In this document: piece by piece, positions 1-43,430 of the stretch
How positions within the stretch are numbered: position 1 is the first letter of the stretch
Layout: the number at the start of each line of letters is the position of its first letter
Source: an uncultured Clostridia bacterium
GTDB lineage: Bacteria; Bacillota; Clostridia; TANB77; CAG-508
Reading direction: 5' to 3'
NCBI GenBank assembly: GCA_944391575.1
Contig: CALXUC010000012.1
Span: 1 to 43,430 of the forward strand
DNA length: 43,430 nt
Program-made: the position numbers and the translations under genes
The notes under the pieces: generated by a model
Database searches by the model: none
The model's input: the letters and a program-made list of their open reading frames with translations, nothing else
Told to the model about the DNA's origin: nothing

Positions 1-2
1 AA

Positions 3-65
3 ATTACTGTAGAACAAGCAATTGCTTTAGCTAAACGTCAAGGGTACAAGTTGGTTAATTGTTAA
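3..65 (+). CDS. C-terminal fragment of an unknown protein
   Basis: An open frame enters from the left edge and ends at TAA 63-65. It encodes 20 residues, ending in AKRQGYKLVNC. A hairpin that could act as a terminator follows at 81-101. Too little remains to name the protein. The reading frame is chosen only because it is the one without an early stop and is followed by a terminator-like structure. Confidence 0.4.
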   Translation: MTVEQAIALAKRQGYKLVNC

Positions 66-80
66 GTTTACATAATTCTA

Positions 81-103
81 AAAAGCCGCCTATTTAGGCT
101 TAT
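81..103. terminator. Probable bidirectional terminator
   Basis: An AAGCC / GGCTT stem (an inner GCCT / AGGC pairing is the alternative) lies between the plus-strand gene fragment ending at 65 and the minus-strand glycosyltransferase ending at 171. Read on the minus strand, the stem is followed by TTTTT. On the plus strand a long T-rich stretch follows at 110-128. Convergent placement fits a shared terminator. Confidence 0.45.
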
Positions 104-170
104 TTGTCATGCCTTTTTTTATTTGTTTTTTGTTTCATCATTATCTTCTTCCTTTTTTAATTTTCTGCTT

Positions 171-1109
171 TTAATCATCTATATTTATTTTCTTATCAAT
201 AACATATTGTGGTCTTTTTTTGCTCTCGTCATAAATTCTCGAAATATACTCAGACATCATCCAAATTGCTAATAATTGCACTCCTGCAAAAAAAGTAATA
301 CTTACCATTATAGATGTCCAACCTGGCATTAATTCGTTCCAATTAAATATATAAGATAATATTGAATATACTAAAACTAAAAATGAAATAATTATTGAGA
401 AAACACCTATTCCACCTATTATTTTTAATGGCTTTGTTGAAAAACTTATTATTCCATCTGTAGCAAGTTTAAACATTTTTTTAAATGGATATTTTGTTTT
501 ACCAGCATATCTTTCTTTTCTTTCATATTCTATAGGTACTTGTTTAAAGCCTACCCAACTAAATAATCCTCTTAAAAATTTATTATGCTCTGGTAAACTG
601 TTTATAACGTCTATTACTTTTCTATCTGCCATTCTAAAATCACCAGTGTCTTTTGGTATCTCTATATCTGATAACCCATTCAAGATTTTATAAAACGCTT
701 TAGCTGTATATAATTTAAATTTTGATTCACCTTTTCTTACTTTTCTTTTTGCATAAATAACTTCATTACCATCTTCCCATAGTTTTAACATATCTGCAAT
801 TAATTCTGGTGGATCTTGTAAATCTGCATCAATTATAACAACTACATCCCCTGTAGTATGTTTTAAACCTGCTGTAACAGCTGCTTGATGGCCAAAGTTT
901 CTTGAAAAAGATATTACTTTTAAATTTATATCGCTATTTGCTAATTTTTGCAATATTTCTAAAGTCTTATCTTTACTACCATCATTTACAACTATTATCT
1001 CATAATTATAATCTTTTAAAGATTTTAAACAATTACTTACCCTTTTATAACATTCTTCTGCAACATCTTCTTCGTAATACATTGGTATAACTACTGATAT
1101 CTTTTTCAT
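171..1109 (-). CDS. Family 2 glycosyltransferase, DPM1/GtrB-like, membrane anchored
   Basis: The 312-aa protein has an N-terminal GT-A domain starting SVVIPMYYEE, with the nucleotide-sugar/metal motif DADLQDPPE near residue 95. Two hydrophobic segments lie near the C-terminus (about 230-256 and 264-288). This is the layout of polyprenyl-phosphate glycosyltransferases such as GtrB, which load a sugar from a nucleotide donor onto undecaprenyl phosphate at the inner face of the membrane. The acceptor and sugar cannot be read from sequence. It is the last gene of the ruvB operon, 28 nt after its upstream neighbour's stop, with RBS AGAGAGG before the ATG. No flippase or second transferase is nearby, so the glycan it serves is unknown. 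Confidence 0.85.
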   Translation of the reverse strand: MKKISVVIPMYYEEDVAEECYKRVSNCLKSLKDYNYEIIVVNDGSKDKTLEILQKLANSDINLKVISFSRNFGHQAAVTAGLKHTTGDVVVIIDADLQDPPELIADMLKLWEDGNEVIYAKRKVRKGESKFKLYTAKAFYKILNGLSDIEIPKDTGDFRMADRKVIDVINSLPEHNKFLRGLFSWVGFKQVPIEYERKERYAGKTKYPFKKMFKLATDGIISFSTKPLKIIGGIGVFSIIISFLVLVYSILSYIFNWNELMPGWTSIMVSITFFAGVQLLAIWMMSEYISRIYDESKKRPQYVIDKKINIDD

Positions 1110-1137
1110 ACATACCTCTCTTATTCTAATTTACTTA

Positions 1138-2214
1138 TTATCTACCATCATAATGTTCATCATTATCTTTTCCAATATTAGGATCATGGAACCTAAAAAA
1201 TTCTGGTTCTTTTTCTTCAAATTCTTTATCATCAAATGAACGTAATATTCCTTTATCTCCATCTATCAAATATTTTTTATCTTTAAAATTAAAAAGCAAA
1301 CATCTTATATGTCTTGTTGATTTTTCATCCTTTCCTTCAATCCTCTTCCAAACTTTTTTTCTTTTTTCAGGTCCATGCTTAATATCTATAATTTCTTTCA
1401 TATACTCAAATACGCCCTGTGAATCAATATCGTATTTTTCTATTAAAACTTTTATTGCATTATTTAAGAAATCAATCTCTTCTGGTACATTTTCTTCTCC
1501 CAAATCTTGAGACTTTATATCTTCATCAATTTTTTCTATAGAATATTTACTTTTTTTAGAATTAAAGTTATCTAACGTTTTCTTAAATTTATTGTTTTCA
1601 TCTTCCCATACTTTTATTCCTTCGGCTGTTAATCCAGTTTTTAGTCTAGTAAGGTCTTTTATATTATTAAAATCATCTAAGTCTAATGTTATACTATATT
1701 CTTTAGATGTTAACGCAACGTAATAATGTGTAAGTCCTTTATCCCACAAAATACAAACATTATATCCTTCCTTATTTTTTAATAATTCATTAAGCGATGT
1801 TGCAAGATATCTAGATAATTCAAAGCACACCCTTCTATTATGTTGTTTACGGTTTTCTTCCCATTTAGGATCAGTATCTCTCCCATACCAATCAGGTAAT
1901 AAAAATGTATCGTCATCGCTTTTCTTTATGTAAGATATAAGATTATCATCATACGTATAATCTTTGCACAATTTTTGGTAAAGTAATAAAATTTTCTCTT
2001 CTGTATTAAAGCTATCCTTTTTTTCTAACTCATTAATCCATGTAGAAACGTTGTCTGGTATTTTCCACTCATCCTTATCGTAAACTATTTCTTCACCTAA
2101 TTGTTCAATATTTTTATATTTCCCATTTGGATCTAATACGATTGTATGTTTTCGTTGTGAGCGCGTACTTAACAACTTATTAAATTTACTTAGTTTTTTT
2201 ACATCTGTAATCAT
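1138..2214 (-). CDS. Unknown protein with transglutaminase-like Cys-His-Asp pattern (paralogue A)
   Basis: About 358 aa. The start is the ATG giving MITDVKKL, because GGAGGAG lies about 6 nt upstream; a frame extension five residues longer overlaps that RBS. No signal peptide or membrane segment is visible. A conserved block runs WYGR...HNRRVCFELSRYL, then THYYVAL, then LDLDDFNNIKDLTRLK. A Cys near 130, a His near 163 and Asp near 178-180 occur in the order and spacing of the transglutaminase/papain-like triad. The C-terminal half is highly charged and ends in a second conserved block (FKDKKYLIDGDKGILRSFD). It is a clear paralogue of the gene at 2241-3257. The catalytic assignment is inferred; I do not recognise a named family. 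Confidence 0.6.
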   Translation of the reverse strand: MITDVKKLSKFNKLLSTRSQRKHTIVLDPNGKYKNIEQLGEEIVYDKDEWKIPDNVSTWINELEKKDSFNTEEKILLLYQKLCKDYTYDDNLISYIKKSDDDTFLLPDWYGRDTDPKWEENRKQHNRRVCFELSRYLATSLNELLKNKEGYNVCILWDKGLTHYYVALTSKEYSITLDLDDFNNIKDLTRLKTGLTAEGIKVWEDENNKFKKTLDNFNSKKSKYSIEKIDEDIKSQDLGEENVPEEIDFLNNAIKVLIEKYDIDSQGVFEYMKEIIDIKHGPEKRKKVWKRIEGKDEKSTRHIRCLLFNFKDKKYLIDGDKGILRSFDDKEFEEKEPEFFRFHDPNIGKDNDEHYDGR

Positions 2215-2240
2215 ATATCTCTCCTCCACATTAAAATTAA

Positions 2241-3257
2241 TTATCCTCCAAAGTACGGATACTCTTTCTCAACAGGATTAAAAACAAAATCTTTTTCTAA
2301 TTCTTTTCTATCAACTACTTTTAAAATCTTTTCTACACTATCCATTAAGTAAGTTTTACCATCTACCTCAAAAATAAAACATCTCTCATACCTTTTTTCT
2401 GGAATAGCTTTAACTTCTTTCCATAATTTTTCTACTTCTATTTCCTCTTGTTCAACTATAAATCTCATATATTCAAAAATTCCTTGAGGGTCGATATTAT
2501 GAGTATCTAAAGCTTCTAAAACGCCCTTAAAATATTGAATAATATTAATTTCTTGCTCTTTATAGCTTTCTCTTTCAGTTTCAATTTCGGCTAACTCAAC
2601 AGGTCTATTTTCATTAAACTTTTCAATCGCTTTTTGTAGCTTATGAAAATTATCTCTAAGTATTTTTATTCCCTTTATTGTTAAACCTAATTTTAATCTT
2701 GTAAGGTCTTTTATACTATTAAAATCATCTAAATCTAAAATAGCACTATAATCTTCACCAGTTAAACCTACAACATAATGTAAATTATCTTTGTCCCCCA
2801 CCATACAAGCTTCAAGTTTGCCATTATCGCCTAACAATTCATTTATTGCTTTTGCATAAAATCTAGCAAACTCATAACATATTCTTCTATTATGATTTTT
2901 CCTATTCTCTATCCATTCTTCTCCGACAATTCTACCATACCAATCAACAGCTATGTATTTAACATTTTCTGGGTCTGATGTATCCTTTCTAAAGAAGAAT
3001 AAAACATTTGCATCATACACATAGTTTAAACATATATGATTATACACAATTAAAATTTTTTCTTCAAAAGTAATTGTATTATCATTTTTTAGTGACTCTA
3101 CTAACCTTTCTATAGATTCTTCCATAGTCCATTTTACTTGGTCATATTCAATCCATTCTTCTTTTAAATCTCTATTAGGTTCTAAAATTATTTTATAATT
3201 TTCTCCTAACGCATCACAAATTTCATTATAAAAATTTTTAATATATTCATCTTTCAT
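2241..3257 (-). CDS. Unknown protein with transglutaminase-like Cys-His-Asp pattern (paralogue B)
   Basis: 338 aa, cytosolic by appearance. It shares with its neighbour the N-terminal EEKIL(L/I)(L/V)Y segment, the WYGR motif, HNRRICYEFARF with Cys127, LHYVVGL with His160, and ILDLDDFNSIKDLTRLK with Asp175/177. The nearly identical stretch around that Asp (DLDDFN-IKDLTRLK-GLT) suggests a functional core rather than general fold similarity. Both proteins also end in a short KTYLMD/KKYLID block. It sits between the 109-aa unknown and paralogue A in a tight operon, which points to duplication in place. A Cys-His-Asp hydrolase or transamidase is a reasonable inference; substrate and partners are unknown. 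Confidence 0.6.
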   Translation of the reverse strand: MKDEYIKNFYNEICDALGENYKIILEPNRDLKEEWIEYDQVKWTMEESIERLVESLKNDNTITFEEKILIVYNHICLNYVYDANVLFFFRKDTSDPENVKYIAVDWYGRIVGEEWIENRKNHNRRICYEFARFYAKAINELLGDNGKLEACMVGDKDNLHYVVGLTGEDYSAILDLDDFNSIKDLTRLKLGLTIKGIKILRDNFHKLQKAIEKFNENRPVELAEIETERESYKEQEINIIQYFKGVLEALDTHNIDPQGIFEYMRFIVEQEEIEVEKLWKEVKAIPEKRYERCFIFEVDGKTYLMDSVEKILKVVDRKELEKDFVFNPVEKEYPYFGG

Positions 3258-3273
3258 TTAAAATTCCCCCATT

Positions 3274-3603
3274 TTACATATTTTTCTTTTTAAAAATATC
3301 ATTATAATTAGTATTATACTTAATAATTATACTTTCATCATTTTCTTTAATTTCGCCACTGTTTAACAAATCGCGATAAGACTTTTCAGCAATTAATTTA
3401 CTATATACATTTTCTAATTGTTCTTCTTTAACTCCCACTCTTTTTAGTATTTCGATTGCACTTTTCTTACTAATTTTAAAGAAGAATGCTTTATCTTTTA
3501 AATATTCCCCTATCCTTAAATTACTATCAAAATTTTCATTTTTATTCTTTAATGTTTCTATCATTGCCTCGTTCATTACATCAACAACAACAAATTCGTT
3601 CAT
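3274..3603 (-). CDS. Unknown 109-aa charged protein between ruvB and the transglutaminase-like pair
   Basis: A small, Lys/Glu-rich, cytosolic-looking protein (starts MNEFVVVDVMNEAM) with no cysteine and no membrane segment. Its stop is 16 nt upstream of paralogue B, and its start lies 16 nt after the ruvB stop, so it is almost certainly co-transcribed. RBS AGGAGGAT precedes the ATG. I do not recognise it. Its position directly before two putative cysteine enzymes makes it a candidate partner or inhibitor, but only the gene order supports that. Confidence 0.6.
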   Translation of the reverse strand: MNEFVVVDVMNEAMIETLKNKNENFDSNLRIGEYLKDKAFFFKISKKSAIEILKRVGVKEEQLENVYSKLIAEKSYRDLLNSGEIKENDESIIIKYNTNYNDIFKKKNM

Positions 3604-3619
3604 AAATTTATCCTCCTAC

Positions 3620-4633
3620 TTAATTATTTAATTCTGCAATTCCTAAGTGCTTATATGCTAAAGGAGTTACTTCTCTACCTCTTGGAGTTCTTACTAAAAA
3701 GCCTAGCTGAATTAAATATGGCTCATATACATCTTCTATAGTTTCAGTCTCTTCTCCTATAGTTACAGCTATAGCTTCTAAACCTACAGGACCTCCTGCA
3801 TAATTTACTATTATTGTTTTTAATAATTTTCTATCTATTTCATCTAACCCTAAATCATCAATATCTAATCTATTTAATGCTATTTTTGCTATTTCTTTTG
3901 TAATACCACCATCACCTAATACGCTTGCATAATCTCTTACTCTTTTTAATAATCTATTTGCAATTCTAGGCGTACCGCGAGAACGTCTTGCTATTTCAAC
4001 AGCGCCTTCATTATCTATTGATACTTTTAAAATATCTGCAGAACGTTTTACTATTGTTGTTAAGTCTTCTGTATTATATAATTCTAATCTGCTAATAATA
4101 CCAAACCTATCTCGTAATGGCGTAGTTAAAGAACCGGCCTTTGTAGTTGCACCTATCAAAGTAAATTTAGGTAAATCAAGCCTAATAGATCTAGCACTTG
4201 GGCCTTTCCCTATTATAATATCTAAACTATAATCTTCCAAAGCAGGATATAAAATTTCTTCAACACTCTTATTTAATCTATGAATTTCATCTATAAATAA
4301 AACATCATTTTCTGACAAATTTGTTAATAATGCAGCTAAATCCCCTGGTTTCTCTATTGCAGGGCCTGATGTTATTTTAATATTAGAATTCATTTCGTTA
4401 GCTATAATATTTGATAATGTAGTTTTACCAAGTCCCGGAGGTCCATATAATAATACGTGATCTAAAGGTTCGTTTCTCTTCTTAGCTGCTTCAATATATA
4501 TTTTAATACTATCTTTTACTTTATTTTGACCAATATATTCGTTTAAAAATTTTGGTCTTAATGAAGTTTCAATTATTTCTTCTGATTGGTTTTGAAGACT
4601 TGGTTGTAAAATATTATCTAAGTTATCTTGCAT
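3620..4633 (-). CDS. ruvB: Holliday junction branch-migration ATPase RuvB
   Basis: 337 aa, the usual RuvB length. The AAA+ core has Walker A GPPGLGKT at 64-71, Walker B with LFIDEIHRL at about 112-120, a sensor region ([11 protein letters not shown]), and the C-terminal winged-helix DNA-binding domain with [12 protein letters not shown] and [20 protein letters not shown]. RuvB forms hexamers that drive branch migration with RuvA, and RuvC resolves the junction. Unlike many Firmicutes, no ruvA or queA flanks it here: ruvB instead leads an operon of unknown genes and a glycosyltransferase. A likely promoter lies at 4683-4711. Confidence 0.97.
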
Positions 4634-4682
4634 AATTATTCCTTCCTATAATTTTTTAACTATTATTTGATTTCACTTAAAT

Positions 4683-4711
4683 ATTTTACTATAAAAGATA
4701 TAAAATATCAA
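4683..4711 (-). promoter_or_regulatory. Probable sigma-A promoter of the ruvB operon
   Basis: Read on the minus strand there is a -35 TTGATA (4706-4711), a 17-nt spacer, and a -10 TAAAAT (4683-4688), about 50 nt upstream of the ruvB ATG. Spacing is ideal; the -35 matches five of six consensus bases. The mobile repeat copy at 4741-4890 is inserted only 30 nt upstream of this -35. Confidence 0.55.
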
Positions 4712-4740
4712 GAAATTTTATTAAACAAAAATAATACTTG

Positions 4741-4890
4741 GTTACAGTTCAGTAAAAATTTTATAAAAGCTTGATATATAGCTATTTTTAGTCAAAACAT
4801 AGCTAGGGCGCCACAATCCGGGTCTTGACTTGCAAATAGCTATATATCAAGTTTTTGCAAAAGTTATATGTTCTCTTACTGAATTGTAAC
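4741..4890. mobile_element. Palindromic MITE-like element, copy A, with 8-bp target duplication
   Basis: A 150-bp non-coding element. Outer inverted repeats are GTTACAGTTCAGTAA (4741-4755) and TTACTGAATTGTAAC (4876-4890), one mismatch. An inner hairpin pairs 4770-4787 with 4834-4851, and inside it AGTCAA pairs with TTGACT around a conserved loop containing AATCCGGGTC. Perfect direct repeats AATACTTG flank it at 4733-4740 and 4891-4898, as left by a DDE-type transposase. No ORF is inside, so movement would need a transposase supplied in trans. It lies in the gene-free interval 4634-5166, which otherwise holds copy B, the ruvB promoter and the rplQ terminator. Confidence 0.85.
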
Positions 4891-4956
4891 AATACTTGTA
4901 TTATATCACAAAAACATATGTTTGTAAATAATTTTAAGAAAATTTTGTAATTTTTT

Positions 4957-5097
4957 GTTACAATTCAGGATATACTTGCTAGAAGCTTGATATATAGCTA
5001 TTTTTAGTCAAAACATAGCTAGGGTGACACAATCCGGGTCTTGACTTGCAAATAGCTATATATCAAGCTTCTACTTAAAGGTCTGCTGAATTATTAC
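4957..5097. mobile_element. Palindromic MITE-like element, copy B, with 8-bp target duplication
   Basis: A 141-bp element with left end GTTACAATTCAG (4957-4968) and right end CTGAATTATTAC (5086-5097). The inner hairpin is perfect over 24 bp: 4980-5003 pairs with 5050-5073. The core is almost identical to copy A. Perfect direct repeats AATTTTTT at 4949-4956 and 5098-5105 flank it. Two copies within 360 bp, each with its own different 8-bp duplication, show separate insertions rather than one tandem duplication. The right duplication lies about 20 nt from the rplQ terminator T-run. Confidence 0.85.
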
Positions 5098-5124
5098 AAT
5101 TTTTTATAATTAAAAGGTTACAAT

Positions 5125-5158
5125 TAAAAAAACACCTAAAGTTTCCTCTAAGTGTTTT
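5125..5158 (-). terminator. Intrinsic terminator of the ribosomal operon after rplQ
   Basis: On the minus strand AACACTTA pairs with TAGGTGTT (one G-U pair) around GAGGAAACTT, directly followed by a run of seven T. It starts about 9 nt past the rplQ stop, so it is the natural end of the S10-spc-alpha transcript. Confidence 0.7.
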
Positions 5159-5166
5159 ATAATTTA

Positions 5167-5703
5167 TTAAACTAATTGTAATATTACTTTTTCAGCTCCA
5201 TCGCCGAATCTTCTACCTATTCTAACTATTTTTGTATAGCCACCTACTCTACCTTCATATTTAGGTGCTATTTCGTTAAATAATTTTGATGGTAAATCTA
5301 CTTTATTTCCTTCAGAATCAGATACTTTATTTAATTTTCTCATTATTTTTCTTCTAGCATTTAATCTTGAAGGCATATCTTTTTGTCTTTTCTCCATTTT
5401 TTCTTCTTTTACGACTCTAAGATATTCTTTACCATTTTTGCTTGTTACTTTTTCAGTTTCTTTATTACCTTTAGCATCTAATTTAGCTTTTACTACTTTA
5501 ACTTCTACTTCTTCAAAGTTTTTAGCTTCTTTTACTGCTAAAGCGATTATGCTATCAGCAATGGCTTTTACTTCTTTAGCTCTTGCTAAAGTTGTTTCTA
5601 TTTTGCCATGTAATATTAAATCTGTTGTTTGTGATTTCAACATTGCTAATCTAATATCAGTTGTTCTGCCTAATTTTCTATCAGTTGCCATTTTATTATT
5701 CAC
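5167..5703 (-). CDS. rplQ: 50S ribosomal protein L17 with a charged internal insertion
   Basis: 178 aa versus about 112-125 for most bacterial L17. The N-terminal block (DRKLGRTTDIRLAMLKSQTT then IETTLARAKEVKAIAD) and C-terminal block (LFNEIAPKYEGRVGGYTKIVRIG, ending EKVILQLV) are standard. Between them a stretch of roughly 50-60 Lys/Glu-rich residues replaces the short linker. L17 sits near the exit of the large-subunit polypeptide tunnel. It is the last gene of the alpha operon, 18 nt after rpoA. RBS AGGTG precedes the start; the encoded MATDRKLG four residues later is the alternative start. Confidence 0.95.
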   Translation of the reverse strand: MNNKMATDRKLGRTTDIRLAMLKSQTTDLILHGKIETTLARAKEVKAIADSIIALAVKEAKNFEEVEVKVVKAKLDAKGNKETEKVTSKNGKEYLRVVKEEKMEKRQKDMPSRLNARRKIMRKLNKVSDSEGNKVDLPSKLFNEIAPKYEGRVGGYTKIVRIGRRFGDGAEKVILQLV

Positions 5704-5721
5704 CTCTTTTTGTAATATTTT

Positions 5722-6669
5722 CTATTCATCTTCATCTTTAAAAGATAATCCTAATGATTTTACTTTACTTATAACTTCTTCTAAAGATTTTCTACCTAAA
5801 TTTCTCACTTTCATTAAATGAGATTCTGTCTTATTTGTTAAGTCTTCTACTGTAAATATACCAGCTCTCTTTAAACAATTATATGATCTTACAGATAATT
5901 CTAATTCTTCTATAGGCATTTCTAATACACGCTCTTTCTTAGTTTCTTCTTTTTCAATCATAACTTGTGTATTTTTAGCTACTTCTGATAAATCTACAAA
6001 TAATTCTAAGTGACCTGTCATTATTTTTGCAGCTAAACTTAATGCTTCAAATGGTTTTAAGCTTCCGTCTGTCCATACTTCTATAGTTAATTTGTCAAAG
6101 TCCATCATTTGCCCAACTCTAGCTGTTTCAACAGTATAATTTACTTTTTTAACAGGTGTAAAAATTGAGTCTATTGGTAAAACATTTAATGCTTGGTTTG
6201 TTTTTTTGTTGTTTTCAGCAGTATTATATCCTCTTCCTCTTTCAACAGTCATTTCCATTTTTAAAGTTTCACCTTCAGCTACTGTTGCAATATGAAGATC
6301 AGGATTTAATATTTCTACTGTACCGTCTGTAATTATATCTCCTGCCTTTACTTCTCCTTCACCTTTAAAATCAATAGTTACAACTTTTTCTTGCATATCA
6401 TGAAGTTTTAATCTTACATTTTTTAAATTTAAGATTATTTCTGGTACGTCTTCTACAACTCCTGGAACTGTTGAAAATTCATGTACTACACCATCTATTT
6501 TTATACTAGTTATAGCAGCACCTGGTAATGAAGAACGTAATATTCTTCTTAATGAATTTCCTAATGTGATACCGTAACCCCTTTCTAATGGTTCGCATAC
6601 AAATTTTCCATAATTTTCTGCATCATTCATTACTAAGCATTCAATGTTTGGTTTTTCAAACTCTATCAT
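5722..6669 (-). CDS. rpoA: RNA polymerase alpha subunit
   Basis: 315 aa, full length. The N-terminal dimerisation domain has [20 protein letters not shown] and the [15 protein letters not shown] block. The C-terminal domain has the helix-hairpin-helix segments [15 protein letters not shown] and [14 protein letters not shown] that contact UP elements and activators. The protein ends in an acidic KDEDE tail. It lies between rpsD and rplQ as in other Firmicutes, with RBS AAGGAGG before the start. Confidence 0.98.
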
Positions 6670-6762
6670 TATTACCCTCCTTGAAATATTAAATTTATAT
6701 TAATATTTCTAATTTTAAATATCAAATTTCTAAATTCAATTTTAAATATATAAGTATAATCA

Positions 6763-7356
6763 TTATTTTGAATATAATTCAACTATTAAATGCTCTGCTA
6801 CATCATAATCAATGTCTTCTCTTGATGCTAATCTAACTACTTTACCAGACATATTTTTACCATCAACTTCTACCCAAGGAGCCATTGCTCTACCGGCACT
6901 TAATTCGATATTTTCTTTTATTGTTTTATTATCTTTTTTATTTTCTTTTACAGCTATAACATCACCAGCTTTTACTATGTATGATGCTATATCAACTTTT
7001 TTACCGTTTACTGTAAATTGTCCATGGTTTACATATTGTCTAGCTTGTGCTCTTGTTTTTGCAAACCCCATTCTAAAAACAACGTTATCTAATCTGCTTT
7101 CTAATAATGTAAGCAAGTTTTCACCAGTAATACCTTTTTTACTTGAAGCTATTTCAAAGTATTTTCTGAATTGTCTTTCACCTACACCATATATAAATTT
7201 TACTTTTTGTTTTTCTGTAAGTTGCATTCCATACTCACTAACTTTTTTGTTAGCTTTTTTTGGCTTTTTATTTGATTTTTTATCAATTCCTAAAACCATA
7301 GGTTCAATACCTAATGTTCTACATCTTTTAAGAATTGGATCTCTTTTTACTGACAT
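6763..7356 (-). CDS. rpsD: 30S ribosomal protein S4
   Basis: 197 aa, typical length. It begins VKRDPILKRCRTLGIEP, the clostridial form without the four-cysteine zinc site, and contains the S4 RNA-binding domain with RLDNVVFRMGFAKTRAQARQYVNHGQFTVNG. S4 nucleates assembly of the 16S 5' domain. In many bacteria S4 also represses the alpha operon, but the 34-nt gap to rpsK leaves no room for a separate S4 leader here. It is encoded inside the alpha operon rather than at a distant site as in Bacillus. Confidence 0.97.
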   Translation of the reverse strand: MSVKRDPILKRCRTLGIEPMVLGIDKKSNKKPKKANKKVSEYGMQLTEKQKVKFIYGVGERQFRKYFEIASSKKGITGENLLTLLESRLDNVVFRMGFAKTRAQARQYVNHGQFTVNGKKVDIASYIVKAGDVIAVKENKKDNKTIKENIELSAGRAMAPWVEVDGKNMSGKVVRLASREDIDYDVAEHLIVELYSK

Positions 7357-7390
7357 TTATATTTTCACCTCTCTATTATAAGATATTTTT

Positions 7391-7786
7391 TTACACTCTT
7401 CTTCTTTTTGGTGGTCTACAACCATTATGTGGAATTGGTGTAACGTCTTTTATCATACTTATTTCAAGACCTGTAGCTTGTAAAGATCTTATTGCAGCTT
7501 CACGTCCTGCTCCTGGTCCTTTTACATATACTTCTACTGTTTTTAAGCCATGTTCCATTGCTGCTTTTGCTGCTGTTTCAGCTGCATTGCCTGCTGCAAA
7601 TGGTGTACTTTTTCTTGAACCTTTAAAGCCTAATTCACCAGCACTAGCCCAAGATAATGTATTACCTTGTGAATCTGTTATAGTAACAATAGTATTATTA
7701 AAGCTTGAATGTATATGTGCTTGACCTTTATCTACATTTTTTCTGTTTCTTCTTGAAACATTCTTTTTTGTTACTGCTTTAGCCAT
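7391..7786 (-). CDS. rpsK: 30S ribosomal protein S11
   Basis: 131 aa. The pattern [22 protein letters not shown], the core [20 protein letters not shown] and the C-terminal [18 protein letters not shown] are diagnostic of uS11, a platform protein that contacts S7 and S18-region rRNA near the E site. It lies 15 nt after rpsM, RBS GGAGG. Nothing unusual in length or key residues. Confidence 0.98.
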
Positions 7787-7801
7787 TATAGATTATCCTC
7801 C

Positions 7802-8173
7802 TTAAACACTCTTTTTACTTTTACTAACTAATTTTCTAGGACCTTTTCTTGTACGAGCATTAGTTTTTGTTCTTTGTCCTCTTACAGGTAGTCCTCTTCT
7901 ATGTCTTAAGCCTCTATAACATCCGATTTCTGTTAATCTTTTAATATTTAAAGCGACTTCTCTTCTTAAATCACCTTCAACTTTGTAGTCTTCCATAGCC
8001 TTTCTTATTTTATTAACATCCTCATCTGATAAATCTTTTACTCTAGTATCTGGATTTACTCCAGCTTCTGCAAGAATCTTATTTGAACTTGTTCTTCCTA
8101 TACCATAAATATAAGTAAGTCCTATTTCAACTCTTTTTTCTCTAGGTAAATCTACTCCTGCTATACGAGCCAT
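7802..8173 (-). CDS. rpsM: 30S ribosomal protein S13
   Basis: 123 aa from the ATG giving [14 protein letters not shown]. The start is set by GGAGGTG 9 nt upstream; a longer frame would begin inside that RBS. It has the helix-two-turn-helix [48 protein letters not shown], and the basic tail [13 protein letters not shown]13 sits in the 30S head and forms bridge B1 with L5. An unusually long gap (161 nt) with two hairpins separates it from rpmJ. Confidence 0.97.
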
Positions 8174-8206
8174 AATTTTTAGCACCTCCATATTTTTTTC
8201 TTGATT

Positions 8207-8320
8207 AAAAATATTTCTTGGGATTGTAATCGTTTTTTACATAGAAAAAACGACAAAGAATATTTTTAAAATTTATATAAACACAATTAAATTTATCAGC
8301 CGCTACTTAATTGTGTTGAT
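8207..8320 (-). other. Two stable hairpins in the rpmJ-rpsM gap
   Basis: The 161-nt gap between rpmJ and rpsM holds two inverted repeats. At 8281-8320, ACACAATTAA pairs perfectly with TTAATTGTGT around a GC-richer loop. At about 8207-8270, an AAAAATATT..CTT / AAG..AATATTTTT outer stem encloses a CGTTTTTT / AAAAAACG stem. Other gaps in this operon are mostly 5-60 nt. They could be an attenuator, an RNA processing site or transcript-stabilising structures; neither has a perfect terminator T-run. Confidence 0.45.
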
Positions 8321-8334
8321 ATCTTAACTTTAAA

Positions 8335-8448
8335 TTAACCTTGTCTTTGTTTATGTTTTGGGTTTTCACATATTACCCTAACAACACCTTTTCTTTTAAT
8401 TACCTTGCATTTTTCGCACATCTTTTTTACTGATGGTCTTACCTTCAT
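8335..8448 (-). CDS. rpmJ: 50S ribosomal protein L36
   Basis: A 37-aa protein, [20 protein letters not shown] continuing to [10 protein letters not shown]. The zinc-ribbon ligands are Cys11, Cys14, Cys27 and His32, so this is the zinc-binding (C+) form. L36 binds 23S rRNA near the factor-binding region. It lies between infA and rpsM as usual, with RBS GAGGTG. The gene is short, but length, motif and context leave little doubt. Confidence 0.97.
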
Positions 8449-8504
8449 TTCATTCACCTCTTATTTTATAATAATATGTTTTAATAAACATGTTTCAAGC
8501 AATA

Positions 8505-8723
8505 TTATTTTGCTCTCCACGTTATACGACCTTTAGTCAAATCATATGGAGAAAGTTCTAATTTTACTTTGTCTCCTGGTAAAATTTTTATATAATTCAT
8601 TCTTAATTTACCAGAAATATGTGCTAATACTTCATGTCCATTTTCTAATTTTACTTTGAACACTGTATTTGGCAAAGAGTCAGTTACTATACCTTCTACC
8701 TCTATAACATCTTCTTTAGACAT
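8505..8723 (-). CDS. infA: Translation initiation factor IF-1
   Basis: 72 aa from the ATG giving [11 protein letters not shown], with GGAGGT 7 nt upstream; a frame opening 14 codons earlier has no RBS. The OB-fold motifs [37 protein letters not shown] and [14 protein letters not shown] are standard. IF-1 blocks the 30S A site during initiation. Located between map and rpmJ, its normal Firmicutes place. Confidence 0.97.
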
Positions 8724-8792
8724 ATTTATTACCTCCATATTATAAAAAATTTTAATTTTTTCCAATAACTATTATATTATACACTAATTTTC

Positions 8793-9560
8793 CTATAATG
8801 TCAATATTTGGGGTTCATTTTCTGTAATTAAAACTGTATTTTCATAATGTGCTGTTAGCGTTCCATCTTCTGAAATTATTGTCCAGCCATCATCTAGTTC
8901 TAATACTCCTTCTTTTCCCATTATTACCATAGGTTCTATTGCTAATGTCATCCCCGGCATTAGCCTTATACCTTTTCCTGCTTTTCCATAATTTGGAATT
9001 CCTGGATCTTCATGCATTTCTTTTCCTATTCCATGACCTTGAAACTCTTTTACTACTGAGTATCCATGTGCTTTTACATAGTTTCCTATAGTTGACGAAA
9101 TGTCTCCTAAACGATTTCCTTTTTTAGCAAATTTTATTCCTTCAAAAAAAGCTTGCTTAGTTACTGCGACTAATTCTTGAGCTTCTTTAGAAACATTACC
9201 AACTAAATAAGTTCTTGCACAATCTCCGTGATATCCATTTTTTAATACTACTAAATCTATACTTACAATGTCTCCATCTTTTATAATTACATCACTTGAT
9301 GGTATTCCATGTATAAGTACATCGTTTATTGAAATACACAACGTTCCTGGAAAAGGTGGCATATCTTTATAATAATTTGGATAATTTTTTTGAGCGGGTA
9401 TTGCATTTTGAGACAATATATATTTTTCTGCGATTCTATCTAATTCTAATGTTGATATCCCTGGTTTAATTGCTTTTTCTACTACTTTTTGTGTCTCATT
9501 TGCAATTTTACACGCTTCTTTCATTATTTCTATTTCTTTTTTAGATTTTATTGTTACCAA
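8793..9560 (-). CDS. map: Methionine aminopeptidase type I, TTG start
   Basis: 255 aa. It removes the N-terminal Met from nascent proteins using a dinuclear metal site. Visible ligands and motifs: INDVLIHGIPS, DLVVLKNGYHGDCARTY (two Asp), EFQGHGIGKEMHEDP (His), LAIEPMV (Glu) and HYENTVLITEN (Glu). The start appears to be TTG, giving MVTIKSKKEIEIM, which matches how the family begins (M-I-x-IKS); no ATG lies upstream in frame and the next Met would cut off the first helix. The RBS is weak (AGAAAGTAAG). It is separated from adk by 363 nt that hold a palindromic repeat, so its expression may be partly uncoupled from the operon. Confidence 0.95.
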   Translation of the reverse strand: MVTIKSKKEIEIMKEACKIANETQKVVEKAIKPGISTLELDRIAEKYILSQNAIPAQKNYPNYYKDMPPFPGTLCISINDVLIHGIPSSDVIIKDGDIVSIDLVVLKNGYHGDCARTYLVGNVSKEAQELVAVTKQAFFEGIKFAKKGNRLGDISSTIGNYVKAHGYSVVKEFQGHGIGKEMHEDPGIPNYGKAGKGIRLMPGMTLAIEPMVIMGKEGVLELDDGWTIISEDGTLTAHYENTVLITENEPQILTL

Positions 9561-9636
9561 TTTAAAACACTTACTTTCTAAAATTGATTATTAATAAAAA
9601 TTCTAATGTATTTAAATTAATATTTTTTATTAAGTT

Positions 9637-9894
9637 TTTATATAATTTTTTAAGTGAACTATCAAATAAAATTTTCGTAGAATTTCTAAATATTTTTTAC
9701 GTATTTATTATATTAATGTGTCGTGAGATATAGCTATTTTTAGTCAAAACATAGCTGGGGCGACACAATCCGGGTCTTGACTTGCAAATAGCTATATCTC
9801 ACGACTTTAATAAAAAATTTCCATAAAAAATATTAAGAACTTCTAACTCCGCTTTATTATGAATAGTTTCACTTTGCAAAATTTATATTTAAAA
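9637..9894. mobile_element. Palindromic element, copy C, with long divergent arms
   Basis: The core hairpin (9720-9739 pairing perfectly with 9786-9805) carries the same conserved loop as copies A and B, but the flanking sequence differs. Instead of GTTACAATTCAG ends, imperfect inverted arms extend far outward: TAGAATTTCTAAATATTTTT on the left (from about 9679) matches the complement of the right side up to about 9847, and AAGTGAACTATC (from 9652) matches the complement of 9863-9874. The pairing seems to continue to about 9637/9894. It fills nearly all of the 363-nt gene-free gap between adk and map. No convincing target duplication is visible. Confidence 0.65.
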
Positions 9895-9923
9895 ACCTGT
9901 TAAATTAAAATTAATTAAAATAA

Positions 9924-10593
9924 CTAATTATTCTTCTTAGCAAACTTCACAAATTCTTCAGCCACGTCATTAGAAGTTTTATGATTTTCTAAAGTAATTT
10001 GTTTAGTTACTAGCACACCTGTTTCTTTATAATAATTAATTATTTCAGGACTAGTTTTTTTATATACTTCTAATCTTTCTTTAAAAACTTCTTCAGTATC
10101 ATCTGGTCTTTGTATTAATTTACTACCGCATTTATCGCATATATTTTCTTTAGAAGGCTTTTTAAATTCCAGATTATATATTTCTCTACAAGAATCGTTG
10201 CTACAAATTCTTCTTTTTAATATTCTATCTAAAATTATTTTTTCTTCTACATCTAAATATAAAACGTAATCTATTTTAGTATTATTTGCCTTTAAAAATT
10301 CATCTAATTTAATAGCTTGAATTTTTGTTCTTGGATAACCATCTAATAAAGCTCCGTTTTTTACATCATCTTTTTGTAATCTATCATATATAATTTTTAT
10401 TGTTAATTCATCAGGAACTAACATACCATTATTTACATATTTTGCTAATTCAGTTCCTAATTCTCCACCTTCTTTAATATATTCTCTAAATATATCGCCT
10501 GTAGAAATATGTACTAGCCCCAAGTCTTTGGCTACCATATTTCCTACAGTTCCTTTACCACTTCCGTGGTGTACCTAACATAATTATATACAT
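9924..10593 (-). CDS. adk: Adenylate kinase, reading frame broken by one extra base in the P-loop
   Basis: Adk interconverts ATP + AMP and 2 ADP. The start ATG at 10591-10593 opens MYIIMLGTP, then one extra base (G at 10566 on the plus strand, C in the mRNA) shifts the frame, and TAA follows four codons after. Skipping it gives GSGKGTVGNMVAKDLGL and a normal protein of about 222 aa: STGDIFRE, LDGYPRTKIQA, a LID with four cysteines (zinc type), and RPDDTEE. The zero-frame codon at the shift is CGG. Adk is essential and sits in its usual secY-adk-map place, so the gene is presumably functional: either a sequence error or +1 recoding. Starting at the internal MVAKDLG would remove the P-loop and could not give an active enzyme. 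Confidence 0.85.
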
Positions 10594-10620
10594 ATTTATT
10601 CTCACAATCTCTTTTCTTTA

Positions 10621-11943
10621 TTATTCTAAAAATCCTTTATAATGCCTCATCATTAATTGAGATTCTAATTGTTGAATAATTTCTATAACTACACCAACAA
10701 CGATTAAGATTGATGTTCCACCAAATGCTATATTTAATCCTGTAAATTTCATAAACATTGGTAATATAGCTACTATACCTAGATATATACCTCCAAATAC
10801 AGTTAATTTTGTCATTACTGATGTTAAGTAATCTGTTGTAGGTTTTCCTGCTCTTATTCCTGGTATAAATCCACCGTTTTTCTTAATATTGCTTGCAACT
10901 TCTGCTGGATTGAATACTGCATACGTATAGAAGAATGTAAATCCAACTATTAATAATAAATATACTATTGCATTTGCTATTACATACCCAGTAGCTACTT
11001 CTGATGAAGATGTTGCTAATGAGAAGTTATATAATACATTTAAGAAACCTGATTCTGAAGCAATATTTGGATTAAATATTTGTATTATTAAAGCAGGGAA
11101 TGTCATAAATGATGATGCAAAAATTATTGGGATAACACCTGCCATCGCTAATTTTAATGGTATATGTGTATTTTGACCACCATACATTTTTCTTCCTACT
11201 ACTTTTTTAGCGTATTGTACTGGTATTCTTCTTTCAGCTTTTTGTACAAATACAACTGCTGCTACAAGTATTAATGCACCTACTACAATTCCTAAAGCTT
11301 TTATTAAACCAACTGAATCGAATCCTACTGTCGTAAATACTAATTGCCATATAGTAGTAAGTAATGATGGTAAACCTGCGATTATACCTACAAATATGAT
11401 CATAGATATACCATTACCGATACCTTTTTTAGTAATTTGTTCTCCAAGCCACATTAATATTGATGTACCTGTTACTAATGATACTATAACTGTTACAGCT
11501 GTAATAAATCCATTGTCTAAGAATATTCCACTTGCACTATATGAAATATAAATTCCTATAGCTTCAATAGTTGCTAAAACTATTGTAACGATTTTAGTAA
11601 TTTTATTTATTTTAGCTCTTCCCATTTCTCCGCCTTCTTTAGCTAACTTGTCTAAAGAAGGTATTACCATTTGCAACAATTGCATTATAATTGATGCCGT
11701 GATGTAAGGAGTAATAGACATTGCAAATAATGAAAATCTTGAGAAAGCTCCTCCTGATATTAAATCTATAAGTCCTACTAAACTTTGAGATGAATTAGCC
11801 ATAGCATCTGCTAAAGCTATAACATCTACACCTGGTGCTGTTATATAGCAACCAATTCTAAAAACTACGATTAAAACTAATGTATATAAGAGCTTTTTCC
11901 TAACTGCTGGAGTTTTTATCGCACTCATAATAGTTTTAAACAT
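10621..11943 (-). CDS. secY: Preprotein translocase subunit SecY
   Basis: 440 aa with ten membrane segments, the channel of the Sec translocon. Recognisable blocks are FRIGCYITAPGVD, ALAMSITPYITASIIMQLLQ (FSRFSLFAMSITPYI), the GMYGGQNTHIPLKLAMAGVIPIIFA loop, and the cytoplasmic FNPAEVASNIKKNGGFIPGIRAGKPT segment needed for SecA contact. The start overlaps the rplO stop by one base, indicating translational coupling. Confidence 0.98.
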   Translation of the reverse strand: MFKTIMSAIKTPAVRKKLLYTLVLIVVFRIGCYITAPGVDVIALADAMANSSQSLVGLIDLISGGAFSRFSLFAMSITPYITASIIMQLLQMVIPSLDKLAKEGGEMGRAKINKITKIVTIVLATIEAIGIYISYSASGIFLDNGFITAVTVIVSLVTGTSILMWLGEQITKKGIGNGISMIIFVGIIAGLPSLLTTIWQLVFTTVGFDSVGLIKALGIVVGALILVAAVVFVQKAERRIPVQYAKKVVGRKMYGGQNTHIPLKLAMAGVIPIIFASSFMTFPALIIQIFNPNIASESGFLNVLYNFSLATSSSEVATGYVIANAIVYLLLIVGFTFFYTYAVFNPAEVASNIKKNGGFIPGIRAGKPTTDYLTSVMTKLTVFGGIYLGIVAILPMFMKFTGLNIAFGGTSILIVVGVVIEIIQQLESQLMMRHYKGFLE

Positions 11944-12380
11944 TATTTATTCACCTCAACCTTTCCTCCAGCTGCTTCAATTTTTTCTTGAGCACCTTTT
12001 GTACATCTAACAGCTTTTACTGTTAATGCTTTTTCTATATTACCTGTTCCTAAAATAACGATACCATCGTTTATTTTAGATATGATTCCTTCTGCTAATA
12101 AAGTTTCAGCTGTTACTTCTTTTGCTTTAGATTTATTTAACATTGTTAAAGTAACTTCTGTATATGTTAAAGCATGAATATTTGTAAATCCTCTTTTTGG
12201 TAATCTTCTATATAATGGTGTTTGGCCTCCTTCAAAACCTCTTCTTACTCCGCCACCTGATCTAGCCTTTTGTCCTTTTTGACCACGTCCTGAAGTTTTT
12301 CCAAGTCCTGAACTTGAACCTCTACCTACTCTTTTTCTTGATACTCTTTTTGTAGCACTTTTAATTTCGCCTAATTGCAT
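11943..12380 (-). CDS. rplO: 50S ribosomal protein L15
   Basis: 145 aa. The Gly/Arg-rich N-terminal extension ([25 protein letters not shown]) and [20 protein letters not shown] are diagnostic of uL15, which threads into domain V of 23S rRNA. It follows rpsE by only 42 nt. In most bacteria rpmD (L30) lies between these two genes; there is no room for it here. RBS GGAGG before the ATG. Confidence 0.98.
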
Positions 12381-12422
12381 CGTAAATTCACCTCCAATAT
12401 TTGGTTTTTAAAATAACTTAAA

Positions 12423-12917
12423 TTATAATATTTCCTCAACTTTTTTGCCTCTTTTTTTAGCAATTTCTTCAATAGTGTTCATATTTTGTAAAGCATTTAT
12501 AGTAGCATATACTACGTTTCTTGGATTATTTGTTCCAATAACTTTAGTTTTTATATCTCTATATCCTGCTAACTCTAATACTGGTCTTACGCTACCACCT
12601 GCAATAAGTCCTGAACCTTCTGCACCTGGTTTTAATAATACAGTTGCACTACCGAATTTTCCTAAATATTCGTGAGGTATTGTTGTTCCTACAACTGGAA
12701 CTTCTATTAAATTCTTTTTAGCTTCATCTATAGCTTTTTTAATTGCGTCTGGAACTTCTGCTGCTTTACCATTTCCTACACCAATATGTCCATTCTCATC
12801 TCCGACTACAACTACAGCGCTAAATCTAAAAGTTCTACCACCTTTTACAACTTTTGCAACTCTATTAATTGCAACTACTTTTTCTTTTAATTCTTGAACT
12901 TCTTTATTTAATTCCAT
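12423..12917 (-). CDS. rpsE: 30S ribosomal protein S5
   Basis: 164 aa. The double-stranded RNA-binding fold has [41 protein letters not shown] and the C-terminal [22 protein letters not shown] plus [17 protein letters not shown]5 acts in decoding fidelity and mRNA unwinding at the 30S entry site. RBS GGAGG is about 9 nt upstream. Normal in every visible feature. Confidence 0.98.
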
Positions 12918-12953
12918 TTAATTTGAAATCCTCCTTCCATAAATAAATAACAC

Positions 12954-13313
12954 CTAAAATTCTAATCCTGCTTCTCTTGCAGATTCTGCTAATGCTTTAA
13001 CTACACCATGATAAATATATCCACTTCTATCAAATACTATAGTTTTTATATTTTTTTCCATTGCTTTTTTTGCAATTAAAGCTCCTAATTCTTTAGCTGC
13101 AGCAACATTAGAATGTTTTTCTTTAACTTCTTTATCTAATGTAGAAGCACTTACTAATGTTACGCCTTTTGTATCATCAATTACTTGAACATACAAATTT
13201 GTATTACTTCTAAAAACACAAAGTCTTGGACGCTCTGAAGTTCCAGATACTTTATTACGAACTCTAGCATGTCTTCTTTCTCTTTCAGACTTTCTATCTA
13301 TTTTTGTAATCAT
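12954..13313 (-). CDS. rplR: 50S ribosomal protein L18
   Basis: 119 aa. [42 protein letters not shown] and [25 protein letters not shown] are the standard uL18 blocks. L18 binds 5S rRNA with L5 and L25 to form the central protuberance. It lies between rplF and rpsE; RBS GAGGTG. Confidence 0.98.
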
Positions 13314-13336
13314 TTATTTTTCACCTCTTTTAAACT

Positions 13337-13876
13337 TTATTTCTTACCTGTTTTACCTTCTTTTCTACGAATAACTTCATAATCGTATTTAATACCTTTA
13401 CCTCTATATACTTCAGGTAATCTTTTTGTTCTAATAACAGCAGCAGTTTGACCAACTAATTCTTTGTCAACTCCCTTTACTATTATTTGATTAGGTGTTG
13501 GAACCTCAAATTTAATTCCTTCTGGTTCTTCCATTTCCACTGGATGTGAATAGCCTAAGTTAAGAACTAATTTTTTACCTTGTTTTTGAGCTCTGTAACC
13601 TACACCATTAACTTCTAATGTTTTTGAAAATTCATTAGTTACACCTAATATCATATTATTTATTAATGTTCTTGTTAAACCATGTAAGCTTCTATTTTCT
13701 TTTAAATCATTTGGTCTAGCAACAGTTACAGTATTATCTTTAACTTCAATTTTCATATCTTTATGCATTTCTTTTGTCATAGTACCTTTTGGTCCTTTAA
13801 CTGTAACAATATTTCCATCTACTTTTACTTCTACCCCTGCTGGAATTGCTATTGGTTTATTTCCTATTCTTGACAT
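13337..13876 (-). CDS. rplF: 50S ribosomal protein L6
   Basis: 179 aa. It begins [17 protein letters not shown] and has two homologous L6 domains; the second carries [36 protein letters not shown] and [29 protein letters not shown]6 lies near the sarcin-ricin loop. RBS AAAGGAG. Standard length and spacing (24 nt to rpsH). Confidence 0.98.
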
Positions 13877-13900
13877 TATTTTTAACTCCTTTCTTAAATA

Positions 13901-14299
13901 TTACCAAACATATGCTAAAACTTCTCCACCAACATTATTTTTTCTTGCATCTTTATCTGTCATAATTCCTTTTGGTGTTGAAATTATAGCGATTCCTAAT
14001 CCGTTAAGAACTTTTGGTAATTCTTCTTTTGAAGCATAAATTCTTAACCCAGGTTTGCTTATTCTTTTTAATCCAGCTATAACCTTATTACCTTTTTCAT
14101 CATATTTTAAAGCAACTCTTATAACACCTTGTGTTTCGTTTTCAAGTTCTTCATATGATTTTATATATCCTTCATTATATAAGATTTCAGCTATTGCTAA
14201 CTTTACTTTTGATTTTGGAATATCTACAATTTTTGCTTTTGATTTATTTCCATTTCTAATTCTTGTTAACATATCTGCTATTGGATCAGTAGTATTCAT
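13901..14299 (-). CDS. rpsH: 30S ribosomal protein S8
   Basis: 132 aa, starting [19 protein letters not shown] and ending [27 protein letters not shown], the classic uS8 ends. S8 binds helix 21 of 16S rRNA. In Escherichia coli S8 represses the spc operon by binding near rplE; no equivalent site was identified here. RBS AAAGGAGG 8-9 nt before the ATG. Confidence 0.98.
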
Positions 14300-14363
14300 A
14301 TTTTTATTTACCTCCTTTTAAGTTTTACGTAACTTTAAGGAACGTCCCTAAAGTTCATATTTA

Positions 14364-14549
14364 TTACCAGCTAGCTTTTTTAACTCCTGGTATTTCACCT
14401 TTATGCGCTAATTCTCTGAAACATACACGGCATATACCATATTTTCTAATATATGCATGTGGTCTACCACATAATTTACATCTATTATATTCTCTTGTTT
14501 TATATTTTTGTGGTTTTTGTTGTTTTACTTTCATTGATTTTTTAGCCAT
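14364..14549 (-). CDS. rpsN: 30S ribosomal protein S14, zinc (type Z) form
   Basis: 61 aa, the short form of uS14. The zinc site is CKLCGRPH then CRVC (two CxxC pairs 12 residues apart). The short zinc form is usual in Clostridia and needs zinc for folding; a longer zinc-free paralogue may exist elsewhere in a genome but is not in this window. Between rplE and rpsH as expected, RBS GGAGG. Confidence 0.97.
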
Positions 14550-14580
14550 TTGATTTAATTACCTCCTTTAAGGTTATATT

Positions 14581-15120
14581 TTATTTGCTAAAAGGCATTC
14601 CTAATAATGTTAATAATTCTTTTGCCTCTTCGTCTGTTTTAGCTGTAGTAACAAATATTATATCCATACCTCTTAATTTATCTATTTTATCATATTCTAT
14701 TTCTGGGAATATTAATTGTTCTTTTACACCCATTGAGTAATTTCCTCTTCCATCAAATGAATTAACAGAAACTCCTCTGAAATCTCTAACTCTTGGAAGT
14801 GCAACATTAAATAATTTATATGCAAAATCATACATTTTTCCAGCTCTTAATGTTACTTTACATCCAACACTTACACCTTCTCTTAATTTAAAAGCAGCTA
14901 TAGCTTTTTTTGATTTTGTTACAACTGGTTTTTGTCCTGTAATTAATGTTAAATCATTAACTGCATTTTCTAAAACTTTAGGTGTATCTTTTATATCGCC
15001 TAATCCCATATTTATAACGATTTTTTCTAACTTTGGAACTTGCATTTCTGAAGTATAGCCAAATTTTTTCATCATAGCTTGTTTTACTTCTTTTTCATAT
15101 ACTTCTTTTAACTTTTCCAT
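14581..15120 (-). CDS. rplE: 50S ribosomal protein L5
   Basis: 179 aa. [37 protein letters not shown] and [20 protein letters not shown] then [13 protein letters not shown] identify uL5, which binds 5S rRNA and forms bridge B1b with S13. RBS AAAGGAGG. Typical length and neighbours (rplX upstream, rpsN downstream). Confidence 0.98.
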
Positions 15121-15144
15121 TATAAGTTTTACCTCCTTTTTCTA

Positions 15145-15462
15145 TTATTTTAATTCTGCACCACATTTTCTGCAAACTCTTACTTTATTATCTTTTTCTA
15201 CTTTATATCCAACTTTTACTGGTTTATTACATTTTGAACATACAACACCTAGTTTTGCACTATGTATTGGACATTCTACTGGAATTATTCCGCCTTCTTG
15301 ACCTTGTTTTCTAGGTTTTACGTGTTTTTTTCTAACATTTACACCTTTTACTATAACCTTTTCAACTTTAGGTAAAACTTGAAGTACTTCTCCTCTTTTT
15401 CCTTTATCATTTCCAGATAAAACTTGAACTGTATCGCCTTTCTTTATTTTCACAGTTTTCAC
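15145..15462 (-). CDS. rplX: 50S ribosomal protein L24
   Basis: 105 aa. It has an N-terminal KOW motif (KKGDTVQVLSGNDKGKRGEVLQV) followed by VIVKGVNVRKKHVKP and a C-terminal Cys-rich part with C..CNKP and CRKCGAELK, as in many Firmicutes L24 proteins. L24 starts assembly of the large subunit at the 23S 5' domain. RBS GAGGTG. Confidence 0.97.
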   Translation of the reverse strand: MKTVKIKKGDTVQVLSGNDKGKRGEVLQVLPKVEKVIVKGVNVRKKHVKPRKQGQEGGIIPVECPIHSAKLGVVCSKCNKPVKVGYKVEKDNKVRVCRKCGAELK

Positions 15463-15496
15463 CTCTTTAAAAATTATTTTTATATTGATTTGCTTA

Positions 15497-15865
15497 TTAT
15501 AATACTTCTGGAGCTAAAGATAAGATTTTCATATAATCATGATCTCTTAATTCTCTTGCTATAGGTCCAAATATACGAGTACCTCTAGGTGTTTTATCAT
15601 CACGAATTATAACAGCAGCGTTTTCATCAAATCTTAAATATGATCCGTCTTCTCTTCTTATTGGTCTTTTTGTTCTAACTATAACAGCTTTAACAACATC
15701 GCCTTTGTTAACAACGCCTCCTGGTGTTGCTGATTTTACAGAAGCTATTATTACATCACCAATACCTGCATATTTTCTATGTGATCCACCCATACATCTA
15801 ATACACATAAGTTCTTTTGCACCAGTATTATCAGCTACTTTTAATATTGTTTGTTGTTGTACCAT
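15497..15865 (-). CDS. rplN: 50S ribosomal protein L14
   Basis: 122 aa. [22 protein letters not shown], the [24 protein letters not shown] block, and [28 protein letters not shown] are diagnostic of uL14, which contacts 16S helix 14 (bridge B8) and the anti-association factor RsfS. RBS GGAGG. Standard in every respect. Confidence 0.98.
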
Positions 15866-15891
15866 GAGTCCTATTCCTCCTTATTTTAATT

Positions 15892-16155
15892 CTATTTTAT
15901 TATAGCCTTTTCAACTATTTCAACAACTCTCCATCTTTTATCTTTAGATAAAGGTCTTGTTTCCATAACTTTAACTTTATCACCTATTTGGCATTTATTT
16001 TCTTCATCATGAGCTTTTAAGTTATAAGTTCTTTTTACTATTTTTCCATATACTGGATGTTTTACATTAGTTTGTACGGCTACAACTACAGTTTTATCCA
16101 TTTTATCAGATTTTACTGTACCTATTAATACTTTACGAAGATTTCTTTCTTCCAT
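15892..16155 (-). CDS. rpsQ: 30S ribosomal protein S17
   Basis: 87 aa OB-fold protein. [42 protein letters not shown] and [26 protein letters not shown] match uS17, a primary binder of the 16S 5' domain. RBS GGAGG 8 nt before the ATG. It follows rpmC by 24 nt. Confidence 0.98.
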
Positions 16156-16179
16156 TTAAAAATTGCCTCCTTTCCAAAA

Positions 16180-16377
16180 CTATTTTACTTCTAATTCTCT
16201 TTGTCTTAAAACAGTTTTCATTCTTGCTATATCTTTTTTTACTTCTTTTATTCTCATAGGATTATCTAATCCATTTGTAGCTAATTTAAATCTTAATTTA
16301 AATAACTCTTGTTTTAATTCTCCTATTTCTTTTTCTAGTTCTGGTGAAGACATTTCTTTAATTTTATTAATCTTCAT
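16180..16377 (-). CDS. rpmC: 50S ribosomal protein L29
   Basis: 65 aa from the ATG giving [10 protein letters not shown] frame extension to an upstream GTG exists, but AGGTGG sits 5-11 nt ahead of this ATG and the family begins near M-K-x-x-x-(I/L)-(R/K)-x-(M/L)-(S/T). [35 protein letters not shown] is the two-helix hairpin of uL29, which lies by the tunnel exit next to L23. Its start overlaps the rplP stop by 11 nt, so the two are translationally coupled. Confidence 0.96.
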
Positions 16378-16807
16378 CACTATCACCACCTACTTCATTT
16401 TCTCTTGCTATAAATTTAGTTTTAATTGGTAGTTTATGTGCAGCAAGTCTTAATGCTTCTTTAGCTGTCTCTTCTGAAATTCCTTCTATTTCAAACATTA
16501 CTCTTCCTGGTTTAACTACCGCTACCCAATATTCTACAGCGCCTTTACCTTTACCCATACGAGTTCCAATAGGTTTAGTAGATATTGGTTTGTCTGGAAA
16601 TAATTTTATCCAAACTTTTCCACCTCTTTTTATGAAACGAGTCATAGCTATACGAGCAGCTTCTATTTGATTTGCTGTTATTAATCCAGCTTCTAAAGCT
16701 TGTAATCCGTATTGTCCTTCAGTAACTTTGTTACCTCTTGTAGCTTTACCTCTATTTCTACCTTTTTGCATTTTTCTATATTTAGTCTTTTTTGGCATTA
16801 CTGGCAT
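16367..16807 (-). CDS. rplP: 50S ribosomal protein L16
   Basis: 146 aa. [71 protein letters not shown] and [27 protein letters not shown] are standard uL16, which helps position tRNA in the A site and finishes large-subunit maturation. The ATG shares one base with the rpsC stop (TAATG), and GGAGGAG lies upstream of it. A second Met three codons in (MPKKTKYR) is the alternative start. The C-terminus has an acidic extension (GGDSDED). Confidence 0.97.
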
Positions 16808-17475
16808 TAGTCTTCTCCTCCTTCTTTACTCTCTTTTTTAGGTTTTTCAGGAAGAACTTCACCTTTATATATCCAAACTTTAACGCCTATTTTTCCATAT
16901 GTTGTATTTGCCTCTGCAAATCCATAATCTATGTCAGCTCTTAAAGTTTGAAGAGGAATTGTTCCTTCTTTGTAGAATTCTGTTCTTGCCATATCAGCTC
17001 CACCTAATCTACCAGATACAGATGTTTTTATTCCTAATGCTCCTGCTTTCATTGCTTTTTGCATTACAGATTTCATTGCTTTTCTGAAAGAAATTCTTCT
17101 TTCTAATTGTCCAGCAATATTTTCTGCTACTAATTGAGCATTTGTATCTACATCTTTAACCTCTACTATATTTAAGTTTACATCTTTACCTATCATTTTA
17201 ACTAATTCTGCTTTTAAACTTTCTGCTAAGTTTCCACCTTTACCAATTACTAATCCTGGTTTTGCAGTGAAAACATTTACTTTTACCATTTTTGCAGTTC
17301 TTTCAATTTCAATTTTTGAAATTCCGCTTGCATATAATTTGTTTTTTACAAATTTACGTATTTTAACGTCTTCTACTAAGTAGTCTCCAAAGTTTTTAGA
17401 GTCTGCATACCATTTTGAACTCCAATCTTTGATTATACCTACTCTCATTCCATGTGGATGCATTTTTTGCCCCAT
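16807..17475 (-). CDS. rpsC: 30S ribosomal protein S3
   Basis: 222 aa from the ATG giving [14 protein letters not shown], placed by GGAGG 9 nt upstream. The KH domain has [14 protein letters not shown]; the C-terminal half has [41 protein letters not shown] and [30 protein letters not shown]3 lines the mRNA entry channel. It ends in a charged [12 protein letters not shown] tail. Confidence 0.97.
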
Positions 17476-17497
17476 CTTAAAATCCTCCTCTCTTTCT

Positions 17498-17860
17498 TTA
17501 TGCAATCTCTCTTAATACTATTGTTATATGACTTGTTCTTTTTCTAATTCTAACTGCTGAACCTTTTGCAGCTGGTCTAATTCTTTTTAATGTAGGTCCT
17601 TGGTTAGCATAAATTTCGCTAACAACTAAGTTATTTCTAGTCATATGATTATTGTTTTCTGCATTTGCTAATGCTGATTTTAATAATTTTTCTATTATTT
17701 CTGCTGAAGCTTTAGGTGCAAATTTTACGATTGCTAATGCTTCGTTTACGCTTTTTCCTCTTATTAAGTCAGCAACTATTTTAACTTTTCTAGCTGAAAT
17801 TCTAGCATAACGTAATTCTGCTCTAGCTTCTTTAACTTGATTTTCTAATTGTTCTGGCAC
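17498..17860 (-). CDS. rplV: 50S ribosomal protein L22
   Basis: 120 aa. [31 protein letters not shown], the central block [54 protein letters not shown] is typical of uL22, whose beta-hairpin (including [13 protein letters not shown]) lines the peptide exit tunnel and is a site of macrolide resistance. No resistance-type insertion or deletion is seen. RBS GGAGG. Confidence 0.97.
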
Positions 17861-17884
17861 TTTCTTTACCTCCTAATTTTTATT

Positions 17885-18163
17885 TTACTTAACTGCTGAT
17901 GCTTTTTCTCCTGAATGACCTTTAAAAGTTCTTGTTGGTGCAAATTCTCCTAATTTATGACCAATCATTTCCTCTGTAATATATACAGGAACATGTTTTC
18001 TACCATCATGAACAGCTATTGTATGACCAACCATTTGTGGATATATTGTAGATGCTCTTGACCATGTTTTTAATACTTCTTTTTTGTTTTGCTCATTTAA
18101 TGCTGTTATTCTTTTCATTAATTCTGGTGCTACAAATGGTGCTTTTTTACTTGATCTACTCAT
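17885..18163 (-). CDS. rpsS: 30S ribosomal protein S19
   Basis: 92 aa. [67 protein letters not shown] and HSGEKA identify uS19, a 30S head protein forming a complex with S13. Only 5 nt separate it from rplB, so the two are likely coupled. RBS GGAGG. Confidence 0.97.
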
Positions 18164-18168
18164 AACGC

Positions 18169-18996
18169 TTATTTCCTCCTTTTAACAATAAACTTACTTG
18201 ATTGTTTTTTATTATTTCTTGTCTTATATCCTAAAGCTGGTTTGCCCCAAGGAGTTAATGGTCCTGCGTGTCCTATTGGTGCTCTACCTTCACCACCACC
18301 ATGTGGGTGATCATTAGGGTTCATTACGCTACCTCTTACAGTAGGTCTTATTCCTAAATGTCTGCTCTTTCCAGCTTTTCCTAATTTAATATTTTCGTGG
18401 TCTGTATTACCAACAGTACCTATTGTTGCTCTACAAGTAACTAATATAAGTCTCATTTCTCCTGAAGGTAATCTTAAGTGTGCATATCTGCCTTCTTTAG
18501 CCATTAATTGTGCTTCTTGGCCAGCTGCTCTAACTAATTTACCACCTTGACCTGGTCTTAATTCAACATTATGAATCATTGTACCTACTGGTATGTTTGC
18601 TATTGGTAAACAGTTTCCAACTTTTATATCAGCGTCTGGTCCTGATACTACTTTATCTCCTTCAGTTAATCCAACTGGTGCTAATATATATGCTTTTTCT
18701 CCATCTTCATATTGGATTAAAGCTATATTACTGCTACGATTTGGATCGTATTCGATTCCTATAACTGTAGCTACCATATCGTCTTTATTACGTTTAAAGT
18801 CGATTATTCTATATTTTCTTCTATTTCCTCCACCTTGATGTCTTACTGTAATTCTACCATAAGAATTTCTACCTGCGTTTTTCTTTTTTGTAGCAAGTAA
18901 AGATTTTTCAGGAGTCTTCTTTGTAATTTCTTCAAAAGAAGATACAGTCATATTTCTTGTTGATGGAGTAACTGGTTTATAATGTTTAATTCCCAT
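18169..18996 (-). CDS. rplB: 50S ribosomal protein L2
   Basis: 275 aa, usual length. [12 protein letters not shown] near the N-terminus, [27 protein letters not shown], and the conserved [22 protein letters not shown] loop with the His implicated near the peptidyl-transferase centre. L2 helps join the subunits through bridge B7b. RBS AGGGAG is followed by the ATG. The start region of rplB is preceded by a 68-nt gap to rplW with a small GCGGA / TCCGC hairpin. Confidence 0.98.
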
Positions 18997-19064
18997 TTTA
19001 AGTTCTCTCCCTTTCTATTTATAGCGGATTTTTATCCTGCTCCGCAACAGATATTTTTTTAACT

Positions 19065-19412
19065 TTAAGCTCCCATAAATTCATCAATAGATTCTTTATA
19101 TTTTCTATCTTCTTTTACAGATTTTCCACCTTTAGTTAAATATGTTCTAACTTCTGGATTTGTGTCTATTGTTACAATAGCTTTTTTCCAGTCGTTTGTC
19201 ATACCTCTGTGTACTCCTACTCTTTTAGCTTTACCTTTAACACTTATTGTGTTAACTTTTAAAACTTTAACATCGAAAAGTTTTTCAACAGCGTGCGCTA
19301 TTTGAACCTTTGTCGCATTTCTATTTACTTCAAAAGTATATTTTCCTAATGCGATATCCATATTACTTTTTTCTGTAACTATTGGTCTTACTATAATATC
19401 TTCTGGTTTCAT
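19065..19412 (-). CDS. rplW: 50S ribosomal protein L23
   Basis: 115 aa. It starts KPEDIIVRPIVTEKSN, with YTFEVNRNATKVQIAHAVEKLFDVKVLKVNTI and a C-terminal EVRTYLTKGGKS. uL23 surrounds the tunnel exit and is the docking site for trigger factor and SRP. It is about 20 residues longer than the shortest bacterial L23 at its C-terminus (KEDRKYKESIDEFMGA). One-base overlap with rplD. Confidence 0.96.
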   Translation of the reverse strand: MKPEDIIVRPIVTEKSNMDIALGKYTFEVNRNATKVQIAHAVEKLFDVKVLKVNTISVKGKAKRVGVHRGMTNDWKKAIVTIDTNPEVRTYLTKGGKSVKEDRKYKESIDEFMGA

Positions 19413-20035
19413 TATGCGTACACCTCCTCGATCTTTTTAACAGCATCTAATGTTAAAATTAATTTATTATATTTTAATAAATCATATACATTTATTGTGT
19501 TTACTAAAGATGTTTTAACATTTTCAATATTTCTTGCTGATTTTTGTACATTTTCATTTTTTTCTGGTAAAACTATTAAAGTTTTTCCTTCAGCTTTTAA
19601 ATTATTTAATGCACTTACCATTGATTTTGTTTTTATTTCTTTTAATGGTAATGTATCAACTACTATTAATTGATTTTCAATTACTTTAGAGCTTAATACT
19701 GACTTTAAAGCTAATCTTCTTTCTTTCTTATTAACTCTATATTTATAGCTACGAGGTTTTGGTCCTAATGCAATACCTCCCTTAATCCATTGTGGTGCTC
19801 TTATACTACCTTGTCTAGCTCTACCAGTACCTTTTTGTCTCCATGGTTTTTTACCACCACCACGTACTTCTGCTCTAGTTTTAGTACTTTGAGTACCTTG
19901 TCTTTGATTAGCTAAGTAATTTACTAATACTGCATGTACGACATTTTCATTTGGTATAATTCCGAAGATTTCTTCTTTTAATTCAACTTCGCTAACCTTT
20001 TTGCCGTCTATATTATATACGTCTACTTTAGGCAT
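19412..20035 (-). CDS. rplD: 50S ribosomal protein L4
   Basis: 207 aa. The tunnel loop [38 protein letters not shown] is intact, followed by [25 protein letters not shown]. uL4 lines the exit tunnel opposite L22. In gammaproteobacteria L4 also represses the S10 operon through its leader; whether that holds here is unknown, but the S10 operon does have a long structured leader (21130-21363). RBS GGAGG. Confidence 0.97.
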
Positions 20036-20059
20036 TTTCTACTTCCTCCTTCTTTCAAA

Positions 20060-20692
20060 TTAACCTTTTTTTACTGCGTTTTTAACTTTTAAGATTGCTC
20101 CCTTAGGTCCAGGAACGCTACCTTTTACTAATATTACATTTTTATCTAAGTCTACTCTAACAACTCTTAAATTTTGTATTGTTACTGTTACATGACCCAT
20201 ATGTCCTGGTAACTTTTTACCTTTAAATACTCTACCTGGAGTTGCACAAGCTCCCATTGAACCTGGTCTTCTGTGATACATAGAACCATGTCCCATAGGT
20301 CCTCTTTGTTGTCCATGACGTTTTATAACACCTTGGAAACCTTTTCCTTTAGATACACCTTGTATATCTACTATATCTTCTGCTTGGAATATATCAGCTT
20401 TTATTTCGTTACCTACTTTAAAATCTTCTATATTATCAAGTCTAAATTCTCTCAAATGTTTTTTAGGTGCAAGTTTTGCTTTATTGAAATGTCCTTTTAT
20501 TGGTTTTATAACTTTTTTGTCTTTAACATCTCCAAAACCTAATTGCACTGCTTTGTATCCATCTGTTTCTTCGTTTTTAATTTGTACAACTGTACATGGT
20601 CCAGCTTCTAAAACTGTAACTGGAATAACTGCTCCATTTTCATCAAAAATTTGTGTCATCCCTATTTTTTTTGCGATTAAACCTTTATTCAT
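20060..20692 (-). CDS. rplC: 50S ribosomal protein L3
   Basis: 210 aa. It opens [35 protein letters not shown] and contains the rRNA-penetrating loop with [36 protein letters not shown], the region methylated on a Gln (HGQQRG) in some bacteria. uL3 starts assembly near the peptidyl-transferase centre. A GCTGAA / TTCAGC hairpin lies just upstream of its RBS (AGGAGG) in the 107-nt gap after rpsJ. Confidence 0.98.
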
Positions 20693-20799
20693 TATTCTAT
20701 ATCCTCCTAACTATTGGCTGAATTTTTTCAGCTTGGTTTTTAATTTGTTCTTTTTAAGTATGAACAGTACTTGTTTAATCTTTTAGAAATCGCTTTTTA

Positions 20800-21129
20800 T
20801 TATAATTTGATTTCTATATCAACACCAGCTGGCAAATCTAATTTTTTAAGATTTTCAACTGTTTTTTGTGTTGGGTAAAGAATATCTATAACTCTTTTAT
20901 GTGTTCTCATTTCGAATTGTTCTCTTGAATCTTTATGTTTATGTGGAGAACGTAAAATTGTTACGATTTCTTTTTTTGTTGGAAGTGGTATTGGTCCTGA
21001 AACTTTAGCACCTGTTCTTTTAGCTGTTTCTACTATTTTTTCAGCAGACTGTTCTAAAATAAGGTGATCATAAGCCTTTAATCTTATTCTGATTTTTTCA
21101 CTTCCTACAGTTTGTTTTGATGTTGCCAT
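20800..21129 (-). CDS. rpsJ: 30S ribosomal protein S10 (NusE)
   Basis: 109 aa from the ATG giving [28 protein letters not shown] 10 nt upstream sets this start, and a 15-codon longer frame has no [53 protein letters not shown] is the standard uS10 core. It serves both in the 30S head and in NusB-dependent antitermination. The N-terminal extension [11 protein letters not shown] is slightly longer than usual. First gene of the operon; no tuf or fus gene lies upstream. Confidence 0.97.
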
Positions 21130-21363
21130 ATTAAAATTTCCCTCCTTAATAAAAATTTTACCGGCAGTTATCAACGCACCCTAGTGTTTCTATTTCAAAC
21201 ATACTAAAATCCAAGTAATATCTCATTTGTATCCTTGGAATAAGTGCTTTTTTGAAACTTATCCGCCTGGTCATAGCCAAAGACATACTCCACAAGAGTT
21301 CCCTCCGTTGCTTCAAAACTTCAACGTAGCTACATCTTGCTTCAACGCAAATCAATCACATAC
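21130..21363 (-). ncRNA. Structured 5' leader of the S10 operon transcript
   Basis: About 235 nt lie between the expected transcription start near 21363 and the rpsJ ATG. It is clearly richer in G and C than the rest of the window and has no convincing ORF. It contains three similar segments (GCGTTGAAGC, ACGTTGAAGT, GCGTTGATAA) and a CGTTG / CAACG hairpin. A leader of this length before rpsJ is compatible with feedback control by a ribosomal protein, but I recognise no known family. The rest of the gap up to 21552 holds the promoter, a truncated repeat copy and a terminator. Confidence 0.45.
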
Positions 21364-21369
21364 TTTAAT

Positions 21370-21398
21370 ATTATACATGGTTTTATCCTCGTTGTCAA
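21370..21398 (-). promoter_or_regulatory. Consensus sigma-A promoter of the S10-spc-alpha operon
   Basis: Read on the minus strand: -35 TTGACA (21393-21398), 17-nt spacer, -10 TATAAT (21370-21375). Both hexamers and the spacing match the consensus perfectly, as expected for the promoter of the largest ribosomal protein transcript. It is the only strong promoter seen ahead of the 30 genes that follow. Confidence 0.85.
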
Positions 21399-21437
21399 GC
21401 AAAATTTGGAAAGTTTTTGAAATTTTGTGAAAAAATT

Positions 21438-21483
21438 GTTACAATTCCGGATATACTGCTAAAAGCTTGATATATAGCTATTA
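21438..21483. mobile_element. Truncated palindromic element (left half only)
   Basis: GTTACAATTCCGGATATACT followed by GCTAAAAGCTTGATATATAGC reproduces the left end and left hairpin arm of copy B, then homology stops at GCTATT. No core loop or right arm is present. It is a deleted copy lying between the S10 promoter and the terminator of the next minus-strand gene. Confidence 0.7.
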
Positions 21484-21493
21484 CTTTAAATCA

Positions 21494-21527
21494 CAACAAA
21501 AGGCTCCTAATTATAGGAACCTTTTGC
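21494..21527 (-). terminator. Terminator after the 138-aa unknown gene
   Basis: On the minus strand AAAGGTTCCT pairs with AGGAGCCTTT (one G-U pair) around a short ATAATT loop, then TTGTTG follows. It starts about 25 nt past the stop of the gene at 21553-21969. The T-run is interrupted, so efficiency is uncertain. Confidence 0.55.
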
Positions 21528-21552
21528 TAACACTTATATTTATTACTTTTCT

Positions 21553-21969
21553 CTATTTAGGCTCGATAATATCATTCTTGAAATTTACAATATACTTCTT
21601 ATTAATATTACCGAAATATTCTTCTATAAACAAATTTACCTCTGCAATCAGTTCTCTAACTTCTTGCAAATTTCTTTTTTTATTTACCACAAATCCTAAT
21701 GCAATTTTTCTTGTATTATTTTTTTCAATTTCATAAACCTCAAACTCTAATCTATAGTTATTCTTACACATTTGCTCAATGATAAGTACTTCTTCTTTTT
21801 TTTCAGTTATCTGCATAAGTAATACATTTTTATTTGTATTAACTTCTTTTAAAACCTTTTCACTTATAGATTCATCATTATACATAAAAGCCAAGAAAAA
21901 TAAAGTTATTAAAAATAACAAAGTTAAAAATAGAAGAAATAAATGTTGCCTAGTTTTTGAATATTTCAT
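21553..21969 (-). CDS. Unknown membrane-anchored protein (paralogue 1)
   Basis: 138 aa: a basic N-terminus (KYSKTRQ), one hydrophobic segment at about 9-29, and a charged extracytoplasmic domain of about 110 residues. The block YRLEFEVYEIEKNNTRKIALGFV, the VRELIAEVN stretch and FIEEYFGNINKKYIVNF align by eye with YTLEFIIYKYDNSDEITEIFLGFW, REEEL and KYMENRKIGDKFSVLFN in the next gene. I do not recognise the family. The single hydrophobic segment lacks a clear cleavage site or lipobox, so it is more likely an anchor than a signal peptide. It sits between two terminators, probably with its own promoter. Confidence 0.6.
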   Translation of the reverse strand: MKYSKTRQHLFLLFLTLLFLITLFFLAFMYNDESISEKVLKEVNTNKNVLLMQITEKKEEVLIIEQMCKNNYRLEFEVYEIEKNNTRKIALGFVVNKKRNLQEVRELIAEVNLFIEEYFGNINKKYIVNFKNDIIEPK

Positions 21970-22045
21970 TATTACTCCATACTAGTTAAAAGTTAATAAA
22001 TAGAGTGTAAATACCATATTAAAAATAAGGTATTCTTAATAGGAT

Positions 22046-22077
22046 AAACGATATAATCTATTTAGATTATATCGTTT
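22046..22077. terminator. Perfect hairpin between the two paralogues
   Basis: AAACGATATAATC (22046-22058) pairs perfectly with GATTATATCGTTT (22065-22077) across a 6-nt loop. It lies 24 nt past the stop of the 144-aa gene and 77 nt before the start of the 138-aa gene. T-runs on both sides are short, so it may be a terminator or a transcript-stabilising hairpin. Confidence 0.45.
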
Positions 22078-22100
22078 TAAATTTACTAACAAAAACTAAC

Positions 22101-22535
22101 TTACTTCACAGTTTCATGAAATGTAACCTCTGGATTAAATAGAACAGAGAATTTATCTCCTATTTTTCTATTTTCCATGTACTTAAAGATCAAATCTTGC
22201 GATGTGCTCATCAATTCCTCCTCCCTTTTTAAAGTAAGCAATTTATCGGCATCTGGCCAAAATCCAAGAAAAATTTCAGTTATTTCATCAGAATTGTCAT
22301 ATTTATAAATAATAAACTCTAATGTATACTGATATTTTTGCATTTTGTTAATTTCTTCATATATTTTACTTTTTGAATCAAGTAAAATCGTGACAATATC
22401 ATTATTCTTTATTGCTCTGGCTATTTCAACTCTTCCGCTTTCATTACTTAAAATTTCTTTTAAATAATAGCCCCCTATTGCAATAGATATCATAATGACC
22501 AAAAAGAGAAGGACAGTTTTAATGTTAGTTCTCAT
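22101..22535 (-). CDS. Unknown membrane-anchored protein (paralogue 2)
   Basis: 144 aa: short basic N-terminus (MRTNIK), hydrophobic segment at about 7-25, then an outside domain with the same order of elements as its neighbour (an ILLL(D)SK block, the Q-Y-x-LEF core, LGF, a Glu-rich helix, KFSVLFN end). Two related genes in tandem suggest local duplication followed by strong divergence. Function unknown. RBS: AAAGGAG lies about 8 nt before the ATG. Confidence 0.6.
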   Translation of the reverse strand: MRTNIKTVLLFLVIMISIAIGGYYLKEILSNESGRVEIARAIKNNDIVTILLDSKSKIYEEINKMQKYQYTLEFIIYKYDNSDEITEIFLGFWPDADKLLTLKREEELMSTSQDLIFKYMENRKIGDKFSVLFNPEVTFHETVK

Positions 22536-22614
22536 TAGAGACTCCTTTAGTTAAAAGTTAAAACGCATATATATTATAACACACTTTACATAAAAAATAA
22601 AGTGTTTTTTGTTT

Positions 22615-22974
22615 TTATTGCAATACATACCCAATAATATTTAATTCCTCTTGAATTTCCTCCTTAGTGCTTCCTACAAAATCTGATAAACTTTTGCTTG
22701 TAATTATATATTGGCCATTTAACTCTGCTGTAGCACTTTCTCCCTCATTTTCTAAATTTGAAATTGCATATGCTGCATATGCTACTTTAGCATTTTCCTC
22801 ACTTCCGCAATCTACAACCATTTCTGCTTTTGTTATAATATTATTTTCAAAATATATAATATAATAATCTGAACCAGTAGGACCGGTAAATACTAATTTG
22901 TCTTCTGTAGATGTTAATGAAAGAGGTTTACCACCACTTCCATTATTATTGTCTATGTTTTCTTGTATAGATTG
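22615..22974 (-). pseudogene. 5'-truncated unknown gene
   Basis: An open frame of about 119 codons runs from 22974 to the stop at 22615 but has no start codon in its upstream half; the first ATG gives only 68 residues (MVVDCGSEENAKV...). The upstream part is protein-like (LVFTGPTGSDYYIIYFENNIITKAE follows a GSGGKPLSL linker), so the missing N-terminus was probably a signal peptide or lipoprotein region. The frame is cut by TAA at 22975-22977, just 10 nt from the pheT stop. This is most simply a gene whose 5' end was deleted when it was joined to the pheT 3' end. Family not recognised. Confidence 0.55.
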
Positions 22975-22986
22975 TTATTTAATAAA

Positions 22987-25395
22987 TTATTCTCTTATCT
23001 TAGCTCCCACGCATTTTTCTAATTCCTCTAAAATTTCTTTCATAACAGGATTTATATCATCATCAGTTAAAGTTCTTTCTGCTATTCTAAATTTTAGAGC
23101 ATATGCTACACTCTTTTTATTTTCGCCCAATTTTTCTGCGCTTCTGAAAATATCGAATAATTCAACTGTTTCTAATACTTTTTTAGCTTTTTTCTTAATT
23201 ATTTTTTCTATTTGACCAACTTCTACATTTTCATCTACCACTAAAGCTAAGTCTCTTTCTACTGCTGGAAACTTTGGAATTGGTGTATATTTTTTATTTT
23301 GTTTTGCATATTTTTGTACTTTATCTAAATTAATTTCTGCAACTAAAGCTCTTTTTTGCATATCAAAATTTTCTAATACTACTGGGTGGATTTCTCCCAA
23401 TGTAACAAATACATCATTTCCTACTTTTAAGTTAGCACATCTTCCTGGATGATAAATTTTGTTGTTGCTTTCTTTAACAATATCGTACATTGTAAGTCCA
23501 ACTACTTCTAAAAGATTTTCTACAATACCTTTTAAGTAATAGAAATCGTAATTTTCCCCATATAAGCCTATAGTTAAAATATTTTCCTCTAATGGAACTT
23601 CTCCTTTTTCTATATCTTGTTTTACATCTCTATATCTTCTTGAAATATCGAATAATTGTACATTTTCATTTTTCTTAAAATTATTAATACTTAAAACTTT
23701 CATCATACTAGGTACTGTTGAAGTGCGCATTATTGTATATTCTTCACTTAATGGATTTTTTATTTTTATAATTTCTTTTTCTATGTCTTCATAAGAAATA
23801 TTTGTGTTTTCTAAATCTTTTTTATTTATGAATCCATAAGTTGAAATTTCGCTTAAACCTGTATAAGATAAAACAGTTCTATATAATTTTTCTATTTTTT
23901 GTAATTTATTTCTTTCGCCTATTGTGTCACCTGAACTTACTAAAGATGATTCTAATTTATCATACCCATAAAATCTTATTACTTCTTCTGCCACGTCATT
24001 TAATAATTGAATATCTTGCCTAAAGTATGGTGGATAAACTTTGTTATCTTCTACTTTCATTTCTAATCTTTCTAAAATATCTATCATTTCTTTACTAGAA
24101 ATATTAGTACCTAATAATACATTTATTCTATCTACGTCTAAATCTATTACAGGCAATTCTTGTTTAGTTGGATATACGTCTATCTTACTATTTACAGGTT
24201 CTCCAATATTTAAAAGTTCTACTAATTCTACAGCTCTATTTATTGCTTTTTCTGCGTGTTCACTTGCTAAACATTTTTCATATAAACTTGAAGCAGATGT
24301 TCTTAATCCTAGTTTTTTAGCTGTAATTCTTACGCTTGGTCCATTAAATACAGCAGATTCGAAGACTACAGTTGTTGTAGTATCTTCTATTTCTGAATTT
24401 TCTCCTCCCATTACACCAGCTACTGCTACAGGTTTATTTTTATCTGCAATAACTAACATATTATTATCTAAAACTCTATCTACTCCATCTAAAGTAGTTA
24501 TTTTTTCATTTTCGTTTGCGCGTCTTACTACAATAGATTTACCTTCTATTGAATTTATATCGAAAGCGTGCATAGGTTGCCCTAATTCTAACATTACGTA
24601 ATTTGTAATATCTACAATATTATTTATAGGTCTTATATCACAAGCTATTAATCTTCTTTTTAACCACTCTGGAGATTCTCCTATTTTTACATTTTTAACA
24701 ACTCTAGCAATATATCTATAACATAACTCTGGTTCTTCTATTTTAACTGTTAATCCATCAATATTATCTACATTTTCAATATTCATATTTTCTAAATGTT
24801 TATGTGGTGCTTTAAACTCTGTTCTTAAAGATACAGCAGTTTCACGTCCCAAGCCTTCTACTGAAAAGCAATCTGGCCTATTAGATGTTATTTCAAAATC
24901 TATAATACATTCTCTTAAATTCAAGACGTCTCTAATATCTTCACCTAATCTATCTGCATATTTTTCTCCTAATATCATAATACCATGTTCAATTTGTCCT
25001 GGATAATTTTCTAAATCTAGATTTAATTCTCCCACAGAACACATCATTCCACAAGAGTCTACACCTCTTAAAGCACCTTTTTTAATTTTTACTCCACCTG
25101 GTAATTCTGAACCATCTTTTGCAATAGGAACTATATCTCCAACTTTAATATTATTAGCACCTGTTACTATTTGTAAAATCTCTGTTTTTACATCTACTTT
25201 AGTAACTACTAATTTATCTGCATTTGGATGTTTCTCTATGCTTAAAATCTTACCTACTACAACATTTTTTATATCTTCTCCTTTTTCTTCTACAGTTTCT
25301 ACTTTAGAACCTGTAAGAGTTAAAATATCTGCTAATTCTTTATTAGATACATTAATATCTGCATATTCTTTTAACCATTCTATACTTGTTTTCAT
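22987..25395 (-). CDS. pheT: Phenylalanyl-tRNA synthetase beta subunit
   Basis: 802 aa, full length. In order: the EMAP-like tRNA-binding domain (VVVGKILSIEKHPNADKLVVTKVDV), the B3/B4 editing domain, the B5 domain (PVNSKIDVYPTKQ...), the catalytic-like domain, and the C-terminal FDX-ACB anticodon-binding domain (IPKFPAVERDLALVVDENV). Together with PheS it forms the (alpha-beta)2 enzyme that charges tRNA-Phe and edits mischarged Tyr. It follows pheS by 57 nt in a T-box-controlled operon. RBS AAAGGAG. Confidence 0.98.
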   Translation of the reverse strand: MKTSIEWLKEYADINVSNKELADILTLTGSKVETVEEKGEDIKNVVVGKILSIEKHPNADKLVVTKVDVKTEILQIVTGANNIKVGDIVPIAKDGSELPGGVKIKKGALRGVDSCGMMCSVGELNLDLENYPGQIEHGIMILGEKYADRLGEDIRDVLNLRECIIDFEITSNRPDCFSVEGLGRETAVSLRTEFKAPHKHLENMNIENVDNIDGLTVKIEEPELCYRYIARVVKNVKIGESPEWLKRRLIACDIRPINNIVDITNYVMLELGQPMHAFDINSIEGKSIVVRRANENEKITTLDGVDRVLDNNMLVIADKNKPVAVAGVMGGENSEIEDTTTTVVFESAVFNGPSVRITAKKLGLRTSASSLYEKCLASEHAEKAINRAVELVELLNIGEPVNSKIDVYPTKQELPVIDLDVDRINVLLGTNISSKEMIDILERLEMKVEDNKVYPPYFRQDIQLLNDVAEEVIRFYGYDKLESSLVSSGDTIGERNKLQKIEKLYRTVLSYTGLSEISTYGFINKKDLENTNISYEDIEKEIIKIKNPLSEEYTIMRTSTVPSMMKVLSINNFKKNENVQLFDISRRYRDVKQDIEKGEVPLEENILTIGLYGENYDFYYLKGIVENLLEVVGLTMYDIVKESNNKIYHPGRCANLKVGNDVFVTLGEIHPVVLENFDMQKRALVAEINLDKVQKYAKQNKKYTPIPKFPAVERDLALVVDENVEVGQIEKIIKKKAKKVLETVELFDIFRSAEKLGENKKSVAYALKFRIAERTLTDDDINPVMKEILEELEKCVGAKIRE

Positions 25396-25452
25396 AATTT
25401 TTTATACTCCTTTTTTATCTAAATTTTAACGACGCATAATGGCAATTATATT

Positions 25453-26472
25453 TCAAAATTGTTTTAGAAATCTAACATCATTCTCGTATAACAAACGCAT
25501 ATCATCTATGCCAAATTTTGCCATTGCTATTCTTTCTACGCCAAATCCGAAGGCAAATCCTGAATATATTTTAGAATCTATTCCACAATTTTCTAAAACA
25601 TTTGGGTGTACTACACCGCAACCTAATAATTCTATCCAACCTTCATTTTTACATACTCTACAGCCTTTTCCTCCACATACGAAACATGATACGTCTGCTT
25701 CTGCTGATGGTTCTGTGAATGGGAAATGATGTGGTCTAAATCTTATTTTTGTATTTTTTCCTAAACATTTTTTGGCAAACATTTCTAATGTTCCTTTTAA
25801 GTCTGCCATTGATATGTTTTTATCTACTACTAAGCCCTCTATTTGATGGAAGACTGGCGAATGTGTTGGGTCTACTGCGTCTGAACGATATACTTTCCCT
25901 GGGCATATTATTTTAATTGGTGGCTTACTATTCTCCATAACTCTTGCTTGAACTGGTGATGTTTGACTTCTTAATACTATATCGTCTGTAATATAAAATG
26001 TATCTTGCACATCTCTTGCTGGGTGATCTTTTGGTGTGTTTAATTTATCAAAATTATATATTGCTTTTTCTACTTCTGGTCCATCTGCTATTTGATAACC
26101 CATACCTAAAAAGATTTCTTCTACTTCATCTATTATTTGCATAATTGGATGTAATGAACCTATTTTTTGTCTGTTAGATTTCATAGTTACATCTATATTT
26201 TCTGTAAGCAATTTCTTCTCGATTTCAGCTCTTTTTAACTCTTTTTCTTTTTCTACTATTAAACTTTCTAATTCGTCTCTTACTTCGTTTACCATTGCAC
26301 CTATTACTGGTCTTTCTTCTTTGGATAAACTTCCCATTCCTCTTAATAATAATGTAAGTTCACCTTTTTTACCTGAATATTTTACTCTTACATCTTCTAG
26401 AGTTTTTAAGTCTTCTGCTAATTTAATTTCTTTTATAGCATTTTCCTTAATTTGTTGAATTTGTTCTTTCAT
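25453..26472 (-). CDS. pheS: Phenylalanyl-tRNA synthetase alpha subunit
   Basis: 339 aa from the ATG giving [12 protein letters not shown]. An in-frame ATG 12 nt upstream abuts the AAAGG Shine-Dalgarno and is probably too close to be used. The class II catalytic core shows [92 protein letters not shown] and the C-terminal [31 protein letters not shown]. The N-terminal coiled coil binds the tRNA. The gene is preceded by a T-box riboswitch. Confidence 0.97.
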
Positions 26473-26544
26473 AAATAATACCATTCCTTTCTTATTTTTT
26501 AAGGTCACATAGTTCTATAAAAAACTATATTTTCAAGTCACGAT

Positions 26545-26815
26545 AAAAAATAAAAACGCCCTATGGAAACATAGGACGAAATTTATATCGTGGTACCACC
26601 TAATTTTATTAGTATTTTTAACTAAACTCATTTTGTTATATCGTAACAACCGCTTTTTCCTACACTCTAAACGATTTCAAAAAAAGTCCTCAAAAGTGAA
26701 ATTTCAAATAATTATATATTAATAGTTTTCCAGCCCATGAACTATTTTCTCTTGTAATATATTTTTTAATTATTTTACTTTGCTTTTTAATAACGGATAA
26801 ATATTAAATTAACTT
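26545..26815 (-). promoter_or_regulatory. T-box riboswitch (tRNA-Phe sensing) controlling pheST
   Basis: The minus-strand leader holds the T-box sequence AGGTGGTACCACG (26589-26601) and a terminator in which CGTCCTATG pairs with CATAGGGCG (26556-26578), followed by a T-run. The 3' T-box side can instead form the antiterminator that binds the uncharged tRNA acceptor end. Upstream, ATAGTT / AACTAT forms the distal part of stem I. A TTC at 26698-26700, followed by A and ACTTTTG that can pair with the 5' side, is the likely specifier for Phe. It accounts for the gene-free stretch between pheS and the next gene. Confidence 0.9.
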
Positions 26816-26820
26816 ATATT

Positions 26821-26848
26821 AGTATATCATAATTTTAAAAATTGTCAA
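26821..26848 (-). promoter_or_regulatory. Promoter of the pheST operon
   Basis: Minus strand: -35 TTGACA (26843-26848), 16-nt spacer, -10 TATACT (26821-26826). Its -35 overlaps the last codons of the AAA+ ATPase gene ending at 26835. It is placed about 10 nt ahead of the T-box leader. Confidence 0.7.
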
Positions 26849-28145
26849 GCAAAATTTTATCTAAATATTCTATTAAGAACAAAGGCACATTAATAACTTT
26901 TCCATCTTTTTTCAAATTATTCATTGAAAATCTTATAGATATGTCGTTGTCAAATTTTTCATTATATCTAGTTAAACTTACATTTTTTGCGGATTTATTT
27001 GCTTTTACTTCGATAGGTATTATTTTATTTTTATATTGAATAACAAAATCTATTTCGTACCTATCAAATGTATAGTAATTAGGTACTGTATTAAATATTG
27101 TGTTTAACATATTTAATACGTAATTTTCTGTAAATGCTCCTTTAAATTCTTCGAACAACTTATCTCCTTCTACTACAATTCTGCTGTCTAAATTTGCCAT
27201 TTTTCTAAGTAGACCAACATCATTCATATAAATTTTAAATGAACTTAAATCATTATATGCTTTTAATGGAAAATCTGTTTTTGTTACATTATATATTTTA
27301 TAAATTAAATTTGCATCATTTAGCCAATTTAATGCATCTTCATATTCTCTTGCTCTTGCACCTTCTTTTATAGTTTGGTATAAAAACTTCTTATTTTCCT
27401 TTGCTAATTGAGATGGTAGGCTATTCCATATTAAAGATATTTTATTTGCCTCACTATTTTGTACATGTTTTGAAAAATCGCTTTCGTAAGATTTTAATAT
27501 ATCTTCTTGTACATTATTTACAAGTTCCATATCCTTTTCATTTACCCAAACATTAACTGCTTCAGGCATACCTCCAATTATAAAGTATGCTTTTAATTTT
27601 TCTTCTAATTGACTAAAAAATATATCTGGAATATTTTCAATCTTTTTTATAGATTTCATATATTCTACTAAATTCTCACAACTATCTGCTATTAAAAATT
27701 CACTAAATGTCATCGGATACATATTTAGAAATTCTACTTTCCCTACTGGAAACGAAGTATGTGATAGCCTAATTCCTAATAAACTTCCTGCACAAGCTAT
27801 ATGATACTCATTAGCCTCTTCTTGAAAGTACTTTAAACTATTTAATGCATTAGGGCACTCTTGAATTTCATCAAAAATAATTAATGTTTTTTCTGGCAAT
27901 ATTGCTTTTCCATGAATAAATGCTAACTGTTCTAATATTCTCTTTGGATTTTTAGTATTATTAAATAAGTTATATAAATCTTCATCGTGATCAAAATTAA
28001 AATATGCAACACTCTCATAATTTTCTTCACCGAATTGTTTTAAAATATATGTTTTGCCAATTTGCCTTGCTCCTCTTAAAACAAGTGGCTTTCTATATTT
28101 ACTTTCTTTCCATTTTATTAATTCTTCTAATATAAATCTTTTCAA
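26835..28145 (-). CDS. AAA+ ATPase with C-terminal DUF4143 domain
   Basis: 436 aa. AAA_14-type ATPase domain with Walker A GARQIGKT (25-32), Walker B IIFDEIQECP (about 89-98) and the CAGSLLGI sensor-like block. The C-terminal DUF4143 region ends in a restriction-endonuclease-like segment (YEIDFVIQYKNKIIPIEVKAN) with an Asp and the E-V-K signature. The family is very common in gut Clostridia and Bacteroidetes, often in many copies; its role is not established, and links to defence or mobile DNA have been suggested. It stands alone here, with a 32-bp degenerate tandem repeat upstream. Confidence 0.85.
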   Translation of the reverse strand: MKRFILEELIKWKESKYRKPLVLRGARQIGKTYILKQFGEENYESVAYFNFDHDEDLYNLFNNTKNPKRILEQLAFIHGKAILPEKTLIIFDEIQECPNALNSLKYFQEEANEYHIACAGSLLGIRLSHTSFPVGKVEFLNMYPMTFSEFLIADSCENLVEYMKSIKKIENIPDIFFSQLEEKLKAYFIIGGMPEAVNVWVNEKDMELVNNVQEDILKSYESDFSKHVQNSEANKISLIWNSLPSQLAKENKKFLYQTIKEGARAREYEDALNWLNDANLIYKIYNVTKTDFPLKAYNDLSSFKIYMNDVGLLRKMANLDSRIVVEGDKLFEEFKGAFTENYVLNMLNTIFNTVPNYYTFDRYEIDFVIQYKNKIIPIEVKANKSAKNVSLTRYNEKFDNDISIRFSMNNLKKDGKVINVPLFLIEYLDKILLDNF

Positions 28146-28198
28146 ATTACTTGCCTCCCATAATTAATACTAATTACTGTATATTATACTATTATCTT

Positions 28199-28280
28199 CA
28201 CATTTTTGCAAGTAATTTTAAGAATTTCATCACACTTTTGCAAGTGTTTTTTAGATGTTTATCACACTTTTGTATTTTTT
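28199..28280. repeat. Degenerate 32-bp tandem repeat
   Basis: Three units start at 28199, 28231 and 28263, each 32 bp apart, beginning CACA(C/T)TTTTG and, in the first two, continuing CAAGT. The third unit runs into the 3' end of the patatin gene. Within unit 2, ACACTT pairs with AAGTGT and is followed by TTTTTT on the plus strand, which mimics a terminator. Confidence 0.5.
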
Positions 28281-29113
28281 ATATTATTCATTGTAGTTTC
28301 ATATCCAAGTTGAAATAAATTGTCAACCTCATCAGAATTTAAAAGGCCAATATCTTTTGTATGAATTTCGATTAAATAATCAGTACCTTCTATTTCATAA
28401 TTAGCTAATTCACGTGATAATAATCCTATAGAGCCTGTTATAATATTTAAAATATTTCTTTCATCTGGATTTTTTATATCGCTTCTAAATACAACTGATA
28501 ATACTTTATCTGCACCTATTTTTCGTGTTTCTCTCCAAGGAATATTTTCTCTAATGCCGCCATCTATTAAATACATATTGTTATAACAAATAGGGTCAAA
28601 TACACCTGGATAAGAACAACTAGAATAAATAGCATCGCATATATCTATATTGCTATTATAAATTATATTATCAGAATATGAATTTCTATAATTTTTAGAA
28701 GTAAATACACATACAGTTCCTGTATTTAAATCCACACTAGGAATTAATAAAGGCATTTTTATTTGATTAATATTTTCTATATTCTTATCTGAACAAATTT
28801 TATTTATTATTTTTTTGAATTTTTTTCCATTATTTATAGATTTTATAATAATCTTTCTCTGAAAAATAATTCCAAAAACTAATTTTATTATATTAAATAT
28901 ACTAATATATCCTATCTCTTTAGAATATTCCTTAAATAAACTATACATTTCGTCCGGTGTATATCCCATTGCATACATAGCCGCTATAAGGCTTCCAGAA
29001 GATGTTCCTGAAATATAATCTATTTTTATATTGTTTTCTTCTAAAGCTTTTATTACACCTATGTGAGCAGCTCCTTTTATTCCTCCACCTGATAAAGCTA
29101 ATCCTAAACTCAT
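28262..29113 (-). CDS. Patatin-like phospholipase / acyl hydrolase
   Basis: 283 aa from the ATG giving MSLGLALSGGG, which places the family motif right at the N-terminus; AAAGG lies upstream and an in-frame ATG 12 nt earlier abuts it. Oxyanion hole GGGIKG at 9-14, nucleophile elbow GTSSG at 36-40 (Ser38), and the Asp of the dyad in LIDGGIRENIPW. These are the catalytic features of RssA/YchK-type bacterial patatins, which cleave lipid acyl chains. There is no signal peptide, so it acts in the cytosol or at the inner membrane face. Substrate unknown. Confidence 0.9.
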   Translation of the reverse strand: MSLGLALSGGGIKGAAHIGVIKALEENNIKIDYISGTSSGSLIAAMYAMGYTPDEMYSLFKEYSKEIGYISIFNIIKLVFGIIFQRKIIIKSINNGKKFKKIINKICSDKNIENINQIKMPLLIPSVDLNTGTVCVFTSKNYRNSYSDNIIYNSNIDICDAIYSSCSYPGVFDPICYNNMYLIDGGIRENIPWRETRKIGADKVLSVVFRSDIKNPDERNILNIITGSIGLLSRELANYEIEGTDYLIEIHTKDIGLLNSDEVDNLFQLGYETTMNNIKNTKV

Positions 29114-29182
29114 ATTTAATATCATTCCTTTCACAAAGCATCGCCTTGTTAACACCTTTTTATCTAGTATATGATATGATTA

Positions 29183-30048
29183 TTAGCTTGTGTGTGTGAT
29201 TATTACAAAGTAAAAATATCTAGGTGTCTCTAAAGGCATACACAAAAGCGTATTTATAATTGCTTCGCTTTTAATATTTCCACCATAATTATCTAATTCG
29301 AATTTAACAGTTTGAATAGCTTGTTCTATATATGCACCATTTGTCCCTTTTATAGTTTTATTACATAGTTCATCATAATTAACATCTGCATTTATTTTTA
29401 TAAAAGGTACTCTTAGTTCATCTTTTTCACGTATTAATTCTTTTCGCCCCGTATATGAATTTGTTTTTTCTATTAATTCGTTATATGCTTTATCAAAACT
29501 TTCAACTGTATCTGCTCTATATAATAAAAGTTCGTCTCCTTCTACTGTATCAATTTTTACAGCAAAATCATTTTCCGAATTGTAAAATAATGCTGTTACT
29601 TGTTCAAATGTTTTGTCTTCAGTTGGAGCATCTAAAACAAAATATGATACTTCATCTTCGTAATCTCCAAAAGTTCCTGTGTCTTTAGGGAAAGGTGTCT
29701 TAAATGTAAAGGATATGAATTTTCATTCAACATTTCTTTAGTAAAAGTTTGCTTATTCAATTCATCTACTATAGCAGAATTTCCTTCTTCAAATTCTACA
29801 GGTTCTTTAGTAACTTCTTCCATTAATTCATTCCACGCTAAATTAAAAGTTCCTACCCATACTTTATTTGAACTTATAGCCCCTGTTTCTACATTGCCGT
29901 TCCCCTCTTGTATATTTCCTGTAAATGTTGGTTTCATTTCAGCTTCACCTTGAAGATTTTCATAAATTTTAAATGCTGCAAAAACAACTCCAGATAATAT
30001 TGCAATAGAACATATCATTATTATTAATATTTTTAAAGTTTTATTCAT
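29183..30048 (-). pseudogene. Frameshifted unknown membrane-anchored protein
   Basis: The gene begins MNKTLKILIIMICSIAILSG with one membrane segment and an outside domain (KVWVGTFNLAWNELMEEV, ALNKQ-like VDELNKQTFTKEMLNENSY). At about 29710-29716 the frame shifts by -1: after NENSY the sensible frame continues FTFKTPFPKDTGTFGDYEDE and runs to TAA at 29183-29185, about 290 residues in total. The simplest repair is one missing T in TATCCTTT (TATTCC). No CGG codon is at this shift, unlike adk and sodC. I do not recognise the family with certainty. It could be a real pseudogene or a sequence error. Confidence 0.6.
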
Positions 30049-30205
30049 ACTACTGCCCTCCTTTCCTATTATTTCTCCTCAAAAAATTTATTTTATTCTA
30101 TTATAAAAAACTAAAAAATTCAAGAAAATAATTTTAAAATATACAGGCACTTTATCGTAATCCAATTCATATAATTTAATAATGTTATTATTGGAGGTCT
30201 TTTCT

Positions 30206-30904
30206 ATGTTTACACTTTCTTTATCAGGATTAATGCTTTTTTTGCAATCTACTGTTTTTATGACAGGCTACGTTACTAATAATTCTTTATTTCCAGAACC
30301 ACTATCGATGGAGGAAGAAATTGAATATATAAAGAAGTATGAAGAAGGTGACGAAGAAGCAAGAAACGTTTTAATTGAAAGAAATTTAAGATTAGTAGCA
30401 CATATTGCTAAAAAATATTCCTCAACTTCTGTTAGTAAAGATGATTTAATTTCTATTGGAACAATAGGATTAATAAAAGGAATAAATAGTTATAATTCTA
30501 AAAAAGGTGTAAGACTTGCCACTTATGTTGCAAAGTGTATAGATAACGAAGTTTTAATGTATTTACGTTCTTCTAAAAAAGTGCAAGCGGAAGTATATTT
30601 AAACGAGCCAATAGGCAAAGATAAAGATGATAACGAAATAACTTTGATAGACGTCCTAGAGAATAACGAAAGGACTATTGAAGAGCAAATTGATTTAAAA
30701 ATGAAAATAAAATTATTATATGAAAAAATGAAAGAAATATTATTAGATAGAGAAAAATCTATTTTAGAAATGCGTTTCGGTCTTAATGGTAAAAAGCCTA
30801 AAACTCAAAATCAAATTGCAGAAATGATGGGAATTAGCCGTTCATACGTATCTAGAATAGAGACTAAAGCTATTAAAAAATTATCGAATGAAATTAAGGA
30901 ATAA
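30206..30904 (+). CDS. sigK: Sporulation sigma factor SigK with pro-sequence
   Basis: 232 aa from the ATG giving MFTLSLSGLM; GGAGGT 7 nt upstream fixes the start. The N-terminus has the hydrophobic pro-sequence and the GYVTNNSLFPEPLS junction, closely matching the Bacillus SYVKNNAFPQPLS region, where SpoIVFB cuts. Then follow region 2 (IERNLRLVAHIAKKYSSTSVSKDDLISIGTIGLIKGI), region 3, and the region 4 helix-turn-helix (QNQIAEMMGISRSYVSRIETKA). SigK drives late mother-cell genes (coat, cortex). The gene is intact, not interrupted by a skin element. Its presence suggests the organism forms spores or descends recently from one that did. Confidence 0.93.
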   Translation: MFTLSLSGLMLFLQSTVFMTGYVTNNSLFPEPLSMEEEIEYIKKYEEGDEEARNVLIERNLRLVAHIAKKYSSTSVSKDDLISIGTIGLIKGINSYNSKKGVRLATYVAKCIDNEVLMYLRSSKKVQAEVYLNEPIGKDKDDNEITLIDVLENNERTIEEQIDLKMKIKLLYEKMKEILLDREKSILEMRFGLNGKKPKTQNQIAEMMGISRSYVSRIETKAIKKLSNEIKE

Positions 30905-30930
30905 CTTAAAAGGAAAGGAATTGAAATTTT

Positions 30931-31390
30931 ATGCTTAATAAATTAATAGCAAATGCTAAAGCCACTATAAAAGGTGGAAAAAAGTTTCCTAAAATAAATG
31001 GGAATGTATATTTTAGACAAACTAAAAAAGGTGTATTAGTAACTGCTGAAATTAATAACCTACCTACTTCTAACAAACCATGTGAAAACAAAATTTTTGG
31101 ATTTCATATTCACGAAGGAACTTCTTGTACAGGAGATGCAACAGATGAATTTAAAAACGCTTTAACTCATTATAATCCTAATAAGTGTAAACACCCTCAC
31201 CACGCAGGAGATATGCCTGTTCTTTTTGAAAATAACGGATATGCATATATGTCTTTTTTAACAAATAGATTTAAAGTTGCTGATATTATAGGAAAAGTAG
31301 TTATTATTCACAGTAACCCTGATGATTTTAGAACAGACCCTAGTGGCAATTCTCGGAGAAAAAATTGCTTGTGGAAAAATAATTGCATAA
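30931..31390 (+). CDS. sodC: Cu/Zn superoxide dismutase with a C-terminal frameshift
   Basis: Family features: GFHIHEGTSC (copper His59/His61), HYNP (bridging His80), HPHHAGDMP (His88, His91, Asp94) and VVIIHSNPDDFRTDPSGNS (His127). After GNS the zero frame reads CGG and gives a foreign tail ending at 31398. Skipping one C (31354) restores GEKIACGKIIA and a stop at 31388-31390, the family ending, including the Cys expected to pair with Cys66. No signal peptide is seen, unlike most bacterial SodC. It is 26 nt downstream of sigK and likely in the same transcript. The same kind of extra C occurs in adk. Confidence 0.85.
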
Positions 31391-31416
31391 AGTTATAATT
31401 TCATTATAACTTTATG
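31386..31416 (+). terminator. Terminator after sodC
   Basis: CATAAAGTTATAAT (31386-31399) pairs perfectly with ATTATAACTTTATG (31403-31416) over 14 bp with a 3-nt loop, followed by T-rich sequence. The restored sodC stop lies at the foot of the stem, whereas the zero-frame stop lies inside it. Confidence 0.65.
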
Positions 31417-31439
31417 TAATTTTAAATTTTATGTATACT

Positions 31440-32153
31440 CTAAATTGTATCTTGAACTTGTTCTAATCCGGTTTTATCAGTTCCTTTTATTTGAACAAGT
31501 GTAGCGTTTTCAAATATTGATTTTATATTATCTTCTATATTTTTATTTCCATATTGAAATGTAAATTCATAATTTTTATTTGCTTCAATTCCATTTGCTA
31601 AGCTTTTTAATACTTTAACTGTTTCTACCTCGTCATTTTGAAATTGTTTAATTGTTAAATATAAATAATTCTCATCATCGCTATCTGCTATATTTAATAC
31701 ATTATAAGTTTTTGTAAAATCATCTTTATTTTCTAGGGTATTATTAAATATTGTTTCTTCATTCTCCACAACTGTTTCAACTTTTTCAGATTTAAAATCA
31801 TTAAATATAACTAAACTTGATACTATTAAAACAAGATATAGTGCCGCTAAAATTGCAATAAATATTAATATTCCTTTAATTATCTTTATTGTTAATCCAG
31901 CTAATTTTTGCGTATTAGTATTATTAGGGTCATTAGTATTAATATTAGTATCAATTTCTTTATCTTTAATTAATTCATCTAAGCTTATTTCAAATATTTC
32001 ACTCATTTTTATTAACTTATCCATTTCTGGTGTAGTTTCACCAAGCTCCCACTTTGAAACAGTTTGCCTTGCCACTCCTAGTTCGTTTCCTAATTCCTCC
32101 TGTGATAAATTTTTGCTTTTTCTTAATTGTGTTAATTTTTCGTTAAATTTCAT
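31440..32153 (-). CDS. XRE-family transcriptional regulator with a membrane segment
   Basis: 237 aa. The N-terminal Cro/C1 helix-turn-helix (LTQLRKSKNLSQEELGNELGVARQTVSKWELGETTPEMDKL) is followed by an Asn/Thr linker, a transmembrane segment at about 95-117 (LIFIAILAALYLVLIV), and an outside domain of about 110 residues with no recognised fold. Such one-component membrane-anchored regulators could sense an external signal, but what this one senses is unknown. A perfect inverted repeat immediately upstream of the start is a likely autoregulatory operator. Confidence 0.85.
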   Translation of the reverse strand: MKFNEKLTQLRKSKNLSQEELGNELGVARQTVSKWELGETTPEMDKLIKMSEIFEISLDELIKDKEIDTNINTNDPNNTNTQKLAGLTIKIIKGILIFIAILAALYLVLIVSSLVIFNDFKSEKVETVVENEETIFNNTLENKDDFTKTYNVLNIADSDDENYLYLTIKQFQNDEVETVKVLKSLANGIEANKNYEFTFQYGNKNIEDNIKSIFENATLVQIKGTDKTGLEQVQDTI

Positions 32154-32172
32154 TTTTACTCCATTCCTTTCT

Positions 32173-32188
32173 TAGACATAAATGTCTA
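32173..32188. promoter_or_regulatory. Probable operator of the XRE regulator
   Basis: TAGACAT-AA-ATGTCTA, a perfect 7-bp inverted repeat, lies 20 nt upstream of the regulator's ATG. Size, symmetry and position fit binding by an XRE dimer. No second copy of the same palindrome was noticed elsewhere in the window. Confidence 0.55.
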
Positions 32189-32343
32189 CTAAATTAATTT
32201 AATTGAGAATAATTTTTTATTCTTTAATTTATTTTAATATTTTTTTCGCACTTTTATCTACCATTTCGGACTGGAAATTTAGCACTTAAACTTAACATTT
32301 ATAAATTTTATATATTATATCTATATTTTTGATAAAAATCAAG

Positions 32344-32390
32344 AAAAAAAATATATATTAAAATATTAAATTTAATATTTTAATATATAT
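32344..32390 (-). terminator. AT-only terminator with a perfect 20-bp palindrome
   Basis: Positions 32351-32370 are exactly complementary to 32371-32390 with no spacer. On the minus strand the palindrome is followed by a run of seven T. It lies 14 nt past the stop of the GAF-domain gene at 32404, so it most likely ends that transcript. Confidence 0.65.
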
Positions 32391-32403
32391 AAATTATCTT
32401 AAA

Positions 32404-32934
32404 TTACATATCATTTTCTTCTGGAATAATATCAATTAAGTCTTCCTCTTTTAATTCTTTATCCTTTTTTAATACTGTTTTTATTTTCTTCTTTTCTGTT
32501 TTGTTTAAGTATTCTTCATTTATATCATTTATAATAGATTCTTCTATAAATATTTGAATACTTCTAGCTAATTCCAAATCATAATCATCTAAAATTCTAT
32601 TATTAGATGTTAGAATCAAACTTCCTTGCAATTCATTATCTGCCCACACAGGAAGTATAATTTGCGATGTAAAGTTTACTTCTCCTTCTTCATTATCTAG
32701 CAATGGTATTACATTATTTTTAGAATTTATAATGTACCTATCCTGTTCAATACCAGTACCTATTATAAGTAAACTTTCTAAAAGTTCTCTACTTATTAAT
32801 TTATCAACTTTTTTTGCTGATTTATCAGGTACAGTTTCTAATTTAATTTTTTTTATGTCAGAGATAAATATAGTTGTTTTACTTATTTCTGCACTGCTTT
32901 CTAAAAATTTTATTAAATTGTCATTTAAATACAT
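32404..32934 (-). CDS. SpoVT-like GAF-domain protein without a DNA-binding domain
   Basis: 176 aa from the ATG giving MYLNDNLIKFLESS, set by AAAGGAG 8 nt upstream. The sequence (LISRELLESLLIIGTG..., then FTSQIILPVWADNELQGSLILTSNNRILDDYDLELARSIQIFIEESI) resembles the C-terminal GAF-like sensor domain of SpoVT, in which such a domain follows an N-terminal AbrB-type DNA-binding swapped hairpin. That AbrB part is absent here. The protein ends in a Lys/Glu-rich tail. It may be a stand-alone sensor or interaction partner; assignment by resemblance only. Confidence 0.55.
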   Translation of the reverse strand: MYLNDNLIKFLESSAEISKTTIFISDIKKIKLETVPDKSAKKVDKLISRELLESLLIIGTGIEQDRYIINSKNNVIPLLDNEEGEVNFTSQIILPVWADNELQGSLILTSNNRILDDYDLELARSIQIFIEESIINDINEEYLNKTEKKKIKTVLKKDKELKEEDLIDIIPEENDM

Positions 32935-33082
32935 ATATAACACTCCTTTATTATATTTTACTATAAGTATTACCATATTTTTCAAATATTATAACAATTT
33001 TTTTAAAATTTTTCTATTTTTTTGATATAAATATATTGTTTTTTATATGCAGAAAAAAGCACCTTTTATATTTGTATTTTTA

Positions 33083-33223
33083 GTAATGATTCAAAATATA
33101 CTTGCTAAAAGCTTAATATACAGCTATTTTTAGTCAAAACATAGCTTAAGCATAACAATCCAGGTCTTGACTTGCAAATAGCTGTATATTAAGCTTTTAT
33201 TTAAATATCTGTTGAGTTGTTAC
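33083..33223. mobile_element. Palindromic MITE-like element, copy D (diverged)
   Basis: 141 bp, the same length as copy B, with decayed ends GTAATGATTCA and GTTGAGTTGTTAC. The inner arms 33107-33129 and 33176-33198 remain perfectly complementary over 23 bp although three positions differ from copy B. The core loop is altered (TTAAGCATAAC, CCAGGTC). No exact target duplication is left, consistent with an older insertion. It occupies most of the 382-nt interval upstream of thyX; the rest holds only thyX's RBS and AT-rich DNA. Confidence 0.8.
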
Positions 33224-33316
33224 CACATTTTCAGCAAATCTACATTTATCTATTGCATTTATCACCTTATTATGATATTATTTTTTCATAAATAATTAAC
33301 AAAGGAGTCTAAAAAA

Positions 33317-34489
33317 ATGAAAATAGAAATAAATGCATCAACAAAACCAAAATATATCTTGCAAAAAGAAGAAGCACTTAATTTTTCAGGCAAAGCTGCA
33401 GGTATTTGCTACCTACCATTAGATACTGAAACTCTATTTAATGAACCTATTGAAAAAACAGAAAAAAGAGTACAAAACACTATAGCATCAGGCCATCATA
33501 GCGTATTTTCTCACGTTACATATAATCTACTTTTAACAGATATTCCAAAAATAATAGCTATGATATTAAATAATGAAAAAGTATATAATACATCTGAAAA
33601 ATCAGCTCGCTATACTGTTATGAAATCAGAAGGGAAAGAATTAGAGTATTACAATAAATGGATAAATATATTTACTGAAAGAATAAAAGAAAAATATCCT
33701 AATTTTACAGATAAACAAATAAATAAGTTAGCATTAGAAAATGCAAGATATTTAATAAGTGTCTTTACACCTTCAACTACAATGGAATATACGGTAAGCT
33801 TTGGCCAATTAAATTATATAATTAATTGGATGAAAGATTATATAAACGTTGCTCCTTCTAATACTTTTAATGATAAATTAAAAACTGCTTTAAAAGAATT
33901 TTTAGAAGCAATGCCGGATTTAGAAGTAGATGGCTTAAATTCTAATTTAAAAAACAGAAAATTATCTTTATTTGCTGAAAGAAAAAGAAATGAAAGTTTT
34001 GATGAAAATTTCTGTACAAATTATAAAATGACATTTGCAGGATTAGCACAAGAAATGAGACATAGAACTTTAAGTTTTGAAGCATATATCCCTGGTATTT
34101 CTAATAATACTGAATTTTCAAATGAAAAAGAATATTATATACCACTAATTTTAAAAGACTCTGTTTACGAAAAAGAATGGCTAGATAATATATCAGAATT
34201 AGGCAATAATTATCCTCAAGGAATGCTTCTTCAAGTAAATGAACGCGGAACTGTAGAGAATTTTATTTTAAAATGTACAGAAAGATTATGCGGTGCTGCA
34301 CAACTCGAAATAATGGAACAAACTAGAGTAACTTTAAACAAGTACTTAGAAGAAACAAAAAATAATAATCCTACAATATATAATTATCTTTTACCATATA
34401 GCAAAGGCCCTAGATGTACTTTCCCAAACTGGAAATGCAACTCCCCTTGCGTATTTAAAGCAAAAGATGCTTTTAATAGAATTGTTTAA
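33317..34489 (+). CDS. thyX: FAD-dependent thymidylate synthase, two-domain ThyX-like protein
   Basis: 390 aa, well above the usual 210-250. Both halves show ThyX features: HHSVFSHVTYNLLLT and ENARYLISVFTPSTTMEYTVSFGQLNYII in the first; QEMRHRTLSFEAYIPG (RHR at 248-250) and CTERLCGAAQLEIMEQTR in the second. The classic signature RHRxxSxNxxS is only partly kept (RHRTLSFE), and the first half lacks RHR. ThyX makes dTMP from dUMP using methylene-tetrahydrofolate, FAD and NADPH. Whether this fused form is active is inferred. RBS AAAGGAG. It is followed by mutS2 on the same strand. Confidence 0.72.
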   Translation: MKIEINASTKPKYILQKEEALNFSGKAAGICYLPLDTETLFNEPIEKTEKRVQNTIASGHHSVFSHVTYNLLLTDIPKIIAMILNNEKVYNTSEKSARYTVMKSEGKELEYYNKWINIFTERIKEKYPNFTDKQINKLALENARYLISVFTPSTTMEYTVSFGQLNYIINWMKDYINVAPSNTFNDKLKTALKEFLEAMPDLEVDGLNSNLKNRKLSLFAERKRNESFDENFCTNYKMTFAGLAQEMRHRTLSFEAYIPGISNNTEFSNEKEYYIPLILKDSVYEKEWLDNISELGNNYPQGMLLQVNERGTVENFILKCTERLCGAAQLEIMEQTRVTLNKYLEETKNNNPTIYNYLLPYSKGPRCTFPNWKCNSPCVFKAKDAFNRIV

Positions 34490-34586
34490 TACAACTACAT
34501 CAAGAAAGGAAATTAGTTTTGGAAAAAAATTTTTTCATAACTATGTGTGCCCTACGAGCAAAGCTAGAAAGGAATGTAAAATTTTT

Positions 34587-36962
34587 ATGACTACCAAATA
34601 CTTAGAAAAACTAGAATACTTTAAAATTATAGATATTTTAAAAAATTTTTGTGTAACACATATAGGAAAAAATTTAGCTTTAAACCTTTTACCATATTAT
34701 AAAAAAGATTTAGTTGAAAAAGAATTAGAAGAAACAAGTAATGCATATACATTAATTTTTCAAAAAGGTAATTTACCTATTTATGAAATTAGTAATAATA
34801 TAGATAGTGATTTAAGAATGTTAGAATTCGACTCTATTCTTTCAATTAGACAAGTTTTAGATGTTACTAATGTATTAAGATTAGGACGCGAATTAAGAGA
34901 GTATTTCGCTTTATATAAAGATGAAATTAAAATAGATTTTTCCGATTGTCTAAATAAATATTTCAATAATCTTTATACAAATAAAGATATTGAAGAAAAA
35001 ATATTTAAAAATATAATAGATGAAAATACTCTTGATGACCACGCTTCCCCAGATTTATACTCTATACGTAAAAAACAAGGTAAAATAGACGAAGCTATTC
35101 ATAATAAATTAAACTCAATGCTTTCTTCTAAATACGTTCAAGAACCTATTGTTACTATTAGAAATAACAGGTATGTAATCCCTATTAAACAAGAATATAG
35201 AGGCGAAGTTAAGGGATTTATACAAGATATTTCTACTAGTGGTGCTACTGTTTTTATAGAACCTACACAAGTATTTGATTTAAATAATGAATTAAATGAT
35301 TTAAAATTACAAGAAAGTTTAGAAATAGAAAAAATCTTATCTGATTACTCTAAAATGTTAAAAAGCATTGTAAATTACTTACGTAATAATTTAACACTAA
35401 TAGCTAAAATAGATTTTATATTTGCTAAAGCTAAATATGCCATATCTGTAAATGCATATGAGCCTAAAATAAATAATGAACATTATATAGACTTAATAAA
35501 TGCTCGCCACCCTTTAATATCTAAAGACACTGTAGTTCCTATAAATATAAATTTAGGAAAAACTTTTGATAGCTTAATAATAACTGGGCCAAATACAGGT
35601 GGCAAAACAGTATCCCTAAAAACAACTGGGCTTTTAGTTGCAATGGCTATGAGTGGTCTTTTTATACCTGCTAATGAAAATAGTAGTATCTATATATTTG
35701 ATAATATTTTCGCAGATATTGGAGATAATCAAAATATACAAGAATCTTTAAGTACATTTTCATCTCATATGAGTAATATTGTAGAAGTATGTAATAGTGC
35801 AACTAAAAATAGTTTAGTATTATTTGATGAACTTGGTTCGGGAACAGATCCAATAGAGGGTTCTGCACTTGCAATAAGTGTTTTAAAATACTTATATAAT
35901 ATAAAAGCATTAACTGTATCTACTACTCACTATACAGAATTAAAAACATTTGCATTAACAAATGAAGGTTTTGAAAATGCTTGTTCAGATTTTGATATAG
36001 AAACGCTAACACCAACGTATAAACTTTTAATCGGTATCCCCGGAAAAAGCAACGCTTTTGATATTAGTAAAAAACTTGGTTTAAGAAAAGAAATTTTAGA
36101 TGACGCATATAATTTACTAGATAAAAATAATATAGATTTTGAAAATATGTTAAAAAAATTATATAATGATAAACTTTTAATAGAAACTGAAAAAGATAAA
36201 ATTCTAAAAACTTCAAAAGAAGTTGAAACTTTAAAACAAGAATTGCTTACAGAGAAAAAGGATAAAGAGGTAAAAGCAGAAAAATTATTAAATAATGCAA
36301 AATTAGAGTCACGTGAATTACTTTTAAACACGAAAGAATTAGTTAATACAATTATAAAAGAATTAAATGAGAAAAATATAAGTTTAAAAGAAGCTAATGA
36401 ATTAAGAAATAAATTAAATAAAAATATTCAAAACTTGGAAGTACTTAATAACGCTGAAAGCAACGTCTCATCACTAAACTCTGAAACATTTGAAAACGAC
36501 GCTGATTCAATAAAATTAGGTATGAAGGTTTTTGTACCAAAGTTCAATGATACAGGAATTATAAATTCATTACCTAATAAATCGAATGAAGTTTTAATTA
36601 CAATAGGAAATATAAAGACTAAAGTAAAATTAAATGAAATTAATAAAATAAAAGAAACGGTACTTCATAAAGGAAAATTAGTATCTAAAGTTACACATAA
36701 TATTTCGCCAAGCAATAATGTATCTAATGAAATTAATGTTATAGGATATAATTTAGAAGATGCAATTTGGGCGGTAGATAAGTACTTAGACACAGCTTCC
36801 CTATCTTCCTTAAATGCAGTTAGAATAGTACACGGCAAAGGTACAGGTATTTTAAGAAAAGGAATACAAAATTATCTAAAAACTAATAAACATGTAAAAA
36901 GCTTTAGAACTGGCTCTTATGGTGAAGGTGAAATGGGTGTAACTATTGTGGAGCTGAAGTAA
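34587..36962 (+). CDS. mutS2: MutS2 family protein
   Basis: 791 aa from the ATG giving MTTKYLEKLEYFKII; a 40-codon longer frame runs through the thyX end and is unlikely. Features: SDLYSIRKKQ and GATVFIEP in the core, Walker A TGPNTGGKT, Walker B LVLFDELGSGTDPIEG, a coiled coil (about 520-640), and the C-terminal Smr domain (YNLEDAIWAVDKYLD, VRIVHGKGTGILRKGI). MutS2 limits recombination and, in Bacillus subtilis, rescues collided ribosomes by splitting them. A minimal ATG-TAA lies right behind the AAAGG upstream of the start. Confidence 0.95.
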   Translation: MTTKYLEKLEYFKIIDILKNFCVTHIGKNLALNLLPYYKKDLVEKELEETSNAYTLIFQKGNLPIYEISNNIDSDLRMLEFDSILSIRQVLDVTNVLRLGRELREYFALYKDEIKIDFSDCLNKYFNNLYTNKDIEEKIFKNIIDENTLDDHASPDLYSIRKKQGKIDEAIHNKLNSMLSSKYVQEPIVTIRNNRYVIPIKQEYRGEVKGFIQDISTSGATVFIEPTQVFDLNNELNDLKLQESLEIEKILSDYSKMLKSIVNYLRNNLTLIAKIDFIFAKAKYAISVNAYEPKINNEHYIDLINARHPLISKDTVVPININLGKTFDSLIITGPNTGGKTVSLKTTGLLVAMAMSGLFIPANENSSIYIFDNIFADIGDNQNIQESLSTFSSHMSNIVEVCNSATKNSLVLFDELGSGTDPIEGSALAISVLKYLYNIKALTVSTTHYTELKTFALTNEGFENACSDFDIETLTPTYKLLIGIPGKSNAFDISKKLGLRKEILDDAYNLLDKNNIDFENMLKKLYNDKLLIETEKDKILKTSKEVETLKQELLTEKKDKEVKAEKLLNNAKLESRELLLNTKELVNTIIKELNEKNISLKEANELRNKLNKNIQNLEVLNNAESNVSSLNSETFENDADSIKLGMKVFVPKFNDTGIINSLPNKSNEVLITIGNIKTKVKLNEINKIKETVLHKGKLVSKVTHNISPSNNVSNEINVIGYNLEDAIWAVDKYLDTASLSSLNAVRIVHGKGTGILRKGIQNYLKTNKHVKSFRTGSYGEGEMGVTIVELK

Positions 36963-36981
36963 AAAAGGTATATAGGAACGA

Positions 36982-37016
36982 AAAAAGAAGGCGTCCTAAT
37001 TACAAGACACCTTCTG
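36982..37016 (-). terminator. Terminator of the rlmN-prpC-prkC-rpe operon
   Basis: On the minus strand AGAAGGTGTC pairs with GACGCCTTCT (one G-U pair), followed by TTTTTT. The stem includes the last codons of rpe. On the plus strand the stem has one C-A mismatch but could also end the mutS2 transcript. Confidence 0.7.
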
Positions 37017-37667
37017 TTTTAAATTCTTAACCGTCTCCTTATAATCATCACTCTTAACTAAATAGCTTCCTACAACTGCAATATCTGCTCCTGCTTCTTT
37101 TATCAATTTAATAGTTTCATTATTTATTCCGCCATCTACCTCTATTTGCACTTCTAGATTATTTTTATCTATATATTCTCTTAATTCTTTTATTTTACCT
37201 ATAGAACTTTCCATAAACTCTTGTCCGCCTTCACCGGGTTCTACAGACATTACTAAAATTAAACTTATATACGGTAATATGTCTAAGATTTCTTTAACTT
37301 CTGTATTTGGCTTTATAGAAATTCCAGCCATACTATCATACTTTTGTATATATTTTATTTTTTCTATTATTTTTTCTTTGTCTTTATTAACTTCGTAATG
37401 GAATGTTATATATTTAGGTTTTAAATCTAAATATTCATTAATATAGTAATCTATATCTTCGACCATTAGATGTACATCTAATGGTATTTGAGATATATGT
37501 TTTAATGTTAATGCGTTTTCTTTCATTACTGCACTAGTATTATTTTTCACAAATTTTCCATCCATTACATCTATATGAAAATAATCTACATTTGCTACTT
37601 CTAAATTATATAATTTTTGTGTTATATTTTCTTTTTCTAAAGATAATATTGAAGCTGAAATTTGCAT
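36996..37667 (-). CDS. rpe: Ribulose-phosphate 3-epimerase
   Basis: 223 aa TIM barrel. It interconverts ribulose-5-phosphate and xylulose-5-phosphate in the pentose phosphate pathway. Visible metal/catalytic blocks: FHIDVMDGKFVKN, DVHLMVEDID, ITFHYEV, LVMSVEPGEGGQEF (the MSV-PG-GGQ signature) and the phosphate-binding IEVDGGINNETIKL plus AVVGSYLVK. It is the last gene of the cluster, only 8 nt after prkC. In most Firmicutes rsgA lies between prkC and rpe; it is missing here. Confidence 0.96.
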   Translation of the reverse strand: MQISASILSLEKENITQKLYNLEVANVDYFHIDVMDGKFVKNNTSAVMKENALTLKHISQIPLDVHLMVEDIDYYINEYLDLKPKYITFHYEVNKDKEKIIEKIKYIQKYDSMAGISIKPNTEVKEILDILPYISLILVMSVEPGEGGQEFMESSIGKIKELREYIDKNNLEVQIEVDGGINNETIKLIKEAGADIAVVGSYLVKSDDYKETVKNLKQKVSCN

Positions 37668-37675
37668 AATTACTC

Positions 37676-39679
37676 CTATCTATTTCCCACAATATTTAGC
37701 ACAGGATTATCTTGATTTAAATTAAGCATTTCTGTTTTTTCCAACACTCCTGATATATATACTTTTACAGTTACTGTTCCAATTCCTTGGAAAGTTGCAC
37801 TTACATTTTCAGTATCTTCTGGTACTTCTTTTTTATACACAGTATCTTCTACACCTTGTGAAGTTACTCTTACTGTTACATCTACATTTTTTGGTTCTTC
37901 TGGTTCTGTTGTATTAGTTGTGTTTTCTGAACTTGAATCGCTTGAATCATATCCTGTAAATGATCTTACATTTATGTTTACTGTTCCTGTTTTTATTTGT
38001 GGTAAGCTATTTACTGTTATTGTTATTTCTGTACCTACCTCTACTTCTTTAGCAGCTTCTAACGTTTGTTTTATTATTGTATTATCATCTTTTGTTGTAT
38101 CTGTTTCAGTTATTACTGCTTCTAGTATTAATTCAGCTTCTTCTATTAATTTTTTAGCCTCATCTAATGATTTTCCAATTAAGTTTGGTACTGTTACCAT
38201 TTTTACGCCTTTGCTTACATATACTTTTACAGTGCTTTTGCCAGCAACTTCTTCTCCTTCAACTGGCTCTTGTTTTATAACATATCCGGCTTCTACTTTA
38301 TCGTTATTCTCTTCTATAATTTCTACTTTTAATCCTAACTCCTCTAATTCTTGTTCTGCTTCTTCTTGCGTCTTGCCTACTACTGTTGGCACTACTACTA
38401 TTTCTTTTCCTTTACTTACTACAACTTCAACTGTACTTTCTTCTAAGACGTTAAAGTTTTCAATAAATTTAGGATCTTGTTGTATTATTACATCTGCCTC
38501 TATTTCTTCATCATATCTTTCTTCTATAACTTTATATTTTAAATTTAATCCTAATAAAGTAGATTGAGCTTCTTCTTGTGTCATTCCTACTAAATTTGGT
38601 ATTTGTACTTCTTTTGGTTTTGAAGCATTTAGTATACTATACCCTGCAAAAATAGCTCCTACGAATATTCCAATTACTAATACTACTATTAAAGCAATTT
38701 TTAAGGCTTTATGCTCGCTAAAAAATGATTTTTTCTTTTCTACTTCTTGAAATTCTTCTTTTTTAGAAGTTTCTCCTGTATTACTATTTATAGTAGGAAC
38801 TCTTTGCGTTCTGGCAATAGTAACATCATCTGCCATTCTTACAAAATTTCCATCAGGATTCTTTAACACTTCTCTTAAATCTTCTAACATTTCAGTTGCA
38901 GACATATATCTTTCGCTAGGTTCCTTTTTCATAGCCTTCATTATAATATCATTTAAGCTTTGTGGTATATTAGGGTTTAATTTTATTGGTTCTACAGCTT
39001 CTTCTTGCATATGTTTTAATGCTATTGAAACAGGAGTATCTGCATCAAATGGTACTTTTCCTGTTAACATTTCATACAAAACTACACCTAATGAATAAAT
39101 ATCAGATTTTGCGTCTGTATATCCACCTTTTGCATGTTCAGGTGAAAAATAATGTACAGATCCTATAGTTGCACCAAACGCTGTTATCGTCGAATTTGAG
39201 ACTGCTTTTGCAATTCCAAAGTCAGTTACTTTAGCAACTCCATCTTCTGTTATAATTATATTATGTGGCTTTATATCTCTATGTATTATATTATTTCTAT
39301 GAGCCACTTCTAAAGCTTGTGCTATTTGTATAGCAATATTTACAGACCATTTCCAAGATAAAACTCCATCTGTGTCTATAATTTCTTTTAAAGTTTTACC
39401 TTTTATTAATTCCATTACAATATAATATATATTTCCATCATTTGCTACATCATATATAGAAACTATATTAGGGTGTGTTAAGCTAGCAGCTGCTTGTGCT
39501 TCAGAATTAAATCTTTTTATAAATTCTTCATCAGTTATAAATTCTTCTCTTAATACTTTAACGGCTACATATCTATTTAAAACATTACATCTTGCTTTAT
39601 ATACTGTAGCCATTCCACCTACGCCTATTTTCTTTATAATTTCATATCTATTATTTAATACTTTCCCTACTAAATCCAT
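37676..39679 (-). CDS. prkC: PASTA-domain Ser/Thr kinase PrkC
   Basis: 667 aa. Cytoplasmic Hanks kinase: Gly loop IGVGGMATVY (18-27), Lys41 in VAVKVL, HRDIKPHN (133-140), DFGIAKA (153-159). One membrane segment follows at about 328-352. Outside there are three PASTA repeats beginning IPNLVGMTQEEA, VPTVVGKTQEEA and VPNLIGKSLDEA, then a Ser/Thr-rich linker and a C-terminal beta-type domain of about 70 residues. PASTA repeats bind muropeptides and lipid II; the kinase links cell-wall state and spore germination to phosphorylation. PrpC, encoded just upstream, reverses it. Confidence 0.97.
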   Translation of the reverse strand: MDLVGKVLNNRYEIIKKIGVGGMATVYKARCNVLNRYVAVKVLREEFITDEEFIKRFNSEAQAAASLTHPNIVSIYDVANDGNIYYIVMELIKGKTLKEIIDTDGVLSWKWSVNIAIQIAQALEVAHRNNIIHRDIKPHNIIITEDGVAKVTDFGIAKAVSNSTITAFGATIGSVHYFSPEHAKGGYTDAKSDIYSLGVVLYEMLTGKVPFDADTPVSIALKHMQEEAVEPIKLNPNIPQSLNDIIMKAMKKEPSERYMSATEMLEDLREVLKNPDGNFVRMADDVTIARTQRVPTINSNTGETSKKEEFQEVEKKKSFFSEHKALKIALIVVLVIGIFVGAIFAGYSILNASKPKEVQIPNLVGMTQEEAQSTLLGLNLKYKVIEERYDEEIEADVIIQQDPKFIENFNVLEESTVEVVVSKGKEIVVVPTVVGKTQEEAEQELEELGLKVEIIEENNDKVEAGYVIKQEPVEGEEVAGKSTVKVYVSKGVKMVTVPNLIGKSLDEAKKLIEEAELILEAVITETDTTKDDNTIIKQTLEAAKEVEVGTEITITVNSLPQIKTGTVNINVRSFTGYDSSDSSSENTTNTTEPEEPKNVDVTVRVTSQGVEDTVYKKEVPEDTENVSATFQGIGTVTVKVYISGVLEKTEMLNLNQDNPVLNIVGNR

Positions 39680-39682
39680 ATT

Positions 39683-40450
39683 CTACTCCTCATCTCCTAA
39701 GATTTTAGTATTTATTAAAATCACTGTTATATTATCTAAACCGCCTTTTTCGTTAGCAGCTTGTATAAGATTTTTGTTTGCCAAATTAATATCTTTTGAT
39801 ACTATTTCTAAAATTTCATTATCTCTTAACATATTTGTTAAACCGTCTGTACACATCATTAATGTATCGCATAATTCTAAATCTAAAACTAAAATATCTG
39901 GCTCCTCAAATATTTCATTTCCACCTAAAGCTTTCATAAGCATATTTTTTCTAGGATGATTATATGCTTCTTCTTTAGTTATGCTGCCTTCTTTTAATAA
40001 TTTTTGTACATAACTATGGTCTACAGTTAATTGCTCTATACTAGTATTATTATGAGACAAATTCAATTTATATATTCTACTATCTCCAATATGTGCAATA
40101 TATACCTTATTATTATATATTAAACAAACATCAAGGGTAGTACCCATTTCTTCTAAATCTTTTTCTTTTTTTGCTTTTTCATATATAACATTATGAGCGA
40201 CATTAAAAGAATCTTTTAAAATTTGAACTATTTGTTCTTCATTTAAATTCTTTTTATTTTTTATTTTATCTTCTAAATATTTTTTTACCGTTAGCACAGC
40301 TAAGTTACTTGCAACTTCGCCTCCGCTATATCCACCCATACCATCAGCTATAATATATAAATTTAATTTATCATTTTCGCTAGATATATAATAACAATCT
40401 TGATTTATTTCTCGTACTTTACCTATATCTGTTTTTGCTAATACATTCAT
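39683..40450 (-). CDS. prpC: PP2C-type phosphoprotein phosphatase PrpC/Stp
   Basis: 255 aa from the ATG giving MNVLAKTDIGKVREINQDCYY, where the PP2C family normally begins; a 14-codon extension runs into rlmN. Metal-binding and core motifs: REINQDC, IIADGMGGYSGGEVAS, AHIGDSRIY, MMCTDGLTNML and KGGLDNITVILI. It dephosphorylates PrkC and its substrates. Its stop is 3 nt from the prkC start, so coupled translation is likely. Confidence 0.96.
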   Translation of the reverse strand: MNVLAKTDIGKVREINQDCYYISSENDKLNLYIIADGMGGYSGGEVASNLAVLTVKKYLEDKIKNKKNLNEEQIVQILKDSFNVAHNVIYEKAKKEKDLEEMGTTLDVCLIYNNKVYIAHIGDSRIYKLNLSHNNTSIEQLTVDHSYVQKLLKEGSITKEEAYNHPRKNMLMKALGGNEIFEEPDILVLDLELCDTLMMCTDGLTNMLRDNEILEIVSKDINLANKNLIQAANEKGGLDNITVILINTKILGDEE

Positions 40451-40475
40451 ATATATTTTTTGATCCTCTCTTTTA

Positions 40476-41504
40476 CTATTTATCGTTAACACTTTTTCTT
40501 CGTAATTGTCCGCATGCTGCGTCTATATCTGAACCTAATTCTCTTCTTACAGTTGCTACTATTCCATTTTCATTTAAGTAATCTCTAAATTTTATTATAT
40601 TTTTATCGTTAGTTTTCTTAAATGGCTCATTTTCTATTTTATTTACAGGTATTAAATTTACATGACATAACATTCCTTTTAGTAATTTTATTAAGCCATT
40701 TGCATCTTCTATATTATCGTTTTCGCCTTTTATAAGGGCATATTCAAAAGAAATTCTACGATTTGTTTTTTCTATATAATATTTACAAGCTTTCATAAGC
40801 TCTTCTATATTATATTTTCTATTTATTGGCATTAGTATACTTCTTTTTTCATTATTTGTGCAATGTAATGAAATTGATAATGTACATTGTATATTTTCAT
40901 CTGCTAATTTATATATATATGGGACTAAACCGCTTGTTGAAATACTTATGTGCCTTGCTCCTATGCTTAACCCTTTTTGATTATTTATTATTCTTATTGC
41001 ATTTATTACATTTTCATAATTATCAAAAGGTTCTCCTATTCCCATAAAAACTACGTTTGAAATTTTTATATTTTCATCTCTTTCTACTGCTAAAATTTGC
41101 TCTACAATTTCAGCAGAAGTTAAACTTCTTATAAAAGGTAATCCTGTTGAAGCACAAAATTTGCATCCCATTTTGCAACCTACTTGTGATGATACACATA
41201 AACTCTTACCATATTTATATTCCATTAAAACTGTTTCTATTGCGTTGCCATCATTTAATTCAAATAAATATTTCTTTGTACCATCTTTTGAAGATTGTTT
41301 TGTTTTTATTTTATGTATAGTAAACTCAAAATGTTCCTTTAATTTTTTTCTTAAATCTAATGATAGATTAGTCATTTCATCAAATGAATTTACTTTATCT
41401 ACATATAGCCATTTAAAAACTTGTTCTGCTCTATATGGCTTTTCATTTAATTCTAAAAGTTGTTTTTTTAACTCTTCTAAATCATAGTTTTTTATACTTT
41501 TCAA
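40476..41504 (-). CDS. rlmN: 23S rRNA / tRNA A2 methyltransferase RlmN
   Basis: 342 aa radical SAM enzyme. The iron-sulfur triad is CKMGCKFCAST (C-x3-C-x2-C), the SAM-binding GEPFDNYENV and SISTSGLVPYIYKLA blocks are present, and the C-terminal catalytic Cys lies in DIDAACGQLRRK. It methylates C2 of A2503 in 23S rRNA and A37 of some tRNAs. It heads the rlmN-prpC-prkC-rpe cluster, an arrangement common in Firmicutes. Confidence 0.97.
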   Translation of the reverse strand: MKSIKNYDLEELKKQLLELNEKPYRAEQVFKWLYVDKVNSFDEMTNLSLDLRKKLKEHFEFTIHKIKTKQSSKDGTKKYLFELNDGNAIETVLMEYKYGKSLCVSSQVGCKMGCKFCASTGLPFIRSLTSAEIVEQILAVERDENIKISNVVFMGIGEPFDNYENVINAIRIINNQKGLSIGARHISISTSGLVPYIYKLADENIQCTLSISLHCTNNEKRSILMPINRKYNIEELMKACKYYIEKTNRRISFEYALIKGENDNIEDANGLIKLLKGMLCHVNLIPVNKIENEPFKKTNDKNIIKFRDYLNENGIVATVRRELGSDIDAACGQLRRKSVNDK

Positions 41505-41572
41505 TTTTATTACCTCATACTTTATACTTATATCATACTTCTATGTTTTTTTCAACTAGTTTTTCAAGAAAA

Positions 41573-41610
41573 AACACATAAAAATAAATTCAATTCATTT
41601 TTATGTGTTC
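41573..41610 (-). terminator. Terminator after rpmE
   Basis: On the minus strand AACACATAAAAAT pairs perfectly with ATTTTTATGTGTT around a short AT-rich loop, followed by a T-run (TTTTTTC). It starts about 18 nt beyond the rpmE stop. Confidence 0.8.
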
Positions 41611-41627
41611 CCTTAATATACTTTTTA

Positions 41628-41828
41628 TTAAGCAATACCATATTTCTTTTTAAATTTATCTGCTCTACCACCAGTTGTATTTAATTTTAAGTTTCCTGTC
41701 CAATATGGATGACATTTTGAACATACATCAACTTTCATATCTTTTTTTGTTGAACCAACTTCTAACACGTTTCCACATGCACATGTTATTGTTGTTTGAT
41801 TATATGCTGGATGTAAATTTTCTTTCAT
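41628..41828 (-). CDS. rpmE: 50S ribosomal protein L31, zinc form
   Basis: 66 aa. MKENLHPAYNQTTITCACGN, then VDVCSKCHPYWTGNLKLNTTGGRADKFKKKYG. Cys16, Cys18, Cys37 and Cys40 mark the zinc-binding (C+) form of bL31, which bridges the subunits by the central protuberance. Single-gene transcript with RBS GAGGGG and its own terminator; no rho or prfA neighbour here. Confidence 0.96.
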   Translation of the reverse strand: MKENLHPAYNQTTITCACGNVLEVGSTKKDMKVDVCSKCHPYWTGNLKLNTTGGRADKFKKKYGIA

Positions 41829-41903
41829 CTGTTTCCCCTCTTTCTTGATTATTTAAAAACATCTATAATATAATAACATATTTTTTTTAATATTGCAAGT
41901 TAT

Positions 41904-42053
41904 TTATACATTATTTTCTACAGTTTTTACATAGTCTGCTGATAGTCGTAATTCATCATTAAATGATATTTTCGTTGTTAGTTTTGAAATTATATTAAAT
42001 AAACAGGCAACTATTAAAATAAATAATCCTAATTTTTTCCAAATTCTTGCCAT
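41904..42053 (-). CDS. 49-aa single-span membrane protein
   Basis: MARIWKKLGLFILIVACLFN begins the protein: a basic N-terminus and one hydrophobic helix at about 8-23, then a polar tail ending DYVKTVENNV. AAAGGAG lies 9 nt upstream of the ATG, and a consensus promoter (42086-42114) precedes it. Length, spacing and promoter make it a credible gene despite its size. A Cys at 17 in the helix is not in a clear lipobox. Function not recognised. Confidence 0.65.
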   Translation of the reverse strand: MARIWKKLGLFILIVACLFNIISKLTTKISFNDELRLSADYVKTVENNV

Positions 42054-42085
42054 TGTTTTAATCTCCTTTGATTTTCGATATTATA

Positions 42086-42114
42086 ATTATATCTATTTTT
42101 CACGTATTTGTCAA
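42086..42114 (-). promoter_or_regulatory. Consensus sigma-A promoter of the 49-aa membrane protein
   Basis: Minus strand: -35 TTGACA (42109-42114), 17-nt spacer, -10 TATAAT (42086-42091); both boxes are exact. It lies in the gene-free interval 42054-42364. The rest of that interval is AT-rich and I see no gene in it. Confidence 0.8.
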
Positions 42115-42364
42115 TATTTTTATATTAACTTTGCATTTTATCTTCTTTTACATAATATTATTACTTTTTTATTATATGTCAAGAAAAGTTTAATTTTTTC
42201 AACTTTTTTGGAGATATGCTTAAAGTGGTAAATTTTACCATTCCTTTTATTTCTAGTATTTTAAAAATAAATTTGCAAATTATATTAATAAGGAAAAAAT
42301 TTTATAAAAAAACTTTTAACTATGTATATCTTCTGAATAAAACGAGAAAGGGATGAAATTTTTT

Positions 42365-43126
42365 ATGAAAAAAATATATTTAACTTTATTATTACCAATT
42401 TTTTTGTTTTTATTAACTGGCTGTGGAAATAATGATAATAGCAATGATGTTAATAATCAAGTTGCAACTACAAGATATACACCAAATACTTCTACGCAAA
42501 ATAATAATACTACAAATTCTATAGCTGAACGAGTTACTGTTACTTTAGATAACAACAATACAAATAATACAAATTCTACAATTAATAGTATAAATGAAAA
42601 TTCAATTTCTAATAAGGCTACTAATACTACAAAATCTAAAGAAACAAATAAACCCGCTGAACCTACTGAAGTTGATTTAAGTTCATTTTCTACAGAAATT
42701 TTAACTTCTGACCCTAATAGAAATAATAATATTCACTTAACTTGTAATACTCTAAATGGTCATATCGTAGAGCCTGGAGAAACTTTTTCTTTTACAGGTT
42801 TATTAGGAAAATCTACATCAGATAAAGGTTATAAAGAGGCTAATGTTATTAATTCTGAAGGTGATACTATAAAAGGTCTTGGTGGTGGTAATTGCCAAGT
42901 AAGCTCTACTTTATATAATGCTGTTGCTCAAATTCCTGAATTAGAAGTTATAGAAAGACATAATCACGGCGCAGAAGTTCATTATGTACCTATAAGTCAA
43001 GATGCCGCCGTTGCTTATGGTAGTATGGATTTTAAGTTTAAAAACAATTTAGGTTCTAGTATTAAATTATATGCTTCTACTGATGATAAATATATTACTA
43101 TTAGAATTGCTAAAGTTATAGAGTAA
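42365..43126 (+). CDS. VanW-domain lipoprotein
   Basis: 253 aa from the ATG giving MKKIYLTLLLP; an in-frame ATG 12 nt upstream abuts AAAGGG. Lipoprotein signal peptide with lipobox LTGC. A long Asn/Thr-rich linker (about 25-110) follows, then the VanW domain: EPGETFSFTGLLGKSTSDKGY, GLGGGNCQVSSTLYNA, IERHNHGAEVHYVP and AVAYGSMDFKFKNNLGSSIKL. VanW domains occur in vancomycin-resistance clusters and many cell-surface proteins; their biochemical role is not settled. No van resistance gene is near, so this is no evidence of resistance. Confidence 0.88.
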   Translation: MKKIYLTLLLPIFLFLLTGCGNNDNSNDVNNQVATTRYTPNTSTQNNNTTNSIAERVTVTLDNNNTNNTNSTINSINENSISNKATNTTKSKETNKPAEPTEVDLSSFSTEILTSDPNRNNNIHLTCNTLNGHIVEPGETFSFTGLLGKSTSDKGYKEANVINSEGDTIKGLGGGNCQVSSTLYNAVAQIPELEVIERHNHGAEVHYVPISQDAAVAYGSMDFKFKNNLGSSIKLYASTDDKYITIRIAKVIE

Positions 43127-43140
43127 TAAGGAAATCAGCG

Positions 43141-43176
43141 AAAAGACTATACAGAGATAATTCTGTATAGTCTTTT
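43141..43176. terminator. Bidirectional terminator between the VanW gene and tRNA-Leu
   Basis: AAAAGACTATACAGA (43141-43155) pairs perfectly with TCTGTATAGTCTTTT (43162-43176) across a 6-nt loop. T-runs are part of the stem on both strands, so it can end the plus-strand VanW transcript and the minus-strand tRNA transcript. Confidence 0.85.
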
Positions 43177-43185
43177 ATTCTCTAT

Positions 43186-43269
43186 TGGTGCGGGCGAGAG
43201 GACTTGAACCCCCACGTCAAAGACACTAGATCCTAAGTCTAGCGCGTCTGCCAGTTCCGCCACGCCCGC
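43186..43269 (-). tRNA. tRNA-Leu, anticodon UAG, CCA encoded
   Basis: An 84-nt class II tRNA on the minus strand. Acceptor GCGGGCG (43263-43269) pairs with CGCCCGC before discriminator A and an encoded CCA (43186-43188). D arm GGCGGAACTGGC, anticodon stem CTAGA / TCTAG with loop CTTAGGA (anticodon TAG), a long variable arm, and GGTTCAAGTCC in the T arm. It reads CUN leucine codons. Confidence 0.96.
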
Positions 43270-43430
43270 ATATCAATTACAACATATATATCTTACCATT
43301 TTTTATTTGCTTTGTCAATAATTTTAACGAAATTTAAATAGAAATTGTTATAATTCCGTAGTTTTACATTTTTTTAAATATTTTAGGTAACTTAAAGCTT
43401 AGAGCAATAAGCTTTTAATTTTGTCAACTT

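Follow-up and report, generated by a model that had tools for sequence, protein, structure and literature searches.

Two short, related repeats, here called copies A and B, lie side by side between an open reading frame at 3620–4633, which we take to be ruvB, and a run of open reading frames starting at 5167, presumably a ribosomal-protein cluster. They raise the question of what these repeats are, what moved them to this place and what they carry at their center. The window, i.e. the whole stretch of DNA that was analyzed, comprises 43,430 nucleotides from the genome of an uncultured Clostridia bacterium. An earlier note on it had assigned the two copies to a MITE-like family, on the grounds that each stands between perfect 8-bp duplications of its own, that they have their ends and a core in common and that neither contains an open reading frame. 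For the two copies themselves, these observations hold: the duplications AATACTTG and AATTTTTT are perfect (Table 1), the common ends are of the general type GTTACARTTCAG, with two mismatches at the right end of copy B (CTGAATTATTAC), and the list of open reading frames in the window has none of 80 or more amino acids inside either copy. The common core is likewise present in both, but the note missed that it forms a hairpin whose stem covaries and whose loop is conserved, and that this hairpin is also found outside this MITE family. The window contains four such cores in total, of which the third and fourth had been overlooked.

Table 1. Positions in the window of the two MITE copies, their target site duplications and the hairpin modules
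Feature	Position	Strand	Basis
Target site duplication AATACTTG, left of copy A	4733–4740		Sequence and genome-wide flank comparison
MITE copy A, 150 bp; terminal inverted repeats GTTACAGTTCAG / CTGAATTGTAAC	4741–4890	+	Sequence, BLAST, flank comparison
Hairpin module within copy A	4766–4859	+	Covariance model R1, 108.8 bits; fold z-score about -10
Target site duplication AATACTTG, right of copy A	4891–4898		Sequence and flank comparison
Target site duplication AATTTTTT, left of copy B	4949–4956		Sequence and flank comparison
MITE copy B, 141 bp; terminal inverted repeats GTTACAATTCAG / CTGAATTATTAC	4957–5097	+	Sequence and flank comparison
Hairpin module within copy B	4982–5075	+	Covariance model R1, 109.3 bits
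Target site duplication AATTTTTT, right of copy B	5098–5105		Sequence and flank comparison
Third hairpin copy, no adjoining terminal inverted repeat; stem CGTGAGATATAG / CTATATCTCACG, compensated relative to A and B	9718–9811	+	Covariance model R1 and sequence
Fourth hairpin copy, decayed MITE ends; stem CTTAATATACAG / CTGTATATTAAG	33108–33201	+	Covariance model R1 and sequence

The note had held that an absence of further copies would speak against its proposal, but the source genome (1.84 Mb, 84 contigs) contains dozens of them. As a BLAST query, copy A yielded 86 matches there, part of them antisense owing to the palindrome, and the terminal inverted repeat (TIR), with at most one mismatch, occurs 167 times, compared with 8 times for a reversed control. 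The stretches around the matches were collected and the ends then paired. Among the 62 hairpin-bearing pairs with ends of type A (GTTACARTTCAG) in the source genome, which include a few alternative pairings of one copy, 26 are flanked by a perfect 8-bp duplication and 10 more match at seven of the eight positions, and none has a duplication longer than 8 bp. When the right flanks were shuffled among the copies, the mean was 0.58 perfect 8-bp matches, so that transposition with an 8-bp stagger, which the note had argued from two insertions, is now well supported. The duplicated 8-mers differ between targets and consist of A+T to 87%, and the lengths of the type A elements cluster at 141 and 150 bp. 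Copies A and B belong to a large family of non-autonomous DNA transposons (MITEs): they are short elements with terminal inverted repeats, their target duplication has a fixed length at differing targets, and the many dispersed copies have no coding capacity. Very short elements of about 42–54 bp, which comprise barely more than two TIRs, also occur (L305 1501–1554; L223 near 538–579).

The core consists of a palindromic stem of about 20 bp and, inside it, a second stem of 5 bp, which together enclose a near-invariant loop (AACATAKCTRGGG...GGGTCTT). This conserved loop is about 30 nt long, and the apical loop AACATAKCTRGGGNNNNACAATCYGGGTCTT is almost unchanged among near relatives. Copies A and B fold as a long hairpin on both strands, with z-scores of about -8 to -10. 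An alignment of 38 diverse cores yields a structure of 23 pairs, 15 of which exhibit changes on both sides. In this alignment, 97.5% of the cells are paired, compared with 76.0% after shuffling, the number of double-change cells is 180 compared with 58, and the covariation score is 0.533 compared with 0.139; sliding the partner by one column lowers the score to 0.04–0.06 and the paired fraction to 31–33%. The compensation is visible even among the four copies in the window, where each of the stems CTTGATATATAG, CGTGAGATATAG and CTTAATATACAG is matched by an arm of its own. At L263 and L265, the hairpin arms are extended as near-perfect palindromes tens of bases past the usual stem.

Compensatory base changes in stems, by which structured RNAs are recognized, are thus found here, but template switching can yield the same pattern. 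Covariation alone is therefore no proof of selection on an RNA, because template switching makes the arms identical. Between the arms of a quasipalindrome, this process equalizes the arms and can invert the spacer, as described in the available parts of two reports (PMC7202029, PMC8604942). Single copies with exchanged halves or with the loop flipped relative to the ends are found at L022, L029, L067 and L069, a pattern that recombination or template switching at the stem would be expected to produce. An RNA stem under selection usually shows an excess of G-U pairs. In about 3,450 pairs of the outer helix, to which the count was restricted after an earlier one that included the internal loop had been discarded, about 98% are Watson-Crick pairs, and the mispairs comprise 32 G-T and 21 A-C, i.e. 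no significant wobble preference; the lack of a clear G-U excess would rather count against a selected RNA stem.

With the loop as a search pattern, 169 places were found in the source genome and matches in 4 of 291 other genomes of its family; in GTDB species genomes, there are at least 66 stretches, and among the matches listed all are titled uncultured Clostridia or Clostridium. The covariance model finds at least 150 hairpin copies in the source genome and matches 38 of 385 genomes of the order. Most of these belong to genus g9; the others are the source genome itself, three members of two further genera in its family and a single genome that belongs to a different family. In distant copies, the middle of the loop is altered (e.g. 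TCTACCATT instead of TGTAACAATCC), and AACATAKCT.GGG and GGGTCTT are mostly retained. Besides type A, several other carriers were found. Types B and C, with the ends GTTACARGATAATG and GTTACTAGTTAATG, have 8-bp duplications of their own (perfect over 8 bp in 16 of 48 pairs, compared with 0.41 in the control), type D ends in GTTACAATTCACAG, and type E features REP-like inverted palindromes around GGGACGTTCCTTTTTGGC. At two contig starts of genome G313 (L224, L227), a GTTACTAGTTAATG end precedes another repeat, which contains CGACATG...GTTCGCGCGCCAATTTTACGC and has a related copy in L228.

In one genome (the CALYBE records), two or three hairpins follow one another head to tail at distances of about 92–112 bp (three units 96 bp apart at L166 2055–2340; further arrays at L115 6079–6266, L116 5221–5501 and L168 6946–7153). 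Other hairpins are solitary and often occupy the space from a stop codon to the ribosome-binding site of the next gene. Downstream of argS, for instance, there is a hairpin in genome G448 and none in G471, the next gene being the same in both; further pairs of filled and empty sites are L145 with L139 and L340, L252 with L130, and L257 with L014. Judging from such alignments, in which no duplication is evident at the lone insertions, lone copies are gained or lost between related genomes.

Since the hairpin is carried by several mobile elements and also occurs by itself between genes of related gut bacteria, it appears to be a portable module rather than mere filler. We consider it probable, as an explanation of the whole, that these are MITEs moved in trans and that the hairpin which they carry, with its conserved loop, is a portable module that might have a role in mRNA. 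The copies would be moved by a transposase, probably of the DDE type, whose cuts are staggered by 8 bp. Their center would be a module that exists also outside this MITE family and that entered several element types, probably when recombination or template switching took place at its palindromic stems. Template switching between the arms plus selection for pairing would most likely maintain the near-perfect stems, and selection the loop. Alternatively, this could be an ordinary MITE family, with the hairpin as the inherited core of one ancestral MITE; the differing ends would then have arisen by drift and transposase switching, lone copies would be old MITEs with decayed ends, and the conservation of the loop would reflect recent common ancestry. 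Types A to D indeed all start with GTTAC, types A and B/C both yield 8-bp duplications, the fourth copy in the window has decayed ends, and the spread is patchy and mostly confined to one genus. Nevertheless, we regard such an origin as rather unlikely, given that the lone copies of G237 combine widely different stems with an almost constant loop, that the REP-like carriers of type E have unrelated ends and that even G331, which belongs to another family of the order, retains parts of the loop.

If the carriers are MITEs with a portable module, the hairpin may most likely act on the sense strand as an intercistronic mRNA element in processing, stability or protein binding, and such a function might render the insertion of a carrier tolerable or useful. 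Its orientation was compared with the strand of both flanking genes, which were called simply from open reading frames. Outside the source genome, 27 lone copies lie on the same strand and 4 on the opposite one (p = 3e-5), and for type B/C copies the numbers are 24 and 3 (p = 5e-5); these p-values are optimistic, because related copies are not independent. The source genome's own type A copies exhibit no such sense bias (15 on the same and 23 on the opposite strand, not significant), which counts against a role in mRNA. This indifference to orientation, the very high copy number and the almost exclusively Watson-Crick stems with G-T not significantly above A-C would suit a DNA-level element, namely a cruciform or single-stranded hairpin that is bound by a nucleoid, replication or recombination protein and has the conserved loop as its recognition site. 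However, the strong sense-strand bias of lone and type B/C copies in other species and the many related genomes of the same genus in which the covariance model detects no hairpin make this unlikely.

For MITEs moved in trans, the transposase would most likely be encoded by a longer multi-copy element that ends in GTTACARTTCAGGTGGT and whose ends lie at contig breaks. Traced from TIRs without a hairpin, this element has left ends GTTACAGTTCAGGTGGTTAATAATAC on contigs C27, C33 and C39 and right ends GTTACAATTCAGGTGGTCTATAAG on C1, C25, C37 and C56, all of them at contig ends, where a collapsed repeat would be expected to lie. Joined by eye, its flanks match over 8 bp between C37 and C27 (TTATTAAA) and between C39 and C1 (TAATTTTG). 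A degraded copy of the left end also lies inside C1, adjoining an Rpn-like gene. The transposase gene with the same terminal repeats that the earlier note had suggested looking for was found neither in the stretches taken around matches in the source genome nor in those from relatives, which leaves only these ends: the interior of the longer element, and hence its transposase, was not found in the assembly, and in the loci compared no TIR pair 0.6–4 kb apart encloses an autonomous element. Candidates in relatives were rejected, since the genes inside a TIR pair of 1.6 kb in G312, which lie between two small elements, are ordinary ones (presumably PNP-like and GreA-like) and the contig ends of G313 lead to other repeats or host genes. 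The end GTTACARTTCAGGTGG occurs with one mismatch allowed in 24 of 390 genomes of the family and at 106 places in G230, and no transposase is found near it in the stretches examined from relatives. G230 (L326–L335) also has elements such as the one at L329 2399–2679, which is 281 bp long, ends in GTTACARTTCAGGTGG, is flanked by a near-perfect 8-bp duplication and has a long hairpin of a different kind as its core. Lastly, it is very unlikely that the cognate transposase is an Rpn-type (PD-(D/E)XK, PF12784) nuclease, of which the source genome (G000) has six genes, one of them degraded (on C30, C2, C8, C82, C22 and C1; L171–L176): a hairpin-less TIR lies directly upstream of the degraded gene (C1:65380), but the other five are not bracketed by such TIRs, and three of their upstream regions have a promoter region like that of the degraded copy without this TIR directly before it.

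Among known systems, the Correia elements of Neisseria have other termini, and we know of no conserved apical loop in them. They are likewise short MITEs, and their transcripts can be cleaved by RNase III (cited in the available part of PMC3049150). Among modular repeats that can fold and whose modules also occur alone, the BOX elements of Streptococcus pneumoniae appear to come closest. According to the same part of that report, these are also modular, MITE-like and strongly folded, with TIRs, a target duplication, more than 100 genomic copies and lone modules; they differ in their sequence and in their ends, which resemble ISSpn2, and no module common to several unrelated carriers is mentioned there (PMC3049150). 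MITEs of comparable size and duplication length are already known, as the available text of PMC10969869 shows for QMITE2 of Coxiella: these MITEs with 7–9 bp direct repeats agree in size class, inverted repeats, folded transcript and duplication length, whereas that text reports no covarying central module. Finally, the type E carriers resemble two inverted REP-like palindromes around a hairpin, as in REP/BIME and RAYT systems, but the hairpin itself is longer, has its conserved loop of about 30 nt and is not REP-like (PMC2817692, PMC3733652).

In Rfam 15, only a tRNA in the window matches at the gathering cut-off; the elements score weakly and far below it, and their weak matches (MIR6140, RUF6-5 and others) were set aside as reflecting AT-rich hairpins. 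Searches of plasmids, phages and viral contigs with the hairpin gave no match, and searches of open-access texts yielded no published description of it, a weak indication that it is new. The MITE itself is of an ordinary kind; what appears to be new is the shared hairpin with its conserved loop, whose function is putative. Tentatively, it appears possible that the hairpin is a new mobile or mobilizable nucleic-acid module, selected itself as an mRNA element or as a DNA hairpin, passed between unrelated small mobile elements and spreading in the chromosomes of one family of gut Clostridia. Bacterial MITEs are commonly regarded as decayed remnants. A hairpin that occurs on several element types as well as alone, with empty sister sites, makes the selection of cargo inside MITEs testable, and likewise the question of what reads the conserved loop. 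The covariance model with which the 38 genomes of the order were found is now available for the module.
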